From positions 439,001-503,000 of the forward strand of contig JARHZA010000002.1 in assembly GCA_029258375.1 (NCBI GenBank): a stretch of DNA of 64,000 bases. The letters run 5' to 3'. The position numbers and the translations under genes were made by a program. The notes beneath the pieces are model-generated. The model was not told where the DNA came from. It was given only the letters and a program-made list of their open reading frames with translations, and made no database searches. This stretch comes from Eubacterium sp. (GTDB lineage Bacteria; Bacillota; Clostridia; Oscillospirales; Acutalibacteraceae). Positions 1 to 64,000 of this stretch are shown in pieces (the stretch's first letter is position 1; every line of letters starts with the position of its first letter).

Positions 1-180
1 TCTTTGATTGATTTTAAATTGTTAAAAATTTATTCCAATTGTTAGATAAAAATTAAAAATATGTCTAAAAAATTAACTTTTTATATATATGCTTGTTTGT
101 ATTATATAATAGTGTTAAAATGTCTAAAATATTAAGGGTACAAAATTATATAAGTAAGAAAAAAGAATAGGGTGTATAAT
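1..180. other. Upstream region of the tetR-type gene
   Basis: This is AT-rich non-coding DNA. It holds a TATAAT-like -10 at 105-110 without a convincing -35. An exact 10-base direct repeat (ATGTCTAAAA) sits at 61-70 and 120-129, flanking that -10 box. The repeat could be an operator pair for the TetR-type protein that follows, but this is only inference from position. Nothing else is recognisable. Confidence 0.35.
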
Positions 181-777
181 ATGGGATATGTAAAAAAACA
201 ATGTTCAGATAAAACGTGTAAAATGTTAGCAAATGCATTAAAAGAACAAATGCATAAAACTTCATTTGATAAAATTTCTGTAACAGACATAACAAATCAG
301 TGCGGATTTCATCGCCAAACATTTTACTATCATTTTGAAGATAAATATCAATTACTTGATTGGATAGTTTATAAAGATCTTATTGAACCATTAACAGAGG
401 GAATAACTCTTGATAATATGTATGATAAACTTTATGATTTATTTACATCAATGATTAACGATAAAAAGTTTTATCAAAGTACATTAAAAATTAGTTTTAA
501 TGAAATTTCAAAATACATTAGCAAAGTTGCAATGGAAGTGTTTACTAATGTTCTTGAAGAAATAGAAAAAGATTTGGGAATAGAATCTGTTGATGAAGAA
601 AATATGATTTCTGCTGAATTTTTTGGTTATGGTATTTCAGGTGTTGTTTTGGGCTGGGCTCAAAAAGGAATGAAAGAATCACCAGAAACAATGGTTACAA
701 GAGTAGAAAATATTATTACTGCTTGCAAAAAGATTGCAGTTGAAAGATATTTATCAAATATGAAAAAAGATCAATAA
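181..777 (+). CDS. TetR/AcrR-family transcriptional regulator (DhaS-like)
   Basis: The 198-residue protein has a TetR-type helix-turn-helix in its first ~60 residues, including a typical FYYHFEDKYQLLDWI segment. The rest is a helical C-terminal domain resembling the DhaS-like subgroup of TetR proteins. Such proteins bind operator DNA as dimers and release it on ligand binding. I chose ATG 181 because AGGGTG at 169-174 is a well-spaced ribosome site; the in-frame GTG at 172 lies inside it. The gene stands alone, and the nearest neighbour is convergent, so the target genes are not evident. The ligand cannot be read from the sequence. Confidence 0.8.
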   Translation: MGYVKKQCSDKTCKMLANALKEQMHKTSFDKISVTDITNQCGFHRQTFYYHFEDKYQLLDWIVYKDLIEPLTEGITLDNMYDKLYDLFTSMINDKKFYQSTLKISFNEISKYISKVAMEVFTNVLEEIEKDLGIESVDEENMISAEFFGYGISGVVLGWAQKGMKESPETMVTRVENIITACKKIAVERYLSNMKKDQ

Positions 778-782
778 TATAA

Positions 783-818
783 AAAAAGACGTGCAGTTTT
801 TAAATTGCACGTCTTTTG
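783..818. terminator. Bidirectional terminator between the tetR-type gene and the phosphoesterase gene
   Basis: A GACGTGCA/TGCACGTC stem flanked by A-runs and T-runs on both sides lies between the converging genes and can serve both. Confidence 0.8.
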
Positions 819-837
819 CTATTTTAAATATTAAATT

Positions 838-1308
838 TTAAATTGATGCGTTAATTGTAACTATTCCGGCATTTGTTATATCAACCATACCATAACGTCC
901 GTCACAAACAGCACCAGGATTTAAAAAGTGTATGCCGTCAATATAATCTCTATATGGGGTATGAGTATGTCCAAAAAGAACTATATCAACTTTCTGCTTT
1001 TTAGCTTCGTTTATAATCATATCATATCCCATTTTAACGTTAAATGTATGACCGTGGCAAAACATAACTTTTTTATTGTTTGCTTCAATTATGCTAACTG
1101 TTGGCATAGTTGAATACCAGTCTGTGTTTCCTGCAACACGTTTTAAATTAAATCTGTTTCCAAAAAATATTTCTATATCTTCAAAATCATCGCCGTCATT
1201 GCAATCGCCAAGGCTTATAAATAAGTCTGTGTCATCAATATGAGTTTCAATTATATCAAAAAGATTTCCTTTTCTTCCATGGCTATCAGAAATTACAAGT
1301 ATTCTCAT
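838..1308 (-). CDS. YfcE/MJ0936-type metallophosphoesterase
   Basis: This 156-residue protein has the complete metallophosphoesterase signature: DSHG near residue 8, GDCND near 34, GNTD near 60, CHGH near 85 and GHTHTP near 113. It is a small cytosolic calcineurin-like fold enzyme. Members hydrolyse phosphodiesters, often tested on artificial substrates, and the physiological substrate is usually unknown. The start is preceded by AAGGTG on the minus strand. It diverges from the small-gene cassette at 1375, with only about 65 bp between them, so promoters for both must overlap there. Confidence 0.85.
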   Translation of the reverse strand: MRILVISDSHGRKGNLFDIIETHIDDTDLFISLGDCNDGDDFEDIEIFFGNRFNLKRVAGNTDWYSTMPTVSIIEANNKKVMFCHGHTFNVKMGYDMIINEAKKQKVDIVLFGHTHTPYRDYIDGIHFLNPGAVCDGRYGMVDITNAGIVTINASI

Positions 1309-1374
1309 TCATACAACACCTTTTACAATCATAAGTATTTATTGTAATTATACTAAAAGAAAAAGGTGAATACA

Positions 1375-1626
1375 ATGAGTCAAATGAATTTTAATGATGA
1401 ACAAATGAAAAAATTGATGAAAAATGCGTCAAAAAAAACAGGCGTGGATTTAAATAAAATGAAAACTGCAGCAGATAACGGTAATCTTGATGATTTTATA
1501 GGAAAAAATTTATCACCAGAGGCAAGTAAAAAAGTTAAATCAATTTTATCAGATAAATCAAGTGCAGAAAAATTATTAAGTACACCAGAAGCAAGAGAAC
1601 TATTAAAAAAACTAATGAAGGATTAA
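1375..1626 (+). CDS. Small conserved-looking helical protein, function unknown
   Basis: I do not recognise this 83-residue, Lys-rich, probably all-helical protein with no membrane segment or Cys motif. It ends in a short Ser-Thr-Pro-Glu-Ala-Arg-containing helix. ATG 1375 is preferred over GTG 1366 because AAAAGGTG at 1361-1368 is the ribosome site and covers that GTG. It is the first of three tightly packed small genes (4-base gap, then 1-base gap), implying one transcript. The three proteins share Asn/Lys-rich composition and short helical blocks, so they probably act together; the job is unknown. Confidence 0.6.
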   Translation: MSQMNFNDEQMKKLMKNASKKTGVDLNKMKTAADNGNLDDFIGKNLSPEASKKVKSILSDKSSAEKLLSTPEARELLKKLMKD

Positions 1627-1629
1627 CGT

Positions 1630-2103
1630 ATGGAAGATTTAAATGATATTATAGCAAGTTTATCAGCAGATGATATAAATATGTTAAAAGGCGTTGCATC
1701 CTCTATTTTAGGGGATGCAGGCAGTGAAGATACAAAGAAAAATAATAATCAAAATATAAACAAAAATTCTAATTTAAACGTTAGTAATCAAAATAATAAT
1801 TCAAGCAATAATATTCAAAATACAATAAATAGTCTTTTAAACGGCAATTCAAATAACAATCAAAATACACAGCAGTCAAATAATTTTAACTTAAATTCAC
1901 TTGGATTGAATGCCGATGATTTTAAAATGATGATGAAAGCAAAAACAATTTTTGAAAAAATGAATAAAACATCAGATAAAAATACAGATTTAATTCTTGC
2001 TCTAAAACCTCATCTGTCACCAGAAAATAGAAATAAAGCTGATATAGCAATAAAAATATTAAAACTTTTTGATATTTTGCCAATGTTAAAGGATTTGTTT
2101 TAA
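1630..2103 (+). CDS. Asn-rich protein with helical ends, function unknown
   Basis: This 157-residue protein has a short N-terminal helical block (residues 1-~30), then about 65 residues of Asn/Ser/Gln-rich low complexity. It ends in a predicted helical domain (residues ~92-157) with Leu-rich amphipathic turns ending in MLKDLF. No signal peptide or membrane span is seen. I cannot assign a known family. It is the middle gene of the three-gene cassette and almost abuts both neighbours, so translation is probably coupled. The low-complexity middle looks like a flexible linker between two folded ends. Confidence 0.6.
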   Translation: MEDLNDIIASLSADDINMLKGVASSILGDAGSEDTKKNNNQNINKNSNLNVSNQNNNSSNNIQNTINSLLNGNSNNNQNTQQSNNFNLNSLGLNADDFKMMMKAKTIFEKMNKTSDKNTDLILALKPHLSPENRNKADIAIKILKLFDILPMLKDLF

Positions 2104-2104
2104 T

Positions 2105-2440
2105 ATGACTTTTTCAAATAACGATATAGAGGAAGCAAAAAAAAGAGTTCGTGAAATGCAATCAAGAGCAAATTCTTTTGTTTCAAACCAAAGTTCCAAT
2201 GATAATAAATATGATTTAAGTTCTGATAAATCAATAAAAAATAATAACAATAAAGAATCTAATATTATCAACAAAATAAACCAAAATGAAAATAAAAATG
2301 AATCAAATAATAAAACAGAAGATAATATCTTTGATTCGTTTGATGATTCATCAGTAATTGTTTTGATTTTGCTTTTAATATTGTCGCATGAAGGAGCAGA
2401 TAAAAAGTTGTTGTTAGCACTTTTATATCTGCTTTTTTAG
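2105..2440 (+). CDS. Asn/Lys-rich protein with hydrophobic C-terminal tail, function unknown
   Basis: The 111-residue protein starts with a charged helix (EEAKKRVREMQSRA), continues through an Asn/Lys/Ser linker, and ends in a hydrophobic tail of about 30 residues. That tail has two Leu-rich stretches separated by SHEGADKK. It may be membrane-associated, a tail anchor or a hairpin. It begins one base after the previous stop and closes the three-gene cassette. No terminator with a T-run follows directly. Function unknown; I recall similar Leu-rich tails in clostridial hypothetical proteins but cannot name a family. Confidence 0.6.
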   Translation: MTFSNNDIEEAKKRVREMQSRANSFVSNQSSNDNKYDLSSDKSIKNNNNKESNIINKINQNENKNESNNKTEDNIFDSFDDSSVIVLILLLILSHEGADKKLLLALLYLLF

Positions 2441-2557
2441 ATATAATAATAGTTACTTTATTACTATAATTTTAATAATTATAATTAAATATATTATGGA
2501 AATAATGGTAATATTGTGATATTATAATAGAATAGATTTAAAAATCGGAGGCTTAAA

Positions 2558-3838
2558 ATGACTGATTTTGTAAAAACAAATATTGGAGAGGGAATTGACG
2601 TTCTTTCAGTTCCTGTAAACCAATTTAAAACAAATGAAATTGCGCTATCTCTTTTAATGCCTTTAAAAGCAGAAACTGCTTCACTTAACGCAATTCTTCC
2701 AATGCTTCTTTCAAGAAGTTCAAAAAAATATAAAACTCTTTCAGAGCTAAATACAAAACTTGCTTATCTTTATGGTGCAGTTCTTGCTCCATCAGTTAAT
2801 AAAATAGGCGAAAGTCAGTTGTTAAAATTAGGTATCACTTGTGTTGACGATAGATTTTCACTTGATGATGAAAAAATTTCAAAAGAATGTGTATCTCTTC
2901 TTTTATCTCTTCTTTTTGAACCTAATTTTGATGAAAATGGCAATTTTTACGTTGAAGATATTGAACGTGAAAAAAGAATTTTAACAGAAAAAATTGATAG
3001 TGAAGAAAACGAAAAACGCACTTATGTTCTTCGTAAAACAGAAGAAATAATGTTTAGCGGCGAACCTTATGCAGTTAATCGTTTTGGCACTAAAGATGAT
3101 GTTGGTAATATTACAAAAGAGTCAGCACTTGACGCTTGGAAAAATGTTCTAAAAACTTCAAAGGTTCTTTTAACAGTTGTTGGTAATGTTTCAGTAGATG
3201 AAATTTCAAACGAATTAAAAGAAAGATTTTCTAATGTAGAACGTGAATATAAAAATATTCCAGATGCGGTATTTAAACCAGTTGCTGAAAATGTAAATGA
3301 AGTGACAGAACGTATGGATGTTAAGCAGGGCAAACTTGTTTTAGGTTTTAGAGTTAATATGAAACCTGATGATTCAAGAACATATGCTATGCGTTCATTT
3401 ACAGATATTTTTGGTGGAGGTCCTTATTCAAAATTATTTGCAAACGTTCGTGAAAAAATGAGTCTTTGCTATTATTGTTCAGCAAGATATATTCGCAAAA
3501 AAAGTTTTGTTGTAATTCAGTGTGGTTGCGAAGAAGAAAATATGGACAAGGCTGTTAAAGAAATTTTAAATCAGCTTGAAGAAATAAAAAATGGTAATTT
3601 TGAATATGAATTTAATTCATCAAAAGCTGGTTTAACAGATGCAATAAATTCTGTTTATGACGCACCAGACTCACTTGAAAATTGGTATCTTCTTCAAATG
3701 GATGATGATGTTATTAAATCTCCAAAAGAAAGTGCAGAAGAAAACAATAAAGTAACAAAAGAACAAGTTATTGAGTGTGCAAATCTTTTAACACTTGATA
3801 CAGTTTATAAACTCGTTTCAACAGGGGAGGGCGAATAA
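2558..3838 (+). CDS. M16-family peptidase-like protein, YmfF/YfmF type (non-catalytic subunit)
   Basis: This 426-residue protein has the two-lobed M16 (insulinase/processing peptidase) layout but lacks the HxxEH zinc motif. It corresponds to the degenerate partner in bacterial M16 pairs. Its start follows GGAGG at about 2547. The next gene begins at the base after its stop and carries the intact zinc motif, so the two most likely form a heterodimeric peptidase. Databases call this pair YfmF/YfmH and link it loosely with elongation factor P modification. I see no efp gene here, so that link is untested. Confidence 0.85.
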   Translation: MTDFVKTNIGEGIDVLSVPVNQFKTNEIALSLLMPLKAETASLNAILPMLLSRSSKKYKTLSELNTKLAYLYGAVLAPSVNKIGESQLLKLGITCVDDRFSLDDEKISKECVSLLLSLLFEPNFDENGNFYVEDIEREKRILTEKIDSEENEKRTYVLRKTEEIMFSGEPYAVNRFGTKDDVGNITKESALDAWKNVLKTSKVLLTVVGNVSVDEISNELKERFSNVEREYKNIPDAVFKPVAENVNEVTERMDVKQGKLVLGFRVNMKPDDSRTYAMRSFTDIFGGGPYSKLFANVREKMSLCYYCSARYIRKKSFVVIQCGCEEENMDKAVKEILNQLEEIKNGNFEYEFNSSKAGLTDAINSVYDAPDSLENWYLLQMDDDVIKSPKESAEENNKVTKEQVIECANLLTLDTVYKLVSTGEGE

Positions 3839-5107
3839 ATGAAAGAAATTAAATCAGATGTCCTTCAAGAAAAGTATTATGAAATAGACCATAAATCAGG
3901 TCTTAAAATTTTCGTAATGCCAAAGGAAAAATATAAATCTACTTTTGCTGTATTTGGCACTAAATATGGCTCAATAGATAATCGCTTTAAACGTAGTGAT
4001 AAAGATGAATATACTGAAGTGCCAGAAGGTATTGCTCATTTCCTTGAACATAAACTTTTTGAAAGTGAAGAACTTGACGCATTTACAAGATATGCTGAAA
4101 CAGGTGCTTCTGCAAATGCTTATACTTCTTTCGATAAAACTTGTTATCTTTTCCAGTGCAGCGATAATTTCGAAGATAGTTTAAAAATTCTTCTTGATTT
4201 TGTTACTCATCCTTATTTTACAAAAGAAACTGTTGAAAAAGAGCAGGGTATAATCGGTCAAGAAATTACAATGTATTACGATGTGCCTGGTTGGATGAGC
4301 ACATTTAATCTTTTAAGATGTCTTTATAAAAATCATCCTGTTAGAATTGACATTGCCGGCACAGTAGATTCAATTTCACATATTACAGACAGATTACTTT
4401 ATGATTGCTATAACACTTTCTATAATCTTCGTAATATGGCACTTGTTGTTGTTGGTAACGTAAATGTAGATAATGTATTATCAATTTGTGATGAGTATCT
4501 TAAAGAATCGGAAAACGTAACTGTAGAGCGTGCGTTTGAAGAAGAGCCAAGAGAAATTGTAAAAGATTACGAAGAATATAATCTTGCAATGAGTATGCCT
4601 GTATTTTCTTTTGGTTATAAAGAAAAGTGCGAAACTCCAACTCGTTCAATAAACGATGTAGTTGAAACAAATATTCTTCTTGAAATCCTCTCTGGTGAGT
4701 CCTCTCCTCTTTATAGTAGACTTTTCGAACAAGGTCTAATCAATTCTAACTTCTCAAAAGAATATTTTGTTGGTTATGGTTATGAAGCTGTTATATTTGA
4801 TGGCGAAAGTAGTAACCCTCAAGCAGTAGCAGACGAAATTAAAAAAGAAGTTCAAAAACTTAAAGATAACGGCATAGACAATGATTTGTTTGAAACTGTA
4901 AGAAGAAATCTTTACGGTAAAGAAATTATGGAATATAACGATATTGATGGTTTAGCTAACGGAATTATTGCTTGTTATTTTGCAGGCTACGAAATTTTTG
5001 ATGTAATGGATATTTATAAAAACGTTACTAAAGAAGATATTGAAAAACGTTTATCAAATATGTTAGAGGAAAAGTACAGTGCTTTGTCAGTTGTTAAATC
5101 AAAATAA
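3839..5107 (+). CDS. M16-family zinc peptidase, YmfH/YfmH type
   Basis: The 422-residue protein carries HFLEH near residue 68, the inverted zinc motif of M16 peptidases, in a first lobe followed by a second M16 lobe. There is no signal peptide, so it acts in the cytosol, probably degrading or processing short peptides. ATG directly follows the upstream stop, with GGGGAGGG as the ribosome site inside the end of that gene. It is followed 26 bases later by lgt. The pairing of an active and an inactive M16 subunit is the usual arrangement in Bacillota. Confidence 0.88.
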   Translation: MKEIKSDVLQEKYYEIDHKSGLKIFVMPKEKYKSTFAVFGTKYGSIDNRFKRSDKDEYTEVPEGIAHFLEHKLFESEELDAFTRYAETGASANAYTSFDKTCYLFQCSDNFEDSLKILLDFVTHPYFTKETVEKEQGIIGQEITMYYDVPGWMSTFNLLRCLYKNHPVRIDIAGTVDSISHITDRLLYDCYNTFYNLRNMALVVVGNVNVDNVLSICDEYLKESENVTVERAFEEEPREIVKDYEEYNLAMSMPVFSFGYKEKCETPTRSINDVVETNILLEILSGESSPLYSRLFEQGLINSNFSKEYFVGYGYEAVIFDGESSNPQAVADEIKKEVQKLKDNGIDNDLFETVRRNLYGKEIMEYNDIDGLANGIIACYFAGYEIFDVMDIYKNVTKEDIEKRLSNMLEEKYSALSVVKSK

Positions 5108-5133
5108 TTTGGCAAACTGTATAGGAGTAAAAA

Positions 5134-6141
5134 ATGGGTAATTTTACAAGAGTTTATTTTGATGGGCTCGGAATAAGTTTTGATTTGCCATCTGTTGCGT
5201 TTAGTATTGGCAATTATGATGTTCACTGGTATGGAATTATAATTGCATTTGGTTTTACACTTGCTGTAATATATGGTGGCAGAATGGCTTATAAATGGAA
5301 AATGAGCCTTGATGGTATGACAGATGTTTTAATTTGGGGCACAATCTTTGGGATTATATGTGCAAGAGCATATTATGTAATTTTTGAATGGGATTACTAT
5401 TCGCTACATCCACAAGAAATAATTGCAATTTGGAATGGTGGTATCGCAATTTATGGTGGTATTATCGGTGCACTAATAGGTGCTGCAATAGGTTGTAAAA
5501 TAGGAAAAATAGATTTTAGAAATCTGCTTGATTTAGGTGCACTTGGTCTTTTGATTGGACAAGGTATTGGTCGATGGGGCAACTTTTTTAACCAAGAAGC
5601 ATTTGGCACTAACACTGATACAGCACCATTTCGTATGTGGTCTGAAAAAATAAGAGATACGCTTATTATTACTCAAGATACACTTGTGGCAAAGGGTATG
5701 GAAGTAGATCCAAGTAAGCCAGTTCACCCAACGTTTTTATACGAAAGTGTTTGGTGTCTTGTGTTATTCCTTGTTTTACACTATATAGTTACAAAACACC
5801 GTAAGTTCAAAGGCGAAATCTTTATCCTTTATGGCATTTTCTATGGCATGGAAAGAATGGTTGTTGAAGGAATGAGAACAGATAGTTTGTATGTTGCAAA
5901 TACAACTATTCGTGTTAGTCAAATTCTTTCAGCAGTTGTTATGATTATTTTTACTGTTTGGTTAATTGTTCTTTTTGTAAAACTAAAAAAAGGAACGTTA
6001 CCTCAAAGATATCAACTTGATCCAGTTGTTGAAAATTCAACAGAACAAAAAGATGATAAAAATGAAGTAAGCAGTAATCAAAAAGACGAACACAAATCAA
6101 CAAAAAGAGATATTTTCTCTTTTAACAAGAAAAAAGACTGA
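5134..6141 (+). CDS. lgt: Prolipoprotein diacylglyceryl transferase Lgt
   Basis: Lgt moves diacylglycerol from phosphatidylglycerol to the lipobox cysteine of prolipoproteins at the membrane. The 335-residue protein shows the family hallmark [13 protein letters not shown], the HWYG-type early motif, and about seven membrane segments. After residue ~290 there is a hydrophilic Lys/Asp/Ser tail that is longer than in typical Lgt proteins. The start follows AGGAG. It sits in a run with the M16 pair and folD. A candidate substrate in this window is the lipoprotein encoded at 60890. Confidence 0.95.
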
Positions 6142-6151
6142 GGAGAGTAAA

Positions 6152-7003
6152 ATGGCAATTATTGACGGAAGAGCAGTTTCAAAATCTGTAAGAGAAAGAG
6201 TAGCAAAAGAAACAGCATTATTAAAAGAAAAAGGCATTACACCAGGTCTTGCCGTTATTATTGTTGGCGATGATTCAGCATCACAAGTGTATGTTAAAAA
6301 TAAAGAAAAAGCTTGCGAAGAAGTTGGCTTTTATAGCGAAAAATATGCACTTCCTGCATCAACAACTCAGGAAGAATTAAATGCACTTGTTGAAGAACTC
6401 AATAATCGTTCTGATATAAACGGAATTTTATGCCAACTTCCTTTACCTGCTCATCTTGATGATAAAGAGGTAATCAATCTTATCAACCCAATTAAAGATG
6501 TAGACGCTTTTCATCCAATAAGCGTTGGCGCAATTATGATTGGCGATTATAAATTCTTGCCTTGTACCCCTGCTGGAATAATGGAACTTATCCACTCAAC
6601 CGGTGTTGATGTAACCGGTAAAAAAGCAGTTGTAATGGGTAGAAGTAATATTGTTGGCAAACCAATGGCTATGCTCCTTCTTCACGAAAACGCAACTGTT
6701 GAGATTACACATTCAAAAACAGAAAATCTTGCTGAAATCACAAGAGAAGCAGATATTCTTGTTGCAGCAATCGGTAAAGCAAAATTTGTTACTGCCGATA
6801 TGGTAAAAGAGGGTGCTATTGTTATTGATGTTGGTATGGATAGAGATGAAAATGGCAAACTCTGCGGAGACGTTGATTTTGATTCTGTTGCAGAAAAATG
6901 TTCATTCATCACTCCCGTTCCAGGTGGTGTAGGACCAATGACAATTTCTATGCTTATGCAAAATACATTAACAGCAGCAAAACTTCAAAATAATTTAGAT
7001 TAG
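6152..7003 (+). CDS. folD: FolD, methylenetetrahydrofolate dehydrogenase/cyclohydrolase
   Basis: This bifunctional enzyme interconverts 5,10-methylene-, methenyl- and 10-formyl-tetrahydrofolate with NADP. The 283-residue length is normal. It has the early [11 protein letters not shown] segment with the catalytic Lys, the QLPLP motif, the [10 protein letters not shown] nucleotide-binding motif and the terminal [10 protein letters not shown] signature. It starts 10 bases after lgt behind GAGGAG. Only 46 bases separate it from the beta-galactosidase gene and no terminator is seen there, so some read-through into that gene is likely. Confidence 0.95.
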
Positions 7004-7049
7004 TTTCTAAAATTTAATAAAAGCAATAATTAACCTCAGGAGAAAGTTT

Positions 7050-8807
7050 ATGTTTGAGATTAAAGACGGATCATTCTATCTTAATGAAAAAAAGTTTAAT
7101 ATATATTCAGGTGCTATTCACTATTTTAGAACGGTGCCAGAATATTGGGAGGACAGACTTACAAAATTAAAACTTGCCGGTTTTAACACAGTAGAAACTT
7201 ATGTGGCTTGGAACCTTCATGAGCCAAAAGAAAATGAATTTGATTTTACAGGTATTCTTGATATTGTAAAATTTATTGAAACTGCTAAAAAAGTTGGTCT
7301 TTATGTTATAGTAAGACCAGGCCCATATATATGTGCAGAGTGGGATTTTGGTGGCTTGCCTGCATGGCTATTAAAAGACAAAAATATGCGTGTAAGATGT
7401 AATTATCCTGATTATCTCAAACATGTAGAAAGATTTTATAGAGAACTTTTATCAAGGCTTAATCCACATTTAATTACAAATGGTGGTAACATTATTGCAA
7501 TGCAAGTTGAAAATGAGTATGGCAGTTATGGTAATGATAAAGAATATATGCAGTATATGAAAGATCTTATGATTGATTGTGGTGTAGATGTTCTTTTATT
7601 TACCGCAGACGGCACTTTAAGCAGTATGCTTTCTGCAGGCACACTTGATGATGTTTATAAAACTTTAAATTTTGGTTCAGGCGCTAAAACTGCATTTAAT
7701 TCGCTTAATCGTTTCAATGAAGTTGCACCAAAAATGTGCACAGAATTTTGGTGTGGTTGGTTTGACCACTGGGGTGGCAAACATGCTAAAAGATCATATA
7801 GTTCAGTGTTAAAAGAAATCAATACATTCATTGATATGGATGCAAACTTCAACTTCTATATGTTCCACGGTGGCACAAACTTTGGCTTTACAGCAGGTGC
7901 AAACTATGATTCTAAGTATAGACCAACAACAACAAGTTATGATTATTGTGCACTACTCAATGAATATGGCGATTATACACCAGCATATCACGCAGTAAGA
8001 AAACTTCTTCTTGAAAAGCAAAATATTGAGCCACAACCACTTCCACCTTCTCCAAAACTTCAAAATATTGGCGAAGTAAGACTAACAGAATCAACAAGTC
8101 TTCTTGGAAATATGGAAAATATAGGCGAAAAGCATTTTAGCCCTTATCCAGAAAATATGGAATATTATGGACAGAATTTTGGTATGATTTATTACAAAAC
8201 TGTTCTTAAGGGCGAATATGGTCTTAGCATTGCTTCAGTTTCTAATGTCCATGACATCGCTTATGTTTATATAAATGGTCAAAAGAAAGCAAAACTTGAT
8301 AGACGTAAAAACAATATAATCAAAAAGATTTTACATAAAGACGGTGTTGTAATTCCAGCGTTTAAAGGAGAATGTGAAATTTCTGTTCTTGTTGATGCAA
8401 TGGGCAGAGTTAATTACGGTTCTCAACTTTATGATAGAAAAGGTATAGATGGTATTAGCATTGGTAACTTACAAGTTATGGGCTATGAAGTTTATACTTT
8501 ACCACTTGATAATCTTGAAAAACTTGATTTCTCAGTTGAAGAAAAAGAATGTCCTTCGTTCTTTAAAGGCACTTTCAAAACAGATTCAAAAGCAGATTGC
8601 TTTGTTCATCTTGATGGATTCACAAAAGGTTCTGTGTGGGTTAACGGTTTTAACCTTGGCAGATTCTGGAGTATTGGTCCTCAAAAGAGTCTTTATCTTC
8701 CTGGTGTTTTACTTAAGGAAAATGAAGAGAATGAAATTATAGTTCTTGAACTTGAAAAATATAGTAATCCTGTAATTTCTATTACAGATAAACACGTTTT
8801 ATCATAA
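7050..8807 (+). CDS. GH35 beta-galactosidase
   Basis: The 585-residue enzyme has the GH35 signature RPGPYICAEWDFGGLPAWL. The predicted acid/base is Glu156 in QVENEYGSYG and the nucleophile Glu232 in TEFWCGWFDHWGG. C-terminal beta-sandwich regions follow (NLGRFWSIGPQKSLYLP near the end). GH35 enzymes release terminal beta-linked galactose. There is no signal peptide, so it is cytosolic. The ribosome site is CAGGAGAAAG. It converges on the GH110-GH95 operon. Together they would act on alpha-Gal/fucose-capped beta-galactosides, though its linkage preference cannot be read from sequence. Confidence 0.93.
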   Translation: MFEIKDGSFYLNEKKFNIYSGAIHYFRTVPEYWEDRLTKLKLAGFNTVETYVAWNLHEPKENEFDFTGILDIVKFIETAKKVGLYVIVRPGPYICAEWDFGGLPAWLLKDKNMRVRCNYPDYLKHVERFYRELLSRLNPHLITNGGNIIAMQVENEYGSYGNDKEYMQYMKDLMIDCGVDVLLFTADGTLSSMLSAGTLDDVYKTLNFGSGAKTAFNSLNRFNEVAPKMCTEFWCGWFDHWGGKHAKRSYSSVLKEINTFIDMDANFNFYMFHGGTNFGFTAGANYDSKYRPTTTSYDYCALLNEYGDYTPAYHAVRKLLLEKQNIEPQPLPPSPKLQNIGEVRLTESTSLLGNMENIGEKHFSPYPENMEYYGQNFGMIYYKTVLKGEYGLSIASVSNVHDIAYVYINGQKKAKLDRRKNNIIKKILHKDGVVIPAFKGECEISVLVDAMGRVNYGSQLYDRKGIDGISIGNLQVMGYEVYTLPLDNLEKLDFSVEEKECPSFFKGTFKTDSKADCFVHLDGFTKGSVWVNGFNLGRFWSIGPQKSLYLPGVLLKENEENEIIVLELEKYSNPVISITDKHVLS

Positions 8808-8827
8808 ATTTAAAATTAAAATAACTA

Positions 8828-8857
8828 AGGTCCAAACAATTTGTTTGGACCTTTTTT
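8828..8857. terminator. Terminator downstream of the GH35 gene
   Basis: A near-perfect palindrome (AGGTCCAAA/TTTGGACCT) followed by six or more T lies between the converging GH35 and GH95 genes. The T-run best serves the + strand. Confidence 0.85.
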
Positions 8858-8880
8858 GTATTCTTATTAAATTTAGTTAT

Positions 8881-11091
8881 TTAAACTTCAACAAGTGTAA
8901 TCATATCGTTAAATTTAACGTTGTCAGATAAGTTTTTGTTGTAAATTTTGATTGCTTTGTCACTTTCAATAGTAGTAATCTTTCCGTCTTTCCAAGCGAA
9001 ACTTACTTTAACTCCATTAACAAACATATTTTTAGTATATCCGTCTTTAAAGTCATCAATAAGTCCTGGAAGTAGTTCAATAACTCCTTTTTCTTCTGAT
9101 AAAAGCATTTCGTTAATTCCTGCGATATAACCAAAATTACCATCAATTTGGAAAAATGTTGGTGGATGATAGCAGAAAAGATTAGTGAAAATAGCATTAC
9201 AAAGAAGGTTTTTAATTACACCCTTGTTTGTTTCTGGTTCTCTAAGTTTAGAAGATAAACAAATTGCCCATGCGGCAGACCAACCAATGTGCTGACCTGA
9301 ATGGTTAAGTCTATAATGGAATAATTCACGAACCCATTCGGTTCTTTCTGGATCATTGTAATATTCAATTTGTTTTGCTGGGTAGAATGCGTAAAGAGGG
9401 GAGAAATGACGATGACCTTTTTCAACAATGGCAAAGTTATCGTGATATTCCATAATACCAGTTTTTCCTTTTTTGAATGGATATAATTTAGGTAAAATCT
9501 CTTTAATTTCTTCTTTTAGCTTTTCATCTTTTGTACATTCAAGTGCGTTTTCAAGTGCCTGTTTTGAAATTGCCATATCAAACGCAGTTCCATAATCAAG
9601 AAAACATACAGATAATCTTTTTCTATATGAATTTTCAGGAGATGTTGAAGGGCAGATAACATAGTGTCCGTCGTGCATAACAAGAAAATCTTTTACAAAT
9701 TTAGCAGATTCTTCAGTTATTTTTATAATTCTGTCTTTATATTCTTCAAGCCCACCATTCATATAGTGTGCATAAATTTCATTAGTTAGCCACGCACCAC
9801 AAAGAGGGGCAAACATAAAACTACAAGAACCAATGCAAGGTGTAGATTTACGCCAAATATCGGTGTTATGGTTGCAGCAGAAACCGTCACAATTATAGTT
9901 AATTTGAGCAGTTTTGCTACCTGTTTCAATCATTTCCCAAAGCATATTTATAAGTGGTTCAATACATTCAAAAAGACCACATCTTGATGCACCCCAGTAA
10001 TTCATCTCGGTGTTAATATTTGTTGTGTAGTTACTGCTCCAAGGTGGGCGAATTTCTGAATTCCATTGACCTTGAAGGTTAAGAGGCTGACCGCCAATAC
10101 GGCTACCAGAAATCATAAGGTATTTGCCATAGTTGTAAAAAAGTTCAGAAAGAGCATTCATATCTCCGCCTTTTTTAACTTTTTTAATTAACTCGTCTGT
10201 TGGTGAATCGTCTTCTTTGTTAAATGAAACACTTTGTCTGTTGAAAAGAGAAGAAAAATCATCAATGTGTTTGTTTTTGATTTCTTCATAGTTTTTATCT
10301 ACTTTGTTTAAAGTTTGTTTGCAAAGGTCAATAACTTTTTCTGTGTCAGTAATTGGCATTTTATTAAAACCAATAAAACCTGTTTCTGTTGCAAAATATA
10401 AAACTATTTCATTTGCATTTTTAATAATTGTTTTGTTGTTTTGGTATAATACTTCTCCGTCTGATTCTGCTTCTAAACGAAGACAGTATGCCATAGCTTT
10501 GTTTTCATTATATCTAATAGGTTTTGATTCTTTGTGATAAATTGGTGCATCGTGATCTGGTGCATTTCCAAATAAATTCATTCCATTATCACAACTTACT
10601 GAATAATTAAGTTCACTATCCATCTCAATAGTTAAACTTATTTTTTCTTTTGAATTTATTTTGTATACAGTAACTTTATCAGGATTTGAAGAAAAACATT
10701 CTCTTAAAACACCATCTGTTTCAACTGTATGAATTGCTGTTGAAAGATTTAATTTTCTGCTAAAATTTTCTTTACTAATATTATCAAAATTTATTTTTAC
10801 AGTTCCAAGTGGCAAAAATGTTTCGCTAAATCCGCCTTTTAAAGTCTTTTGTGCTAAAACATCTGCTTTATGATTTTTTCCATTGAAAATTAAGTTGCGT
10901 ACTCTGTCTAAATTTTCAAGGCTTTTTGTAGATGTTTGGTCTTTTGGATAGCCTGACCAAAGTGTTACATCGTTAAAATATAATGTTTCATTATTGTTAC
11001 CACCATAAACCATAACAGCAGTTTTACCATTACCAAGTGGTAATGCTTCTTTCCAATGTTTAGAAGGTGATTTATAAAGTAAAGTATCCAT
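8881..11091 (-). CDS. GH95 alpha-L-fucosidase (1,2-alpha-L-fucosidase type)
   Basis: GH95 enzymes are inverting fucosidases/galactosidases that cut alpha-1,2 fucose or L-galactose caps. The 736-residue protein has the N-terminal PLGNGKTAVMVYGG sandwich domain and the (alpha/alpha)6 catalytic part. Visible motifs are NINTEMNYWGA (family Asn pair), STSPENSY (family catalytic Glu) and QIDGNFGYIAGINEMLL. No signal peptide is present. It is the second gene of a two-gene operon, 35 bases after the GH110 gene. Its expected product would be a fucose-free galactoside for GH35 enzymes. Confidence 0.92.
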   Translation of the reverse strand: MDTLLYKSPSKHWKEALPLGNGKTAVMVYGGNNNETLYFNDVTLWSGYPKDQTSTKSLENLDRVRNLIFNGKNHKADVLAQKTLKGGFSETFLPLGTVKINFDNISKENFSRKLNLSTAIHTVETDGVLRECFSSNPDKVTVYKINSKEKISLTIEMDSELNYSVSCDNGMNLFGNAPDHDAPIYHKESKPIRYNENKAMAYCLRLEAESDGEVLYQNNKTIIKNANEIVLYFATETGFIGFNKMPITDTEKVIDLCKQTLNKVDKNYEEIKNKHIDDFSSLFNRQSVSFNKEDDSPTDELIKKVKKGGDMNALSELFYNYGKYLMISGSRIGGQPLNLQGQWNSEIRPPWSSNYTTNINTEMNYWGASRCGLFECIEPLINMLWEMIETGSKTAQINYNCDGFCCNHNTDIWRKSTPCIGSCSFMFAPLCGAWLTNEIYAHYMNGGLEEYKDRIIKITEESAKFVKDFLVMHDGHYVICPSTSPENSYRKRLSVCFLDYGTAFDMAISKQALENALECTKDEKLKEEIKEILPKLYPFKKGKTGIMEYHDNFAIVEKGHRHFSPLYAFYPAKQIEYYNDPERTEWVRELFHYRLNHSGQHIGWSAAWAICLSSKLREPETNKGVIKNLLCNAIFTNLFCYHPPTFFQIDGNFGYIAGINEMLLSEEKGVIELLPGLIDDFKDGYTKNMFVNGVKVSFAWKDGKITTIESDKAIKIYNKNLSDNVKFNDMITLVEV

Positions 11092-11126
11092 AAAATAATC
11101 CTTATAATTGTTATATTTGCTTTGTA

Positions 11127-12758
11127 TTAGTCAATAGTTACATTTGTGCAGTTTTTAGTTTTTAATTTGTTATTACTGCTAAAAGTGTTTCCTGTAATTT
11201 TAATGTTTTCAGATGATTTTGCAAAAATACATGCACCATCATATTTGTTAAAAGTATTATTTTTAATAGTAATGTTTTTGTGAACAGCACCTGCGTGCTT
11301 TAAGTTTTCAGGCTTAATGAGTATAGGTGTTTCGCCACAGTAGTCAAAAGTGTTTCCTTCAATAGTAACATCTGTGCACATACCACTTTCATACCAACTT
11401 TTTGCATCATCAGAAAGAAGAACGCCACTCATTGTATTACTCATAAAATGATTGTTTTTAACTTGTACTTTTCCTCTTGTTGTTAAAAGAATACCTCTTG
11501 TTATAATTCTGTTAAGTGTGTTGTTTTCAAATAAAACATTTGCACAAGCACTTGTATCTTCGATTACGTTTCCAACAATTGCTTTTTCTGTTGAATCAAG
11601 TTGAAGTTCAATTTCATATTCATTTTTAAGAACTGCATTTTCTACTTTTGCAGTTCCAATTTCAAGAAGTGTTTGTGGGTCAATAAATGCGATAGTATCA
11701 CCAACCCTAATAGGGCAAAAACCATGCGCTTGCTTGTGCATAAAACGAACAGTTATTTTATTGCTATCTTTGTTTTTTATTTTAAAATGAATGCCGTGAA
11801 CATTTAAGCAGTCGTCTCCTGCACCGCAAAAATACGAGTTGGTTACTTTAATATCGCCTCGGCACATACACATATGAAGAAAATCTGCAACAGATGCAAC
11901 TTTTCTAACAGAATCTTTTTCAGGTGCGAATTCACAGTGGTCAACAGTAATGTTTTCACAGTTTTGAGCAACAAATGCAAGACCGTAGTTGAAACGTTGG
12001 TTAACATTGCTTAAAACAATGTTTTCTGAATTGTCAGCAAAAAAACCAACAAATTGTCTTCTAACATCATAAACATAATAACGGTCGTTTAAGTCAAAAC
12101 GACTTGTGCAAGGGTAGTAAGCTCTAACAACTCTATCTCTAATTTCTTTAATTTTTATTGCGTTAGCAAGAGGGTGTCTACCTCTTTTGATTTTGTTTGG
12201 AGTTTTTTCTTTAATAACACCATTCCACCAAGATGTAAGAGCATCTTTGTTAATAGCACTTTTGTATCCTTTTCCATAAAAGAAAATTTTGTCATCGTCA
12301 ACAACATAATTTGAGTTGTTGTCTATTTCATAATCAACAAAAAATAAAGATTTGTTAATTACTTTAAGTTCGTGCATATCTGGGTTTGCGTGTCTAAATT
12401 CAACTGAATCAATAGTAATATTTTTGCAATCTATAATTGCCATATTAGTGATTTTTCCATCAATTACAAAAATAGCACCATTACCTTTAATAGTTAAATT
12501 TTCTATGCCTTTTAAATAAAGTGCAATTGTGTTAGCGTGTGGGGTTTCGTTTGCTGAAAATTCGTTATCGCCAACTGTGTTAGTTATGTAAAGCATTTCT
12601 TTTGTGCAATAATCAGCATCAATAATGTAATTTCCATTTTCAAAAATAAGTTCTTTTTCGCCATCTGTATTTTTTATTTCATCTAATACAGATATTAAAT
12701 CTTTTGTTATGTCTTGTTCATTCAAGATATTATAATCTTTAGCATAAAATGTTTTCAT
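11127..12758 (-). CDS. GH110-type alpha-1,3-galactosidase (right-handed beta-helix)
   Basis: The 543-residue protein is a right-handed parallel beta-helix with many NITI/ENNTF-type turns. Segments I recognise from GH110 are GAGDDCLNVHG (adjacent Asp315-Asp316, the likely catalytic pair), VRFMHKQAHGF, TRGILLTTRGKVQVKNNHF and LLSDDAKSWYESG. GH110 enzymes remove alpha-1,3-linked galactose, as in the blood group B determinant. ATG 12758 is used because the in-frame upstream GTG falls within the GGAGG ribosome site. There is no signal peptide, unlike the secreted family members I recall. It leads the operon with GH95 under a good promoter. Confidence 0.82.
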   Translation of the reverse strand: MKTFYAKDYNILNEQDITKDLISVLDEIKNTDGEKELIFENGNYIIDADYCTKEMLYITNTVGDNEFSANETPHANTIALYLKGIENLTIKGNGAIFVIDGKITNMAIIDCKNITIDSVEFRHANPDMHELKVINKSLFFVDYEIDNNSNYVVDDDKIFFYGKGYKSAINKDALTSWWNGVIKEKTPNKIKRGRHPLANAIKIKEIRDRVVRAYYPCTSRFDLNDRYYVYDVRRQFVGFFADNSENIVLSNVNQRFNYGLAFVAQNCENITVDHCEFAPEKDSVRKVASVADFLHMCMCRGDIKVTNSYFCGAGDDCLNVHGIHFKIKNKDSNKITVRFMHKQAHGFCPIRVGDTIAFIDPQTLLEIGTAKVENAVLKNEYEIELQLDSTEKAIVGNVIEDTSACANVLFENNTLNRIITRGILLTTRGKVQVKNNHFMSNTMSGVLLSDDAKSWYESGMCTDVTIEGNTFDYCGETPILIKPENLKHAGAVHKNITIKNNTFNKYDGACIFAKSSENIKITGNTFSSNNKLKTKNCTNVTID

Positions 12759-12788
12759 TTTTTCCTCCACAAAATTGAACTTAAGTCA

Positions 12789-12817
12789 ATAATATAATAA
12801 AATTCACATAACTTCAA
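12789..12817 (-). promoter_or_regulatory. Promoter of the GH110-GH95 operon
   Basis: On the minus strand a TTGAAG -35 and a TATTAT -10 are separated by 17 bases, about 30 bases before the GH110 start. Confidence 0.6.
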
Positions 12818-12847
12818 TAGATATTTGCCATTTTAATTAAATAATAT

Positions 12848-12886
12848 AAAAAAAGGATAAAACAACTAAGTGTTTTATCCTTTTTT
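12848..12886 (-). terminator. Terminator after the alpha/beta hydrolase gene
   Basis: A GGATAAAAC/GTTTTATCC hairpin with an 8-base loop and T-rich tracts on both sides lies just downstream of the hydrolase stop on the minus strand. Confidence 0.85.
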
Positions 12887-12887
12887 A

Positions 12888-13748
12888 TTATTTTTTGATT
12901 GTTTGCTTAAAAATCCAGTCTATCCAATTTTCTTTAAACATGAATATAAATGATGTTCTGTGACCAAATGATTTGTATCTTGTGTACTTTATGTTCTCTT
13001 TACCTTTTACTTTTAAAGTGTTTACAATAATGTCTGAACCATTCCATTTAAAATTATTTTCTGAAAATTCTTTTATAGGCACAACTTTATCATTTTTAGA
13101 ATGTGCTATCCATAAAGGAATGTGAAATAAATCATCATAGATGTCTTTATCGTTTTCAAATAACGCCCCCATTAAAGGAATTGCTGCAGCGTAACGATTA
13201 TGATGAAATTTAATTTGTGTATATGTTCCCATTGCTCCATCAGAAGAACCAATTATATATACTCTATTTTCATCAATAGGGTAGCAAAATTTAATTTTTT
13301 TTAATAGATTAGTAAATATACCGTCAAAACAATCACTGTTATCAAATTCTTTATTTTCATTTTTAACAGTAACAAAAGTTTCTGTTATTGGTATAGACGG
13401 CATAATTATATAACAAGGATTATTTTTTATATTTTTTATCAATCTAATCGCAAAAGGAAATCCGCCAAAAAAAGGAATAATGTTACTTTCGCCACCATTA
13501 CCTAAACCGTGCAGATAAATAATAAGTGGCAGTTTTTTATTATTTTCATTTATAGGTTCATAAAAAGCAAAAGGCATTGTGTAACTTAGATTGTTATTAC
13601 AATATCTTAAACGTTTAAAACCTAATATCTTTGTTTTTCTATTTATAACAATATCATCAGTCAAATCAGAATGTTTGTTTTTATAATACTTGATTTTTCT
13701 TTGGCAATTATTTATGCGAAATTTAATAATAATTTCTTTAATACCCAT
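12888..13748 (-). CDS. Alpha/beta hydrolase, esterase or peptidase type
   Basis: The 286-residue protein has LIIYLHGLGNGG (oxyanion segment), the nucleophile elbow GSSDGAMG with its central Ser, an Asp in AHSKNDKVVP and a His in SFGHRTSF. These form a normal catalytic triad for an esterase, PHB-depolymerase or prolyl-oligopeptidase-like fold. No signal peptide is seen. It is 48 bases downstream of an SGNH hydrolase in the same orientation and next to glycosidase genes. A carbohydrate deacylase role fits the context but is inference. Confidence 0.75.
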   Translation of the reverse strand: MGIKEIIIKFRINNCQRKIKYYKNKHSDLTDDIVINRKTKILGFKRLRYCNNNLSYTMPFAFYEPINENNKKLPLIIYLHGLGNGGESNIIPFFGGFPFAIRLIKNIKNNPCYIIMPSIPITETFVTVKNENKEFDNSDCFDGIFTNLLKKIKFCYPIDENRVYIIGSSDGAMGTYTQIKFHHNRYAAAIPLMGALFENDKDIYDDLFHIPLWIAHSKNDKVVPIKEFSENNFKWNGSDIIVNTLKVKGKENIKYTRYKSFGHRTSFIFMFKENWIDWIFKQTIKK

Positions 13749-13796
13749 AAATACCCAGCCTTATAAATAAGTTTTTATTTAAAACAATTCATATAA

Positions 13797-14426
13797 TTAG
13801 TCTAAGACCTTCAAAACTTCGTTTGCCATAATACTGTGTCCTAAATTAGTTGGATGAACTCCGTCATGAGCTAATAGTTTAGGATCAACGCTTTCTTGAG
13901 CTTTATAGTAAACTTCTTGCATATCAATAATTTCATCTGCATTACCTGTTGCATATTCACGAAGTTTAACCCTAAATTCATCAAGAACTTTATGGAAAGG
14001 TGCTTTTTCAGGCATTGCGTCAATTAAAAATGGTAAAAGGGTAACAAGTTTTGTTTCAGGAAGTTCTGTTTTTATTCTTCTATATATCTCTTTCATGTGT
14101 GGTTCAAGTGGTCGAACAAGTGGTGGATATTGTTCAGGAACATAATTTTCCCAAGCGTCATTAACACCTATTAACATAACAATAACATCTGGTTTTAATG
14201 AAATACAGTCTTTTGTTAATCTGTCATAAACGTGATAACTGCGGTTGCTTGCAATACCTCTGTAAAAGAATTTAAGTTTTTTGTGCTTTTTCTTTAGTTC
14301 ACGTGTAACTTGTAAGGCATAAATGTCTTTGCCACCAATATTACGGTTTTGCTTTTTGTTGAATTTTATATCAGTAATACTGTCTCCAATAAATAAAATT
14401 TTATAGTTGTCTTTAATTTGTATCAT
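13797..14426 (-). CDS. SGNH/GDSL-family hydrolase
   Basis: The 209-residue protein carries the SGNH blocks in order: LFIGDSITD (nucleophile Ser), a Gly in the RGIASNRS region, GVNDAWEN (Asn) and DGVHPTNLGH (catalytic Asp and His). Such enzymes are often carbohydrate esterases removing O-acetyl groups from sugars. ATG 14426 follows a five-G ribosome site; an upstream TTG overlaps that site and was not used. It heads a two-gene operon with the alpha/beta hydrolase. Substrate unknown; deacetylation of decorated glycans before the glycosidases act is my inference. Confidence 0.82.
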   Translation of the reverse strand: MIQIKDNYKILFIGDSITDIKFNKKQNRNIGGKDIYALQVTRELKKKHKKLKFFYRGIASNRSYHVYDRLTKDCISLKPDVIVMLIGVNDAWENYVPEQYPPLVRPLEPHMKEIYRRIKTELPETKLVTLLPFLIDAMPEKAPFHKVLDEFRVKLREYATGNADEIIDMQEVYYKAQESVDPKLLAHDGVHPTNLGHSIMANEVLKVLD

Positions 14427-14450
14427 ATTTTTAACCCCCAATTTATTATT

Positions 14451-14479
14451 ATAGTATCATAAAACATTTTATCTTTCAA
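14451..14479 (-). promoter_or_regulatory. Promoter of the SGNH/alpha-beta hydrolase operon
   Basis: On the minus strand TTGAAA and TACTAT are spaced by 17 bases, ending about 25 bases before the SGNH start. Confidence 0.55.
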
Positions 14480-14605
14480 CAATAAGTGAAATATAAAAAA
14501 GTGTTGATTGAAATGTTGCGTAAGTGCAACTTTGTATTAAAAAAATTATGATAATTATAAGCGATTTGTCATAAAAATTGTTGTAATTTTGATTAAATGT
14601 ATGAA

Positions 14606-14625
14606 ATTGTTATAAATATAACAAT
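14606..14625. promoter_or_regulatory. Rex-like palindrome upstream of the redox operon
   Basis: Perfect 8-base arms (ATTGTTAT, spacer AAAT, ATAACAAT) resemble the Clostridia/Bacilli Rex operator TTGTTAANNNNTTAACAA, with one symmetric mismatch in each arm. It overlaps the -10 of a weak upstream promoter candidate (TTGATT 14589-14594, 16 bases, TATAAA 14611-14616). Rex senses NADH/NAD+. The match is by eye and no rex gene is in the window. Confidence 0.5.
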
Positions 14626-14682
14626 AAAAAATAGTTAATTTTTTAGCAAATCAACAAATTAGACAAAAATAGCGAATTTGTA

Positions 14683-14710
14683 TTGACTCGATTTAGCGTT
14701 ATGCTATAAT
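14683..14710 (+). promoter_or_regulatory. Main promoter of the redox operon
   Basis: TTGACT (14683-14688) and TATAAT (14705-14710) are 16 bases apart. TGC directly before the -10 makes it an extended -10 promoter. It drives the gene set 14793-19363. Confidence 0.8.
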
Positions 14711-14792
14711 TGTTCATATAATATAGCAAACTTTGTTGTATTATAGACAATGAGTTTTTATGTTTGTTTAATTTTATGGAGGGGATAAAAAA

Positions 14793-15200
14793 ATGGCTTG
14801 TTTTATTGTACCAGCTGCAGAAGCAATAGTAACAACTATTGTGTCAAAGGTAGTAAAATCTAAAGAAAAAGAATTACCAGTAGTTGAAGTTGAAACAGAA
14901 AGTGGAATTAAAAAAATAACTAAACTTCCATTTTCAAAAAAGTTAAATTGGCTTTCTAATTTATTATGGGGTGGTTCAGCATTACTTTGCTATGAACACT
15001 TGTGGCATGGAGAGGTAATTCCTTATTTTCCATTCTTAACAGCGGCGGCAGATCCTACAGAAACATCTATAATGTTGCAGGAAATGGCAACTGTTGGTGG
15101 AACAATGGCAGCATTGTTAACTGCTGTTTGGGCAACAATGTTGTGTGTGTCAAGCAGTATCGAAAAAAAGACTTTAAAACCATATTTAAGAAATAAGTAA
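14793..15200 (+). CDS. Small membrane protein of the redox operon, function unknown
   Basis: This 135-residue protein begins with a weak hydrophobic/amphipathic segment. A charged stretch (VKSKEKELPVVEVETESG) follows, then two or three membrane segments around residues 50-70 and 100-122. Between them are His/Trp residues (YEHLWHGEVIPYF) that might bind metal or haem. I recognise no family. It opens the operon after a strong GGAGGGG ribosome site and is followed by another small membrane protein, then hypB, a Fe-S flavoprotein and hypA. A membrane anchor or ion path for that redox enzyme is possible but unproven. Confidence 0.65.
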   Translation: MACFIVPAAEAIVTTIVSKVVKSKEKELPVVEVETESGIKKITKLPFSKKLNWLSNLLWGGSALLCYEHLWHGEVIPYFPFLTAAADPTETSIMLQEMATVGGTMAALLTAVWATMLCVSSSIEKKTLKPYLRNK

Positions 15201-15225
15201 GAGTTTGTGAAAGAAGGTAATGTAA

Positions 15226-15543
15226 ATGACTTTATTAACATCAGTTTTCGCAGCACTTATTTGTACAATAATTTGGTATAAAAAAGCACCAAAAGATGAG
15301 ATGAAGGTAAATATTCTTTGTTGGCTATATTGGGGTTCATCTCTTATGTGGTTTGTTGATGCGTGTTTTGAATATGCAGAACTCGGAGCAGAATATTTCA
15401 CTCCAGCACCAACAGATATGTTAAACGATTTATTCCTTGGTTTATCAGTAGTAGCACTTGGTATGCTCATTTGGTTAGTAATACTACTTATTAAAGATCC
15501 TAAGGGAGTTATTAAATCATCATTATTTAAAGAAAAAAAGTAA
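15226..15543 (+). CDS. Second small membrane protein of the redox operon, function unknown
   Basis: The 105-residue protein has about three predicted membrane segments (residues 1-17, 27-48 and 70-92). It has a short cytosolic KKAPKDEMK loop, acidic residues in or near the second segment (WFVDACFEYAELGAEYF) and a Lys-rich C-terminus. No family is recognised. It lies 25 bases after the previous membrane gene and 69 bases before hypB. The intramembrane Asp/Glu and Cys hint at ion or metal handling, which is speculation; nickel supply to HypB/HypA would fit the neighbours. Confidence 0.65.
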   Translation: MTLLTSVFAALICTIIWYKKAPKDEMKVNILCWLYWGSSLMWFVDACFEYAELGAEYFTPAPTDMLNDLFLGLSVVALGMLIWLVILLIKDPKGVIKSSLFKEKK

Positions 15544-15612
15544 AATATTTAAGGTAATCAAATAATATTAACAAAGAGAATTATGGCAGTTACCTTGCAG
15601 CAAGGAGAATTT

Positions 15613-16284
15613 ATGGAAGCATACAAAGTTTTAGAAGTTAAGCAAAGCGTTTTTGCAACTAATGATAAAGACGCAAACGAACTTCGTGCTAAGTTAAAAG
15701 AGCAGGGGGTATTTTTGCTCAATCTTATGAGTAGCCCTGGTTCTGGTAAAACTACTACTTTAAAAAGAACTATTGAAGCTTTAAAAGACGAATTTAGAAT
15801 TGGTATTATGGAAGCAGATATTGATTCAGAAGTTGATGCTAAAACTATGGCAGATGCTGGAGTAAAAGCAATTCAACTTCACACAGGTGGAATGTGTCAC
15901 CTTGACGCAGAAATGACAAGACAAGGTCTTGAAGGTTTAGGCCTTGAGGATGTTGATTTTGCTGTTTTAGAGAACGTTGGCAACCTTGTTTGCCCAGCAG
16001 AATTTGATACAGGATCATCTAAAAATGTAATGATTCTCTCAGTTCCAGAAGGACACGATAAACCTTTAAAATACCCACTTATGTTTTCAATTTGTGATGT
16101 AGTACTTATCAATAAAATGGATGTACTCGAATATTTCGATTTTGATTTAGATAAATGTCGTGAATATGTACATATGCGTAATCCAAAAGCAAAAGTTATT
16201 CCTATTTGCGCTCGTACAGGCGAGGGTATGGATGAATGGTTTAACTGGCTTCGTACAGAAATTACAGAATGGAAAAAAGGTTAA
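15613..16284 (+). CDS. hypB: HypB, nickel-inserting GTPase
   Basis: HypB is a SIMIBI GTPase that helps HypA load nickel into hydrogenase and sometimes urease. The 223-residue protein has the P-loop SSPGSGKTT near residue 40, the switch segment ADIDSEVDA, the HypB metal-site motif TGGMCHLDAEM and the guanine-specificity NKMD. It lacks the N-terminal His-rich stretch found in some HypB proteins. ATG 15613 follows AAGGAG. Upstream in-frame codons have no ribosome site. It is co-oriented with a Fe-S flavoprotein and hypA, but no hydrogenase or hypCDEF gene lies in the window. Confidence 0.93.
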   Translation: MEAYKVLEVKQSVFATNDKDANELRAKLKEQGVFLLNLMSSPGSGKTTTLKRTIEALKDEFRIGIMEADIDSEVDAKTMADAGVKAIQLHTGGMCHLDAEMTRQGLEGLGLEDVDFAVLENVGNLVCPAEFDTGSSKNVMILSVPEGHDKPLKYPLMFSICDVVLINKMDVLEYFDFDLDKCREYVHMRNPKAKVIPICARTGEGMDEWFNWLRTEITEWKKG

Positions 16285-16314
16285 TTAAATCAAACTTTGC
16301 AAAGGAGAAAAATT

Positions 16315-18987
16315 ATGTCTGAATTACGTCCTAAAATTGTTAAATTAGCAAAAATGGTTGGTGGTATCGCCGGCGCAATGAATAAAATTGATGCAGATGC
16401 ACCAGAGTACTATGCACTTGAATGTGTTGTAAGTGATGAACAAGCAGATGTTGCATTAACAATGGGGTTAAGAAAGCCTCGTACTGCTGAATATGTATCA
16501 AAAAAATGTGGTAAAAGCTTAGAAGAAACACATAAAATTTTAATGGAACTCGCTAAAATCGGTGTTTGTAAAGCATGGCACGATGATAATGGCCAGGAAT
16601 TATTCTGGGTTAATATCTTCGCACCAGGTATGCTTGAAATGATGGTTAACAACCGTGAACAGTTAGAAGCTCATCCTCAAATTGGTAAAGCTTTCGAAGC
16701 TTACACTCGTACACGTCTTGCTCCTATGACACCAATGCTCCCACAAGGTATGGGTATGATGCGTGTTATTCCTATTGAATCAGCTATTGAAAATGTTCCT
16801 GGTGTAGAACCATGGGAAAAACTTTCTACATATTTAAATAAGTATGATAAGTTTAGTTTATCAGACTGTTCTTGCCGTGCAGCTCGTCGTCATATTGATG
16901 AAGGTTGCGGACATTTGGAACATGAAGTATGTTTGCAAATGGGTTCTGGTGCTGAATATTATATTAACACTGGCCGTGCAAGAGAAATTACAAGAGAAGA
17001 AGCAGAAGAAGTTATTCGCAAGGCAGAAGAAATGGGCTTAATGCACGAAATGCCACATACAGAAGAAAGAGGAGAAGCATTAGCGCTTTGTAACTGCTGT
17101 GGTTGTTCTTGTTTCTCAATGCGTATAGCAACAATGTTTAAAACACCAGATGCTATTAGATCTAACTTCTGCGCAGAAGTAAATGCTGAAAATTGTGTTG
17201 CTTGTGGTCAGTGTGTTGAAAACTGCCCAGTAAACGCAATTCAACTTGGTCAACGTCTTTGTGCTAAAAACCCTCTTCCAAAGAAAGAAGAACGCACAGT
17301 TCGTGATCATATGTGGGGCAAAAAAGATTGGAACGTTGATTACCGTGAAAACAGACAAGACGTTGCAGAAGAGGGTACATCACCTTGTAAAACTGCTTGT
17401 CCTGCTCATATCGCTATTCAAGGTTACATTAAACTTGCAAGCCAAGGTCGCTACCGTGAAGCACTTGAACTTATCAAGAAAGAAAACCCATTCCCAGCAG
17501 TTTGTGGTCGTATTTGTCCACATGGATGCGAAAGCGAATGTACAAGAGGCGATATTGACGAACCTATCGCTATTGATGAAATTAAGAAATTTATTGCAGA
17601 TAAAGAATTAGATGATTCAATCAGATTTATTCCTGAAATTCGTCACGATTACGATAAAAAGATTGCAGTTGTAGGTGCTGGCCCTGCTGGTCTTTCATGT
17701 GCTTACTATCTTGCAATTGAAGGATACAAAGTTACTGTATTTGAAAAACAAGAAAAATTAGGTGGTATGCTTGCACTTGGTATTCCTGCTTTCCGTCTTG
17801 AAAAGAATGTTGTTGAAGCAGAAATCGAAGTTTTGAAAGAACTTGGTGTTGAATTCCGTACAGGTATTGAAGTTGGTAAAGATGTTACTCTTGATGAACT
17901 TCGTAATCAAGGTTACAAAGCATTCTATTTAGCAGTAGGTGCTCAAGGCGGACGTTCATTAGGTGTTGAAGGTGAAGATGCCGAAGGCGTTATTGCCGGT
18001 GTAGATTTCCTTCGTGACGTTAATTTAGATAAAGGTGTTAAATTAACAGGCAAAACAGTTGTTATCGGTGGTGGTAATGTTGCTATCGACGTTGCACGTA
18101 CCGCAATTCGTACTGGTGCTTCAGAAGTTTCAATGTATTGCCTTGAAGGCAGAGATGAAATGCCTGCACTTGATGAAGAAATTGAAGAAACATTAGAAGA
18201 AAATATCGCAATCAACAATGGTTGGGGTCCAAAACGCATAGTTACAGAAAATGGTAAAGTAACTGGTGTTGAATTTAAAAAGTGTGTTTCTGTATTCAAT
18301 AGTGAAGGTCGTTTTGCTCCCCAATACGATGAAAATAATACTATTATCGTAGAAGCAGAAAACGTTCTCTTATCAATCGGTCAGTCAATCCAGTGGGGTG
18401 GCTTACTTGATGGCAATAAGATGGAAGTAAATCCAAACGGTACTGCAAAAGCAGATTCATTAACATATCAAACTGCACAACCAGATGTATTTGTTGGTGG
18501 TGACGCTTACACAGGCCCTAAGTTTGCAATTCACGCAATTGCAGCAGGTAAAGAAGGTTCAATCTCTATCCATCGTTTCGTTCAACCTGGACAGAGCTTA
18601 ACATTAGGCCGTGACCGTAGAGAATATCACGCATTTGACAAAAATAACGTTGTTGTTGAGGGCTTTGATAATGTTCCAAGACAAAAGATTGGTCACAACC
18701 CACAAGTTAAGATTTCATTTAAGGATGACCGTTTAACATTTACAGAAGAACAGATGAAGAAAGAAACAGAACGTTGCCTTGGTTGTGGTGCTGCTCAAGT
18801 TGACGAATATATGTGCGTTGGTTGTGGTCAGTGCACAACAAAGTGTAAGTTTGATGCTATTCATCTTTATCGTAAATATGATACAAAACCTGATACATAC
18901 GAAAAACTTCCAATGAAACTTGCAGCAAATGCGGTTAAACGTGTTGGTAAGATCGTTGCAACAGGTGTTAAAGAAATTGGTAAATAA
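16315..18987 (+). CDS. Multidomain Fe-S/FAD NAD(P)H oxidoreductase (GltD-like core)
   Basis: This 890-residue protein begins with a winged-helix-like and Cys-rich domain (DCSCRAARRH near 184, CNCCGCSC near 259-266). A 4Fe-4S motif CVACGQCVENCP follows near 294-305. The middle is a GltD-like module: CPAHIAIQGYI and CGRICPHGCESEC cluster-binding segments, FAD site VVGAGPAGLSC and NAD(P)H site VIGGGNVAIDVA. The end has another ferredoxin domain (CLGCG, then CVGCGQCTTKC). It likely passes electrons between NAD(P)H and iron-sulfur clusters. ATG 16315 follows AAAGGAG. The flanking hypB and hypA suggest nickel or another metal in a partner. Confidence 0.85.
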   Translation: MSELRPKIVKLAKMVGGIAGAMNKIDADAPEYYALECVVSDEQADVALTMGLRKPRTAEYVSKKCGKSLEETHKILMELAKIGVCKAWHDDNGQELFWVNIFAPGMLEMMVNNREQLEAHPQIGKAFEAYTRTRLAPMTPMLPQGMGMMRVIPIESAIENVPGVEPWEKLSTYLNKYDKFSLSDCSCRAARRHIDEGCGHLEHEVCLQMGSGAEYYINTGRAREITREEAEEVIRKAEEMGLMHEMPHTEERGEALALCNCCGCSCFSMRIATMFKTPDAIRSNFCAEVNAENCVACGQCVENCPVNAIQLGQRLCAKNPLPKKEERTVRDHMWGKKDWNVDYRENRQDVAEEGTSPCKTACPAHIAIQGYIKLASQGRYREALELIKKENPFPAVCGRICPHGCESECTRGDIDEPIAIDEIKKFIADKELDDSIRFIPEIRHDYDKKIAVVGAGPAGLSCAYYLAIEGYKVTVFEKQEKLGGMLALGIPAFRLEKNVVEAEIEVLKELGVEFRTGIEVGKDVTLDELRNQGYKAFYLAVGAQGGRSLGVEGEDAEGVIAGVDFLRDVNLDKGVKLTGKTVVIGGGNVAIDVARTAIRTGASEVSMYCLEGRDEMPALDEEIEETLEENIAINNGWGPKRIVTENGKVTGVEFKKCVSVFNSEGRFAPQYDENNTIIVEAENVLLSIGQSIQWGGLLDGNKMEVNPNGTAKADSLTYQTAQPDVFVGGDAYTGPKFAIHAIAAGKEGSISIHRFVQPGQSLTLGRDRREYHAFDKNNVVVEGFDNVPRQKIGHNPQVKISFKDDRLTFTEEQMKKETERCLGCGAAQVDEYMCVGCGQCTTKCKFDAIHLYRKYDTKPDTYEKLPMKLAANAVKRVGKIVATGVKEIGK

Positions 18988-19021
18988 TGATTAAATATTC
19001 ATTATAAAAAGGAGGATACTA

Positions 19022-19363
19022 ATGCACGAACTTGGAGTAATAAGTTCAATGGTTAAAACTATTGAAGGAATTATAAAAGAACAAGGGTTTACAAAAGTTC
19101 AAAAACTTGTTCTTGAAGTTGGAGAATTATCTGGCATAGTTCCTCATTATATGGAAGTTTGTTACCCTGCAGCTGTATATAAAACTTTTATGGAAGATTC
19201 TGTTTTAGAAATGGAAACTATTCCTGGAATTGTGTTATGTAAAGATTGTGGAAAAGAATTTAACGCAATGGCTCACGATTTTGCTTGCCCAGAATGTGGT
19301 AGTCATAATATGGAAATTCTTTCAGGTAACGATGTAATGATAAAAGAAATATTGTGTAGTTAA
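19022..19363 (+). CDS. hypA: HypA, nickel metallochaperone
   Basis: The 113-residue protein starts with MHEL, whose His2 (with Glu3) forms the nickel site. It has the zinc site Cys73/Cys76 (CKDCG) and Cys89/Cys92 (CPECG), matching the HypA/HybF family in length and layout. It would hand nickel to a target together with HypB. A strong AAGGAGG ribosome site precedes it, 34 bases after the flavoprotein stop. It closes the operon, which ends at two consecutive terminators. Confidence 0.94.
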   Translation: MHELGVISSMVKTIEGIIKEQGFTKVQKLVLEVGELSGIVPHYMEVCYPAAVYKTFMEDSVLEMETIPGIVLCKDCGKEFNAMAHDFACPECGSHNMEILSGNDVMIKEILCS

Positions 19364-19376
19364 CAATAGGTTATTA

Positions 19377-19411
19377 AAATGGTGTTCTGCAAATATAACA
19401 GAACACCATTT
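19377..19411 (+). terminator. First terminator-like hairpin after hypA
   Basis: A 13-bp stem (AAATGGTGTTCTG with CAGAACACCATTT) closes an 8-base loop. The T-run after it is short, so it may act with the next hairpin. Confidence 0.7.
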
Positions 19412-19421
19412 GCTTTTGGTT

Positions 19422-19455
19422 ACAGATGAACTATTTTTAGTTCATCTGTTTTTTT
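19422..19455 (+). terminator. Second terminator after hypA
   Basis: An 11-bp stem ACAGATGAACT/AGTTCATCTGT is followed directly by a run of T, giving a classic intrinsic terminator that ends the redox operon. Confidence 0.85.
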
Positions 19456-19502
19456 ATAATTAAGTTGTCAAATTTTCGTAGTAGTTTTGGGATAAAATAA
19501 TT

Positions 19503-20369
19503 ATGGATGTTTTAAACTTTGTTAACTCAAAAGATATTAAAAATTATTTGTTAGATATAGATTATAAGTTCTCAACTATTGAGTGTGCTTTTCTTGTTTA
19601 CCAAAGTGCATATACAACACTAAATGAAAAACATATTGCATTTAACGAAATTCTTGAAACTATGCCAGATGAATCTCTAATATTAAAAAATAATACTTTT
19701 AATAGCATTAAGTCGTATATAAGGCATTTTGTTAGTAATGAACGTATTTTATTAAAAGAGTTTTTTAAGAATAATAAAAACTGCGTGTATTCATATAATG
19801 TATTTTTTGATTATTATGGTTCTTCAAAACTTGAGCCTGGACGAGTTTTTCTTGATTATGAAAACTGCATAGAGGATATAAGTGAAAAAGTTAAAACTTT
19901 TGAATTTAATAATATAGAAGTCATCAAATTTTATTTAGATAACAGTAAAAAAATTAAATTATATCTAAATTCAAATATGAAAATAAGTGCAGTTATCAGT
20001 TCTGCTTTTGATGATGCAAAAGAAATTTTGTTTAATGAATTTCAAATTCATATTCCAATTCCATTTAAAAAGGGAGATATTTTATATGACTCAAAAGCAC
20101 TGTTTGATGATATTGTCTTTGGTGGTCCATTTGTTTTTATAGATGTTTTGAATGAAAATTCTTCTATGTTAGCAAATGGTTATTTTGAAAATGAAAAAGG
20201 CAAAATATTTAATTCTTATCATCCTTGTTATATGGATTTAGAATTTGTATCAATAGAAAATCAAACAGTCAGCAATTCTATGGTTGCATTTAGTAACTAT
20301 ATTAAAAATGATACCAATTTAAACGAATTTTTAAGTTTATATTATGAAGAAATACGTTCAAAAAATTAA
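19503..20369 (+). CDS. Hypothetical protein, function unknown
   Basis: I do not recognise this 288-residue protein. It is soluble (no signal or membrane segment), rich in Asn/Lys/Phe/Tyr, and seems to have an N-terminal helical part (to ~residue 90) and a C-terminal mixed domain with a GDILYDSKALFDDIVFGGPFVFIDVL core. The predicted start has only a weak ribosome site and a TAAAAT box very close upstream, so translation may be weak or nearly leaderless. It is isolated between a double terminator and tRNA-Thr. Composition is like the rest of the window. Confidence 0.6.
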   Translation: MDVLNFVNSKDIKNYLLDIDYKFSTIECAFLVYQSAYTTLNEKHIAFNEILETMPDESLILKNNTFNSIKSYIRHFVSNERILLKEFFKNNKNCVYSYNVFFDYYGSSKLEPGRVFLDYENCIEDISEKVKTFEFNNIEVIKFYLDNSKKIKLYLNSNMKISAVISSAFDDAKEILFNEFQIHIPIPFKKGDILYDSKALFDDIVFGGPFVFIDVLNENSSMLANGYFENEKGKIFNSYHPCYMDLEFVSIENQTVSNSMVAFSNYIKNDTNLNEFLSLYYEEIRSKN

Positions 20370-20380
20370 CTATATAAAAT

Positions 20381-20408
20381 AAAAAAGGTTGCCATTTTGA
20401 CAACCTTT
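20381..20408 (-). terminator. Terminator of the tRNA-Thr gene
   Basis: An AAAGGTTG/CAACCTTT hairpin carries a six-T run on the minus strand, directly after the tRNA. It can also stop transcription from the + strand gene ending at 20369, though less well. Confidence 0.75.
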
Positions 20409-20409
20409 C

Positions 20410-20485
<76 letters not shown>

Positions 20486-20508
20486 AATTTTAATTTTATT
20501 GCTAAAAA

Positions 20509-20537
20509 ATTATACAATACAAAAGCATTTCAGTCAA
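20509..20537 (-). promoter_or_regulatory. Promoter of tRNA-Thr
   Basis: On the minus strand TTGACT and TATAAT are exactly 17 bases apart, with the expected start about 17-20 bases before the tRNA 5' end. Its spacer side overlaps the terminator hairpin of pncC. Confidence 0.8.
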
Positions 20538-20557
20538 GAAACAACCAAAATGCTTTT
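20521..20557 (-). terminator. Terminator-like hairpin after pncC
   Basis: Perfect 10-base arms AAAAGCATTT/AAATGCTTTT around a 17-base loop lie 15 bases past the pncC stop. The T-run is short, and the hairpin overlaps the tRNA-Thr promoter. Confidence 0.55.
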
Positions 20558-20571
20558 ACGATGCTTAAGTT

Positions 20572-21039
20572 TTATAAAAGTTCTTTTAGAGTTGAAAAAA
20601 CAAATTCAACGCTTGATTTTCTAACTTGATTTCTTCCAATTTCACCGAATTGTTTTGTGTATGTTTTAACATTGCCATCAATATAAAATCCAAAACAAAC
20701 CATTCCAACGGGCTTTTTAGCAGTTCCTCCACCAGGTCCAGCAATGCCAGTTACACTAACACCAACTTCGCTATTTGTAGCTTTTGAAACACCAATCGCC
20801 ATTTCTTTTGCTACTTCTTCAGAAACAACACCGTTACTTAAAATTGTATCTGCGTTAACACCAAGATATTTAATTTTTGCCTCATTTGCATAAGTTGTAA
20901 ATGAAATATCTAAAACTTTAGATGCGTTTGTAACATTTACAAGTGTTGCACTGCAAAGTCCACCGGTGCAACTTTCAGCAAAGGAAATGTGATATTTGTT
21001 TTCAATTAGTTTATCTACTACTTCTTCTTCAAGAGCCAT
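20572..21039 (-). CDS. pncC: PncC-type nicotinamide-nucleotide amidase (CinA C-terminal domain)
   Basis: The 155-residue protein is a stand-alone CinA C-terminal domain, which deamidates nicotinamide mononucleotide to nicotinate mononucleotide in NAD recycling. Motifs seen are SFAESCTGGL near the start, SNGVVSEEVA and VSVTGIAGPGGG. ATG 21039 is used because AAGGTGA is its ribosome site and the upstream in-frame GTG lies inside it. A promoter lies just upstream. Isolated short CinA domains are common in Bacillota and are active in the family. Confidence 0.87.
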   Translation of the reverse strand: MALEEEVVDKLIENKYHISFAESCTGGLCSATLVNVTNASKVLDISFTTYANEAKIKYLGVNADTILSNGVVSEEVAKEMAIGVSKATNSEVGVSVTGIAGPGGGTAKKPVGMVCFGFYIDGNVKTYTKQFGEIGRNQVRKSSVEFVFSTLKELL

Positions 21040-21055
21040 ATAAATCACCTTTTTT

Positions 21056-21083
21056 ATTATACACCACTTAAATCTTATTACAA
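21056..21083 (-). promoter_or_regulatory. Promoter of pncC
   Basis: On the minus strand TTGTAA and TATAAT are 16 bases apart. The start site would fall very close to the ribosome site, giving a short leader. Confidence 0.6.
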
Positions 21084-21165
21084 CGATTTAATTATAAAAA
21101 TTATAATTGAAATTTGTAAATCATCATTTGATAAAACGATTTATTACAAATTGTTTAATAAGATT
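21071..21165. repeat. Nested inverted repeats between divergent promoters
   Basis: Outer arms AATCTTATTA (21071-21080) and TAATAAGATT (21156-21165) enclose two inner pairs. These are AATTATAA/TTATAATT (21090-21108) and AATTTGTAA/TTACAAATT (21111-21152). All arms are perfect and nested like a three-way junction. It could be a protein-binding region, a structured RNA or a chance product of AT-rich DNA. Confidence 0.45.
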
Positions 21166-21186
21166 AGTTGAAAATTAACAAAAAAC

Positions 21187-21215
21187 TTGACTTTTTAATA
21201 AATTGGTAATATAAT
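21187..21215 (+). promoter_or_regulatory. Strong promoter with no gene before the next terminator
   Basis: TTGACT (21187-21192) and TATAAT (21210-21215) are exactly 17 bases apart. The predicted start near 21222 is only about 20 bases before an 18-bp terminator hairpin. Confidence 0.75.
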
Positions 21216-21221
21216 GTTAAT

Positions 21222-21292
21222 GAAATTCACATAATAACATAACGATAAAAGGGAAAGCGTTTAAATAGTGCTTTCCCTTTTATCGTTTTTTA
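21222..21292 (+). ncRNA. Candidate ~70-nt small RNA ending in a perfect hairpin
   Basis: A consensus promoter is followed by this short stretch, which has no reading frame with a ribosome site. It ends in a perfect 18-bp stem (arms 21241-21258 and 21270-21287, 11-base loop) and a T-run. tcdA has a separate promoter downstream, so this looks like an independent transcript. It may instead be an attenuator. No known RNA family is recognised. Confidence 0.45.
21241..21291 (+). terminator. 18-bp perfect terminator hairpin
   Basis: Arms AACGATAAAAGGGAAAGC and GCTTTCCCTTTTATCGTT pair without mismatch and are followed by T residues. No protein gene on the + strand precedes it within 850 bases. Confidence 0.85.
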
Positions 21293-21332
21293 CGTGTTGC
21301 ACAAATGTATAAATTTTCTTTAAAATAATTTC

Positions 21333-21361
21333 TTTAAAAGAATATATATCTATGTTACAAT
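21333..21361 (+). promoter_or_regulatory. Possible promoter of tcdA
   Basis: TTTAAA and TACAAT are spaced by 17 bases, about 40 bases before the tcdA start. The -35 is a weak match. Confidence 0.4.
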
Positions 21362-21402
21362 ACTCTCGTAATTTAATGTTTATAATATATAGGGGTGAAT
21401 TT

Positions 21403-22080
21403 ATGAATAAATCTTTTTCTCGTATGCAGGGCTTATTTTCCGAAAATGAATTTGAAAAGCTAAATAGTTCAAGTGTAATTGTATTTGGTGTTGGCGGTGT
21501 TGGTTCTTATGTTGTAGAGGCACTTGCAAGAGCAGGCGTTGGAAATATAACTGTTGTAGATAATGATGTTGTTGATGTAACAAACATAAACAGGCAAATA
21601 ATAGCGTTAAATTCAACATTAGGTCAAGACAAGGTACAAGTTGTTAAAAACAGAATTATTGATATTAACCCTAATTGCAATGTTACTTCGATTAAAGAAT
21701 TTTTTGATGATAGTAGTAGTATTGACCTAACAAAGTATGATTATATTATTGATGCTATTGATTCAGTTAAATCAAAATTATATCTTGCAGAATTTGCCGT
21801 AAATAATAATATTAAAATTATATCAAGTATGGGAACAGGGAATAAGTTAGAACCGCAAAAACTTTTAGTTTCAGATATATCGAAAACTTCTTATTGCCCT
21901 CTTGCAAAAAAAATGCGTGTAGAATTAAGAAAAAGAGGCATAAATCACTTAAAAGTTGTTTATTCAACTGAAGAAGCAAAAAGTAACTCAGTTCCTCCTT
22001 CATCTGTTTCATTTGTTCCTTCTGTTGCAGGTTTGCTAATAGCCAGTGAAGTAATTAAGGAATTAGCACAAAAAAATTAA
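21403..22080 (+). CDS. tcdA: TcdA-type tRNA threonylcarbamoyladenosine dehydratase (E1/ThiF fold)
   Basis: The 225-residue protein has the ThiF/MoeB fold: ATP/nucleotide site GVGGVGSYVVEALARAG, adenylation-type NRQI motif and YIIDAIDSVKSKL. The TcdA/YgdL subgroup ATP-dependently cyclises t6A to ct6A in ANN-decoding tRNAs. Length and motifs fit TcdA better than MoeB or ThiF, and there is no MoaD/ThiS partner nearby. ATG 21403 follows AGGGGTG; in-frame upstream codons lack a ribosome site. It is monocistronic with its own upstream region. Confidence 0.85.
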   Translation: MNKSFSRMQGLFSENEFEKLNSSSVIVFGVGGVGSYVVEALARAGVGNITVVDNDVVDVTNINRQIIALNSTLGQDKVQVVKNRIIDINPNCNVTSIKEFFDDSSSIDLTKYDYIIDAIDSVKSKLYLAEFAVNNNIKIISSMGTGNKLEPQKLLVSDISKTSYCPLAKKMRVELRKRGINHLKVVYSTEEAKSNSVPPSSVSFVPSVAGLLIASEVIKELAQKN

Positions 22081-22123
22081 ATAAATTATAAAAATATTTA
22101 GTGTATAAAAATCAAAATAACTA

Positions 22124-22152
22124 TTGTAATTTTGCAAAAAAAGTCATATTAT
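22124..22152 (+). promoter_or_regulatory. Promoter of the Na/Pi cotransporter gene
   Basis: TTGTAA and TATTAT with a 17-base spacer lie about 80 bases before the start codon. Confidence 0.5.
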
Positions 22153-22235
22153 AGGAAATAGTGTGCTAATGTACAACTATGTTTATTATTAAAATTTTAT
22201 GGATATATATTTTTGATGTTGTAAAAGGAGAAGTT

Positions 22236-23873
22236 ATGGGTTTTTCAAACATAATTGTTCTGCTTGGTGGCTTAGGTCTTTTCCTGTTTGGAATGAGATA
22301 TATGAGCGAGGGGCTCAACCAAGTAGCAGGTAATAAACTTAAAACAATGCTCGAAAAATTAACACGAAACAGATTTAAAGGTTTCCTTTTAGGTGTTGTT
22401 GTCACTGCTGTTATTCAGTCAAGTTCTGCAACAACAGTAATGCTTATGGGTTTCTTAAATGCGGGCATTATGGATTTGGCTCAAGCAACTGGTGTTATTA
22501 TTGGTGCTAATATCGGCACAACAATCACTGCTGTACTTATTGCGCTTGATGTTTCGGCAATAGCACCAATTTGTATATTTGTTGGTAGTGCATTTGCTCT
22601 TTTCTCAAAAAAGCAAACTCAACAGCACATTGGTCAAATTATTCTTGGATTTGGTATTCTTTTCCAAGGTTTAAAAACAATGAGTTCTGATACTGCAATG
22701 GGCGCTCTTAAAACAAGCGAAAGTTTCCAAAACTTTATTATGAGTGCAGATAATCCAATTATCGGTATTCTTATTGGTATTGCTATTTGTGCAGTCCTTC
22801 AGTCTTCAAGTGCATCAATAGGTGTATTACAAGTTCTTGCAATTCAAGGACTTATGCCAATGAGCTTTGCAATTTATTTAATTATTGGTATAAATGTTGG
22901 TTCTGCAACACCTCTTTTCTTGTCATCAATAGGTGCAAAAACAAATGCTAAACGTGCGGCATTGATTTACTTTATTTTCGATTTTGTTGGTATGGTCTTG
23001 TTTACGCCTATATCACTGTTCACGCCGTTTACAAGGTGGATAGAAATGATGTCATCAAACGGCTCAGTTCAAGTAGCTGCTGGTCATATTGTATTTAAAG
23101 TTGTAACAGCACTTGTTTTACTTCCATTTATTCCAGTTCTTGTTAAATTTTCAGAGAAAGTTCTTCCTTCAAAAGAACACGAAAGCAATACAAGATTTAT
23201 TTATATTGATAAAAATCTTAACGGTAATGTTTTTGCAACATTGCTACAAGTTGGCAGAGAAGTGGAAAGAATGGCTAAACTTGCACGTGAAAACTTCGTT
23301 ATGGCGTGTGATGGGCTTCTTGCAGGATCACTTGAAAATGAAAAGAAAATTAAAGAGAATGAAGAACTTATCAATTGGCTAAACCATAATATTGCAGATT
23401 TCCTTGTAACAGTAACTGCACAAACACTTTCTGGTGAGCTATCTGATTATATTGGTAAGTTATTCCACGTAATAACAGACCTTGAACGTGTTGGTGACCA
23501 TGCTTTAAATATTTGTGAACGAACAGAAATGATTGTTAATGAAGATTTAAAGTTTACTGATGCTGGACTTGAGGAAATTAGAGAACTTTATGAAAAGGAT
23601 TTAGAATTGTTTGACAGATCAATCGAATGTTTCATTTCTAAACATCTTCCTGAAGAAGATGAATTCTTTATTCATGAACTTGAAGATCAAATTGATAATT
23701 TAACACTTAAAGCACAAGATTGTCATGTAGAAAGATTACGTAAAAAAGAATGTTTAACATCTTCTGGTGTCGTATTTACAAAACTTCTTCAAGACCTTGA
23801 ACGTGTTGGTGACCACAGTTATAACATTGCTGGTGCTGCAAAAAAAGATAAAGAGTTAATTAGACAGATTTAG
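22236..23873 (+). CDS. Na+/phosphate cotransporter family protein with PhoU-like domain
   Basis: The 545-residue protein has two inverted NptA-type repeats marked by QSSSATTVM near residue 65 and QSSSASIGVL near 190, inside 8-9 membrane segments. A cytosolic C-terminal PhoU-like domain (~330-545) repeats LERVGDHALNI and LERVGDHSYNI. The family (YjbB/NptA) moves phosphate with sodium; the bacterial direction is often export. ATG 22236 follows AAAGGAG. The gene has its own promoter and terminator and no pst genes nearby. Confidence 0.9.
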   Translation: MGFSNIIVLLGGLGLFLFGMRYMSEGLNQVAGNKLKTMLEKLTRNRFKGFLLGVVVTAVIQSSSATTVMLMGFLNAGIMDLAQATGVIIGANIGTTITAVLIALDVSAIAPICIFVGSAFALFSKKQTQQHIGQIILGFGILFQGLKTMSSDTAMGALKTSESFQNFIMSADNPIIGILIGIAICAVLQSSSASIGVLQVLAIQGLMPMSFAIYLIIGINVGSATPLFLSSIGAKTNAKRAALIYFIFDFVGMVLFTPISLFTPFTRWIEMMSSNGSVQVAAGHIVFKVVTALVLLPFIPVLVKFSEKVLPSKEHESNTRFIYIDKNLNGNVFATLLQVGREVERMAKLARENFVMACDGLLAGSLENEKKIKENEELINWLNHNIADFLVTVTAQTLSGELSDYIGKLFHVITDLERVGDHALNICERTEMIVNEDLKFTDAGLEEIRELYEKDLELFDRSIECFISKHLPEEDEFFIHELEDQIDNLTLKAQDCHVERLRKKECLTSSGVVFTKLLQDLERVGDHSYNIAGAAKKDKELIRQI

Positions 23874-23880
23874 TTTTATT

Positions 23881-23917
23881 AAAGCTATCAACTATTATAG
23901 TTGGTAGCTTTTTTTGT
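23881..23917 (+). terminator. Terminator of the Na/Pi cotransporter gene
   Basis: An AAAGCTATCAAC/GTTGGTAGCTTT stem (one G-T pair) is followed by seven T. Confidence 0.88.
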
Positions 23918-23918
23918 T

Positions 23919-23947
23919 TTGACAAAATAATATAAAAATGATACAAT
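23919..23947 (+). promoter_or_regulatory. Promoter of the marR-MATE operon
   Basis: TTGACA (23919-23924) and TACAAT (23942-23947) are 17 bases apart, immediately after the preceding terminator. Confidence 0.78.
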
Positions 23948-23967
23948 ATAGTCCGAAACAAGACTAT
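23948..23967. promoter_or_regulatory. Candidate MarR operator
   Basis: A 20-bp palindrome (ATAGTC, 8 bases, GACTAT) starts right after the -10 and covers the expected transcription start. This is where MarR repressors usually bind their own operon. Confidence 0.6.
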
Positions 23968-23984
23968 TTATAGAAGGCGAATAT

Positions 23985-24419
23985 ATGGACTATAAAAAAC
24001 AAATGGATACTATTATAACTTATAATAGTAAGGTAGAAATTTTATATAGTGAACTATCAAAAAAACTTGGAATCAGTTATCATACAATGTTAGTTTTATT
24101 TTCAATCAAAAAAAGTGAGCCCTGTACACAAAAAATGATTGTAAATGAATGTTTGCTGTCAAAACAAACTGTTAATTCTATTGTTAAAGATTTGCAAAAT
24201 AAAGGTTATGTAACACTAAAAAATGGGCGAAATCAAAAAGAAAAAAATATAGAATATACTGAAACTGGTAAAATATTTTGTAATGAAATAACGTCAAAAA
24301 TTGAAAGTTTAGAAGAGCGTGTTTTAAAACAAGTTGGATATAAAGAATGTGAATTATTAGCTAATGAAATTAAAAAGTTTGCAGAAATATTTGAAGAGGA
24401 GTTAAAACATTATGAGTAA
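23985..24419 (+). CDS. MarR-family transcriptional regulator
   Basis: The 144-residue protein has the MarR winged helix: LGISYHTMLVLFSI, the recognition-helix region CLLSKQTVNSIVKDLQNKGYV and the wing NGRNQKEKNIEYTETG. MarR dimers repress a neighbouring transporter until a small molecule binds. The gene overlaps the following MATE exporter by 8 bases, so the two are translationally coupled. A palindrome over its start site suggests autoregulation. Confidence 0.9.
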   Translation: MDYKKQMDTIITYNSKVEILYSELSKKLGISYHTMLVLFSIKKSEPCTQKMIVNECLLSKQTVNSIVKDLQNKGYVTLKNGRNQKEKNIEYTETGKIFCNEITSKIESLEERVLKQVGYKECELLANEIKKFAEIFEEELKHYE

Positions 24420-25743
24420 TAATCCTTTGGCTAAACAATTTACCCCATTATCTATATTAAAATTTGCATTGCCAAATATCATTATGATGGTGTTTATATC
24501 TTTATATACTATTGTAGATGGGATGTTTGTATCAAGGCTTGTAAATGAGATTGCATTGTCGGCTATAAATATGTTTTATCCTGTGACAAGTGTTCAACTT
24601 GGTATTGGAATAATGCTTGGAACAGGTGGCAGTGCAATTATTGCAACAAAACTTGGTAAGGGTGAAAAAGATGAAGCAAAGCAAGATTTTACGAGTATAG
24701 TTTTAACTGCTGGAGTTGTAGGTCTTGTAATTGCAATACTTTGCTTAATATTTATAAATCCTATTTTAAACGCCCTTGGTACAAGTCATTTGCAAATGCA
24801 TGATGCTTCAGTTTATGCAAAAATACTTTTAGCATTTTCTCCAATGATGTTTTTACAAACAGTTTTTCAAATGTTTTTTGTAACTGCCGGCAAACCAACT
24901 CTTGGTTTAATTCTAACTGTTTTGGGTGGCGCAACAAATATGCTGCTTGATTATTTGTTTATGGGTGCATTTAATATGGGTGTTGCAGGCGCAGCAATAG
25001 CAACTGGCATAGGATATTGTGTTCCAGCAATAGCAGGAATAATATATTTTTTGTATTCAAAAAAAGGAACAATCTATTTTGTTAAATTCCGTTTACACCC
25101 AAAAGTGTTGCTAAAAGCGTGCTTAAATGGTTCATCAGAAATGGTAAGTAATGTTGCAATTGCAGTAACCACATTTTTGTTTAATATTATATTTATGAAG
25201 TTTTGGGCAGAAAACGGTGTTGCCGCAATAACTATGCTCAGTTATTATCAGTTTGTATTTAGTGCAATGTTCATAGGATTTTCACTTGGTGTATCACCAA
25301 TAGTAAGTTATAAATATGGTGCAGAAGATGAAGTGCAACTTAAAAAGATAATTAGATTTAGTATGCTTTTTGTTGTTGTAAGTTCATTACTTGTTTTTGC
25401 TTTTTCTCAACTCACTATTAAATATAGTCTATCTATATTTACAGATGTGGGTAGTCCTGTTTATAATATTGCCATTAAAGGGTTTGCTATATATGCAATT
25501 CAGTTTTTATTTATGGGATTTAGTATCTTTTCATCTGCGTTATTTACTGCGTTTAGCAACGGTGTTGTTTCAGCAATTATTTCAATATCAAGAACATTTA
25601 TATTCCTTGTTTGCAGCATATTGCTTTTACCTTATTTGTGGGGCGAAACGGGTGTATGGTTTGCCGTTCCAATCGCAGAATTTCTTGGTATAATTGTTTC
25701 AATAATCTTTTTAATTTGCTATAAGAAAAAATATAAATATTAA
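24412..25743 (+). CDS. MATE-family multidrug/cation efflux transporter
   Basis: The 443-residue protein has 12 predicted membrane segments in two MATE halves, with typical segments near the start (FALPNIIMMVFISLYTIVDGMFVS) and the GGATNMLLDYLFM motif. MATE proteins export cationic drugs using Na+ or H+. It overlaps the marR gene, which probably regulates it. The substrate is unknown. Confidence 0.92.
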   Translation: MSNNPLAKQFTPLSILKFALPNIIMMVFISLYTIVDGMFVSRLVNEIALSAINMFYPVTSVQLGIGIMLGTGGSAIIATKLGKGEKDEAKQDFTSIVLTAGVVGLVIAILCLIFINPILNALGTSHLQMHDASVYAKILLAFSPMMFLQTVFQMFFVTAGKPTLGLILTVLGGATNMLLDYLFMGAFNMGVAGAAIATGIGYCVPAIAGIIYFLYSKKGTIYFVKFRLHPKVLLKACLNGSSEMVSNVAIAVTTFLFNIIFMKFWAENGVAAITMLSYYQFVFSAMFIGFSLGVSPIVSYKYGAEDEVQLKKIIRFSMLFVVVSSLLVFAFSQLTIKYSLSIFTDVGSPVYNIAIKGFAIYAIQFLFMGFSIFSSALFTAFSNGVVSAIISISRTFIFLVCSILLLPYLWGETGVWFAVPIAEFLGIIVSIIFLICYKKKYKY

Positions 25744-25751
25744 AATAATTT

Positions 25752-25786
25752 AAAAGCAGTTCATTTGAACTGCTTTTCTTTTTTTA
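25752..25786 (+). terminator. Terminator of the marR-MATE operon
   Basis: AAAAGCAGTTCA/TGAACTGCTTTT with a two-base centre is followed by a T-rich tract. Confidence 0.85.
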
Positions 25787-25794
25787 TAATTTTA

Positions 25795-25823
25795 TTAACC
25801 ATATTAACTAAAATTCATATTAT
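25795..25823 (+). promoter_or_regulatory. Candidate feoAB promoter
   Basis: TTAACC and TATTAT are 17 bases apart just before feoA. I could not identify a convincing Fur or DtxR box. Confidence 0.45.
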
Positions 25824-25839
25824 GTGAAGAGGTGGTAAA

Positions 25840-26061
25840 ATGACTTTAGCAGATATGAAAATAAATCAAAGTGGAATTATTTCTAATATAGATAGCGAAT
25901 GTAAAATAAAACGTCGTCTGCTTGATTTAGGTTTTATCAAAGGTAACGAAGTAAAGTTTGAAAGAAAAAATGTTTTTGGTTCTCCTATAATATTTAATAT
26001 TGAAGGTTCGTTTGTTGCATTAAGAAAGCCGGATGCTTCGAAGGTAGGTGTAATACTATGA
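25840..26061 (+). CDS. feoA: FeoA, ferrous iron transport SH3-like protein
   Basis: The 73-residue protein is a single FeoA SH3-like domain (LLDLGFIKGNEVKFERKNVFGSPIIFNI). FeoA assists the FeoB iron transporter at the cytosolic face of the membrane. It overlaps feoB by 4 bases, so the two are coupled. GAGGTGG is the ribosome site. Confidence 0.93.
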   Translation: MTLADMKINQSGIISNIDSECKIKRRLLDLGFIKGNEVKFERKNVFGSPIIFNIEGSFVALRKPDASKVGVIL

Positions 26062-28043
26062 GTCCAAGCAGAACGGTTGCACTTGCCGGTAATCCTAATG
26101 TAGGTAAAAGCACAGTTTTTAATGAATTAACCGGTAGTTGTCAACATACTGGTAACTGGACAGGTAAAACAGTAGAACTTGCAAAAGATAGTTTTTATTA
26201 TAAATTTAATAATTATACTCTTTATGATTTGCCCGGAACTTATAGTCTTGTTGCATCATCAATGGAAGAAGTCGTTTCAAGGGATTATATTGAATCGCTT
26301 GATTATGATTGTTTAGTGTGTGTGGTTGATGCAACGAATTTTGAACGAAACTTAAATCTTGTTTTGCAAATTGCAGAAGTTACGGACAAAATAGTTATAT
26401 TGTTAAATCTTTGTGACGAAGCTAAAAAAAGAAATATAACAATAAATACAAAGCTTTTTTCAGAAATGATTGGTTTACCGGTAGTTTCAGCAACAGCAAG
26501 AAGTGGTAAAGGCATAAATGACCTGCTCGAAGAAATTCATTTAATTGTAACTGGGGCAACGGAACGAAAAGTAAATAAAATTACATACGTCAATCCCATT
26601 GAACAGGCTCTTCATATCCTTGAATTTGCAGGTATACCAAGATGTAAGGCGATAAGAATACTTGAAGAAAGTATTGAACCTAAAGAATATAAAGCAAAAG
26701 AGGCTTACATTAAAGCAAAAAATATACTTGAAAGATTTAATCTTGATGGAGACAATTTTACAGAGAGCCTAACCTCATCAATTTGTCAGCGTTCAAAACT
26801 AATCACAAGAACGGTGGTCAAAAAAACTCCTTCAAAAGCAGAAGAAAGAGATAAAAAACTTGATAAACTTTTAATGGGCAAGTATACTGCAATTCCGTCA
26901 ATGCTTGTTATCTTTGGTGTTGTTTTGTGGATTACTATGGCAGGTTCTAATTATCCGTCGGCTATGTTGCAAGATTTGTTTAGTAATTTTGAAATTTGGC
27001 TTGCTGGTGTAATGACTTCTGCTGGTTTTTCAGAAACTGTAATCAGTTTACTTGTATATGGTGTTTTAAGAGTTCTTTTGTGGGTTGTTGCAGTTATGTT
27101 GCCACCAATGGCAATATTTTTTCCTCTTTTTGCAATACTTGAAGATTTTGGATTACTACCAAGAATTGCGTTTAATTTAGATCCGTGCTTTCAATCATGT
27201 GGTGCTTGTGGCAAACAAGCATTAACAACGTGTATGGGATATGGTTGTAATGCAGTTGGTGTTACTGGTGCAAGAATTATTGATTCACCAAGGGAAAGAA
27301 TATTAGCAATAGTAACTAATTCACTTTCGCCTTGTAATGGAAGATTTCCTTTACTTATTGCACTTATTGCAATGTTTTTTTCAAAAAACACTTTTGTTGC
27401 AACTATAATACTTCTTTCGTTTATAGCATTTTCAATGGTAATGACTCTTTTAAGTTCACACGTTTTAACTAAAACTGTTTTAAAAGGGGAATCATCTTCA
27501 TTTGTTCTTGAACTTCCACCATATAGAAAACCAAAATTTTTAAAAATTATATGGCAGGCAGTTAAAGAAAAAATTCTGCTGGTTCTATTTCGTGCAATAA
27601 TAGTTGCAGCACCGGCAGGTCTAATAATTTGGATACTTGCAAATACTTATCACGGCGATGCAACACTTCTTAGCATAGTGGCAAATTTTCTTGATCCTTT
27701 TGGCAAATTTTTAGGCCTTGACGGTGTTATATTGCTTGGATTTATACTTGGATTTCCTGCAAATGAAATAGTTATACCAATAATTTTAATGGCATATTTA
27801 TCAACAGGTGAAATAACAGATTATTCTTCCCTTGATAGTTTAAAACAAATACTTGTAGATAATGGGTGGACTACTGTTACAGCACTATGTACAGCTGTTT
27901 TCTCAATGTTTCATTTTCCTTGTTCAACAACACTTTTAACTATTTGGCAAGAAACAAAATCTTTAAAATGGACTTTTATGAGTGTTGTAGTTCCACTTAT
28001 AGTTGGCGTTGTTTTGTGTGCAATTATTAACTTTATATTATAA
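26058..28043 (+). CDS. feoB: FeoB, ferrous iron transporter
   Basis: FeoB imports Fe2+ under anaerobic conditions. The 661-residue protein has an N-terminal G domain with G1 GNPNVGKST, G3 DLPG and an unusual G4 NLCD in place of NKxD. A helical GDI-like linker follows, then two Gate-type membrane halves. SCGACGKQALTTCMGYGCNAVGV and SPCNGRFPLL carry the conserved Cys residues. It starts inside the end of feoA. No FeoC gene follows. Confidence 0.95.
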   Translation: MSPSRTVALAGNPNVGKSTVFNELTGSCQHTGNWTGKTVELAKDSFYYKFNNYTLYDLPGTYSLVASSMEEVVSRDYIESLDYDCLVCVVDATNFERNLNLVLQIAEVTDKIVILLNLCDEAKKRNITINTKLFSEMIGLPVVSATARSGKGINDLLEEIHLIVTGATERKVNKITYVNPIEQALHILEFAGIPRCKAIRILEESIEPKEYKAKEAYIKAKNILERFNLDGDNFTESLTSSICQRSKLITRTVVKKTPSKAEERDKKLDKLLMGKYTAIPSMLVIFGVVLWITMAGSNYPSAMLQDLFSNFEIWLAGVMTSAGFSETVISLLVYGVLRVLLWVVAVMLPPMAIFFPLFAILEDFGLLPRIAFNLDPCFQSCGACGKQALTTCMGYGCNAVGVTGARIIDSPRERILAIVTNSLSPCNGRFPLLIALIAMFFSKNTFVATIILLSFIAFSMVMTLLSSHVLTKTVLKGESSSFVLELPPYRKPKFLKIIWQAVKEKILLVLFRAIIVAAPAGLIIWILANTYHGDATLLSIVANFLDPFGKFLGLDGVILLGFILGFPANEIVIPIILMAYLSTGEITDYSSLDSLKQILVDNGWTTVTALCTAVFSMFHFPCSTTLLTIWQETKSLKWTFMSVVVPLIVGVVLCAIINFIL

Positions 28044-28151
28044 ACATCTGTTATTTTTTAATATCTCAAACTCAATCTGTTTTATTTCTTTACAGTTTGT
28101 TTTTTGTTGTCTATATAGCGAGTTTTGTTTGTTCTTTTCTCCTAAAAATTG

Positions 28152-28180
28152 TGGACTTAAAGATTTTAGTGTAGTATAAT
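28152..28180 (+). promoter_or_regulatory. Promoter of the BNR/sialidase-like gene
   Basis: TGGACT and TATAAT are 17 bases apart, about 48 bases before the start. Confidence 0.55.
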
Positions 28181-28228
28181 AAATTTGAATATTAAATGTT
28201 TTAATTTTCACAAGGAGATAAGAAATTT

Positions 28229-29575
28229 ATGGCAAATTTAACAAAAATCGTTGCTGCTGCAGCAACAGTATCAGCGGCAGCAGGTGCAACAGTATTGGCA
28301 GCACGAGTAGCAAATCCAAAAATGGCTTTTAGAGGCAAGGATTATACTATTCCAGAGGTGGATTTAAGTGTAATGCCTAAAGATGTTCCAGAAGAATATA
28401 AGTATCTTTTTGAACAAGTAGTAATAGAAGACTCAGGTGATTATTATGCTCATCCTGACTCAGTTCTTCTTAAAAATAATAATATATTAACATTTTACCC
28501 TGCAGGTCACGGCAAGGGTGCAATTTTAAATAAGGTTAGTGTAGACGGTGGTAAGTCATATTCAGAAACAATTAAAAATACACCAAAGTCTTGGGAAAAG
28601 TCTTTAGAAACACCAACTGTTTACCGTCTTGAATTTAAAGATGGTTCAGAAAAACTTATTCTCATTTCAGGTAATGCAAAGTGGCCAAATATGAGCACAC
28701 CTGGTGGATTCAATTGTTCTATTTCAGAAGACGAAGGTCAAACTTGGTCTGAGTTCAAAACATTTTTTGATAAGACAACTTCAACTCCAGTTGTTCCAAT
28801 TGTTGCAATGGCATCATTGACACGTCTTAAAGAAAACGGCGAATTTGTAGATAAGTGGATGGGATTCTTCCATGATTCAAAATTTAATAACTATAAAACT
28901 ATTTTAACATTTAATGTTAATGGCGATATGGAGTGGAGCACACCTGAAAGATATTTTTCTCGTTATTCATTAACAGAAAAAATTTCTAATATGTGTGAAG
29001 TAGAAGTAATTCGTTCAAAAGGTGGTAAAGGTGGCGAACTCGCACTCATTACAAGAAGTAACACTAAAAAGATGAATTCTCTTATTTCTTTCTCACAAGA
29101 TGAAGGTAAAAACTGGAGCAAACCACGTGAGTTACCAGCAGCTATTAGTGGCGAAAGATTAAAAGCAGATTACTTAGATGATGGAAGATTATTTATCGTT
29201 TTCCGTTCTATCGAAAGAGGTCCAAGAGCTGCAGCAGCTGCAAAAACTAAAGGTGAAAAACAACGTGGTTGGATGAGCGAAGGCTGGGTTGCTTGGGTAG
29301 GAACTTACGAGGATTTAAAGAATGGCACAGAAGGCCAGTACAGAATTAAACTTGCACATACCTACTTAAACGGTCAAAAAGAACCAGAATATTCAGCAAA
29401 CGCAGACACCGGTTACTGTGGAACTGTTGTTATGCCTGATGGAACTGTTGTAACTTCAACATACGGTTGCTTTGATCCTAATAAATACACACTTGATTCT
29501 AAAAAGTATAGAACATCTATTGTATCTAAACGTGTAAATGTTAAAGACGTTGAAGCTTTATTTAATTTAAAATAA
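28229..29575 (+). CDS. BNR-repeat (sialidase-fold) protein with N-terminal hydrophobic segment
   Basis: The 448-residue protein starts with an Ala/Val-rich hydrophobic segment (residues ~5-28) that looks like a membrane anchor or signal, though it lacks a clear cleavage site. It then has a six-bladed sialidase-type domain with three Asp boxes (SVDGGKSYSE ~104, SEDEGQTWSE ~166, SQDEGKNWSK ~289). I could not confidently place the full sialidase Arg triad and nucleophilic Tyr-Glu, so the substrate is open. It could be an exo-sialidase or another BNR glycosidase. It is monocistronic with a strong terminator. Confidence 0.75.
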   Translation: MANLTKIVAAAATVSAAAGATVLAARVANPKMAFRGKDYTIPEVDLSVMPKDVPEEYKYLFEQVVIEDSGDYYAHPDSVLLKNNNILTFYPAGHGKGAILNKVSVDGGKSYSETIKNTPKSWEKSLETPTVYRLEFKDGSEKLILISGNAKWPNMSTPGGFNCSISEDEGQTWSEFKTFFDKTTSTPVVPIVAMASLTRLKENGEFVDKWMGFFHDSKFNNYKTILTFNVNGDMEWSTPERYFSRYSLTEKISNMCEVEVIRSKGGKGGELALITRSNTKKMNSLISFSQDEGKNWSKPRELPAAISGERLKADYLDDGRLFIVFRSIERGPRAAAAAKTKGEKQRGWMSEGWVAWVGTYEDLKNGTEGQYRIKLAHTYLNGQKEPEYSANADTGYCGTVVMPDGTVVTSTYGCFDPNKYTLDSKKYRTSIVSKRVNVKDVEALFNLK

Positions 29576-29581
29576 ATTATA

Positions 29582-29618
29582 AAATAAAAGCCCCTCATTT
29601 GAGGGGCTTTTATTTTTT
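29582..29618. terminator. Terminator between the BNR gene and the small membrane protein gene
   Basis: A GC-rich stem AAAAGCCCCTCA/GAGGGGCTTTT with A- and T-runs on either side can serve both converging genes. Confidence 0.9.
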
Positions 29619-29640
29619 GTGAAAGGAGATAATAAAGTCA

Positions 29641-29940
29641 TCAAGCGATCAAATCAATATTATTAAGATTTAAACCTTCTAATTCTTTTTCTCGCTTTAA
29701 GACTCTAATATTGTGAAGCTCTTTTAGTTTTTCTTCTTTAATTTTTCTTTCTTTTTTGTTTTCTTTAGCAATAAAGTATATAGCAAAAATTGTTAAGTAT
29801 AAAACTAATTCAAGAAATAAAATAATTCTCATTTCGCTTCTTGAAAGATCTTCAAATAATCTAAAAGGTAAAGAAATTGTTGCAAAACCAACTACAATTG
29901 TTGAAATTGAAATTAAAATATAATTTAAAAAATTTTTCAT
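29641..29940 (-). CDS. Small two-span membrane protein, function unknown
   Basis: The 99-residue protein has two predicted membrane segments (residues ~5-27 and ~40-59), followed by a highly charged Lys/Glu helix probably in the cytosol. The ribosome site AGGAGG is strong. No family is recognised. It is convergent to the BNR gene and separated from the MocR gene by about 130 bases, so it is likely monocistronic. Confidence 0.65.
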   Translation of the reverse strand: MKNFLNYILISISTIVVGFATISLPFRLFEDLSRSEMRIILFLELVLYLTIFAIYFIAKENKKERKIKEEKLKELHNIRVLKREKELEGLNLNNIDLIA

Positions 29941-30069
29941 TTTAAGTCCTCCTAAAAGTAGAAATTGTCATCTGTTTATCTGACAATTTCATTTTATCAA
30001 AACTTAAAATGTATTCAATGGCAAAATCAATATGAGTACTTTATATAGGACTATTAGAACAAATATTCT

Positions 30070-31332
30070 TTAAACTATTGCCTGTTTTAGTAAGTTTATT
30101 GCATTTTGAAATTTTTTTGTTTCAATAGAACTTGTATTCAAAACAAGATTTATAATGCCATTTTCGTATTTTTCAACATAAACAGATAAACCACTTTTTT
30201 CAAAAATATCAATACTTTTATCAAATGGAACAGACATTTTTATTTGAAGTGCATTTTCGCTTATTTCAACATTTGCATCACTAAACTCTTTTGTTAAAAG
30301 TTCAGCAAAACTTTTTGTTTTAGATGTATAAAAACGTCTTGTTTTTCTAATTTGAGATTTTAAATGACCGTCACGAATAAATTGGCAAAGTGCAATTTGT
30401 TCTGTTTTGCTTGCAGTTTGGTTGTATTTATAAATGTTTTCTTTGTACTTTTCTGCAAGTTCTTCTGTTAACACCATAAAACTAATTCTAATTGATGGTA
30501 GTAAAAGTTTAGAGAATGAACCAATATAAATAACATTACTTCCGCCAGATAGTGCGTGAAGAGAAGGAGTAGGCATACTGTTATAAAGAAAGTCGCTTTC
30601 ATAGTCATCTTCAATTACTATACTGTTATTTTGAGCTGAATGTTTAACAAGCTCAATTCTTCTTTTGTTTGGCATAACATCTCCAAAGCGAGTCATATGT
30701 GATGGCGAAACATAAATTATTTTTGCATTTTTGTTTCTATAAGTAATATTAAATCCATAGTCTGCAAATGTGCTTATGCCCTGAATAAAACTTTTGTCTG
30801 GAAAAGAAACGTTATCTTTTTTATCTATAAGCGAACAAAGCACACCAAGCAAGTTTTGAACTCCTGCACCTACAACTATCCTGTCAGCAGAAGCATTAAC
30901 ATTTCTGTTTTCTCTAATATAATCAGATAATGCTTCTCTAAGTTCGATTTCTCCTTGTGATTCACTGTATGATAAAAGTCTTTCGTCTTGCCTTAGTGCG
31001 CTTTTAATGTATCTTCTCCATAAATTAAAATCAAAACTTTCTTTGTCTGCTCTGTCACTTGTAAAATCATAAATAATGTTATAATTAGATTTTTTATTTA
31101 TAGTTTTGTTTTTCTTTATTGTAGGCTTATAAGAAACATAGTATCCACTTTTTGGCTCACTCATAATGTATCCATCAGCTGCTAAATCAAAATACGCACT
31201 TTGAACAGTAGTTCTGCTAACTCCAAAAAGTTCGCTTGCTTTTCTAATAGATGGAAGTTTTCCACCATAAGATATTTGATTTGTTAATATTTCTTTTTTT
31301 ATGTAGTTATATAATTCACTATATTTGCTCAT
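30070..31332 (-). CDS. MocR/PdxR-type regulator (GntR HTH fused to aminotransferase fold)
   Basis: The 420-residue protein has a GntR winged helix in the first ~75 residues (SIRKASELFGVSRTTVQSAYFDLAADGYI) fused to a fold-type I aminotransferase domain. IVIEDDYESDF and the likely PLP lysine in GSFSKLLLP are visible. MocR regulators sense PLP or amine metabolites. It is divergent from a radical SAM gene 198 bases away, but no vitamin B6, GABA or taurine genes are adjacent. The target is unknown. Confidence 0.88.
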   Translation of the reverse strand: MSKYSELYNYIKKEILTNQISYGGKLPSIRKASELFGVSRTTVQSAYFDLAADGYIMSEPKSGYYVSYKPTIKKNKTINKKSNYNIIYDFTSDRADKESFDFNLWRRYIKSALRQDERLLSYSESQGEIELREALSDYIRENRNVNASADRIVVGAGVQNLLGVLCSLIDKKDNVSFPDKSFIQGISTFADYGFNITYRNKNAKIIYVSPSHMTRFGDVMPNKRRIELVKHSAQNNSIVIEDDYESDFLYNSMPTPSLHALSGGSNVIYIGSFSKLLLPSIRISFMVLTEELAEKYKENIYKYNQTASKTEQIALCQFIRDGHLKSQIRKTRRFYTSKTKSFAELLTKEFSDANVEISENALQIKMSVPFDKSIDIFEKSGLSVYVEKYENGIINLVLNTSSIETKKFQNAINLLKQAIV

Positions 31333-31530
31333 TTTTATTACCTTTTTACAAATCTAACTGTACACTAAAATTATATTTAAATTGTATATGTAATTAAATA
31401 CAGAATTATTATATACTAACAGATAAAATAAATCAAATAGAATAAATTTTAATTAAACTTAGTTTTTAAGTTGAATTTTTGTTCCTAATAAATTAAAATC
31501 AAACAATATTATTTAGGAGGGCATATAGTT

Positions 31531-32142
31531 ATGTCAGAAATTATTTATACTTTAGAGGGCGGCACTTATTTTAATATAACAAATAAATGTCCTTGTAACT
31601 GTGCATTTTGTATTCGTTCAAAAGGAGAGGCTGTTGGCGATGCAAAAAGACTTTGGCACGATGTTGAACCTACATTAGATGATATAAAAAATGCGGTTGA
31701 TAATTATGATTTTAGTAATGTTGAAGAAGTTATTTTTTGTGGTTACGGTGAACCTACAAATGCTTACGACAACTTAATTGCAACTGCAAAATATTTAAAA
31801 GAAATTAAACCATCATTAAAACTTCGTCTTAATACAAATGGTCTTTCAGATTTAATAAATGAAAAAGAAACTGCAAAAGAAATTTGTTCTGTTATTGATA
31901 TTGTTTCTATATCACTTAATGACCCAACTTCTGAAAAATATGATAAGATTACAAGAAATATTTTTCCAGGAAAAGCTTTTGATGCAATGATTAAATTCAC
32001 AAAAGAATGTGTTAAATATTGTGATAATGTTGTTATGAGTGTTGTAGATGTTATTTCTAAGGATGATATTGAAAAATCAAGACAGATATGTGAAGAGTGT
32101 GGAGCAAAGTTTAGAGTGCGTTCTTTTGCAAAGGGAAGATAA
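31531..32142 (+). CDS. Radical SAM protein, TatD-associated type
   Basis: The 203-residue protein carries the CxxxCxxC cluster motif (KCPCNCAFCIR), CGYGEPTN (SAM-binding GGE-like loop) and LRLNTNGLSD, all typical of radical SAM enzymes. The short length and FNITNKCPCNCAFCIR start resemble the family annotated as TatD-associated radical SAM. No tatD gene is next to it here. The reaction is unknown. AGGAGG is the ribosome site. The divergent MocR gene may or may not regulate it. Confidence 0.82.
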   Translation: MSEIIYTLEGGTYFNITNKCPCNCAFCIRSKGEAVGDAKRLWHDVEPTLDDIKNAVDNYDFSNVEEVIFCGYGEPTNAYDNLIATAKYLKEIKPSLKLRLNTNGLSDLINEKETAKEICSVIDIVSISLNDPTSEKYDKITRNIFPGKAFDAMIKFTKECVKYCDNVVMSVVDVISKDDIEKSRQICEECGAKFRVRSFAKGR

Positions 32143-32159
32143 AGTTTGATTATATAAAA

Positions 32160-32196
32160 AATAAAACTGCGATGAAATCATCGCAGTTTTTATTTT
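32160..32196. terminator. Bidirectional terminator (radical SAM / O-antigen ligase-like)
   Basis: AAAACTGCGATGA/TCATCGCAGTTTT with A- and T-runs on both sides sits between the two converging genes. Confidence 0.88.
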
Positions 32197-32198
32197 GA

Positions 32199-33644
32199 TT
32201 ATTTTTCAATTTTTACAATTCCTTGAACACCTCTGGAAGCTGCTTTTATTAAATCAGTAGGTGTTTTGATTTCCGTTGTTTCATAACAATAGTTAATTGC
32301 TTGAGTTATACCAAGTAAAATCATAAATAAAATAATTTGTTTTGGTGAATTAAATATGTAATCGGTTAATCCAAATAAAAGTAAAAGCATAAGACTTGTA
32401 AAAATACAAAATACTAAATCAAATCTTTTTCCATTGTTAGAGTTTACAACAAGCAACATAGTGAAAGCTTTTACAATGATTACAGATAAGATTATAATGC
32501 CTATAATTCCAAGTTCAGCCCATATTTCAAAAATAAAGTTGTGGGCGTGTGGTTTATCCAGTTCATATTGGGTTAAAAGCATTATACCTGTTGATTCACA
32601 ACCAAATCCAAGTCCGGTTATAAATGCGTTCCAGTTGTTTGTTAAAAAGTCTATAACATTTTTCCAAATTTCAAAATGTACTTGAGTAGATCTTTGAGCA
32701 TCTTCTCCGGCAGTGTTGGGCACTACTGGTGGTGGAGTTGGAAGTATTCCGCCAGTTCCATTTCCAAAAGTTTTATTAGGTAATTGTGGAAGTTCTAAAA
32801 TTCCGTATCTTGCTAAAAGGGAAGGGAATATAATAGCAATTGTTGGTATAAAAATTTGTAACAAATCTTTGTAATGTCGTTTAATCAAAACGCAGAACAT
32901 AAATAACCAACCAAATAATGCAAGAACGCATCCTGCACGAGTTAATGTTGAACTCATTCCAGCACTTATTAGAAGATTTGCCCAAAAGTAAAAGTTTTTC
33001 TGTTTTTTAGTTTTAGCATTGAGAAATAGAAAAATTGAAATAGGGTATGCAATAATCATATATGATGCAAGAAGATTTGGGTTTGAAAAGAAGCCACTTG
33101 CTCTGTCATCAAAAGTGTTGGTTATAATTTCAAAAGGTAACCAAGTGTAGATCATTTCATCAAGCCCTTTGTAAAAAGGAGTTTGTAACACAAATCGTTG
33201 TGAAATATATCCAGCGTCATAAAGTGCATAAGAGCAAATTTGAATTGCACCAACCAAACCATTTATTGCAGCACTTGATACTATTAGCTTTAGTAGTTTG
33301 TTTATTTTTTGCTTGGTGTTGGCAAGGTTAAAAATCATAACTTGAACAAGAAACATTCCCCACCAAAGTCCTGCCATTCCTAATGTGTCAAGTTTTGTTT
33401 TAGACCAAATAACGCTCACAAGTGCGAGCGTCATAAATGCAATCTCTATTTTGCCAAGAGTTCCGACTTTTGCCTTTCTTCCTTCTTTGGTCCATTGAAC
33501 TTTAAAAATGATGAATCCAATAAATAAAATAAATGGACTTATATATTCAGGAAGTATAGGAAAAAGAAAAATTGTAGCCATAAGCCAGTGCCAACCGGGG
33601 TTGTCTTTGTAGTTGGCTTTTAGTGTTATAAGTTTTTCTTTCAT
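32199..33644 (-). CDS. O-antigen ligase/polymerase-family membrane protein
   Basis: The 481-residue protein has about 10-12 membrane segments and one large external loop containing a Pro-rich piece (ILPTPPPVVPNTAG). The family-like patch GLGFGCES and HAHNFIFEIWAELG precedes the last segments. WaaL/Wzy family members join or polymerise glycans on the outer face of the membrane. ATG 33644 follows AGAGGA; the upstream in-frame ATG lies before it and has no ribosome site. No other polysaccharide genes are adjacent, so the glycan is unknown. Confidence 0.82.
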   Translation of the reverse strand: MKEKLITLKANYKDNPGWHWLMATIFLFPILPEYISPFILFIGFIIFKVQWTKEGRKAKVGTLGKIEIAFMTLALVSVIWSKTKLDTLGMAGLWWGMFLVQVMIFNLANTKQKINKLLKLIVSSAAINGLVGAIQICSYALYDAGYISQRFVLQTPFYKGLDEMIYTWLPFEIITNTFDDRASGFFSNPNLLASYMIIAYPISIFLFLNAKTKKQKNFYFWANLLISAGMSSTLTRAGCVLALFGWLFMFCVLIKRHYKDLLQIFIPTIAIIFPSLLARYGILELPQLPNKTFGNGTGGILPTPPPVVPNTAGEDAQRSTQVHFEIWKNVIDFLTNNWNAFITGLGFGCESTGIMLLTQYELDKPHAHNFIFEIWAELGIIGIIILSVIIVKAFTMLLVVNSNNGKRFDLVFCIFTSLMLLLLFGLTDYIFNSPKQIILFMILLGITQAINYCYETTEIKTPTDLIKAASRGVQGIVKIEK

Positions 33645-33672
33645 ATAGTATCCTCTTTCGTTAGTAAAGTAC

Positions 33673-33701
33673 ATAATACTACAAAAAACGATTTATTTCA
33701 A
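33673..33701 (-). promoter_or_regulatory. Promoter of the O-antigen ligase-like gene
   Basis: On the minus strand TTGAAA and TATTAT are 17 bases apart, just upstream of the chosen start. Confidence 0.6.
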
Positions 33702-33777
33702 TAGTATATAATTAGTGCTAAAAAAGTATATGCTTTACGTAAGTAAAAACGTTGAATATTTGTTTACATAATCATTA

Positions 33778-33806
33778 TTGAAAAAGAATGGCAAATATAG
33801 TATACT
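33778..33806 (+). promoter_or_regulatory. Promoter of the first parvulin gene
   Basis: TTGAAA and TATACT are 17 bases apart, 34 bases before ATG 33841. This excludes the longer reading frame starting at 33778. Confidence 0.68.
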
Positions 33807-33840
33807 GCAAAGGTACACTATAATTTATAGGAGTTTTAAT

Positions 33841-35742
33841 ATGAGCGAAAAAGAAAAAGAAATTAACAACGAAGAACTAAACGAAGTTAAAGAAAATGTT
33901 GTTGATAAAGAAAATGAAAAGACTTCTAATGAAGAAGTAATTAGCGAAAATAGCACAGATGAAAATAGTGCTGTTTCAAAAAACGATAATTCAAAAGAAG
34001 TAACATTAGAAGATAATGATAACTGGGAGTTTGAGGCTGAAGCACCAACTCTTGATAGTGAAATTAAACTTGGTAACGATTATGAGATTAACATTCCAGA
34101 GTCAAAAGAGCCAACTGAAATAATTGATTTTCAAAAAAAAGACGATCAAATCGTAATAAATAAAAAGTCATTAAAAGTTACTTTAACAGTTATTCTTTCA
34201 GTAATTATTGTTGCGCTTCTTGTTGTTTTGGGTGTGTTTTTCTTTAATACACCTAATAGCAAAGAAATTATGAACCCTGGCAACGTTGCTGCAAAAATAG
34301 GTAAAACAAATGTATCTGTAGGTATGTATAATTATTATTATAACGGCGTAAAAAATAATTATATTAGATACGCTCAAAATGGTTATATTGATCTTGATCC
34401 AAGTGCAGACTACTCAACTCAATATACAGTTGATAAAGAAGGAAATGAAATCTCTTGGCTTGATTTATTCAAAAAAGATACAGAAAGTCAACTTCAATAC
34501 GTTATTGCATTTTATGAAGCAGGCGTTAAAGAGGGATTAAAGTTAACTGAAAAAGAACAAGAAAATATTGATCAAGAAATTGCGAATATAGAAAAACAGG
34601 CATCAGACTCAAAAGTTAGTGTTTCTGATTATCTTGCAAAACACTATGGCAAAAATTTTGGCATAGAAACATTAAGAAAAACAAGAGAGCAGTTTTATAT
34701 TGCCAACGATTACTATAATCAAAAATTCATAGACGAACAGGTTGATTCTGAAAAATTTGAGGATTATTTTAAAGAAAATCAAAACAAGTATTATTCAACA
34801 AAATTTGCCTGTGTTGAAATGACATTTGATGCTAAAGATAAAGACAGTGTTGAAAAAAGCAAAGAACTTGCAAAAAAATATTGTAGTGAAATTAAAGACA
34901 TTAAATCATTAAAAGCAATTATTCCAGAGGCGTCAAGTGACCTTATTCAAAGATATATAGATAATGGCTATTTTGAAACTAAAGAAGAAGCAATAAAAGC
35001 ATTAGAAAGCTCAATAGAAATGACAAAATCTGGTGCAGAAATAGAAAGTAACTTTGGCAAAGAAATTACTAATTGGCTTATGAGTAGCGAAACATCAGTT
35101 GGCAGCACTAATTATTATGTTGATGAGGAACACGGTTTTATCTATATCTTCCTCAAAACAGGTGAACCAGAATTTGATGAAACAGAAGTATATTCTGTAA
35201 GACATATTCTTGTAACTCCAAAAAGTGAAAGCAAAGAAGAAGAAACTGATTCAGAAATTCAAAAGCCAACACAATATACTGAAGAAGAGTGGCAAGCTGC
35301 TCTTGATTCTGCTAATGCAATTTTAGATGAATATAATTCAGGAGATAAAACTGAACGTTCATTTGCAATTCTTGCTGAAGCTAAAAGTGATGATGTTGAA
35401 TCAACATCATTAGGAACAAGGGGCTACTATGGTGGTGCAATTGAAGGTACACACCTTGGAGAAATGGTTCCGGAATTTGAAAGTTGGGCAGTTGATAAAC
35501 AACGTAAATATGGCGATGTTGATATAGTTAAAAGCCAGTTTGGTTATCATATTATGTATTTCTTAAACGATGGCCCAGCATATAATTTTAATGCTTTAAG
35601 AGATTATAAAATTAGTAACTATACAGAACTTGAAAAAGAATATGTAGATGCTTGCAAAGTTAAAGAACGCCATGGTATGAAAAAAACTCAAGTTAACGAA
35701 GTGCCAATCGTAGAAGGTTCACAAAAAAACAATACAAAATAA
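33841..35742 (+). CDS. Membrane-anchored parvulin-type peptidyl-prolyl isomerase (1)
   Basis: The 633-residue protein has an acidic cytosolic N-terminus of about 110 residues, one membrane segment (SLKVTLTVILSVIIVALLVVL) and an extracellular SurA/PrsA-like chaperone part. A parvulin domain begins at YSVRHILVTPKSE and ends near FGYHIMYFLNDG. Such proteins help exported proteins fold. It is anchored by a membrane span, unlike lipoprotein PrsA. ATG 33841 follows AGGAG. A paralogue with the same layout follows directly. Confidence 0.85.
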   Translation: MSEKEKEINNEELNEVKENVVDKENEKTSNEEVISENSTDENSAVSKNDNSKEVTLEDNDNWEFEAEAPTLDSEIKLGNDYEINIPESKEPTEIIDFQKKDDQIVINKKSLKVTLTVILSVIIVALLVVLGVFFFNTPNSKEIMNPGNVAAKIGKTNVSVGMYNYYYNGVKNNYIRYAQNGYIDLDPSADYSTQYTVDKEGNEISWLDLFKKDTESQLQYVIAFYEAGVKEGLKLTEKEQENIDQEIANIEKQASDSKVSVSDYLAKHYGKNFGIETLRKTREQFYIANDYYNQKFIDEQVDSEKFEDYFKENQNKYYSTKFACVEMTFDAKDKDSVEKSKELAKKYCSEIKDIKSLKAIIPEASSDLIQRYIDNGYFETKEEAIKALESSIEMTKSGAEIESNFGKEITNWLMSSETSVGSTNYYVDEEHGFIYIFLKTGEPEFDETEVYSVRHILVTPKSESKEEETDSEIQKPTQYTEEEWQAALDSANAILDEYNSGDKTERSFAILAEAKSDDVESTSLGTRGYYGGAIEGTHLGEMVPEFESWAVDKQRKYGDVDIVKSQFGYHIMYFLNDGPAYNFNALRDYKISNYTELEKEYVDACKVKERHGMKKTQVNEVPIVEGSQKNNTK

Positions 35743-35808
35743 AAAAATCAGTATTTTTAACAAAACTTTGATTATAATTTAGCAATAAATAACAGTATTT
35801 ATATAATT

Positions 35809-35859
35809 TGCTCTTGTAATATTATTTACTTTGGTGTAAAATGTTACAAGAGCATTTTT
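35809..35859 (+). terminator. Hairpin between the two parvulin genes
   Basis: A stem of about 15 bp (GCTCTTGTAATATT with AATGTTACAAGAGC, one G-T pair) is followed by TTTTT. It probably terminates the first parvulin gene. A TATAAT at 35802-35807 just before it could start the second gene, in which case the hairpin would act as a leader. Confidence 0.6.
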
Positions 35860-35886
35860 GCTAATAAGAGAAGGAAGATATAAAAC

Positions 35887-37731
35887 ATGGCTAAAAAAGA
35901 ATTAAATGATGATCTTTTTGCTGGCGACTCAATTTCAGACGGCGAAAAGAAAAATAAATCTAAAAAGAATTCAGCAAAAAAAGCACAATCCGCTGCTAAA
36001 AAAGCTGAAAAACTTGCTGCTAAAAGAGCAAAATATGAAGAAGAAATCAAAACTCTTAAAGCAAGCATTGAATCTGAAACAGATGCAAATAAAAAAGAAG
36101 AATTACAAAAGCAACTTGCAAAAGCAAAGGCTAACCTTGAAAAAGTTGGCAAGGGTGTAAATATTGCAAATGATCAAAAGAAAATAATTAAATCTGTTGT
36201 TGCAGTAGTAATCGTGGTTGCTCTTCTTGTTACATACGTTTCAACTGGTTTAGTTCGTAAAGGATTTGTTCATTCTACTTTACAATGGACAACTCATCTT
36301 ACAGCAGTAACTATTACTTCAGAAGATGGCGATAAAATTAAAGTTCCTGTATCAACATATAACTATTATTTTTCAACAACATATAATAACCTAATGTCAA
36401 CAAAGCAGTTATATGACCAATATGGCCTTGATGCAAGCAAAGCTGGTCTTGATGTTGACTTTGATAAATCTCTTTCAAGCCAAAAAACAACTAATGAAGA
36501 TGATAAAGTTGTTACTTGGTCACAACATCTTGAAGATATGGTTATAAAGGCAATAGAAGATACTTACACATTCTACAATGAAGCTGTAAAGGCAAATAAT
36601 GGCGAAGAACCAGAAATTACAGCAGAACAACAAAAGCAAATTGATGATACATTAGGTAAGTATAAGGAGAATGCAAATAAATATGGATATACTCTTTCTG
36701 CTTATCTTGTAAAAGCAATGGGTAAAGGCGTAACTGAATCAGTATTTCGTCAAGAATCAAAGCGCTCATATATTGCAGATAATTATAGAAAAGAACTTCA
36801 AACAAATAATTCAAAAGCTGAAATCACACAAGAACAAATCGATACTTATAAAAACGAACATCTCGATGATCTTAAATCTGTAGACATTAGAATTTTTGAA
36901 GCAAGTAACGAAGATGAAGCAACTGCTTTCAAGAATGAACTTAAAAAAGATGGTTCTAACTTTACAGATCTTTGTGTAAAATATGCACCTGAAGGATTTT
37001 ATAAAGATTTTTCTAAAGATCCAGGTTCATCAACACAACTTTATGTAACAAAATCAGCACTTCAAAATGCTGGATTTGCAATTGCAACTGCAGATAATAA
37101 CGATGCCGAAGAAGATCAAAAAACATATTCTGGTCTTGATTGGCTCTTCAGTGCTGATCGTGTAAAAGGTGATATTTATCAACATTCAACAACAGTAGTT
37201 TATGTTCTTGAGCCAGCAAGACTTTCTAATGTAAACACAGTAAATGTACGTCACATTCTTATTGCTCCAGAGAAAAAGGGCAACGAAAGCAATGCTGTAA
37301 GTGCATCACAAGAAGATTGGGATAAAGCATATAAAGAAGCTAAAGACGTTCTTGCAGCATATAACAAGGGTGCAAAAACAGAAGATAGCTTTGCTGAACT
37401 TGCAAAAGAAAAATCAGTTGATGGTTCTGCAAGCAAGGGTGGATTATATGAAAATATTTATCCAAATCAAATGGTAAGCACATTTAACTATTGGTGTTTT
37501 GATTCAAGCCGTAAAGCAGGCGATGTTGATATGATTAAAACAGAATATGGTTATCATATCATGTATTTTGTAGGTCAAACAGGTACTCCAGTTTGGGAAT
37601 TTACTGCAAAAACAGAACTTCAAAATGCAGCAGGTCAAACAGAAAGTGAAAAACTTGATGAAGCATATACTGCAAAAGTAAACTGGTTTGGCTCACGTTA
37701 TTTTGAAAAAGACGTAGACATCGACAGATAA
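35887..37731 (+). CDS. Membrane-anchored parvulin-type peptidyl-prolyl isomerase (2)
   Basis: The 614-residue protein parallels its upstream neighbour: a Lys/Ala-rich cytosolic coiled-coil N-terminus (~1-95), a single membrane segment (IIKSVVAVVIVVALLVTYV), a chaperone-like region and a C-terminal parvulin domain from VNVRHILIAPEKK to YGYHIMYFVGQTG. The cytosolic part is basic, whereas that of the first protein is acidic. This suggests division of labour or heteromer formation. GAAGG is the ribosome site. It ends at a strong terminator. Confidence 0.85.
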   Translation: MAKKELNDDLFAGDSISDGEKKNKSKKNSAKKAQSAAKKAEKLAAKRAKYEEEIKTLKASIESETDANKKEELQKQLAKAKANLEKVGKGVNIANDQKKIIKSVVAVVIVVALLVTYVSTGLVRKGFVHSTLQWTTHLTAVTITSEDGDKIKVPVSTYNYYFSTTYNNLMSTKQLYDQYGLDASKAGLDVDFDKSLSSQKTTNEDDKVVTWSQHLEDMVIKAIEDTYTFYNEAVKANNGEEPEITAEQQKQIDDTLGKYKENANKYGYTLSAYLVKAMGKGVTESVFRQESKRSYIADNYRKELQTNNSKAEITQEQIDTYKNEHLDDLKSVDIRIFEASNEDEATAFKNELKKDGSNFTDLCVKYAPEGFYKDFSKDPGSSTQLYVTKSALQNAGFAIATADNNDAEEDQKTYSGLDWLFSADRVKGDIYQHSTTVVYVLEPARLSNVNTVNVRHILIAPEKKGNESNAVSASQEDWDKAYKEAKDVLAAYNKGAKTEDSFAELAKEKSVDGSASKGGLYENIYPNQMVSTFNYWCFDSSRKAGDVDMIKTEYGYHIMYFVGQTGTPVWEFTAKTELQNAAGQTESEKLDEAYTAKVNWFGSRYFEKDVDIDR

Positions 37732-37735
37732 ATTT

Positions 37736-37763
37736 AAAAAGGTTGCATTTTGCAACCTTTTTT
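37736..37763 (+). terminator. Terminator of the second parvulin gene
   Basis: AAAAAGGTTGCA/TGCAACCTTTTTT forms a compact hairpin with a T-run. Confidence 0.88.
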
Positions 37764-37808
37764 GTTCTAATAGTTTTTTAGTTATATTTTAGAGGAAGTG
37801 AGCGTCAT

Positions 37809-38033
37809 ATGGTTAATAACGAAATTGATATAGAAGTGTTAAAAGAAAAAATATCACGCCTTATGGCAGCCCTTGAAGATGTTAATTTTGAGTGTCAAAG
37901 ACTTGAAATTATAAACTCTAATCTTGATTTTCAACTAAAAGAGGCAAATAGAGAACTAAAGCAAAATATTGCTGTACTTCAAGCCCTTGAAGAAGAAAAT
38001 GAAAATCTAAAAAAGCAACTTTCAGGTAAATGA
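37809..38033 (+). CDS. Small coiled-coil protein, function unknown
   Basis: The 74-residue protein is almost wholly heptad-patterned (IDIEVLKEKISRLMAALEDV and later LKQNIAVLQALEEENENLKKQL), so a dimeric coiled coil is likely. No family is recognised. It is one base before the fumarase-type gene, indicating coupled translation. AGAGGAAG precedes it at a slightly long distance. A weak promoter (TTGTTC, 17 bases, TATTTT at 37762-37790) lies upstream. Its role may be to bridge or localise the next protein, which is inference. Confidence 0.6.
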   Translation: MVNNEIDIEVLKEKISRLMAALEDVNFECQRLEIINSNLDFQLKEANRELKQNIAVLQALEEENENLKKQLSGK

Positions 38034-38034
38034 T

Positions 38035-38562
38035 ATGGAATATAATATAAATGTAAATGAACTTCGTAGTTATTGCGAAAAATTGCACGCAGGGGATAGA
38101 GTTGTTTTATCTGGAAAAGTTTATACTTCTCGTGATGCTGCACACAAAAGAATTGTTTCTGCACTTCAAAATGGCGAAGAATTGCCTTATGATTTAAAAG
38201 ATGCTGTAGTTTATTATGCCGGCCCAACTCCTGCCCCAGAAGGTCTTGCAGTTGGTTCTTGTGGTCCAACAACTTCCAGTAGAATGGATGTTTTTGCTCC
38301 AACTCTTCTTGATAATGGCATTGTTGCAATGGTAGGAAAAGGCGAACGTAATAAAGAAGTGTGTGACGCTATTGTGCGTAATAAGGCAGTTTATCTTTGC
38401 GCTATTGGGGGAGCAGGCGCTCTTGCATCAAAGTGTATCGTTGAATGTAAAGTTATTGCTTATGATGATTTGGGTTGCGAATCTGTTAAAGAATTGCAGT
38501 TTAATAATTTCCCTCTAACAGTTGCAATTGATTGCAATGGTGGAAATATCTTTAATAGATGA
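38035..38562 (+). CDS. Class I fumarase/tartrate dehydratase beta-type subunit
   Basis: The 175-residue protein matches the C-terminal (beta) domain of iron-sulfur class I hydro-lyases: GDRVVLSGKVYTSRDAAHKR, the substrate-loop signature GSCGPTTSSRMD and AIGGAGALASKCI. In two-subunit enzymes this beta chain works with an alpha chain carrying the 4Fe-4S cluster. The alpha gene normally sits directly upstream, but here that place holds a small coiled-coil gene. The substrate may be fumarate or tartrate. The gene ends before a shared terminator. Confidence 0.85.
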   Translation: MEYNINVNELRSYCEKLHAGDRVVLSGKVYTSRDAAHKRIVSALQNGEELPYDLKDAVVYYAGPTPAPEGLAVGSCGPTTSSRMDVFAPTLLDNGIVAMVGKGERNKEVCDAIVRNKAVYLCAIGGAGALASKCIVECKVIAYDDLGCESVKELQFNNFPLTVAIDCNGGNIFNR

Positions 38563-38579
38563 TTTATATATTTAACTAC

Positions 38580-38613
38580 AAAAGGCCTAACTTTAAATAG
38601 TTAGGCCTTTTTT
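38580..38613. terminator. Bidirectional terminator (fumarase-type gene / sigK)
   Basis: AAAAGGCCTAACT/AGTTAGGCCTTTTTT lies between the converging genes with A- and T-runs on both sides. Confidence 0.9.
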
Positions 38614-38617
38614 ATAG

Positions 38618-39319
38618 TTAATTTTGTTTATTGTTTTTTTCCACTTCTTTTTTTATTTCTTTTAAAACTTTTTTTTCAATTCTTGAAACATAACTTCTGC
38701 TAATGTTGAGTCTTGTTGCTACTTCTCTTTGTGTTAGTGGCTTTTTGTTGTCTAAACCATATCGTAAAATTATTATTTCTTTTTCTCGCTCATCTTCCAT
38801 TTTTTCAATTATTTTAGATACTTTTTCCCATTTTATTTTAGTTTCTAAATCCTCTGCAAGATCACTGTTGTCACTAATTGTATCTCCTAAAGTTAAAGGA
38901 TTTCCTCCTTTGTCAACTTCTATCGAATCATTAAGATAAACATCAGTTGCAGTTTTTCTTGTATTTCTAAAATACATTAAAATTTCGTTTTCAATGCACC
39001 TGCTGGCATAAGTTGCAAGTTTAATACCTTTGTCAGGGTTAAACGTGTCAATAGCTTTAATTAAGCCAATAGAACCTATAGAGATTAAATCGTCTGTATC
39101 ATTTGTTTTAGAATAATATTTTTTTACAATATGACTTACAAGTCTCAAATTTCGTTCAATAAGAATTTCTCTTGCATCTTTGTCTCCGTCTTTTAGTCTT
39201 TGTAATACTTCTGCCTCTTCTTTTGGACTAAGAGGCTTAGGAAAAGCAGAGCCGTTACTTATGTGCAATATAAAATATAATATATTTGCACTTAAAAAAG
39301 ATAGTATTGCGGAAAACAT
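38618..39319 (-). CDS. sigK: Sporulation sigma factor K (pro-SigK)
   Basis: SigK is the late mother-cell sigma factor of endospore formation. The 233-residue protein begins with a hydrophobic pro-sequence (MFSAILSFLSANILYFILHI), followed by FPKPLSPKEEAEVL. Region 2 shows RNLRLVSHIVKKYY and IGSIGLIKAIDTF, and region 4 ends in TQREVATRLNISRSYVSRIEKK. The pro-sequence implies activation by regulated proteolysis. ATG 39319 is favoured by GGTGA six bases away; in-frame ATGs at 39325 and 39331 are possible. The gene is uninterrupted (no skin element), which supports a spore-forming host. Confidence 0.93.
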   Translation of the reverse strand: MFSAILSFLSANILYFILHISNGSAFPKPLSPKEEAEVLQRLKDGDKDAREILIERNLRLVSHIVKKYYSKTNDTDDLISIGSIGLIKAIDTFNPDKGIKLATYASRCIENEILMYFRNTRKTATDVYLNDSIEVDKGGNPLTLGDTISDNSDLAEDLETKIKWEKVSKIIEKMEDEREKEIIILRYGLDNKKPLTQREVATRLNISRSYVSRIEKKVLKEIKKEVEKNNKQN

Positions 39320-39396
39320 TTTCATCACCATTAAATAATATGAGAAATTCGATAATTAAATGCTAAAATACATAAATCAAATTTAATATAGAAAAT

Positions 39397-39424
39397 AAGC
39401 CCTTTGAATAATCAAAGGGCTTTA
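39397..39424 (-). terminator. Terminator-like hairpin after the CDF gene
   Basis: A perfect AAGCCCTTTGA/TCAAAGGGCTT stem with a four-base loop lies after the CDF stop on the minus strand. The T-tract is interrupted. Confidence 0.7.
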
Positions 39425-39434
39425 AATTATTTTA

Positions 39435-40601
39435 TTAAACAAAACTGTGTTCAACCGTAACAACTAAAAATACATCAGGTCTTGTTTCTTTAACTTTTGC
39501 TTTAATATCATTTAAAATAGTGTTGTTGTCTTTATCATATTCGTGAGGAATTACAAGATCGAAAATAAAGTTTGTGTGTGATGGACCTTCAACAACTCTA
39601 AAATCGTGGAACGAAAAGCGTTCGTCATATTCGTTTATGATGTTTTTAATGAAATCTTTATATTTGTCAATTCTTTCATCGTCAGTAATAACGGGATCCA
39701 TATGTATGCAAATTATTATGTTTAATTTTTTACTAATTCTTTTTTCAGTGTTATCAATAATATCATGAAGTTCCATAACATCAATATTGCAAGGCACTTC
39801 TGCGTGTGCAGATGCAATTATACGACCTGGTCCGTAGTCATGAACAATAAGGTCATGAACACCAACAATTTTTTCTTCTTGCAACATAAGTGATTCAATT
39901 TCTTTTACAAGTGCTGGATCAGGAGCTTTGCCAAGAAGATTGTCAATAATATCTTTAACAATTTGAATGCCGGCAATTATTATGATTATTGTAACAATAA
40001 TACCAATAATTCCGTCGGCTCTTTTAAATGAAGTGAAAGCAGAAATTGCAAGCGCAATCATAGTTGCACCAGTTGCAATAGAGTCATTTAAACTATCTTG
40101 CATAACGGCTTTCATATTTATGTTACCAGTAATTTTATATAATTTGAAGTTAAAGTAAGCAAGCCAAAGTTTTGCTAAAATAGCGACGCCGAGGACTATT
40201 ATTGATATAATGCTAAACTTAACTTCTTCAGGTTTAATAATTTTTTGAATACTACTTTTACCAAGTTCAAAACCCATTAAGAAAATAAAAAATGAAACAA
40301 CAAGTGCACTTATATATTCCATTCTGCCGTGACCAAATGGATGGTCTTTATCAACAGGTTTTCCTGCAATTTTTGTACCTAATATTGTAACAACACTTGA
40401 GCTCGCATCTGTAAGGTTGTTTACAGCGTCTGCCATAATTGATACAGAATTGGTTATAGTTCCAATAATGAATTTGAAAACAGAAAGGATAACATTTAAT
40501 ACTATTCCTACACCACCAGATAAAGTGCCGTATTTTTCTCTTGTCTTTAAATTTGAAGGGTCATTGTCTTTGATAAATGTTTTAATAAGAAAATTTGTCA
40601 T
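39435..40601 (-). CDS. Cation diffusion facilitator (CDF) metal exporter
   Basis: The 388-residue protein has six predicted membrane segments, the CDF metal-site motifs MADAVNNLTDASSS and DHPFGHGRMEY, and a cytosolic C-terminal domain from ~residue 215 with His and Asp residues (AHAEVP, IHMDPV). CDF proteins export Zn2+, Mn2+, Fe2+ or similar ions in exchange for protons. The C-terminal extension (to 388) is longer than usual (~300). GGAGG precedes the start. The metal is not predictable from what I see. Confidence 0.9.
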   Translation of the reverse strand: MTNFLIKTFIKDNDPSNLKTREKYGTLSGGVGIVLNVILSVFKFIIGTITNSVSIMADAVNNLTDASSSVVTILGTKIAGKPVDKDHPFGHGRMEYISALVVSFFIFLMGFELGKSSIQKIIKPEEVKFSIISIIVLGVAILAKLWLAYFNFKLYKITGNINMKAVMQDSLNDSIATGATMIALAISAFTSFKRADGIIGIIVTIIIIIAGIQIVKDIIDNLLGKAPDPALVKEIESLMLQEEKIVGVHDLIVHDYGPGRIIASAHAEVPCNIDVMELHDIIDNTEKRISKKLNIIICIHMDPVITDDERIDKYKDFIKNIINEYDERFSFHDFRVVEGPSHTNFIFDLVIPHEYDKDNNTILNDIKAKVKETRPDVFLVVTVEHSFV

Positions 40602-40640
40602 ATTTTAGCCTCCAATAATTGATAATAACATAATTTAAAC

Positions 40641-40669
40641 TTTATCTCAATATAGAATTGTGCTATAAT
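40641..40669 (+). promoter_or_regulatory. Promoter of the flavodoxin-like reductase gene
   Basis: TTTATC and TATAAT are 17 bases apart, with TGC before the -10 (extended). A palindrome (ACTGTC, 7 bases, GACAGT at 40691-40709) follows in the leader. Confidence 0.5.
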
Positions 40670-40730
40670 CATCTTCAAATAAGTTTATAAACTGTCAAAA
40701 TACGACAGTGTTTTGATTTTAGGTGATAAA

Positions 40731-41279
40731 ATGAAAAAATTTCTTATAGTTAACGGTTCACCAAGAGAAGATGGTGTTTCAGCAGAACTTATAAAGCAAG
40801 TTAAGCCGTATTTTATTGATTGCGAAATAAAAGAATATAGCACATATAATTTAGCGCCAGCGCCTTGTACCGATTGCAAATATTGCGAATATCACAATGG
40901 TTGCTCCAATAGGGATATGGATATATTTTTTATGGATTTTGAAGAGGCAGATTATATAGCATTCTTTACTCCTGTATATAATAATTTCTTCCCAGCTCCG
41001 CTTAAAGCAACAATTGACCGCTTTCAGCGCTATTATAGTGCAAGATTTAAAAGAGGCGCTAATCCTCCAATAGCAAAGCATAAAAGAGTAGGCGTAGTTA
41101 TTGCAGCAGGATCTAATGCAAGAACAGCATCAGATTATATGACAAATACATTAAAGCAGGCATTTTCAGTTTTAAATGGCGAAGTTACAGCAAGGTATTT
41201 TATTCCAAATACAGACATAGGCAAATACACATTTAATAATATTGAACTTCAAAAGTTCATACATCAATTAAGAGGATAG
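40731..41279 (+). CDS. NAD(P)H-dependent FMN reductase / flavodoxin-family protein
   Basis: The 182-residue protein starts with the flavodoxin-like FMN-binding loop VNGSPREDGVS and contains CTDCKYCEYHNGC, the Cys cluster found in iron-sulfur flavoprotein-like reductases. It then has FFTPVYNNFFPAPLKATIDRFQ. It probably reduces FMN or small acceptors in the cytosol under anaerobic conditions. ATG 40731 follows AGGTGA; the upstream TTG is in the leader. A leader palindrome might be an operator. It stands alone before ruvC. Confidence 0.85.
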   Translation: MKKFLIVNGSPREDGVSAELIKQVKPYFIDCEIKEYSTYNLAPAPCTDCKYCEYHNGCSNRDMDIFFMDFEEADYIAFFTPVYNNFFPAPLKATIDRFQRYYSARFKRGANPPIAKHKRVGVVIAAGSNARTASDYMTNTLKQAFSVLNGEVTARYFIPNTDIGKYTFNNIELQKFIHQLRG

Positions 41280-41337
41280 TTATTATCCTCTTAATATTTT
41301 ATAAATAATAATTTTAAATAATATTTATATGATTTTC

Positions 41338-41366
41338 TTGAATATAAATTTTGCCTATGATATAAT
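41338..41366 (+). promoter_or_regulatory. Promoter of ruvCAB
   Basis: TTGAAT and TATAAT are 17 bases apart, 34 bases before the ruvC start. Confidence 0.65.
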
Positions 41367-41399
41367 TTATGCAAATTTAAATGGAGCAGTATATAAAAA

Positions 41400-41900
41400 A
41401 TGATAATTCTCGGTATCGACCCCGGCTATGCCATAATCGGTTGGGGAGTTCTGGAATACAAAGCAAATAAGTTTAGAGTTATAGATTATGGTGCAATATT
41501 AACACAGGCGCATACTCCATTCCCAATAAGACTTCAAGAGATTTATGTCGGTATGAATGATATTATTGAAAAACATCATCCTGAAGTTATGAGTATGGAA
41601 AAACTGTTTTATAATAATAATGCTAAAACAGTAATAGATGTTGCTCAAGCAAGAGGTGTAATCACATTAGCTGCACAGATGCACGGTTTGCAAATTGCAG
41701 AGTATACTCCACTTCAAGTAAAACAATCTGTTACAGGATATGGAAGAGCAGTGAAAAAGCAAGTTCAGGAAATGACAAGAGTAATCTTAAATCTTGAAAA
41801 AATACCAAAGCCTGATGATACTGCAGACGCACTTGCAATGGCAATATGTCACGGCCATTCAAGTTCAAGTTTGCTTGGTTATAATATGCAATTTAGGTGA
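41400..41900 (+). CDS. ruvC: RuvC Holliday junction endonuclease
   Basis: RuvC resolves Holliday junctions after RuvAB branch migration. The 166-residue protein has the catalytic acidic residues in order: Asp in ILGIDPG near residue 7, Glu in MSMEKLFYN near 69, and the pair in DDTADALAMAICH near 140. The ribosome site ATGGAG lies a little far (about 13 bases) from ATG 41400. It is the first gene of a ruvC-ruvA-ruvB operon. Confidence 0.95.
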   Translation: MIILGIDPGYAIIGWGVLEYKANKFRVIDYGAILTQAHTPFPIRLQEIYVGMNDIIEKHHPEVMSMEKLFYNNNAKTVIDVAQARGVITLAAQMHGLQIAEYTPLQVKQSVTGYGRAVKKQVQEMTRVILNLEKIPKPDDTADALAMAICHGHSSSSLLGYNMQFR

Positions 41901-41904
41901 TTTT

Positions 41905-42510
41905 ATGATATATAACGTAAAAGGAAATTTAACACATATTGATTCTCAGTTTGTTGTTATAGAATGTGGTGGAATAGGGTTTAAGTGTTTCACCTCACTA
42001 AACACTGCAAAGTCTATTGGTAAAATTGGCAGTGAAGTAAATTTGTTTACTTATCTTTCAGTTAAAGAAGATGCTATGGACTTGTTCGGCTTTTTAACTC
42101 AAGCAGAACTCGATTCATTTAAACTTTTAATTACAGTTTCTGGTGTAGGTCCAAAGGCGGCAGTTTCAATCCTTTCAGAACTTAACCCAGATAGACTTGC
42201 TGTTGCAATTGCAGCAGGAGATATTAAATCAATAACAAAAGCAAATGGCGTTGGCAAAAAAACAGCTGAACGTGTTGTGCTTGAGTTAAAAGATAAAATG
42301 GTAAATGTTGCAACTGGCGAAGTTTCAAGTGCTGCAGTTTCTGCATCAACAATAGTTGAAGAATCAGCAGCCGCAGATGCAGTTGCCGCACTTGTGTCAC
42401 TTGGATTTACACAAAGTGATGCAGCAGTTGTTGTAGGTCAAATGGATAAATCACTTTCATCAGATGAAATGATAAGACTTGGCTTAAAACAACTTTCAAG
42501 AAATCTCTAA
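41905..42510 (+). CDS. ruvA: RuvA, Holliday junction-binding subunit
   Basis: RuvA binds the four-way junction as a tetramer and recruits RuvB. The 201-residue protein begins MIYNVKGNLTHID. It has an OB domain to ~residue 60, helix-hairpin-helix motifs (LLITVSGVGPKAAVSIL, ITKANGVGKKTAERVVLEL) and a C-terminal three-helix domain that contacts RuvB. ATG 41905 has AGGTGA upstream, 4 bases after the ruvC stop; a longer in-frame reading overlaps ruvC and is not needed. Confidence 0.95.
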   Translation: MIYNVKGNLTHIDSQFVVIECGGIGFKCFTSLNTAKSIGKIGSEVNLFTYLSVKEDAMDLFGFLTQAELDSFKLLITVSGVGPKAAVSILSELNPDRLAVAIAAGDIKSITKANGVGKKTAERVVLELKDKMVNVATGEVSSAAVSASTIVEESAAADAVAALVSLGFTQSDAAVVVGQMDKSLSSDEMIRLGLKQLSRNL

Positions 42511-42542
42511 TTTTTTAGATTTTTATATTTTAGGAGCTATTT

Positions 42543-43571
42543 ATGGAAGAAATGGATTTTGAAAACAGAATAGTATCCACAGAATTTTTGCAAACAGATA
42601 ACGATATAGAAAATAGTTTAAGACCAAAAGAGTTTGGCGATTATATCGGTCAAGAAAAAGTAAAAGAAAATCTGTCAATTTATATTCAGGCTGCTCGTGC
42701 AAGAGGTGAAGCTCTTGACCACGTTTTATTATATGGTCCACCTGGACTTGGTAAAACAACACTTGCCGGAATAATTGCAAACGAAATGGGTGTAAATATA
42801 AGAATAACAAGTGGCCCAGCTATCGAAAAACAAGGCGATTTAGCAGCACTTCTAACTAACCTTCAAGAAGGCGATGTCCTTTTTATAGACGAAATTCATC
42901 GACTAAATAGAAGTGTAGAGGAAGTTCTATATCCAGCAATGGAAGATAGAGCACTTGATATTATAATTGGAAAAGGTCCTTCAGCAAGATCAATTAGACT
43001 TGACTTGCCAAACTTTACTCTTGTAGGTGCAACTACAAGGGCAGGGCAATTATCTGCACCTCTTAGAGACAGATTTGGTGTTATTTTAAGACTTGAACTT
43101 TATAACCAAAATGAACTTGCAACAATCGTTAAAAGAAGTGCAGGAATACTTGGAATAGATATTGAAGAAGAGGGAGCAATGCAAATTGCATCTCGCTCAA
43201 GAGGAACACCTCGTATTGCAAACAGACTTTTAAAAAGAAGCCGAGATTTTGCAGAAGTTAAATATGATGGTGTAATCACAAAAGAGGCATCAAACGATGC
43301 TTTAAATAGAATGGAGATTGACGAACTCGGTCTTGATTCTATTGACAGAAGACTTCTTACCACTATGATTAAAAATTATAATGGTGGTCCGGTAGGGCTT
43401 GAAACTATCGCTGCCGCAATAGGCGAAGAAGCAGTTACTATTGAAGATGTTTATGAGCCATATTTAATGCAAATTGGTTTTTTAAGTAGAACTCCACGTG
43501 GTAGATGTGCCACAGTTCTTGCTTATAAACATCTGGGATTTGAACAAGAAGGTCAACAAACTTTGTTATGA
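42543..43571 (+). CDS. ruvB: RuvB, branch-migration ATPase
   Basis: RuvB is the hexameric AAA+ motor of Holliday junction branch migration. The 342-residue protein has [19 protein letters not shown], Walker [10 protein letters not shown], Walker [10 protein letters not shown], sensor [10 protein letters not shown] and a C-terminal winged helix with [23 protein letters not shown] precedes the ATG. It completes the ruvCAB operon, 86 bases before glmM. Confidence 0.96.
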
Positions 43572-43657
43572 TTATTTTTGTGATCTCTTAATTTTACAAT
43601 TTAGAAGATTACTTTAAATAAAATTTAAAATTTATTATTAGTTTAAGGGGTAAAACT

Positions 43658-45016
43658 ATGGGTAGATTATTTGGCACAGACGGCGTTAGAGGCGTCGCAA
43701 ATGAAGATTTAACTAATGACCTTGCAATGCAAATTGGTAAAGCAACAGCTGAAATCTTAATAAAGAATGTAAAAAATAGTGATGAAAAACCAAAGGTTTT
43801 AATTGGTAAAGATACAAGAGCATCAGGAGATATGCTTGAGGCTGCACTTACTGCTGGCTTCTGCTCTGTTGGTGTAGATATTATTTCTGTTGGTGTAGTT
43901 CCAACACCTGCAGTTGCTTATCTTGTAGAAAAATATAATTGTGATGCCGGTGTTATGATTTCTGCGTCACACAATCCTTGTGAATATAATGGAATTAAAA
44001 TTTTCCAAGGAAATGGTTATAAATTACCTGATGAAATCGAAGAAAAGATTGAAGAGATCATTCTTGATAAAACAGAAGAAGTAGAATTAAAAATCGGTGG
44101 CGAAGTAGGTAATAGAACATATTGCAAAACAGCCGTTGAAGATTACATCAACCACGTAGTTTCTGTATCAGAAGTTCGTTTTGATGGTTTAAATATTGCT
44201 ATTGATACAGCAAATGGTTCTGCATCAGTTTGTGCAAAAGAAATTTTCACTCGCCTTGGTGCAAAATGTCATATGCTGTCAGATACACCAAACGGTGTCA
44301 ATATCAATGATAATTGTGGTTCAACTCATCCAGAAGATCTTATGGCTTTTGTAAAAGCAAATAATCTTGATTTAGGTGTTGCTTTCGATGGCGATGCAGA
44401 CCGTATGCTTGCAGTTGACCAAAATGGCGTACTTGTAGATGGTGACAAAGTTATTGCAATTTGCGCATCTCAAATGAAAAAAGAAGGTAAACTTGCAAAA
44501 GATACAGCAGTTGTAACAGTAATGAGTAATATGGGATTCTTTAAATTCTGTGAAGAAAACGAAATAAACTGTGCAAAAACTGCAGTAGGCGATAGATACG
44601 TTCTTGAATGTATGCTTAAGGAAGGTTATAACATTGGTGGCGAGCAAAGTGGTCATGTTATTTTCCTTGATTATGCAACAACAGGCGATGGTGAACTTTC
44701 AGCAGTTAAACTTCTTGAAACTGTTGTTAAAAGCGGTAAAACACTATCTGAACTTGCAGAGATTATGACTGTTTATCCTCAGGTTCTTATCAATGTTAGA
44801 GTTACACCAGAAGGTAAAAAGAAATATAACAATGATGAATATATCATTTCTGCTGTTCAACAAGCTGAAATGGATCTTCACGGAGACGGAAGAGTTCTTG
44901 TTAGAGTTTCAGGAACAGAACCTCTTGTTCGTGTAATGCTTGAGGGTAAAGAAATTGAAAAAATTACTGAACTCGGTAATAAAATAGCAAATGTAGTTAA
45001 AGAAAGACTTAGTTAA
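43658..45016 (+). CDS. glmM: GlmM phosphoglucosamine mutase
   Basis: GlmM converts glucosamine-6-phosphate to glucosamine-1-phosphate for peptidoglycan precursors. The 452-residue protein begins MGRLFGTDGVRGVAN. It has the phosphoserine loop ISASHNP (Ser104), the metal loop FDGDADR near residue 245, sugar-binding GGEQSGH, and the phosphate-binding VRVSGTEPLVRVM near the end. GGGG before the start is the ribosome site. The next gene overlaps its last base. Confidence 0.96.
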   Translation: MGRLFGTDGVRGVANEDLTNDLAMQIGKATAEILIKNVKNSDEKPKVLIGKDTRASGDMLEAALTAGFCSVGVDIISVGVVPTPAVAYLVEKYNCDAGVMISASHNPCEYNGIKIFQGNGYKLPDEIEEKIEEIILDKTEEVELKIGGEVGNRTYCKTAVEDYINHVVSVSEVRFDGLNIAIDTANGSASVCAKEIFTRLGAKCHMLSDTPNGVNINDNCGSTHPEDLMAFVKANNLDLGVAFDGDADRMLAVDQNGVLVDGDKVIAICASQMKKEGKLAKDTAVVTVMSNMGFFKFCEENEINCAKTAVGDRYVLECMLKEGYNIGGEQSGHVIFLDYATTGDGELSAVKLLETVVKSGKTLSELAEIMTVYPQVLINVRVTPEGKKKYNNDEYIISAVQQAEMDLHGDGRVLVRVSGTEPLVRVMLEGKEIEKITELGNKIANVVKERLS

Positions 45017-45882
45017 TGAGATATACAACTGATTGGAAAGATTATGAATTGATAGATTGTTCAAGTGGCGAAAAACTTGAACGTTGGGAAAATCAAATAC
45101 TTGTTAGACCAGATCCACAAGTAATTTGGAAAAGTAAAAGAAAAAATAAACTTTGGTATAATCCACATGCCCGCTATGAGCGTTCACGCTCTGGCGGGGG
45201 CGAGTGGAATGTTTTTAAGAAAATGCCAAGTGTGTGGCAGGTTAACTATAAAGATTTAGTTTTTAATATTAAAACTATGGGATTTAAGCATACAGGGCTT
45301 TTTCCTGAACAGGCAGTTAACTGGGATTATACACGTGAAGTAATTAAAAATAGTGGAAGAAAAGATGTAAAAGTTTTAAATCTTTTTGCTTATACTGGTG
45401 GTGCAACTGTTGCGTGCCTTAAAGAGGGTGCATCTGTTGTTCACATTGATGCTTCAAAAGGTATGGTTCTTTGGGCAAAAGAAAATGTTGAGTCATCTGG
45501 GCTTAAAGATAAACCGGTTCGCTTTATAGTTGATGATTGTATTAAGTTTATTCAACGTGAAATTAGACGTGGCAATAAATATGATATAATTATTCTTGAT
45601 CCTCCTTCATACGGAAGAGGTCCAAAAGGCGAAATTTGGCATCTTGAAGATTCACTTTATGACTTTATAACTTTAATTAAAGAAGTTTTATCAGATGAAC
45701 CTTTAATGGTTCTTTTAAATTCATACACAACAGGGCTTTCAGCGTCTGTTATGAAATATATTCTTGATGATGTAATAGTAAAAGAAAAGGGCGGTAGTGT
45801 TACTGCTGACGAGATTGGACTTCCTGTTTCATCAAACGGTGAAGTTTTACCTTGTGGAGCAACTGCTATCTGGATGAAATAA
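45016..45882 (+). CDS. Class I SAM methyltransferase, RlmI/RlmK-like
   Basis: The 288-residue protein has a SAM-binding Rossmann domain (VLNLFAYTGGATVACLKEGA, HIDASKGMVLWAKEN) and the catalytic-type IILDPPSYGRG. This is the layout of 23S rRNA methyltransferases in the RlmI/RlmK group without the N-terminal PUA domain. It shares one base with glmM and one with ecfA1, so it is translationally coupled. The precise rRNA target is unknown. Confidence 0.85.
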   Translation: MRYTTDWKDYELIDCSSGEKLERWENQILVRPDPQVIWKSKRKNKLWYNPHARYERSRSGGGEWNVFKKMPSVWQVNYKDLVFNIKTMGFKHTGLFPEQAVNWDYTREVIKNSGRKDVKVLNLFAYTGGATVACLKEGASVVHIDASKGMVLWAKENVESSGLKDKPVRFIVDDCIKFIQREIRRGNKYDIIILDPPSYGRGPKGEIWHLEDSLYDFITLIKEVLSDEPLMVLLNSYTTGLSASVMKYILDDVIVKEKGGSVTADEIGLPVSSNGEVLPCGATAIWMK

Positions 45883-46727
45883 TGGAATTGATAAAATTTG
45901 AAAATGTTGATTTTTCATATACTCTTGAAGATGAAGAAAATAACGAGCAACAGGTTGATGTATTGAAAAATCTTAATTTGAAAATTGAAAAGGGTAGTTT
46001 TGTTGCAATACTTGGTCACAACGGTTCAGGTAAGTCAACAATAGCAAAACTAACAAATGGAATTATTTTTCCTCAAAAAGGAAAAGTTATTGTTGACGGA
46101 ATGGAAACTAAAGAAGACGATAGCATTTTTGATGTTCGCAAAGAAGTTGGAATGGTTTTCCAAAATCCAGATAACCAAATAGTTGCATCTATTGTTGAAG
46201 AAGATGTTGCGTTTGGTGTTGAAAACCTTGGTTTTCCACCTGCAGAGTGTAGAAAGCGTGTTGATGAGGCGCTTAAAACTGTTGGAATGTATGAATTTCG
46301 TGAAAAAGCACCTCACAAACTTTCTGGTGGTCAAAAACAGCGTGTTGCAGTAGCAGGCATTATTGCTATGAAACCTCAGTGTATTGTTCTTGATGAGCCT
46401 ACTGCAATGCTTGATCCAAGTGGAAGAAAAGAAGTTATTGAAACTATTAAAAAATTAAATAAGGAAGATGGTATTACCATTATTCTTATAACTCACTATA
46501 TGGACGAGGCAGTTCAGGCAGATAGGGTAGTGGTTATAGATGGCGGCGAAGTTAAAATGGATGATACACCTCAAAATGTATTTAGCCATGTTGCTGAAAT
46601 AAAAAAACTTGGTCTTGATGTACCACAGGTAACTGAACTTATTTATAATTCAAAACTAAAAAGTGATAAAACAATTTTAAACACAGAAGACTGTGTTGAG
46701 TTTATTAAAAGTAAATTGGAGGGTTGA
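45882..46727 (+). CDS. ecfA1: Energy-coupling factor ATPase EcfA1
   Basis: This 281-residue ABC ATPase has Walker A GHNGSGKST, Q-loop FQNPDNQIV, signature LSGGQKQRVAVAG and Walker B CIVLDEPTAMLD. It is one of two ATPases of the ECF vitamin/metal importer module. ATG 45882 overlaps the methyltransferase stop, with GGATGA as a weak ribosome site. The paired EcfA2 and EcfT follow. No substrate-binding S component is nearby, so this is a shared (group II) module. Confidence 0.93.
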   Translation: MELIKFENVDFSYTLEDEENNEQQVDVLKNLNLKIEKGSFVAILGHNGSGKSTIAKLTNGIIFPQKGKVIVDGMETKEDDSIFDVRKEVGMVFQNPDNQIVASIVEEDVAFGVENLGFPPAECRKRVDEALKTVGMYEFREKAPHKLSGGQKQRVAVAGIIAMKPQCIVLDEPTAMLDPSGRKEVIETIKKLNKEDGITIILITHYMDEAVQADRVVVIDGGEVKMDDTPQNVFSHVAEIKKLGLDVPQVTELIYNSKLKSDKTILNTEDCVEFIKSKLEG

Positions 46728-46729
46728 TT

Positions 46730-47605
46730 GTGGCTGTTTTGGTTTGTGAAAATTTAAAATACCTTTACAGTGCAGGCACTCCTTTTGAAACTGCTGCAAT
46801 TTACGATGTTAATTTTTCTGTTGAACAGGGCGAACTTATAGGTGTTATAGGTCATACCGGCAGTGGAAAATCAACTCTTATTCAACATTGCAATGGTTTG
46901 TTAGAGCCAAACGCTGGTTCTGTATATTTAAATGGTAATGATATTTGGTCTAAGGAAAATAGAAAAAATATAAGAAATGTTCGCTTTGCAATAGGTCTTT
47001 GTTTTCAATATCCAGAATACCAAATTTTTGAAGAAAGCATTTATAAAGAAATTGCTTTCGGCCCTAAACAAATGGGACTTTCTGAAGAAGAAATTAACGA
47101 ACGTGTCTACAAAAGTATGGATTTTGTAGGTCTTGATCGTTCTTTAGATAAAAAATCTCCTTTTGATTTATCAGGAGGTCAAAAAAGACGTGTTGCAATT
47201 GCATCAATAATTGCAATGGAACCACAGGTTCTTATTCTTGATGAACCTTGTGCAGGTCTTGACCCAAAAGGTAGAGAAGTTATTCTTAATATGATTAAAG
47301 AATACCAAAAGAAAATGGGAAATACAGTTATCTTTGTTTCTCATTCAATGGAAGATGTAGCAAAAATCTGTGATAAAGTTCTTGTTATGAATAAAGGCAA
47401 AGTTGCTATGTTTGGCACAGTTTCTGAAGTTTATTCACACGGAGATGAACTTAAAGAAATGGGCCTTAATGTTCCGCAAATCACAGATGTTTTTCTTCAA
47501 CTTAAAAAGAGCGGAATTGATTGCCGAACAGATATATTTACTGTTGAAGACGGCGAAAAAGAACTTGAAAGACTTTTTGAAAATAAGAAAAGAGAAAAAG
47601 AATGA
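46730..47605 (+). CDS. ecfA2: Energy-coupling factor ATPase EcfA2
   Basis: This 291-residue ABC ATPase has Walker A GHTGSGKST, Q-loop FQYPEYQIF, signature LSGGQKRRVAIAS and Walker B LILDEPCAGLD. The start is the GTG at 46730, well spaced from GGAGG at 46718-46722; an ATG is not available. It begins two bases after the ecfA1 stop and overlaps ecfT by 4 bases. The EcfA1/EcfA2 heterodimer powers S components bound through EcfT. Confidence 0.93.
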   Translation: MAVLVCENLKYLYSAGTPFETAAIYDVNFSVEQGELIGVIGHTGSGKSTLIQHCNGLLEPNAGSVYLNGNDIWSKENRKNIRNVRFAIGLCFQYPEYQIFEESIYKEIAFGPKQMGLSEEEINERVYKSMDFVGLDRSLDKKSPFDLSGGQKRRVAIASIIAMEPQVLILDEPCAGLDPKGREVILNMIKEYQKKMGNTVIFVSHSMEDVAKICDKVLVMNKGKVAMFGTVSEVYSHGDELKEMGLNVPQITDVFLQLKKSGIDCRTDIFTVEDGEKELERLFENKKREKE

Positions 47606-48414
47606 TATCTGATATTACAATAGGTCAATATTTCCCGGGGAAATCTTTTATTCATAAAATGGACGCAAGAATGAAGATAATTCTTACTTTTGCAGTAATT
47701 GTGTCTTTATTCTTTTGTAAAAATTTAATTTCACTATTAGTTGTAGTTTTTGGAGTGGTATCTGTTGTTGCAATAAGTAAAATACCTTTCAAAACAATCT
47801 TTAAAAGTATAAAGCCTTTAGGTATAATTATTGTTATAACATCACTTTTAAATCTTTTTTACGGCAAAGGAGAGCCTTTGTTTAAAATATTTGGATTAAA
47901 AGTTACTGCAGATGGTATTGAAACAGCTATATTTATGGCAGTTCGTATAATTTTACTTGTCATTGTTGGTTCAATGCTTACTTACACAACTTCACCAACA
48001 GATATTACTGATGCGCTTGAAAGACTTTTAAAACCACTTACTTATGTTAAGGTAGATGTTCACACAATTGCAATGACAATGACAATTGCACTTAGATTTA
48101 TACCTACTTTAATTGAAGAAATAGATAAAATTATGTCTGCTCAAAAATCACGTGGTGCAGATTTGGAATCTGGTGGACTTATACGCAGAGCAAAAGCACT
48201 TATTCCAATTTTAATACCTCTTTTTATCTCTTCATTTAGGCGTGCTAATGAACTTGCCTATGCAATGGAATGTCGTTGTTATCGTGGTGGCGAGGGTAGA
48301 ACAAAGATGAAAGTTGTTAAAATGGAAGCAAGAGATTATGTAGCTCTTGTTGTTGTTGCAATTTTCATCGCTCTAATTTTTGCTTCAAATAAATTATTGG
48401 CGGCTGTATTATGA
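47602..48414 (+). CDS. ecfT: Energy-coupling factor transmembrane protein EcfT
   Basis: The 270-residue protein has about five to six membrane segments and the two coupling-helix motifs with the Ala-Arg-Gly pattern (SAQKSRGADLE, and MECRCYRGGEGR) that contact the ATPases. It begins with the family pattern GQYFPGKSFIHKMDAR. It overlaps ecfA2 and truA by 4 bases each. The ecfA1-ecfA2-ecfT-truA order is common in Bacillota. Confidence 0.93.
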   Translation: MISDITIGQYFPGKSFIHKMDARMKIILTFAVIVSLFFCKNLISLLVVVFGVVSVVAISKIPFKTIFKSIKPLGIIIVITSLLNLFYGKGEPLFKIFGLKVTADGIETAIFMAVRIILLVIVGSMLTYTTSPTDITDALERLLKPLTYVKVDVHTIAMTMTIALRFIPTLIEEIDKIMSAQKSRGADLESGGLIRRAKALIPILIPLFISSFRRANELAYAMECRCYRGGEGRTKMKVVKMEARDYVALVVVAIFIALIFASNKLLAAVL

Positions 48415-49145
48415 GAAATTTGTTGTTAACAATTAGTTATGATGGTTCAAATTATCATGGCTGGCAGATTCAAAATAATGCACTAACTGTTCAAGAAGTT
48501 TTTCAAAAAGCTGTTGAAAAAGTCTTTTGTAAAAAACTTGATATAAAAGGTTGTAGCAGAACAGATAGTGGTGTTCACGCAAATATGTATTGCCTATCTT
48601 TAAAAACTGATATGAATATTAGTGAAGAAAATGTTGTTAGAGCATTAAATACATATTTACCAAAAGATATTGCAGTAAACAGTTGTAAAGAAGTGGATGA
48701 TGAATTTCACGCAAGATATAATGTAAAAACAAAAGAATATATATATAAACTCTATAATGGTAAAATAAGAAATCCTTTTTTAGAAAAATATGCTTTTTAT
48801 TATCGTTATCCAATTGATGTAGAATATCTAAATAAAGAAGCAAAAGCATTTATTGGAACTTATGATTATAGTGGCTTTTGTTCAGCACATTCTGGTGTTG
48901 AAGATACTGTTAGAACTGTTAAGGATTTTACAGTTTGGCGAGAAAGTGATATAGTATATTTTAAAGTCGAGGCAGACGGATTTCTTTATAATATGGTTCG
49001 CATAATGGTTGGAACTCTTCTTTTTGTTAGTGAAGGCAAGATTAAAGAGGGCGAACTCAAAGATGTTATTTTAAGTAAAAACAGAAAAAGGGCAGGCAAA
49101 ACTGCTCCAGCACAAGGTTTATACTTAAACAAAGTAAATTATTAA
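48411..49145 (+). CDS. truA: TruA tRNA pseudouridine(38-40) synthase
   Basis: TruA makes pseudouridine at positions 38-40 of the tRNA anticodon stem. The 244-residue protein has the early YDGSNYHGWQ motif, the catalytic Asp in CSRTDSGVHA, and the C-terminal FLYNMVRIMVG and RKRAGKTAPAQGLYL motifs. It overlaps the ecfT stop by 4 bases. No pause or terminator follows before the next gene, only 10 bases away. Confidence 0.95.
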   Translation: MRNLLLTISYDGSNYHGWQIQNNALTVQEVFQKAVEKVFCKKLDIKGCSRTDSGVHANMYCLSLKTDMNISEENVVRALNTYLPKDIAVNSCKEVDDEFHARYNVKTKEYIYKLYNGKIRNPFLEKYAFYYRYPIDVEYLNKEAKAFIGTYDYSGFCSAHSGVEDTVRTVKDFTVWRESDIVYFKVEADGFLYNMVRIMVGTLLFVSEGKIKEGELKDVILSKNRKRAGKTAPAQGLYLNKVNY

Positions 49146-49155
49146 AGGTGTTTTA

Positions 49156-50340
49156 ATGTCAAGTAATGAGCGTGAGGAAGAACGCAGAGCAAGAAGAATT
49201 GCAAAGAATTTAAAAAAACAACGAATTCTATGGATTGTGTTAGCTGTAATAATTTTAATTATTGCAGTTATGAAAATAAGTGAAATCGATTTTGCATCAA
49301 TAAAAGATAAATTCACAGATGAAAACGGTAATTTTTCAATATCTGAATTGTTTTCTGATAATAATAAATTTCCAGTTAAACTTGATGCAAGTGATGATAT
49401 AATTTTTAATTCAATTGGCAGTAAACTTGCAGTTTTAAACGATCTTTCTTTTACTGTTATTGATACTTCAAAAGAAAAAATTAAATATAGAGATATTCAT
49501 GGGTATACAAACCCTATAATGAAAACAGATGGAGATTATGCAGTCATATATGACCAAGGTTCACATAAATATAGACTTGATAATTCTTCTAAAAATATTT
49601 ATGAAGATAAAACAAATAATCCAATTTTATGTGCAGATACATCATCTTCAGGCGTTGTAGCTCTTGCAACAACATCAGATAGTGCTAAAAGTGAAATTAT
49701 CGTTTATAATAAATCGCTTAAAGAAAAAAAGAAATATAGTGTTACTAATGGTTATGTAACTTCTATTGCAATAGATGATAGTGCAAATAGAATAGCATTT
49801 TCAGTTGTCAATTCTGAAAACGCAAAACTAAATACCATTGTTTACACAATGAGTATGAATGATGAAAAGCCAAGAGCATCATTTTCTTATGAAGCTTCAA
49901 CAGTTTATGATTTGCATTTTTCTTCATCAAATTTATATGTTGTTGGCTCTGATTTCATAAGCGTTATAACTGCTTTAAAAAATGAAACTAAAATTTTTAG
50001 TCAGGGCACTATTAACACTGTTTCATTTTGTTATAATCAATCTAATGAACTTGTTGTTGCATTTTCTGAATATGCAGGTTCAAATGTAGATAGCATTGCA
50101 TACATAACTGCTAATGCAAAAATTAAAACTAAAATTGATACTAATTATTTGATTAAAGATATAACAGCAACAAAATCAAAAATTTCAATTCTAACAAGTG
50201 ATTTTGTAATTACATATAACACTTCAAAAGGCGCAGAAATAAATAAAGTTGAAGTTGATGATTCATATACATCAGTTGTTCAAATCTCTTCAAATGTGTT
50301 CGCAAAACGTCAAGCGTTAGTTGAAAAGTTAAATAGGTGA
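49156..50340 (+). CDS. DUF5711-type membrane-anchored protein, function unknown
   Basis: The 394-residue protein starts with a basic segment (EREEERRARRIAKNLKKQR), then one membrane span (ILWIVLAVIILIIAVMKI), then EIDFASIKDKFTDENG and a repetitive beta-rich external domain that reads like a propeller. I recall this layout as the DUF5711 family, of unknown function. It overlaps the CvpA-like gene at its stop. It may link cell-envelope processes, as its neighbours are a CvpA-like protein and PgsA. Confidence 0.75.
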   Translation: MSSNEREEERRARRIAKNLKKQRILWIVLAVIILIIAVMKISEIDFASIKDKFTDENGNFSISELFSDNNKFPVKLDASDDIIFNSIGSKLAVLNDLSFTVIDTSKEKIKYRDIHGYTNPIMKTDGDYAVIYDQGSHKYRLDNSSKNIYEDKTNNPILCADTSSSGVVALATTSDSAKSEIIVYNKSLKEKKKYSVTNGYVTSIAIDDSANRIAFSVVNSENAKLNTIVYTMSMNDEKPRASFSYEASTVYDLHFSSSNLYVVGSDFISVITALKNETKIFSQGTINTVSFCYNQSNELVVAFSEYAGSNVDSIAYITANAKIKTKIDTNYLIKDITATKSKISILTSDFVITYNTSKGAEINKVEVDDSYTSVVQISSNVFAKRQALVEKLNR

Positions 50341-50345
50341 TAATT

Positions 50346-51032
50346 TTGAATTATGTAGATTTGTTTTTTATTTTTACGATTTTTATAATTGTTTTTAGTG
50401 GCTATGCAAGAGGATTTATGCTTTCACTAATTTCTTTTGTAAGATTTTTAATTGGTGTGCCTTTGTCATTTGTTGTCAGCAACAATTATGCACCGGTGGT
50501 ATATGACAACTATATTAAAAATTTTGTCGTTGAAAAAATTGGTTACCAAATTGAAAAAACGGCTGATATAGATGCTTTTGTAAGCAAATTTAAAGAAACA
50601 ATAAACGAACTTCCATTTGGAATCTCAAGTTCAGCAGACTTTTCTTTTTTAGAAAGCTCTTCTTCGACAACACTTGCAAATGGAATAGTTAATAATATTT
50701 TAGAACCATTAGTGATTGCTCTTGTTAAAATAGTTCTATTTATTTTGACACTTTGGATTTTCTATGTTATAACATGGATTATAATAAAAGTATTTCAAAT
50801 GATATTTAGCAATAAAAATGTATTTCTTAGAAAAACAAATAAATTCCTTGGAGCAGTTTTCGGTCTCCTAAAAGCAGTAGTTGCAGTTTTTGCAATTGCA
50901 GCTATATTTGATTTTGTTAAACAAATAGGTACTGGTGCAGATAATGAATTTGTAACAGCTTTTATAAATCAATTAAATTCAAGTGCAATACTTGGGTTTG
51001 TTAATAAATTTAATCCAATTTTGATTATTTAG
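50346..51032 (+). CDS. CvpA-family-like membrane protein
   Basis: The 228-residue protein has about four membrane segments, a first one like CvpA (YVDLFFIFTIFIIVFSGYARGFMLSLISF), a large external loop, and later KFLGAVFGLLKAVVAVFAIAA typical of the family. TTG 50346 is preferred because AGGTGA at 50335-50340 is then a normal ribosome site; GTG 50337 lies inside it. The role is unknown beyond the colicin V production family label. Confidence 0.72.
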   Translation: MNYVDLFFIFTIFIIVFSGYARGFMLSLISFVRFLIGVPLSFVVSNNYAPVVYDNYIKNFVVEKIGYQIEKTADIDAFVSKFKETINELPFGISSSADFSFLESSSSTTLANGIVNNILEPLVIALVKIVLFILTLWIFYVITWIIIKVFQMIFSNKNVFLRKTNKFLGAVFGLLKAVVAVFAIAAIFDFVKQIGTGADNEFVTAFINQLNSSAILGFVNKFNPILII

Positions 51033-51042
51033 GAGAATAACT

Positions 51043-51657
51043 ATGAATAATTTTAAAGACAATCTAAAAGATCTTTTTGATGGCTGGTTAACTATTCCAA
51101 ACTTGCTTTCAATTTTAAGAATATTACTTATTCCAGTATTTGCAGTTCTTTTGTTAAAAGATTACGTAATTGCAGCAATTGTTGTAATCGTTTTTGCAGA
51201 GTTTACGGATTTGCTTGATGGCTACATAGCAAGAAAATACAATCAAATAACTGCGCTTGGAAAGTTGCTTGATCCAATTGCAGATAAACTTTCACAAATC
51301 TCAATTGTAATCGTTTTAATTATTAAATATTGGGATAATGCTATAAAATATTTATTTATGTTCTTTATTATTAAAGAAATAGTAATGCTTATTGGTGGCG
51401 CAATTCTCTTATCTAAAGGTTTGCGTCCAGTTGCTGCAGAAATGTGGGGAAAAGTTGCAACAACAGTTTTTTGCGTTGTAATGATTTTCGTTCTTGCATT
51501 TGGCGAAAATGGTGTTCTATGTAATATCGTTGGTTTTACACTTCCTAATGTGGTAACATGGATATTAGTAAGCATTTCAGCAATTTGTACTCTTGGCTCA
51601 CTACTTGGTTATATTCCAGGTTTTGTGCGTCAGCTTAAAGAAAGAAAAGATAAATAA
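51043..51657 (+). CDS. pgsA: PgsA, CDP-diacylglycerol-glycerol-3-phosphate 3-phosphatidyltransferase
   Basis: PgsA makes phosphatidylglycerol phosphate, the route to phosphatidylglycerol that Lgt uses. The 204-residue membrane protein has the CDP-alcohol phosphotransferase signature, Asp-Gly-x2-Ala-Arg-x8-Gly-x3-Asp-x3-Asp, near residues 50-72 (DGYIARKYNQITALGKLLDP, then IADKL). GGAGAA precedes ATG 51043. It is 10 bases after the CvpA-like stop. Confidence 0.92.
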   Translation: MNNFKDNLKDLFDGWLTIPNLLSILRILLIPVFAVLLLKDYVIAAIVVIVFAEFTDLLDGYIARKYNQITALGKLLDPIADKLSQISIVIVLIIKYWDNAIKYLFMFFIIKEIVMLIGGAILLSKGLRPVAAEMWGKVATTVFCVVMIFVLAFGENGVLCNIVGFTLPNVVTWILVSISAICTLGSLLGYIPGFVRQLKERKDK

Positions 51658-51683
51658 TTTATCAAAGGAGCAAATGTTTTTTA

Positions 51684-54002
51684 ATGAAACAACAATTATG
51701 TAGCAGGTGCAAAGAGCGTCCTGCGGTTATATTTATTCAAAAAATGGAAAATGATAAGGTTGTTCCAGAAGGTCTTTGTATTAAATGCGCAAAAGAACTT
51801 AATGTTGGTTCAATCAATCAAATGATAGAACAACTTGGAATCTCAGATGAAGAACTTGAAATGGCATCTGAACAAATGAGCCAATTTATGGAAAATATGG
51901 GCGATTTTGACTTTGGTTCTCTTGGAGAGATGTTCAATCCAGAAAATATGGATGGTGCTCAAACAATGCCTTTTGCAGACCTTTTAGGAGGCTCGAATCT
52001 TCCAACCACAGGTGACACAAAAGATTCTAAGGGTGGCAAAAACAAAAAAGGAAAACGCCCAAATAAGAACTCTTCTGATGAATCAAGAAAGTTTCTTAAC
52101 AACTATTGTAATAACTTAACAGAAAAAGCTAAAAATGGCGGTATAGACCGTATTATAGGCAGAGAAAGCGAGATTGCTCGCACAATTCAAATTCTTTGCA
52201 GAAGAACTAAAAATAACCCTTGCCTTATTGGTGAGCCTGGTGTAGGTAAAACTGCAATAGCAGAAGGACTTGCAATTCGTATTGCTAACGGAGAAGTGCC
52301 TGCTCGCCTTGCAGATAAGGAAATCTATCTTCTTGATTTAACTGCTCTTGTTGCTGGCACTCAGTTTAGAGGTCAGTTTGAAGGCAGAATTAAAGGTCTT
52401 GTAGATGAAGTTAAACACGAAGGCAATATTATACTCTTTATTGACGAAGTTCATAATCTTGTTGGAACAGGTGATAGTGAAGGTACAATGAATGCTGCTA
52501 ATATCTTGAAGCCTGCACTTTCAAGAGGAGAAATTCAAGTTATTGGCGCAACAACATTTAATGAGTATAGGAAATATATTGAAAAAGATGCTGCTCTTGA
52601 GCGTCGTTTCCAACCAGTTAAAATTGAAGAACCATCGCTTGACGAGGCATATAAGATGCTTTTGGGCATTAAGTCATATTACGAGAACTATCACAAGGTT
52701 CAAATCTCTGATTCACTCGTATATAAAGCTGTAACTATGTCTGAACGTTTTGTTACAGACCGTTATCTACCAGATAAAGCAATAGATTTACTTGATGAGG
52801 CTTGCACTTGCGCAAACCTTCGTAATCCTTATATTTCAGAATATCAAATTACTATTGATAAAAAACAAAATCTTCTCGAGAATATAGATAGTTTATCTGT
52901 ACCAAGTGAAGATAATGATAGTCAAATAGACTATGAGCTTATATCAAAATTAAAATCAGAAGTTATGCAACTTGATGAAAAACTTCCTGAACTTGCAGAA
53001 AAAGCAAAAGATAACCAAGTTCAAGAACAAGATCTTGCAAAAGTTGTATCTTTGTGGACTGGTATTCCTGCAACTAAAATTGAAGCAGGGGATATTAAAA
53101 AACTTGCTTCTCTTGAAGATGAATTAAAAGCACATATTATTGGTCAAGATGAGGCTATTGAAAAAGTTGCCGCTGCAGTTCGTAGAGGTAGAGTTCAAAT
53201 TAGCCCTAAAAAACGTCCACAATCATTTATTTTTGTAGGACCAACAGGTGTTGGTAAAACAGAACTTGTAAAACAACTTGCTGAATATTTATTTGATTCA
53301 CCAGAAACACTTATAAGACTTGATATGAGTGAATTTATGGAAAAATTCAGTGTATCAAGAATCATTGGATCTCCTCCAGGTTATGTTGGATATGATGACG
53401 CAGGTCAATTAACAGAAAAAGTTAGAAGAAAACCATATAGTGTTATTCTTTTTGATGAAATTGAAAAGGCACATAAAGACGTTTTAAATATTCTTCTCCA
53501 AATTTTGGATGAGGGTAGAATAACTGATGCGCAGGGTAGAACTGTAAACTTTGAAAATACTATTATAGTAATGACTTCAAACGCAGGTTCAACAGATGCA
53601 GCAACAGTTGGCTTTGGTAAAAGTGAAAGTGATATAAATAAAGAAGTTACTGTAAGAGCACTTGAACGTTTCTTAAGACCAGAATTTCTTGGCAGAGTAG
53701 ACGAAGTAATTGTATTTAATACTCTTAATTTAGAAGATTTTAAAAAGATTGCTCGTTTAATGATAGATGAACTTGTAGAGAGTTTGAAAGATAAGGGTAT
53801 TGAACTTGTTTATGATGATTCTGTTCCAGAGTTTATAGCCAAAGAAGCGCATGGTTCAAAGAAAAATGCACGTGGTCTTCGTGATTCTGTAAGACGTGAT
53901 ATAGAGGATAAATTGGCGTCTGAAATCGTGTTTAATCAAGATATTGACATCAAAAAATTCACTCTTACAGCAGACGATTCAATAAAAATCAAAAAAAATT
54001 AA
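51684..54002 (+). CDS. clpE: ClpE-type Clp ATPase with N-terminal zinc finger
   Basis: The 772-residue protein starts with a CxxC...CxxC zinc finger (CSRCKERPA and CIKCAKEL) as in ClpE/McsA. A linker with low complexity follows, then two AAA+ modules: Walker [10 protein letters not shown] with FIDEVHNL, and GPTGVGKTE with [11 protein letters not shown]. It lacks the double Clp-N domain of ClpC. It is a hexameric unfoldase that feeds ClpP or disaggregates proteins. AAAGGAG is a rather distant ribosome site. It ends before the tRNA operon promoter. Confidence 0.9.
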
Positions 54003-54021
54003 ACTTTTTTTAAAAAAGGTA

Positions 54022-54050
54022 TTGACATATCGGCGGTCATTGGTTATAAT
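54022..54050 (+). promoter_or_regulatory. Consensus promoter of the tRNA operon
   Basis: TTGACA and TATAAT are separated by exactly 17 bases, a full match to the vegetative sigma consensus. The -10 lies within an inverted repeat (54032-54060). Confidence 0.9.
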
Positions 54051-54060
54051 AATGACCGTC
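54032..54060. repeat. Inverted repeat over the tRNA operon -10
   Basis: GGCGGTCATT (54032-54041) pairs with AATGACCGTC (54051-54060) through nine Watson-Crick pairs and one G-T. The centre is the -10 box. It may bind a regulator. Confidence 0.5.
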
Positions 54061-54124
54061 GCGTGACACAAGAGAGTTCGGTAAACAACATCAGTGTAAC
54101 GCAACGATAGAAACCGTTGTTTAT

Positions 54125-54198
54125 GCGGGTGTAGTTCAATGGTAGAATGTCAGCCTTCCAAGCTGAACACGAGGGTTCGATTCCCTTCACCCGCTCCA
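54125..54198 (+). tRNA. tRNA-Gly (anticodon TCC)
   Basis: The cloverleaf has acceptor GCGGGTG/CACCCGC, anticodon arm TCAGC-CTTCCAA-GCTGA giving TCC (reads GGA), a GTTCGATTC T-loop and encoded CCA. Confidence 0.95.
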
Positions 54199-54206
54199 AT
54201 TGATTT

Positions 54207-54283
<77 letters not shown>

Positions 54284-54324
54284 ATTTTTTGGGAATGGGC
54301 TTTCAAACTGTAACTCATATATAT

Positions 54325-54402
54325 GGTGGAATTAGTTCAGTTGGTTAGAGCGCCAGTTTGTGGCACTGGAGGTCGTGGGTTCGACTCCCACATTCCACCC
54401 CA
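54325..54402 (+). tRNA. tRNA-His (anticodon GTG)
   Basis: The anticodon arm CCAGT-TTGTGGC-ACTGG gives GTG. An extra 5' G (position -1, base 54325) opposite C73 is the His identity element. CCA is encoded. Confidence 0.95.
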
Positions 54403-54428
54403 TTTAATTTAATAATCCCAAAGGACAT

Positions 54429-54503
54429 TGGGGTGTCGCCAAGTGGTAAGGCAAGGGACTTTGACTCCCTCACTCGTAGGTTCGAATCCTGCCTCCCCAG
54501 CCA
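54429..54503 (+). tRNA. tRNA-Gln (anticodon TTG)
   Basis: The anticodon arm AGGGA-CTTTGAC-TCCCT gives TTG (reads CAA). Acceptor TGGGGTG against CTCCCCA has one T-T mismatch at pair 6. CCA is encoded. Confidence 0.93.
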
Positions 54504-54527
54504 AACACCCTTGTATTAGGGTGATTC

Positions 54528-54603
54528 GGTTCATTAGCTCAGATGGCAGAGCACTTGACTTTTAATCAAGGTGTCCGGGGTTCGACTCCCCGATGAGCCA
54601 CCA
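54528..54603 (+). tRNA. tRNA-Lys (anticodon TTT)
   Basis: Acceptor GGTTCAT pairs ATGAGCC with one G-T. The anticodon arm CTTGA-CTTTTAA-TCAAG gives TTT. CCA is encoded. It is the last tRNA before the terminator. Confidence 0.95.
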
Positions 54604-54604
54604 G

Positions 54605-54640
54605 AAAAAAAGCAATCACAAATGTGATTGCTTTTTTCTT
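54605..54640 (+). terminator. Terminator of the tRNA operon
   Basis: AAAAAAGCAATCACA/TGTGATTGCTTTTTT is a strong intrinsic terminator directly after tRNA-Lys. Confidence 0.92.
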
Positions 54641-54770
54641 TTGTATCAACTTTTTTTTAAAATATAAATTATTACTAAATTGTAACTATTTTACAGTTGT
54701 ATATTGTTGAAAAAAGGATTATTGTGTGGTATGGTATATTCGAATAATTAGGGAAAGGAATTATATTACT

Positions 54771-55403
54771 ATGGAAAGAAAAGTTATTATTATGGATCAT
54801 CCGCTTATCCAACATAAATTGGGTAAACTTCGTGATGTTAATACAAGCACAAAAAAGTTTCGTGATCTTGTAAATGAAATTGCAACTCTTATGATTTATG
54901 ACGCAACAAGAGATTTACCTCTTAAAGATGTTGAAATCCAAACTCCTTGTGGTGTTGCAAATTGTAAAGAAATCGCAGGCAGAAAACTTGCGTTCGTTCC
55001 AATTCTTCGTGCAGGTCTTGGAATGGTAGAGGGTGGACTTACTCTTGTACCTTCTGCAAGAATTGGTCATATAGGTCTCTATAGAGATGAAACAACACTT
55101 GAACCAGTTGAATATTACTGCAAATTACCAAAAGATATTGAAGAACGTGATGTATTTGTTCTTGATCCTATGCTTGCAACTGGTGGTTCAGCAATTGATG
55201 CTATTCATCAAATTAAGAAAAGACACCCAAGATCAATTAAATTCCTCTGCATTATCGCAGCTCCAGAAGGTCTTGAGGCTCTTAAAAAAGAACATCCTGA
55301 CGTAGATATTTTTGCTGCTGGACTTGATGATCACCTTAACGAATTTGGTTACATTGTTCCAGGTCTTGGCGATGCTGGAGATAGAATTTTCGGCACAAAA
55401 TAA
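54771..55403 (+). CDS. upp: Uracil phosphoribosyltransferase Upp
   Basis: Upp joins uracil and PRPP to give UMP. The 210-residue protein begins with the family pattern [20 protein letters not shown]. It has [13 protein letters not shown], the PRPP loop [14 protein letters not shown] and the C-terminal uracil-binding [19 protein letters not shown] 54771 follows GGGAAAGGAA; upstream in-frame codons have no ribosome site. The uracil permease gene follows 35 bases later, forming a salvage operon. Confidence 0.95.
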
Positions 55404-55438
55404 TAATGTAAACAAATTTGAAAGGAAATTTTTAATAA

Positions 55439-56785
55439 ATGTCTAAAAACAAAAAACAAAAAGTTGTTATCGGAGAACACGGTATTGATGATGCTCGTGT
55501 GTTAGGTTTACCAAAAATGATGATTCTTGGTTTCCAACATACTTTTGCAATGTTTGGTGCAACAGTTCTTGTTCCACTTCTTACAGGTCTTAATATGCAA
55601 ACAACATTGCTTATGGCTGGCTTAGGAACTCTATTTTTCCATTTAATTACAAAAGGTAAGGTTCCAGCATTCCTTGGCTCATCTTTTGCTTTCTTGGGCG
55701 GTTATGCGGCAGTAGCGCCCCTTATGGCAGATGGAACACCAAATAAAGAGATGTTGCCTTATGCTTGTCTTGGTGTAGCTTGTGCAGGACTAATATATTT
55801 AATCCTTGCTTCTTTATTTGCTTGTTTTCCAGTAGAAAAGGTTATGAAGTTTTTCCCACCTGTTGTTACTGGTCCAATCATAATCTCAATTGGTTTAAGC
55901 CTTGCAGGTTCTGCAGTTAATAACTGTAAAACAAACTGGTTGTTAGCACTTACAGCTCTTGCGATTATAATCATCTGTAATATCTGGGGCAGAGGTATGG
56001 CTAAAATTGTTCCAATACTTATAGGCATAGTTGTTTCTTATGTTCTTGCTGTATGTTTAAATCAAGTAGATTTCGCTCCAATTAAAGATGCAGCGTGGTT
56101 TGGTCTTCCAATTACAAAAGAGGGTATGGTATTTGGCAATGTTGGCGATAAAGGTATTGCAATTAGTTCAATTATCGCTATCGTTCCTATTGCTCTTGCT
56201 ACTATGATGGAACATATTGGTGATATTTCAGCAATAAGCGCAACTACTGGCAAAAACTTCCTTGCTGATCCTGGTCTTAAAAGAACACTTATCGGTGACG
56301 GTATTGCAACATCACTTTCTGCAATGTTTGGTGGCCCAGCAAATACAACTTATGGCGAAAACACTGGTGTTCTTGCTTTAACAAAGGTTTATGATCCAAG
56401 AGTAGTAAGAATTGCTGCGTGCGTTGCAGTTGTTCTTTCATTTTCTCCAAAATTTGCTGCAGTTATTAACACTATTCCACCAGCAATCATTGGCGGTGTT
56501 TCATTTATCCTTTACGGTATGATTTCAGGTATCGGTGTTCGTAATATGGTTGAAAATAAAGTAGACCTTACAAAATCACGTAACCTCATCATCACTGCAG
56601 TAATTCTTGTTTGCGCTCTTGGTATTGGTTCAGTTGATTTTGCACTTGGTCAATTCAATATTAGTCTTTCTTCTCTTGCAGTTGCTGCTCTTGCTGGTAT
56701 TATTCTAAATGCAATACTTCCAGGAAATGATTATAAATTCAAAATGGAACCAACTGAAACAGTTGAAGAAGTAGTAGAAAAGTAA
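55439..56785 (+). CDS. uraA: Uracil permease, NCS2 (UraA/PyrP) family
   Basis: The 448-residue protein has about 14 predicted membrane segments of the NCS2 fold, with ILGFQHTFAMFGATVLVP at the start, the MEHIGDISAIS motif in the substrate region and TTYGENTGVLALTKVYDPRV. It imports uracil with protons for Upp, encoded directly upstream. The gene ends at a terminator. Confidence 0.92.
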   Translation: MSKNKKQKVVIGEHGIDDARVLGLPKMMILGFQHTFAMFGATVLVPLLTGLNMQTTLLMAGLGTLFFHLITKGKVPAFLGSSFAFLGGYAAVAPLMADGTPNKEMLPYACLGVACAGLIYLILASLFACFPVEKVMKFFPPVVTGPIIISIGLSLAGSAVNNCKTNWLLALTALAIIIICNIWGRGMAKIVPILIGIVVSYVLAVCLNQVDFAPIKDAAWFGLPITKEGMVFGNVGDKGIAISSIIAIVPIALATMMEHIGDISAISATTGKNFLADPGLKRTLIGDGIATSLSAMFGGPANTTYGENTGVLALTKVYDPRVVRIAACVAVVLSFSPKFAAVINTIPPAIIGGVSFILYGMISGIGVRNMVENKVDLTKSRNLIITAVILVCALGIGSVDFALGQFNISLSSLAVAALAGIILNAILPGNDYKFKMEPTETVEEVVEK

Positions 56786-56822
56786 TCATATTTTAGATTA
56801 TTTAATGCTTATAAAAATATTC

Positions 56823-56852
56823 AAGCCATTGTCTTTGGACAATGGCTTTGTT
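56823..56852 (+). terminator. Terminator of upp-uraA
   Basis: AAGCCATTGTC/GACAATGGCTT is followed by a T-rich tract. Confidence 0.85.
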
Positions 56853-56908
56853 TTGTATAAACTTCGTTGTTTATTGCAAAAGATTTTGCGTTATTTTAAT
56901 TTATAGTT

Positions 56909-56937
56909 TTGACATAAATTAAACTATATGGTAATAT
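56909..56937 (+). promoter_or_regulatory. Promoter of putP
   Basis: TTGACA and TAATAT are 17 bases apart, about 40 bases before the start. Confidence 0.6.
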
Positions 56938-56978
56938 TTATGAGTTAATTTTATAAATTCAAAGTAAAGGAGAATGGC

Positions 56979-58493
56979 ATGACATCATCAGATATTTGTA
57001 TTCTTATTGCTATAGTTGCTTATCTTGTTATAGTTATTGCAGTAGGAATAGTATATACTAAGAAAAATAAAAATGTTGATGATTTCTATCTTGGAGGTAG
57101 AAAACTTGGTCCACTCGTTACTGCTATGAGTGCAGAGGCATCTGATATGAGTGGATGGCTTCTTATGGGATTACCTGGACTTGTTTATCTTTCAGGTTTA
57201 GCAGAGGCTTCGTGGACAGCTATTGGTCTTGCAATAGGTACATATTTCAACTGGCTTATAGTTGCAAAAAGACTTCGTAATTATTCAAGCAGAATAGGCG
57301 CAATAACAATTCCAGATTTCTTTTCAAAAAGATTTAGAGATAATACAAAGATTTTAATGGGCATTTCTGCAGCACTTATTATCATATTCTTTATTCCTTA
57401 TACAGCATCTGGTTTTTCAACTTGTGGAAAGCTTTTTTCTGCACTTTTTGGAATCGATTATCACGTTGCAATTTTAGTTTCAGCATTAGTTATTGTTGTT
57501 TATACGGCACTTGGTGGATTCCTTGCAGCCTCAATTACAGACTTTATTCAGTCAATAGTTATGAGTATTGCACTTGTAATTGTACTTGCATTTGGTATTC
57601 AAGTTGCAGGTGGTTGGGACGCAGTAGTTGCAAATGCAAATTCAATTGCTAACTATCTTTCATTCACATCAACAACAAATGCGGCAGGCGAAGCAGTGTC
57701 ATTTAGTGGAATGAGTATTGTTTCAACTCTTGCTTGGGGACTTGGATATTTTGGTATGCCACATATTCTGCTTAGATTTATGGCTATTGAAGATCCAAAT
57801 AAAATTAAAACTTCAAGAAGAGTTGCAAGCGTATGGGTTGTAATTGCTATGTTTGTTGCAGTTATCATTGGTATGGTTGGACTTGCAATGTCAAAAGTTG
57901 AACCTTCACTTGTTCTTAAAGATAGTGAAACTGTTATTGTTGCGATTTCAAGCCTTCTTTCAAAATATGGTGTTTATGCAGCACTTCTTGCAGGCTTAAT
58001 TCTTGCAGGTATTCTTGCATCAACAATGTCAACAGCAGATAGTCAGCTTCTTGCTGCGTCATCAGCAATTAGCCAAGACGTAATGGTAGGCACATTTAAC
58101 CTAAACATTGGTTCTAAAACAAAGATGGTTATTGCAAGAGCAACAGTAGTGTGTATTGCGATTTTGGGTGTTGTTTTTGCTTGGAACCCAGACTCATCTG
58201 TATTTAGAATCGTAAGTTTTGCTTGGGCTGGTTTTGGTGCATCATTTGGACCAGTTGTTCTTTTTGCTCTTTTCTGGAAACGTACAAATAAGTGGGGAGC
58301 GATTGCTGGTATGATCTCAGGTGGTATAACCGTTATCGTATGGCACTATCTAAAAGGCGGCTTGTTCGATCTTTATGAACTACTTCCTGCATTTATCATT
58401 TCATCATTATCTATTATTGTTGTTTCTCTTCTTACAAAAGAACCAGAACAAGAAATTATTGATGAATTTGAAGAAGTTAAAAATTTGAAATAA
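56979..58493 (+). CDS. putP: Sodium/proline symporter PutP (SSS family)
   Basis: The 504-residue protein has 13 predicted membrane segments of the sodium:solute symporter family. It shows DDFYLGGRKLGPLVTAMSAEASDMSGWLLMG-type early motifs, ASITDFIQSIVMSIALV and AGILASTMSTADSQLLAASSAISQD (Na+ site). This pattern matches PutP. It probably imports proline as a nutrient or osmolyte. No proline dehydrogenase gene is nearby. A shared terminator follows. Confidence 0.93.
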   Translation: MTSSDICILIAIVAYLVIVIAVGIVYTKKNKNVDDFYLGGRKLGPLVTAMSAEASDMSGWLLMGLPGLVYLSGLAEASWTAIGLAIGTYFNWLIVAKRLRNYSSRIGAITIPDFFSKRFRDNTKILMGISAALIIIFFIPYTASGFSTCGKLFSALFGIDYHVAILVSALVIVVYTALGGFLAASITDFIQSIVMSIALVIVLAFGIQVAGGWDAVVANANSIANYLSFTSTTNAAGEAVSFSGMSIVSTLAWGLGYFGMPHILLRFMAIEDPNKIKTSRRVASVWVVIAMFVAVIIGMVGLAMSKVEPSLVLKDSETVIVAISSLLSKYGVYAALLAGLILAGILASTMSTADSQLLAASSAISQDVMVGTFNLNIGSKTKMVIARATVVCIAILGVVFAWNPDSSVFRIVSFAWAGFGASFGPVVLFALFWKRTNKWGAIAGMISGGITVIVWHYLKGGLFDLYELLPAFIISSLSIIVVSLLTKEPEQEIIDEFEEVKNLK

Positions 58494-58495
58494 AT

Positions 58496-58529
58496 AAAAG
58501 AACTTGGAGTGATCCAAGTTCTTTTTTTG
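58496..58529. terminator. Bidirectional terminator (putP / Mbeg1-like gene)
   Basis: AAAAGAACTTGG/CCAAGTTCTTTTTTT with A- and T-runs lies between the converging genes. Confidence 0.9.
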
Positions 58530-58530
58530 T

Positions 58531-59940
58531 TTAAATATTGTTTAGTTCGTTGTTTATATCATTACCGTTCTCTTTTAATATTTTTTCGTCATTGTCATTT
58601 TGTTTGTTTTGCTTTAATTTATCAAAACTAAAAAACTTTTTTAATTGTTCAATATCAATATATTCTTTTAAATCATTTAAATCAATGTTATCTACATATT
58701 CTTTTATGCTTTTGTATTCTTTATTATCAAGATTATCAAAAGCTTCTTTTAATTCTTTTATGTATTTTGAATCTGTTACATTTTTAGTTACAAAGTCTTT
58801 AAATTCGTTGTAACTCATTACTTCTTTAAGGTTTTCTAACTTGTCTGTTAACCCGTAAGAAATGATTTTTTCCAAATCTAATGAATTAAACAAACTCTTT
58901 GTAAGAGTTTTTATAATAAGCGAAATATCACTTGAGCCATCTTTTTCGGCTTTTGAAATCTCAATAAGTGAAGAAAAAATACTTTTAATATTTGAAATGT
59001 TGATATCATCTGTTGATTCAATTCCACACTTAACAGCAATTTTATAAATTGATTGAGCAGCATTTTTTATATCATCAGAAGAAACAGTTTCCAAACTTTC
59101 GGTAAGAGTATCTTCAACAAGCTCAGAAAGAAGACTAAATTTTTCAGCTTTTTCAAATTTGGTTTCATTAACAATCCAAGTAAATATGTTGTGCTGAGAT
59201 GCACCTATTGCATCACTTTTAATTATTTTAAATTCATCACCAGTTTCAAGCATTCTACCAACTATTGAACATTCAGGCACAATAGTATCTATTTTTTTTG
59301 CCATATCGGGTGTAATCAAAATTTTTGCAAGTTCGTCAGGAAATCCTGGCCCGTCGTTGTTATAAACTTTACTTATTCTACTTTTTAATTCGTCTTCTAA
59401 AAATACGTAAGAAAATAAGGCAAGGTTACCGCCTTTAGAATGACCACCAATATAAAATTTGCCGTTAAACTTTTCAACAACATCTCTAACGTAGTGTAGG
59501 GCTGCTACTTGGCTTGGAATAGGAAAAGAGTATGCAAGTTCTGCATCTTCATAAAAACTCATTATTTTGTCATCTGTGCCACGAAATGATATGTAATATG
59601 TGTCGTTAGTTAATTTGAAAAGGCAACCATAAAATGCAGTTGCATAGTCAACACTTGCAATTTCTTTTAAATCACTTAGTATTATGTTTTCGTATCTTTT
59701 TGTGCTTGCAACTGTTTCAAGAAGTTCTTCTGTTTTTATAGTTGTTTTTGCAAATATTTTATTATCATCTTTATCAGTAAAATTATAAGTTTCAGCAATT
59801 TCTTTAAATGGTTTTCCTACAAATTCGTTTAGTTCAAGGTAAGATAATCTGCTAAATATTACATTGTCAACTTCTGTTAATTTTTGTTCTGTAAAATTTA
59901 GATTCTTGTTTGTTTCAATATATTCAAAAATATCGCTCAA
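58531..59940 (-). CDS. Mbeg1-like (DUF2974) alpha/beta hydrolase
   Basis: The 469-residue protein has a lipase-like core in its first ~270 residues: YISFRGTDD, the nucleophile elbow GGHSKGGNLA and VYNNDGPGFP. This matches the Mbeg1-like/DUF2974 family. A long helical, acidic C-terminal region follows. No signal peptide is seen. It starts with TTG at 59940, directly after GGAGTG. The substrate is unknown. Confidence 0.82.
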   Translation of the reverse strand: MSDIFEYIETNKNLNFTEQKLTEVDNVIFSRLSYLELNEFVGKPFKEIAETYNFTDKDDNKIFAKTTIKTEELLETVASTKRYENIILSDLKEIASVDYATAFYGCLFKLTNDTYYISFRGTDDKIMSFYEDAELAYSFPIPSQVAALHYVRDVVEKFNGKFYIGGHSKGGNLALFSYVFLEDELKSRISKVYNNDGPGFPDELAKILITPDMAKKIDTIVPECSIVGRMLETGDEFKIIKSDAIGASQHNIFTWIVNETKFEKAEKFSLLSELVEDTLTESLETVSSDDIKNAAQSIYKIAVKCGIESTDDINISNIKSIFSSLIEISKAEKDGSSDISLIIKTLTKSLFNSLDLEKIISYGLTDKLENLKEVMSYNEFKDFVTKNVTDSKYIKELKEAFDNLDNKEYKSIKEYVDNIDLNDLKEYIDIEQLKKFFSFDKLKQNKQNDNDEKILKENGNDINNELNNI

Positions 59941-60077
59941 GTTATCACTCCTATCTTTCAGTATATTATATTACAAATTTTAAGTTACAGCAATAATGTG
60001 TTTTTAGTGAAATATATATATTTAATTCATTTATTATTATAAATTTTAAAATATTTAAATTAGTTTGTTATATATTG

Positions 60078-60106
60078 TTGCAAATTGTTGGCGATTAGTA
60101 TATTAT
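60078..60106 (+). promoter_or_regulatory. Promoter of hpt
   Basis: TTGCAA and TATTAT are 17 bases apart, about 40 bases before the hpt start. Confidence 0.65.
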
Positions 60107-60148
60107 ATCAACATATCAAAAAGAAAAAGGTTATGAGAGGTAAATAAT

Positions 60149-60700
60149 ATGCTTTGTGATATTGAAAACGATATTGAGAAAGTTCTTTATTCAGAAGAAC
60201 AAATTAACGATATAACTACTAAGCTTGGTGAGCAAATCACAAAAGATTATGAAGGAAAAAATTTACTTATTGTTGGTATCTTAAAGGGTTGTGTTTTCTT
60301 TTTAACAGATCTTGTTAAAAAAATCAAACTTCCATTAAAAGTTGATTTTATGGATGTTTCATCTTATGGATCAGGTACAGTTTCTTCTGGTAAAGTAAAC
60401 ATTATTAAAGATCTTGAGTTTGATGTTAAAGATTACGATGTTTTATTTGTTGAAGATATTTTAGATACTGGCAGAACATTGAAATGTGTTACAGACATGA
60501 TTGAAGAAAGAGGAGCGAAATCTGTAAAGGTTGTTACTCTTCTTGATAAACCAGATCGTAGAGTAGCAGATATTAAAGCTGATTATATCGGAAGTAAAGT
60601 TCCAGACGAATTTGTTGTTGGTTATGGTCTTGATTATGACCAAATGTATAGAAACCTTCCTTATGTTGGTGTATTAAAGCGTTCTGTTTACGAAAAATAA
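60149..60700 (+). CDS. hpt: Hypoxanthine phosphoribosyltransferase
   Basis: Hpt converts hypoxanthine or guanine with PRPP to IMP or GMP. The 183-residue protein shows [17 protein letters not shown], the flexible-loop [11 protein letters not shown], the PRPP loop [13 protein letters not shown] and the purine-stacking [26 protein letters not shown] precedes ATG 60149. It is monocistronic with its own promoter and terminator. Confidence 0.95.
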
Positions 60701-60718
60701 AATATACAGCTGTTTAAA

Positions 60719-60757
60719 TAAAAACGTTTTCAATTTATTTTGAAAACGTTTTTTTCT
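60719..60757 (+). terminator. Terminator of hpt
   Basis: AAAACGTTTTCA/TTGAAAACGTTTT (one unpaired base) followed by more T lies 20 bases after the stop. Confidence 0.85.
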
Positions 60758-60889
60758 TTTTTTGGTTTAAAAGTTACCGCTTTTTTGTTGCCTTTTTGTA
60801 ATCTTTGTTAATTTTATTTAAAAAGTTATTTATTTTATAAGTTTATAATGATATAATATTACAAATATGTAGAAAAGGAGCGTAGTTGC

Positions 60890-62200
60890 TTGAAGTGGAT
60901 AAAATTATTCATACCAATACTTGTTATTGCTATGATTTTTAGTGGCTGCTCGTTTAGACTTGCATCTTCTGTTGATGAGCTTATTGCTCCGGTTGCACCT
61001 GCTGGAGATAACGCAGATGTACAAAATGCACTCGATAGTTACTGCAAAGGCAGTTTTTCATTAAAAACACCTGTTGGCGGTGAATATACTACATCATACA
61101 TTTTCTATGATATAGATACAGATGGTCAAGATGAGGCAATTGCATTTTATGAGCCTGCTTCTAATCTTGGAACAATAAATATGGCAGTTATAGACAAAGT
61201 TGATAATCAGTGGAGTGTTATTAGTAATGTAGTTGGAGACGGCTCGGATATTTATTCTGTTAACTTTGCAGATTTAACTGGAGACGGATTAGTAGAGTTT
61301 ATAGTTTTGTGGGACGTTATTTCTAATTCATCAAATCACGTTCTTTCTGTATACAGTCAAGAAAAAGAAAGTGGAGACAGTCTGGAAAGAATCGGTAAAG
61401 AAATAACAACAAATGATTACATAGTTGTTGATATAGATAATGATGGAATAAACGAAGTAATGATGTTTACTATTGATGCAGGTGATTCAATAGTAGCTTT
61501 TGCAAATCTTTATTCTTATTCAAATGGCAGTTCAAAGCTCATTTCTCGAACAAAACTTGATGGTCATATTATTTCTTATAAAAATATTATTTCTGAAACT
61601 GTAAACGGAAATGTTTATGTTTATGCAGATGCAATAAACTTAAACGGTTCACAAATGCATACGGAAGTAATTTATTGGTCAAAAACTTATGATTCTATAA
61701 TATCTCCGTTTTATAACTATTCAACAGGAGTAACAAAAAACACTATTCGCAATACAATGCTGACGAGTAGAGATATAAATCAAGACGGTTATGTGGAAAT
61801 ACCGCTTGATGCTACAATAAGTGGACTTCCGCAAGATATTGAAGCTGTTAACTGGAAACAGTATAAAGGCTCTGTGCTTGATCATGTTAGTTATTCAATT
61901 GCTGTTCAAAGGGACGATTATCAAATAATTATTCCTGATAAGTATTTTGATAAAATAAGCGTTACCTATGACTCAGATAATTCAACACTAACAATTTATG
62001 ATAAAAACGAGAAAGTAATTTTCTCAATAATATCTGTGTTAAAAGCACATTACGATGAAAATTCAGCAATTTTTTCAGACTATGTTCAAATTATGAATAA
62101 TTCTGGATATATTTATCTTGCTAAAATAAATGAAGATTCTGATATGAAGTTAACTATTGATGAATTAAAAGCAATGATTAAATCATATAAAGGAGAGTAA
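60890..62200 (+). CDS. Lipoprotein with FG-GAP/VCBS-like repeats
   Basis: The 436-residue protein starts with TTG and a lipoprotein signal (IPILVIAMIFSGC, lipid Cys near residue 20). It then has several Asp-rich loops (DIDTDGQDE, DLTGDGLVE, DIDNDGINE, DINQDGYVE), the calcium-loop pattern of FG-GAP/VCBS propellers, so it is anchored outside the cell. AAAAGGAG is the ribosome site. It is three bases before a response regulator, suggesting it senses or signals with that two-component system. Confidence 0.8.
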   Translation: MKWIKLFIPILVIAMIFSGCSFRLASSVDELIAPVAPAGDNADVQNALDSYCKGSFSLKTPVGGEYTTSYIFYDIDTDGQDEAIAFYEPASNLGTINMAVIDKVDNQWSVISNVVGDGSDIYSVNFADLTGDGLVEFIVLWDVISNSSNHVLSVYSQEKESGDSLERIGKEITTNDYIVVDIDNDGINEVMMFTIDAGDSIVAFANLYSYSNGSSKLISRTKLDGHIISYKNIISETVNGNVYVYADAINLNGSQMHTEVIYWSKTYDSIISPFYNYSTGVTKNTIRNTMLTSRDINQDGYVEIPLDATISGLPQDIEAVNWKQYKGSVLDHVSYSIAVQRDDYQIIIPDKYFDKISVTYDSDNSTLTIYDKNEKVIFSIISVLKAHYDENSAIFSDYVQIMNNSGYIYLAKINEDSDMKLTIDELKAMIKSYKGE

Positions 62201-62203
62201 ATA

Positions 62204-62917
62204 ATGAAAAAAGTACTTGTTGCAGAAGACGAAGAATCAATTCGTGAGTTTATAGTAATTAACTTAACAAGAAGTGGATATGAAGTTGAACAAGCAGAAA
62301 ACGGTGCAGTAGCACTTGAACTTTTCTCAAAAGACGAAAATAGTTTTGATGTTGCAATTCTTGATATTATGATGCCTGAAATGGACGGTCTTTCTGTATG
62401 TAAAGAACTCCGTAAACGCTCTACTGATTTAGGTATTATAATGCTTTCAGCCAAAACACAGGAAATGGATAAAGTAACTGGTTTGCTTTTCGGTGCAGAC
62501 GATTATGTAACAAAACCATTTTCACCAAGTGAACTTATGGCACGTGTAGATGCTATTTATAGACGAGTAGAGATGACACGTGGATTTAGAAAAAATGATA
62601 CAACTGGCGATAAAATAATACTTGATGAATTTGAACTCAATTTGCGTAATAGAACTCTTTCAAAATCAGGTTCACCAATAGAACTTACACAAGTTGAATT
62701 TCAAATTGTGGAATATTTCTTTAAAAACCCAAATGCAGCTTTAAGCAGAACAGATATTTTGAAGAAAGTTTGGGGCGATAATTATTTTGGTGATGATAAA
62801 ATTGTAGACGTTAATATACGCCGTCTTCGTATGAAAGTAGAAGATAACCCATCAAGCCCAACAAGACTTATAACTATATGGGGGCTTGGATACAAATGGG
62901 TAACAAACAGTAAGTAA
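62204..62917 (+). CDS. OmpR-family response regulator
   Basis: The 237-residue protein has a receiver domain with the acidic pocket (AEDEES), phospho-acceptor Asp54 in VAILDIMMPEMDG, and Lys in YVTKPFSPSEL. A C-terminal winged helix follows (ELTQVEFQIVEYFF, VDVNIRRLRMKVEDN and IWGLGYKW). It is phosphorylated by the kinase 21 bases downstream and activates or represses transcription. The lipoprotein gene lies three bases upstream. Targets are unknown. Confidence 0.93.
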   Translation: MKKVLVAEDEESIREFIVINLTRSGYEVEQAENGAVALELFSKDENSFDVAILDIMMPEMDGLSVCKELRKRSTDLGIIMLSAKTQEMDKVTGLLFGADDYVTKPFSPSELMARVDAIYRRVEMTRGFRKNDTTGDKIILDEFELNLRNRTLSKSGSPIELTQVEFQIVEYFFKNPNAALSRTDILKKVWGDNYFGDDKIVDVNIRRLRMKVEDNPSSPTRLITIWGLGYKWVTNSK

Positions 62918-62938
62918 AACAAATTGGAAGTATAATAG

Positions 62939-64000
62939 ATGAAAAAGAAATTTTTAGAAAAATTTCATAACCTTAAAAATGACCTCAAGATAGAAGGTAT
63001 AACAAAACGTTGGATTATAAATATAATTGGAGTTATTTTTGTATTTCTTGTTGTTGTGTTTTTATCAGCATCTTTTGCAATAAAAACTTTCTACTATAAT
63101 TCAGTAGAAAGCATTCTTAACAGTGGTGCATCGGTAACAGCAGTCAATTATTTTTCTACAAATCTTGATTCTGGTACTTCTCTCGAATCTTCCGCAGCAC
63201 AATTTATAGATAATTACGCTTACAAAGATAAAACTACAGTGTGGATTATAAATAATGACGGTGATGTTGTTGCGTCTTCAAACGGTTTTACAGAACATAA
63301 TACAGAAATGCCAGATTATAATGAGGCTATAAAAAACGAAAAAGGCACTGGTCGCTATGTGGGTAAGGTCTATAAAGGCGGCGACAAGGTGATGGCTGTA
63401 ACTCGTGTAATTCAAAATGCAAATGGCACAAATGTTGGCGCAGTTAGAATTATGACTTCTATTGAGCAAATAGATGCTCAAATTAGAACTATAATCTTTG
63501 TAATGTTTTTAGGCCTTTTAGTAGTTTTTGCAATAATCATTTTTTCTAATTTATTCTTTATTCGTTCTATCATAATTCCTGTAAGAGAGATTACAGATAC
63601 AACAAAAGCAATTTCTGGTGGTAATCTTGATGCTCGAATTGAAAAGAAATATGATGATGAAATTGGTGACTTGTGTGACTCAATTAACTCAATGGCATCT
63701 GAAATTTCAGCTGCAGATAAAATGAAAAACGACTTTATTTCAACTATTTCACACGAGTTAAGAACACCACTGACTTCAATTAAGGGTTGGGGCGAAACTC
63801 TTGCTTATAGCCAAGATGAAGAACGTGACGAGTTAACAACAAGAGGACTTCAAGTTATAGTAAAAGAAGCAGGCAGACTTGAAGGCTTTGTAGAAGAATT
63901 ACTTGATTTTAGTAGACTTCAAAGTGGTAGAATGACTTTAAGACTTGCAAAAACAGATATTTTTGCAGAACTTGATGAAACTGTATTCACATTCCGTGAA
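62939..64000 (+). CDS. Sensor histidine kinase (cut by the window end)
   Basis: The reading frame starts at ATG 62939 (GGAAG upstream) and is open to the last base (354 codons visible). It has a cytosolic start, a membrane span (~25-48), an extracellular sensor region (~49-180), a second span (~185-210), a HAMP linker, and a HisKA domain with phospho-His272 in ISHELRTPLTS. The ATPase domain begins at the window end and continues outside it. It pairs with the upstream response regulator. It is truncated only by the window. Confidence 0.92.
   Translation, partial: MKKKFLEKFHNLKNDLKIEGITKRWIINIIGVIFVFLVVVFLSASFAIKTFYYNSVESILNSGASVTAVNYFSTNLDSGTSLESSAAQFIDNYAYKDKTTVWIINNDGDVVASSNGFTEHNTEMPDYNEAIKNEKGTGRYVGKVYKGGDKVMAVTRVIQNANGTNVGAVRIMTSIEQIDAQIRTIIFVMFLGLLVVFAIIIFSNLFFIRSIIIPVREITDTTKAISGGNLDARIEKKYDDEIGDLCDSINSMASEISAADKMKNDFISTISHELRTPLTSIKGWGETLAYSQDEERDELTTRGLQVIVKEAGRLEGFVEELLDFSRLQSGRMTLRLAKTDIFAELDETVFTFRE

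Follow-up and report, generated by a model that had tools for sequence, protein, structure and literature searches.

Five open reading frames follow one another on the forward strand of the 64,000-nucleotide stretch of DNA analysed here (the window), with intergenic gaps of 25, 39, 30 and 34 bases. They encode, in order, two small membrane proteins (M1 and M2), HypB, a large iron-sulphur flavoprotein (FLV) and HypA (Table 1). This order had been given in a preliminary description of the locus, and the reading frames and profile matches agree on it. FLV counts 890 residues from its ATG, and a TTG upstream at 16297 is a possible alternative start. By consensus only, a promoter-like site about 80 bases 5' of M1 is the best of 14 matches and a terminator-like hairpin 3' of HypA is the longest of seven, while no RNA element reached Rfam gathering scores within 14000-20000. 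As part of the explanation that we favour below, the five genes probably form a single operon between these two sites.

Table 1. Features of the FLV locus (positions in the window)
Feature	Positions	Strand	Evidence
Promoter-like site TTGACT-16-TATAAT, TG before second hexamer	14683..14710	+	11/12 consensus match
M1, 135-aa membrane protein, conserved MACF...EHxWHGE	14793..15200	+	ORF, conservation
M2, 105-aa membrane protein, M1 partner	15226..15543	+	ORF; M1 adjacency; weak M1 profile similarity
HypB, nickel GTPase, GMCHL and GNLVCP motifs	15583..16284	+	TIGR00073; PDB 4lps
FLV, 890-aa Fe-S flavoprotein, probably IsrA family	16315..18987	+	ORF, domains, motifs
Cys6 site, first half: C185, C187, C206	16867..16932	+	74/74 full-length relatives
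Cys6 site, second half: C259, C261, C266 (CNCCGCSC)	17089..17112	+	74/74 full-length relatives
Fer4 [4Fe-4S] motif C294-C304	17194..17226	+	Pfam Fer4; 74/74 relatives
GltD/NfnB-like half: cysteines 358-409, FAD/NAD(P) domain to about residue 757	17386..18585	+	Fer4_20, Pyr_redox_2
C-terminal cysteines C821-C844, including Fer4 motif	18775..18846	+	74/74 relatives
HypA, MHE nickel motif and zinc ribbon	19022..19363	+	PF01155
Terminator-like hairpin, 12 pairs and T run, 3' of HypA	19422..19449	+	consensus only

The flavoprotein and its relation to IsrA

FLV scores above the Pfam cut-offs for Fer4, Fer4_20 (DPD domain II) and Pyr_redox_2, and its GltD/NfnB-like half matches NfnB and dihydropyrimidine dehydrogenase (DPD) in the PDB. 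The likeness to NfnB, GltD and dihydropyrimidine dehydrogenase spans the Fe-S and FAD/NAD(P) half (residues ~350-757), whereas these proteins lack the cysteine-bearing N-terminal domain of FLV; all 25 NCBIfam models among the matches listed, the best being GltD-like, fall below their cut-offs. The motifs DCSCR (D184-R188) and CNCCGCSC (C259-C266), which the preliminary description had singled out, are indeed present, and with C206 they supply the six cysteines of the Cys6 site, invariant among full-length relatives. Two further cysteines within CNCCGCSC, C262 and C264, occur in 32 of the 74. Against solved structures the N-terminal domain gave no Foldseek match at E 0.001, the weak ones being mostly winged-helix regulators, and the best 60 of its 108 profile matches fall on the Fer4 stretch, bar one weak winged-helix regulator. 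That stretch (residues 294-317) has a pLDDT below 50 in the structure model.

The same arrangement of N-terminal cysteine domain, Fer4, DPD domain II, FAD/NAD(P) domain and C-terminal Fer4 characterizes the 'clade 9' proteins typified by IsrA (VUZ27132.1), a putative isoprene reductase encoded in the isr operon of Acetobacterium wieringae ISORED-2 (PMC10134865). Both proteins are about 900 residues long, with the same domain order, adjoining HypA and HypB genes and no NiFe hydrogenase in the genome. When FLV is compared with the described positions of IsrA, rather than its sequence, the CxC pairs are 74 residues apart in both (185/187 and 259/261 in FLV, 180/182 and 254/256 in IsrA, an offset of 5), Fer4 lies at the same offset, and C262 and C264 are additional to the Cys6 site. 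Judged on these resemblances, FLV is probably a member of the IsrA family of NAD(P)H/FAD Fe-S reductases; our FLV tree holds 87 relatives, the IsrA sequence not among them. The isr operon differs in having two HypA genes and a ferredoxin gene and no M1-M2 pair. In A. wieringae, isoprene is reported to induce IsrA together with its HypA and HypB (PMC10134865), and a protein identical to IsrA is reported as induced in strain Y (PMC9765523). We found no further work on the IsrA family in the openly licensed literature.

Nickel chaperones, genome content and gene linkage

HypB matches NCBIfam TIGR00073 with 254 bits (cut-off 121) and PDB 4lps with an E value of 2.6e-45, and carries the CH and GNLVCP metal motif. 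HypA matches Pfam PF01155 with 109.9 bits (cut-off 28.9) and has the MHE start and two CxxC pairs, but it falls below the TIGR00100 cut-off (76.7 bits vs 88.1), which we count against the explanation favoured below. Across FLV loci, H2-E3 and both CxxC pairs are kept in 81/81 HypAs, CH in 63/63 HypBs and GN..CP in 62/63. One branch, recovered in 94% of bootstrap trees, splits the 81 FLV-locus HypAs from 21 other HypAs, with a branch support of 91/54, few alignment columns and some long branches; the FLV-locus HypAs thus appear to form a group of their own. The operon's HypA and HypB share families and metal motifs with those that mature NiFe hydrogenase and urease, yet they differ in that separate HypA group and in belonging to a genome that lacks hydrogenase, HypD and urease matches.

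That genome is 98.5% complete (1.5% may be missing) and encodes a single HypA. Searches of it for NiFe hydrogenase (PF00374), HypD (PF01924), LarC (PF01969), the Prismane/CODH (CODH/HCP) family (PF03063) and urease alpha (PF00449) returned no match. For the families searched, the absence of hydrogenase and urease, first claimed for the window, therefore extends to the whole genome, as does the lack of HypD, and no complete hyp/hydrogenase locus, the finding that the preliminary description had held against a nickel-bearing flavoprotein, turned up elsewhere. Among 196 genomes of the class, all 11 that bear FLV have a HypA above cut-off. When only the 163 HypD-negative genomes are considered, HypA occurs in 7/7 with FLV vs 8/156 without (Fisher 1.2e-8); those eight genomes, with lower-scoring HypAs and no FLV, count against the explanation favoured below.

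The two chaperones also cluster with FLV far above chance. Of 54 named-genome loci flanked on both sides by 2.5 kb or more, 48 have HypA and 36 have HypB no farther than 4 kb from FLV, and the linkage holds in 11 of 13 class loci (our own counted) in three gene orders. Metaclostridioides mangenotii (L058) is a culturable relative that carries the locus. Counted on the other side are six of the 54, where this 4-kb range has no Hyp gene at all; the second FLV copies of genomes G026 and G181 likewise have no adjoining Hyp genes. Thus, of the five-gene order whose conservation had been in question, the adjacency of HypA/HypB and FLV stands, with the order shuffled, while M1-M2 falls outside the conserved core.

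The M1-M2 membrane pair

M1 and M2 belong to no Pfam (CbiM included) or NCBIfam family and match no PDB chain at E 1, which sets them apart from the CbiM/NikM nickel-cobalt importers, whose role they perhaps share. M2 adjoins M1 in most genomes that carry it and is weakly similar to M1 by profile. Of 34 other genomes, 15 have the pair next to nickel-pincer (lar) genes and one has it next to a NiFe hydrogenase. Pfam families among neighbouring genes are AIRC, PP-loop families, Ni_insertion and ArsP_1; Ni_insertion identifies LarC, and we take other neighbours to be LarB (AIRC), LarE (PP-loop families), HypE, HypF and DUF362. CbiM scores above cut-off in 1/22 genomes with M1-M2 vs 6/9 FLV genomes without the pair (Fisher 7e-4), in a sample drawn for another purpose. 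This unnamed pair is therefore, from its gene context, a candidate nickel transporter.

We rejected M1-M2 as part of a conserved FLV module, since the pair is adjacent to FLV only in G000, our own genome, among the sampled genomes, a point that we also count against the explanation favoured below. It occurs in 22 of the 196 class genomes, FLV being present too in G000 and G149. The family sample of 120 genomes has 14 with the pair (a weak partial match in G199 dropped), and of these G000, G229, G267, G281 and G292 carry FLV too. With M1 and M2 as queries, tblastn gave nothing at E 0.1 in loci L032-L127, among them L048, the closest relative. The usual membrane neighbour of FLV loci is DUF5692; M1-M2 as a split DUF5692 was rejected (hhalign probabilities 0.1 and 0.5, no Pfam match).

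A candidate client for the nickel

In the explanation that we favour, NAD(P)H would reduce the FAD of FLV, and electrons would run from there, via [4Fe-4S] clusters as reported for the IsrA-type architecture, to the N-terminal Cys6 site. By analogy with IsrA, this site would reduce a C=C bond that is apolar and probably conjugated. The GTPase HypB and the MHE nickel site of HypA would load nickel into the Cys6 site, the M1-M2 pair importing the metal. Taken whole, from IsrA-family reductase to nickel import, this account seems to us reasonably probable. Because the chaperones share its operon and the families searched revealed no other nickel enzyme in this genome, FLV is the likely receiver of nickel from HypA and HypB; chaperones and genome content together suggest that it contains the metal. 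With the conserved Hyp adjacency and the distinct HypA group added to these absences, the flavoprotein itself becomes the best supported of the clients that the preliminary description had considered.

It may instead be that HypA and HypB serve a nickel protein of another family elsewhere in the genome, FLV being simply co-transcribed. The families searched leave out LarA, ACS, Ni-SOD, acireductone dioxygenase and glyoxalase, and HypA also adjoins LarC in G026 and G181. Yet the recurrent neighbour of HypA and HypB is FLV and no other gene, and the seven top-scoring HypAs among HypD-negative genomes, a pattern noticed after the search and not preset, all come from FLV genomes; we regard such a client as unlikely. 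In vitro, the sites of HypA and HypB can also bind metals besides nickel, and some FLV loci lack nearby Hyp genes, as might be expected if the chaperones gave FLV zinc, cobalt or iron, or aided Fe-S assembly, with nickel absent. Against this, the nickel motifs of both chaperones are kept at FLV loci at the frequencies given above, and M1-M2 connects the operon with nickel-pincer and hydrogenase loci, leaving a different metal about as improbable as a different client.

The resemblance of residues ~350-757 to NfnB, GltD and dihydropyrimidine dehydrogenase chains would also suit a module that passes electrons on to a separate enzyme, FLV itself reducing no alkene. However, those matches do not reach the domain that bears the Cys6 site, and none of the families tested supplies a catalytic partner gene that recurs next to FLV. 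Nor does the isoprene study list another redox candidate among the induced proteins (PMC10134865). We consider a mere electron-transfer role very improbable.

A link between FLV-type proteins and HypA/HypB is not new, since the authors of the IsrA study proposed nickel loading by HypA/B at its six-cysteine site; that 2023 paper left open which protein receives nickel from HypA and HypB in hydrogenase-free organisms, and the isr host has CODH/ACS and lactate racemases and no NiFe hydrogenase (PMC10134865). Our genome, in which the CODH family, LarC, urease and NiFe hydrogenase have no match, would leave the nickel question much less confounded. New here are this genome content, the co-occurrence, the separation of the HypAs, the invariance of the Cys6 site, the nickel context of M1-M2 and a set of isomerase-linked loci.

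In the last of these, a homologue of a fatty-acid isomerase lies at three of 99 FLV-type loci (L118, L122 and L216), with a fragment at L033. It matches PDB 2b9w, labelled 'putative aminooxidase' in the PDB, which we take to be the P. acnes fatty-acid isomerase. On these counts, with the window also checked, we rejected the isomerase as a general FLV partner. In the class sample the one clear (partial) match was in G042; the others were weak and mostly nucleotide-binding stretches, that in our own genome being a 40-residue piece inside FLV. No further work on conjugated linoleic acid (CLA) reductase genes was found in the openly licensed literature.

If FLV contains nickel, it would add a new reaction type to the few nickel enzymes. 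M1-M2 would be a new nickel membrane system. A broader reading, which we offer as possible though doubtful, is that the IsrA family is a new nickel-iron-sulphur class, the first nickel reductases of plain C=C bonds, with its own HypA/HypB lineage; M1-M2 would be an undescribed two-part nickel transporter, supplying FLV here and serving nickel-pincer and hydrogenase loci in other genomes. Natural substrates might then include conjugated fatty acids in some gut and rumen relatives, and the family would then include missing biohydrogenation (CLA) reductases. The isomerase-linked relatives of FLV point to candidate genes for the hydrogenation of conjugated fatty acids.

Operon layout and kinship of the flavoprotein

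The preliminary description had noted an operon of HypA and HypB with an Fe-S flavoprotein (here FLV), which was confirmed by reading frames, family scores and motifs. The operon comprises five ORFs, all on the plus strand with intergenic gaps of 25-39 bases, bracketed by a terminator-like hairpin and a promoter-like site (the overall number of promoter matches was not above that in shuffled sequence). HypB and HypA are genuine by family score and motif, although the latter scores below the stricter NCBIfam cut-off.

FLV begins with a winged-helix-like part and has a Cys-rich N-terminal domain followed by a Fer4 motif; a GltD/NfnB-like half comes next, and a further Fer4 lies at the C-terminus. 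Layout and motif both argue for kinship with IsrA, the isoprene-induced, 901-amino acid putative isoprene reductase of Acetobacterium wieringae, whose operon also encodes a ferredoxin, HypB and two copies of HypA (Kronen et al., 2023; PMC10134865). A second group likewise reported induction of the identical protein in strain Y (PMC9765523). The CxC motifs of FLV (185/187 and 259/261) are shifted from those of IsrA (180/182 and 254/256) by the same 5 residues as its Fer4. Kronen et al. proposed that nickel binds at a six-cysteine site including these IsrA motifs; both the family and the nickel idea have been in print since 2023 (PMC10134865).

Positions C185, C187, C206, C259, C261 and C266 are cysteine in 74/74 full-length FLV relatives. 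C262 and C264, completing the CNCCGCSC segment of the preliminary description, are present in 32 of the 74; two changes suffice to explain this subgroup on a quickly built tree of 87 sequences, so it is a lineage trait. Four loci without Hyp genes have a CNCM variant and three a CNCAP variant, the latter not being exclusive to such loci, as other CNCAP loci possess HypA; a further Hyp-less locus, L079, carries CNCNVNVC. Stand-alone proteins of 406-447 amino acids resembling the FLV N-terminal domain occur at four loci (L044-L047), with CNCCxCCC in L044 and L046 and no HypA or HypB found nearby; they perhaps resemble the isr-operon ferredoxin.

Locations of the features discussed
Feature	Location	Strand	Remark
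Promoter-like site	window 14683-14710	+	top-scoring match in region, consensus scan only
Terminator-like hairpin	window 19422-19449	+	longest in region, consensus scan only
M1-M2	window 14793-15543	+	membrane pair without named family; also loci L158-L184, L197-L209
Stand-alone proteins	L044:8202-9518, L045:7718-8938, L046:7807-9150, L047:7839-9125		like FLV N-terminal domain
Tandem HypA pair	L215:9840-10529		downstream of FLV
Second HypA match and LarC match	G026:C14:55815-57376, G181:C31:872-2434		~60 bases apart
2b9w homologue	L118:8389-9786, L122:8488-9885, L216:15156-16541		beside IsrA-like genes

Association of FLV with HypA and HypB

Full-length or near-full-length FLV was found in 11 of 196 class-sample genomes (13 loci, own genome included), counting G149 and G184, in which the reading frame is N-terminally shorter. 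At 11 of the 13 loci it is flanked by HypA and HypB, ordered HypB-FLV-HypA, FLV-HypA-HypB or HypB-HypA-FLV; each of the two unflanked loci is a second FLV copy, its genome having a flanked one as well. In a named-genome set, the best 80 of 220 loci yielded 78 FLV ORFs, and among the 54 whose flanks reached 2.5 kb or more on each side HypA lay within 4 kb in 48, HypB in 36, DUF5692 in 26 and neither Hyp gene in six. For 988 IsrA homologues, the 2023 paper gives HypA nearby in 73%, HypB in 56% and a DUF5692 co-occurrence of 0.4 (PMC10134865). Tandem HypA genes in L215 indicate that doubled hypA is not limited to the Acetobacterium isr operon.

HypA exceeded the cut-off in 36 of the 196 class genomes and HypD in 34, one being a 49-residue fragment that was set aside. 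Twenty-one HypA genomes have HypD (four of them also FLV), seven have FLV without HypD, and eight have neither, with lower HypA scores (29.6-68 bits). Among the 163 HypD-negative genomes, HypA was present in 7/7 with FLV versus 8/156 without (Fisher 1.2e-8). Six genomes of one family that lack both HypD and FLV (G022, G056, G083, G111, G134, G157) have a HypA match that starts at profile position 6-7 and does not include the N-terminal nickel motif.

We also compared 81 HypAs from FLV loci (best per locus, any distance within it) with 21 others, of which a hydrogenase operon supplied one and HypD genomes the remaining 20. A single branch divided the two sets in 94% of the bootstrap trees; shuffled labels required ~19 changes. 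FLV-locus HypAs form a separate group, with branch support of only 91/54, few columns and some long branches. Four genomes (G026, G068, G096, G181) hold one of each kind. LarC adjoins two of the 21 comparison HypAs (G026, G181), which suggests a possible additional role of HypA in making the nickel-pincer cofactor.

Neighbouring genes and possible substrates

A homologue (E 3e-110) of PDB 2b9w, the P. acnes isomerase producing conjugated linoleic acid, immediately precedes FLV in both L118 and L122, and in L216 it occurs close to two copies of FLV, making conjugated fatty acid hydrogenation a possible function of these loci. Phytoene-desaturase-like and FNR-type reductase genes occur near FLV in L033, L216, L074 and L050, the family models being below cut-off (L216 tested). 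The 2b9w-type isomerase was not found in the own genome. Oleate hydratase is close to two Acetobacterium homologues according to the 2023 paper (PMC10134865).

The membrane pair and the nickel background of the genome

The membrane proteins M1 and M2 belong to no named family, and PDB yielded no relative at E 1; their hhalign comparison (P 1.7e-4, probability 50%) points to possible distant homology between the two, and both contain conserved charged residues. The pair was surveyed in 34 other genomes, 21 from the class sample and 13 from the family sample (n=120), some loci ending at contig borders. Nickel-pincer (lar) genes lie within ~6 kb in 15 of the 34 (9 class, 6 family), a linkage with a rough chance of 1e-23 if one lar cluster per genome and random placing are assumed. 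In one genome the pair lies by a NiFe hydrogenase operon that includes HypA and HypD, and in seven further class genomes it is near ArsP_1 permease or DUF362-like genes; no link to any of these was seen in the remaining 11. CbiM exceeded the cut-off in 1/22 genomes with M1-M2 versus 6/9 FLV genomes without. M1-M2 would be a nickel membrane system and a candidate nickel transporter; among the genomes sampled, only the own one has it beside FLV.

This genome (98.5% completeness) has a single HypA, and searches of the families NiFe hydrogenase, HypD, LarC, Prismane/CODH and urease gave no match, nor did CbiM. The reading favoured in the preliminary description, FLV as client of HypA and HypB, is supported. 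For the families searched, the genome offers a cleaner case for the nickel recipient, beyond the 2023 paper; further additions are the co-occurrence test, the distinct group of HypAs, the subgroup's two extra cysteines and a nickel-linked membrane pair within the operon.
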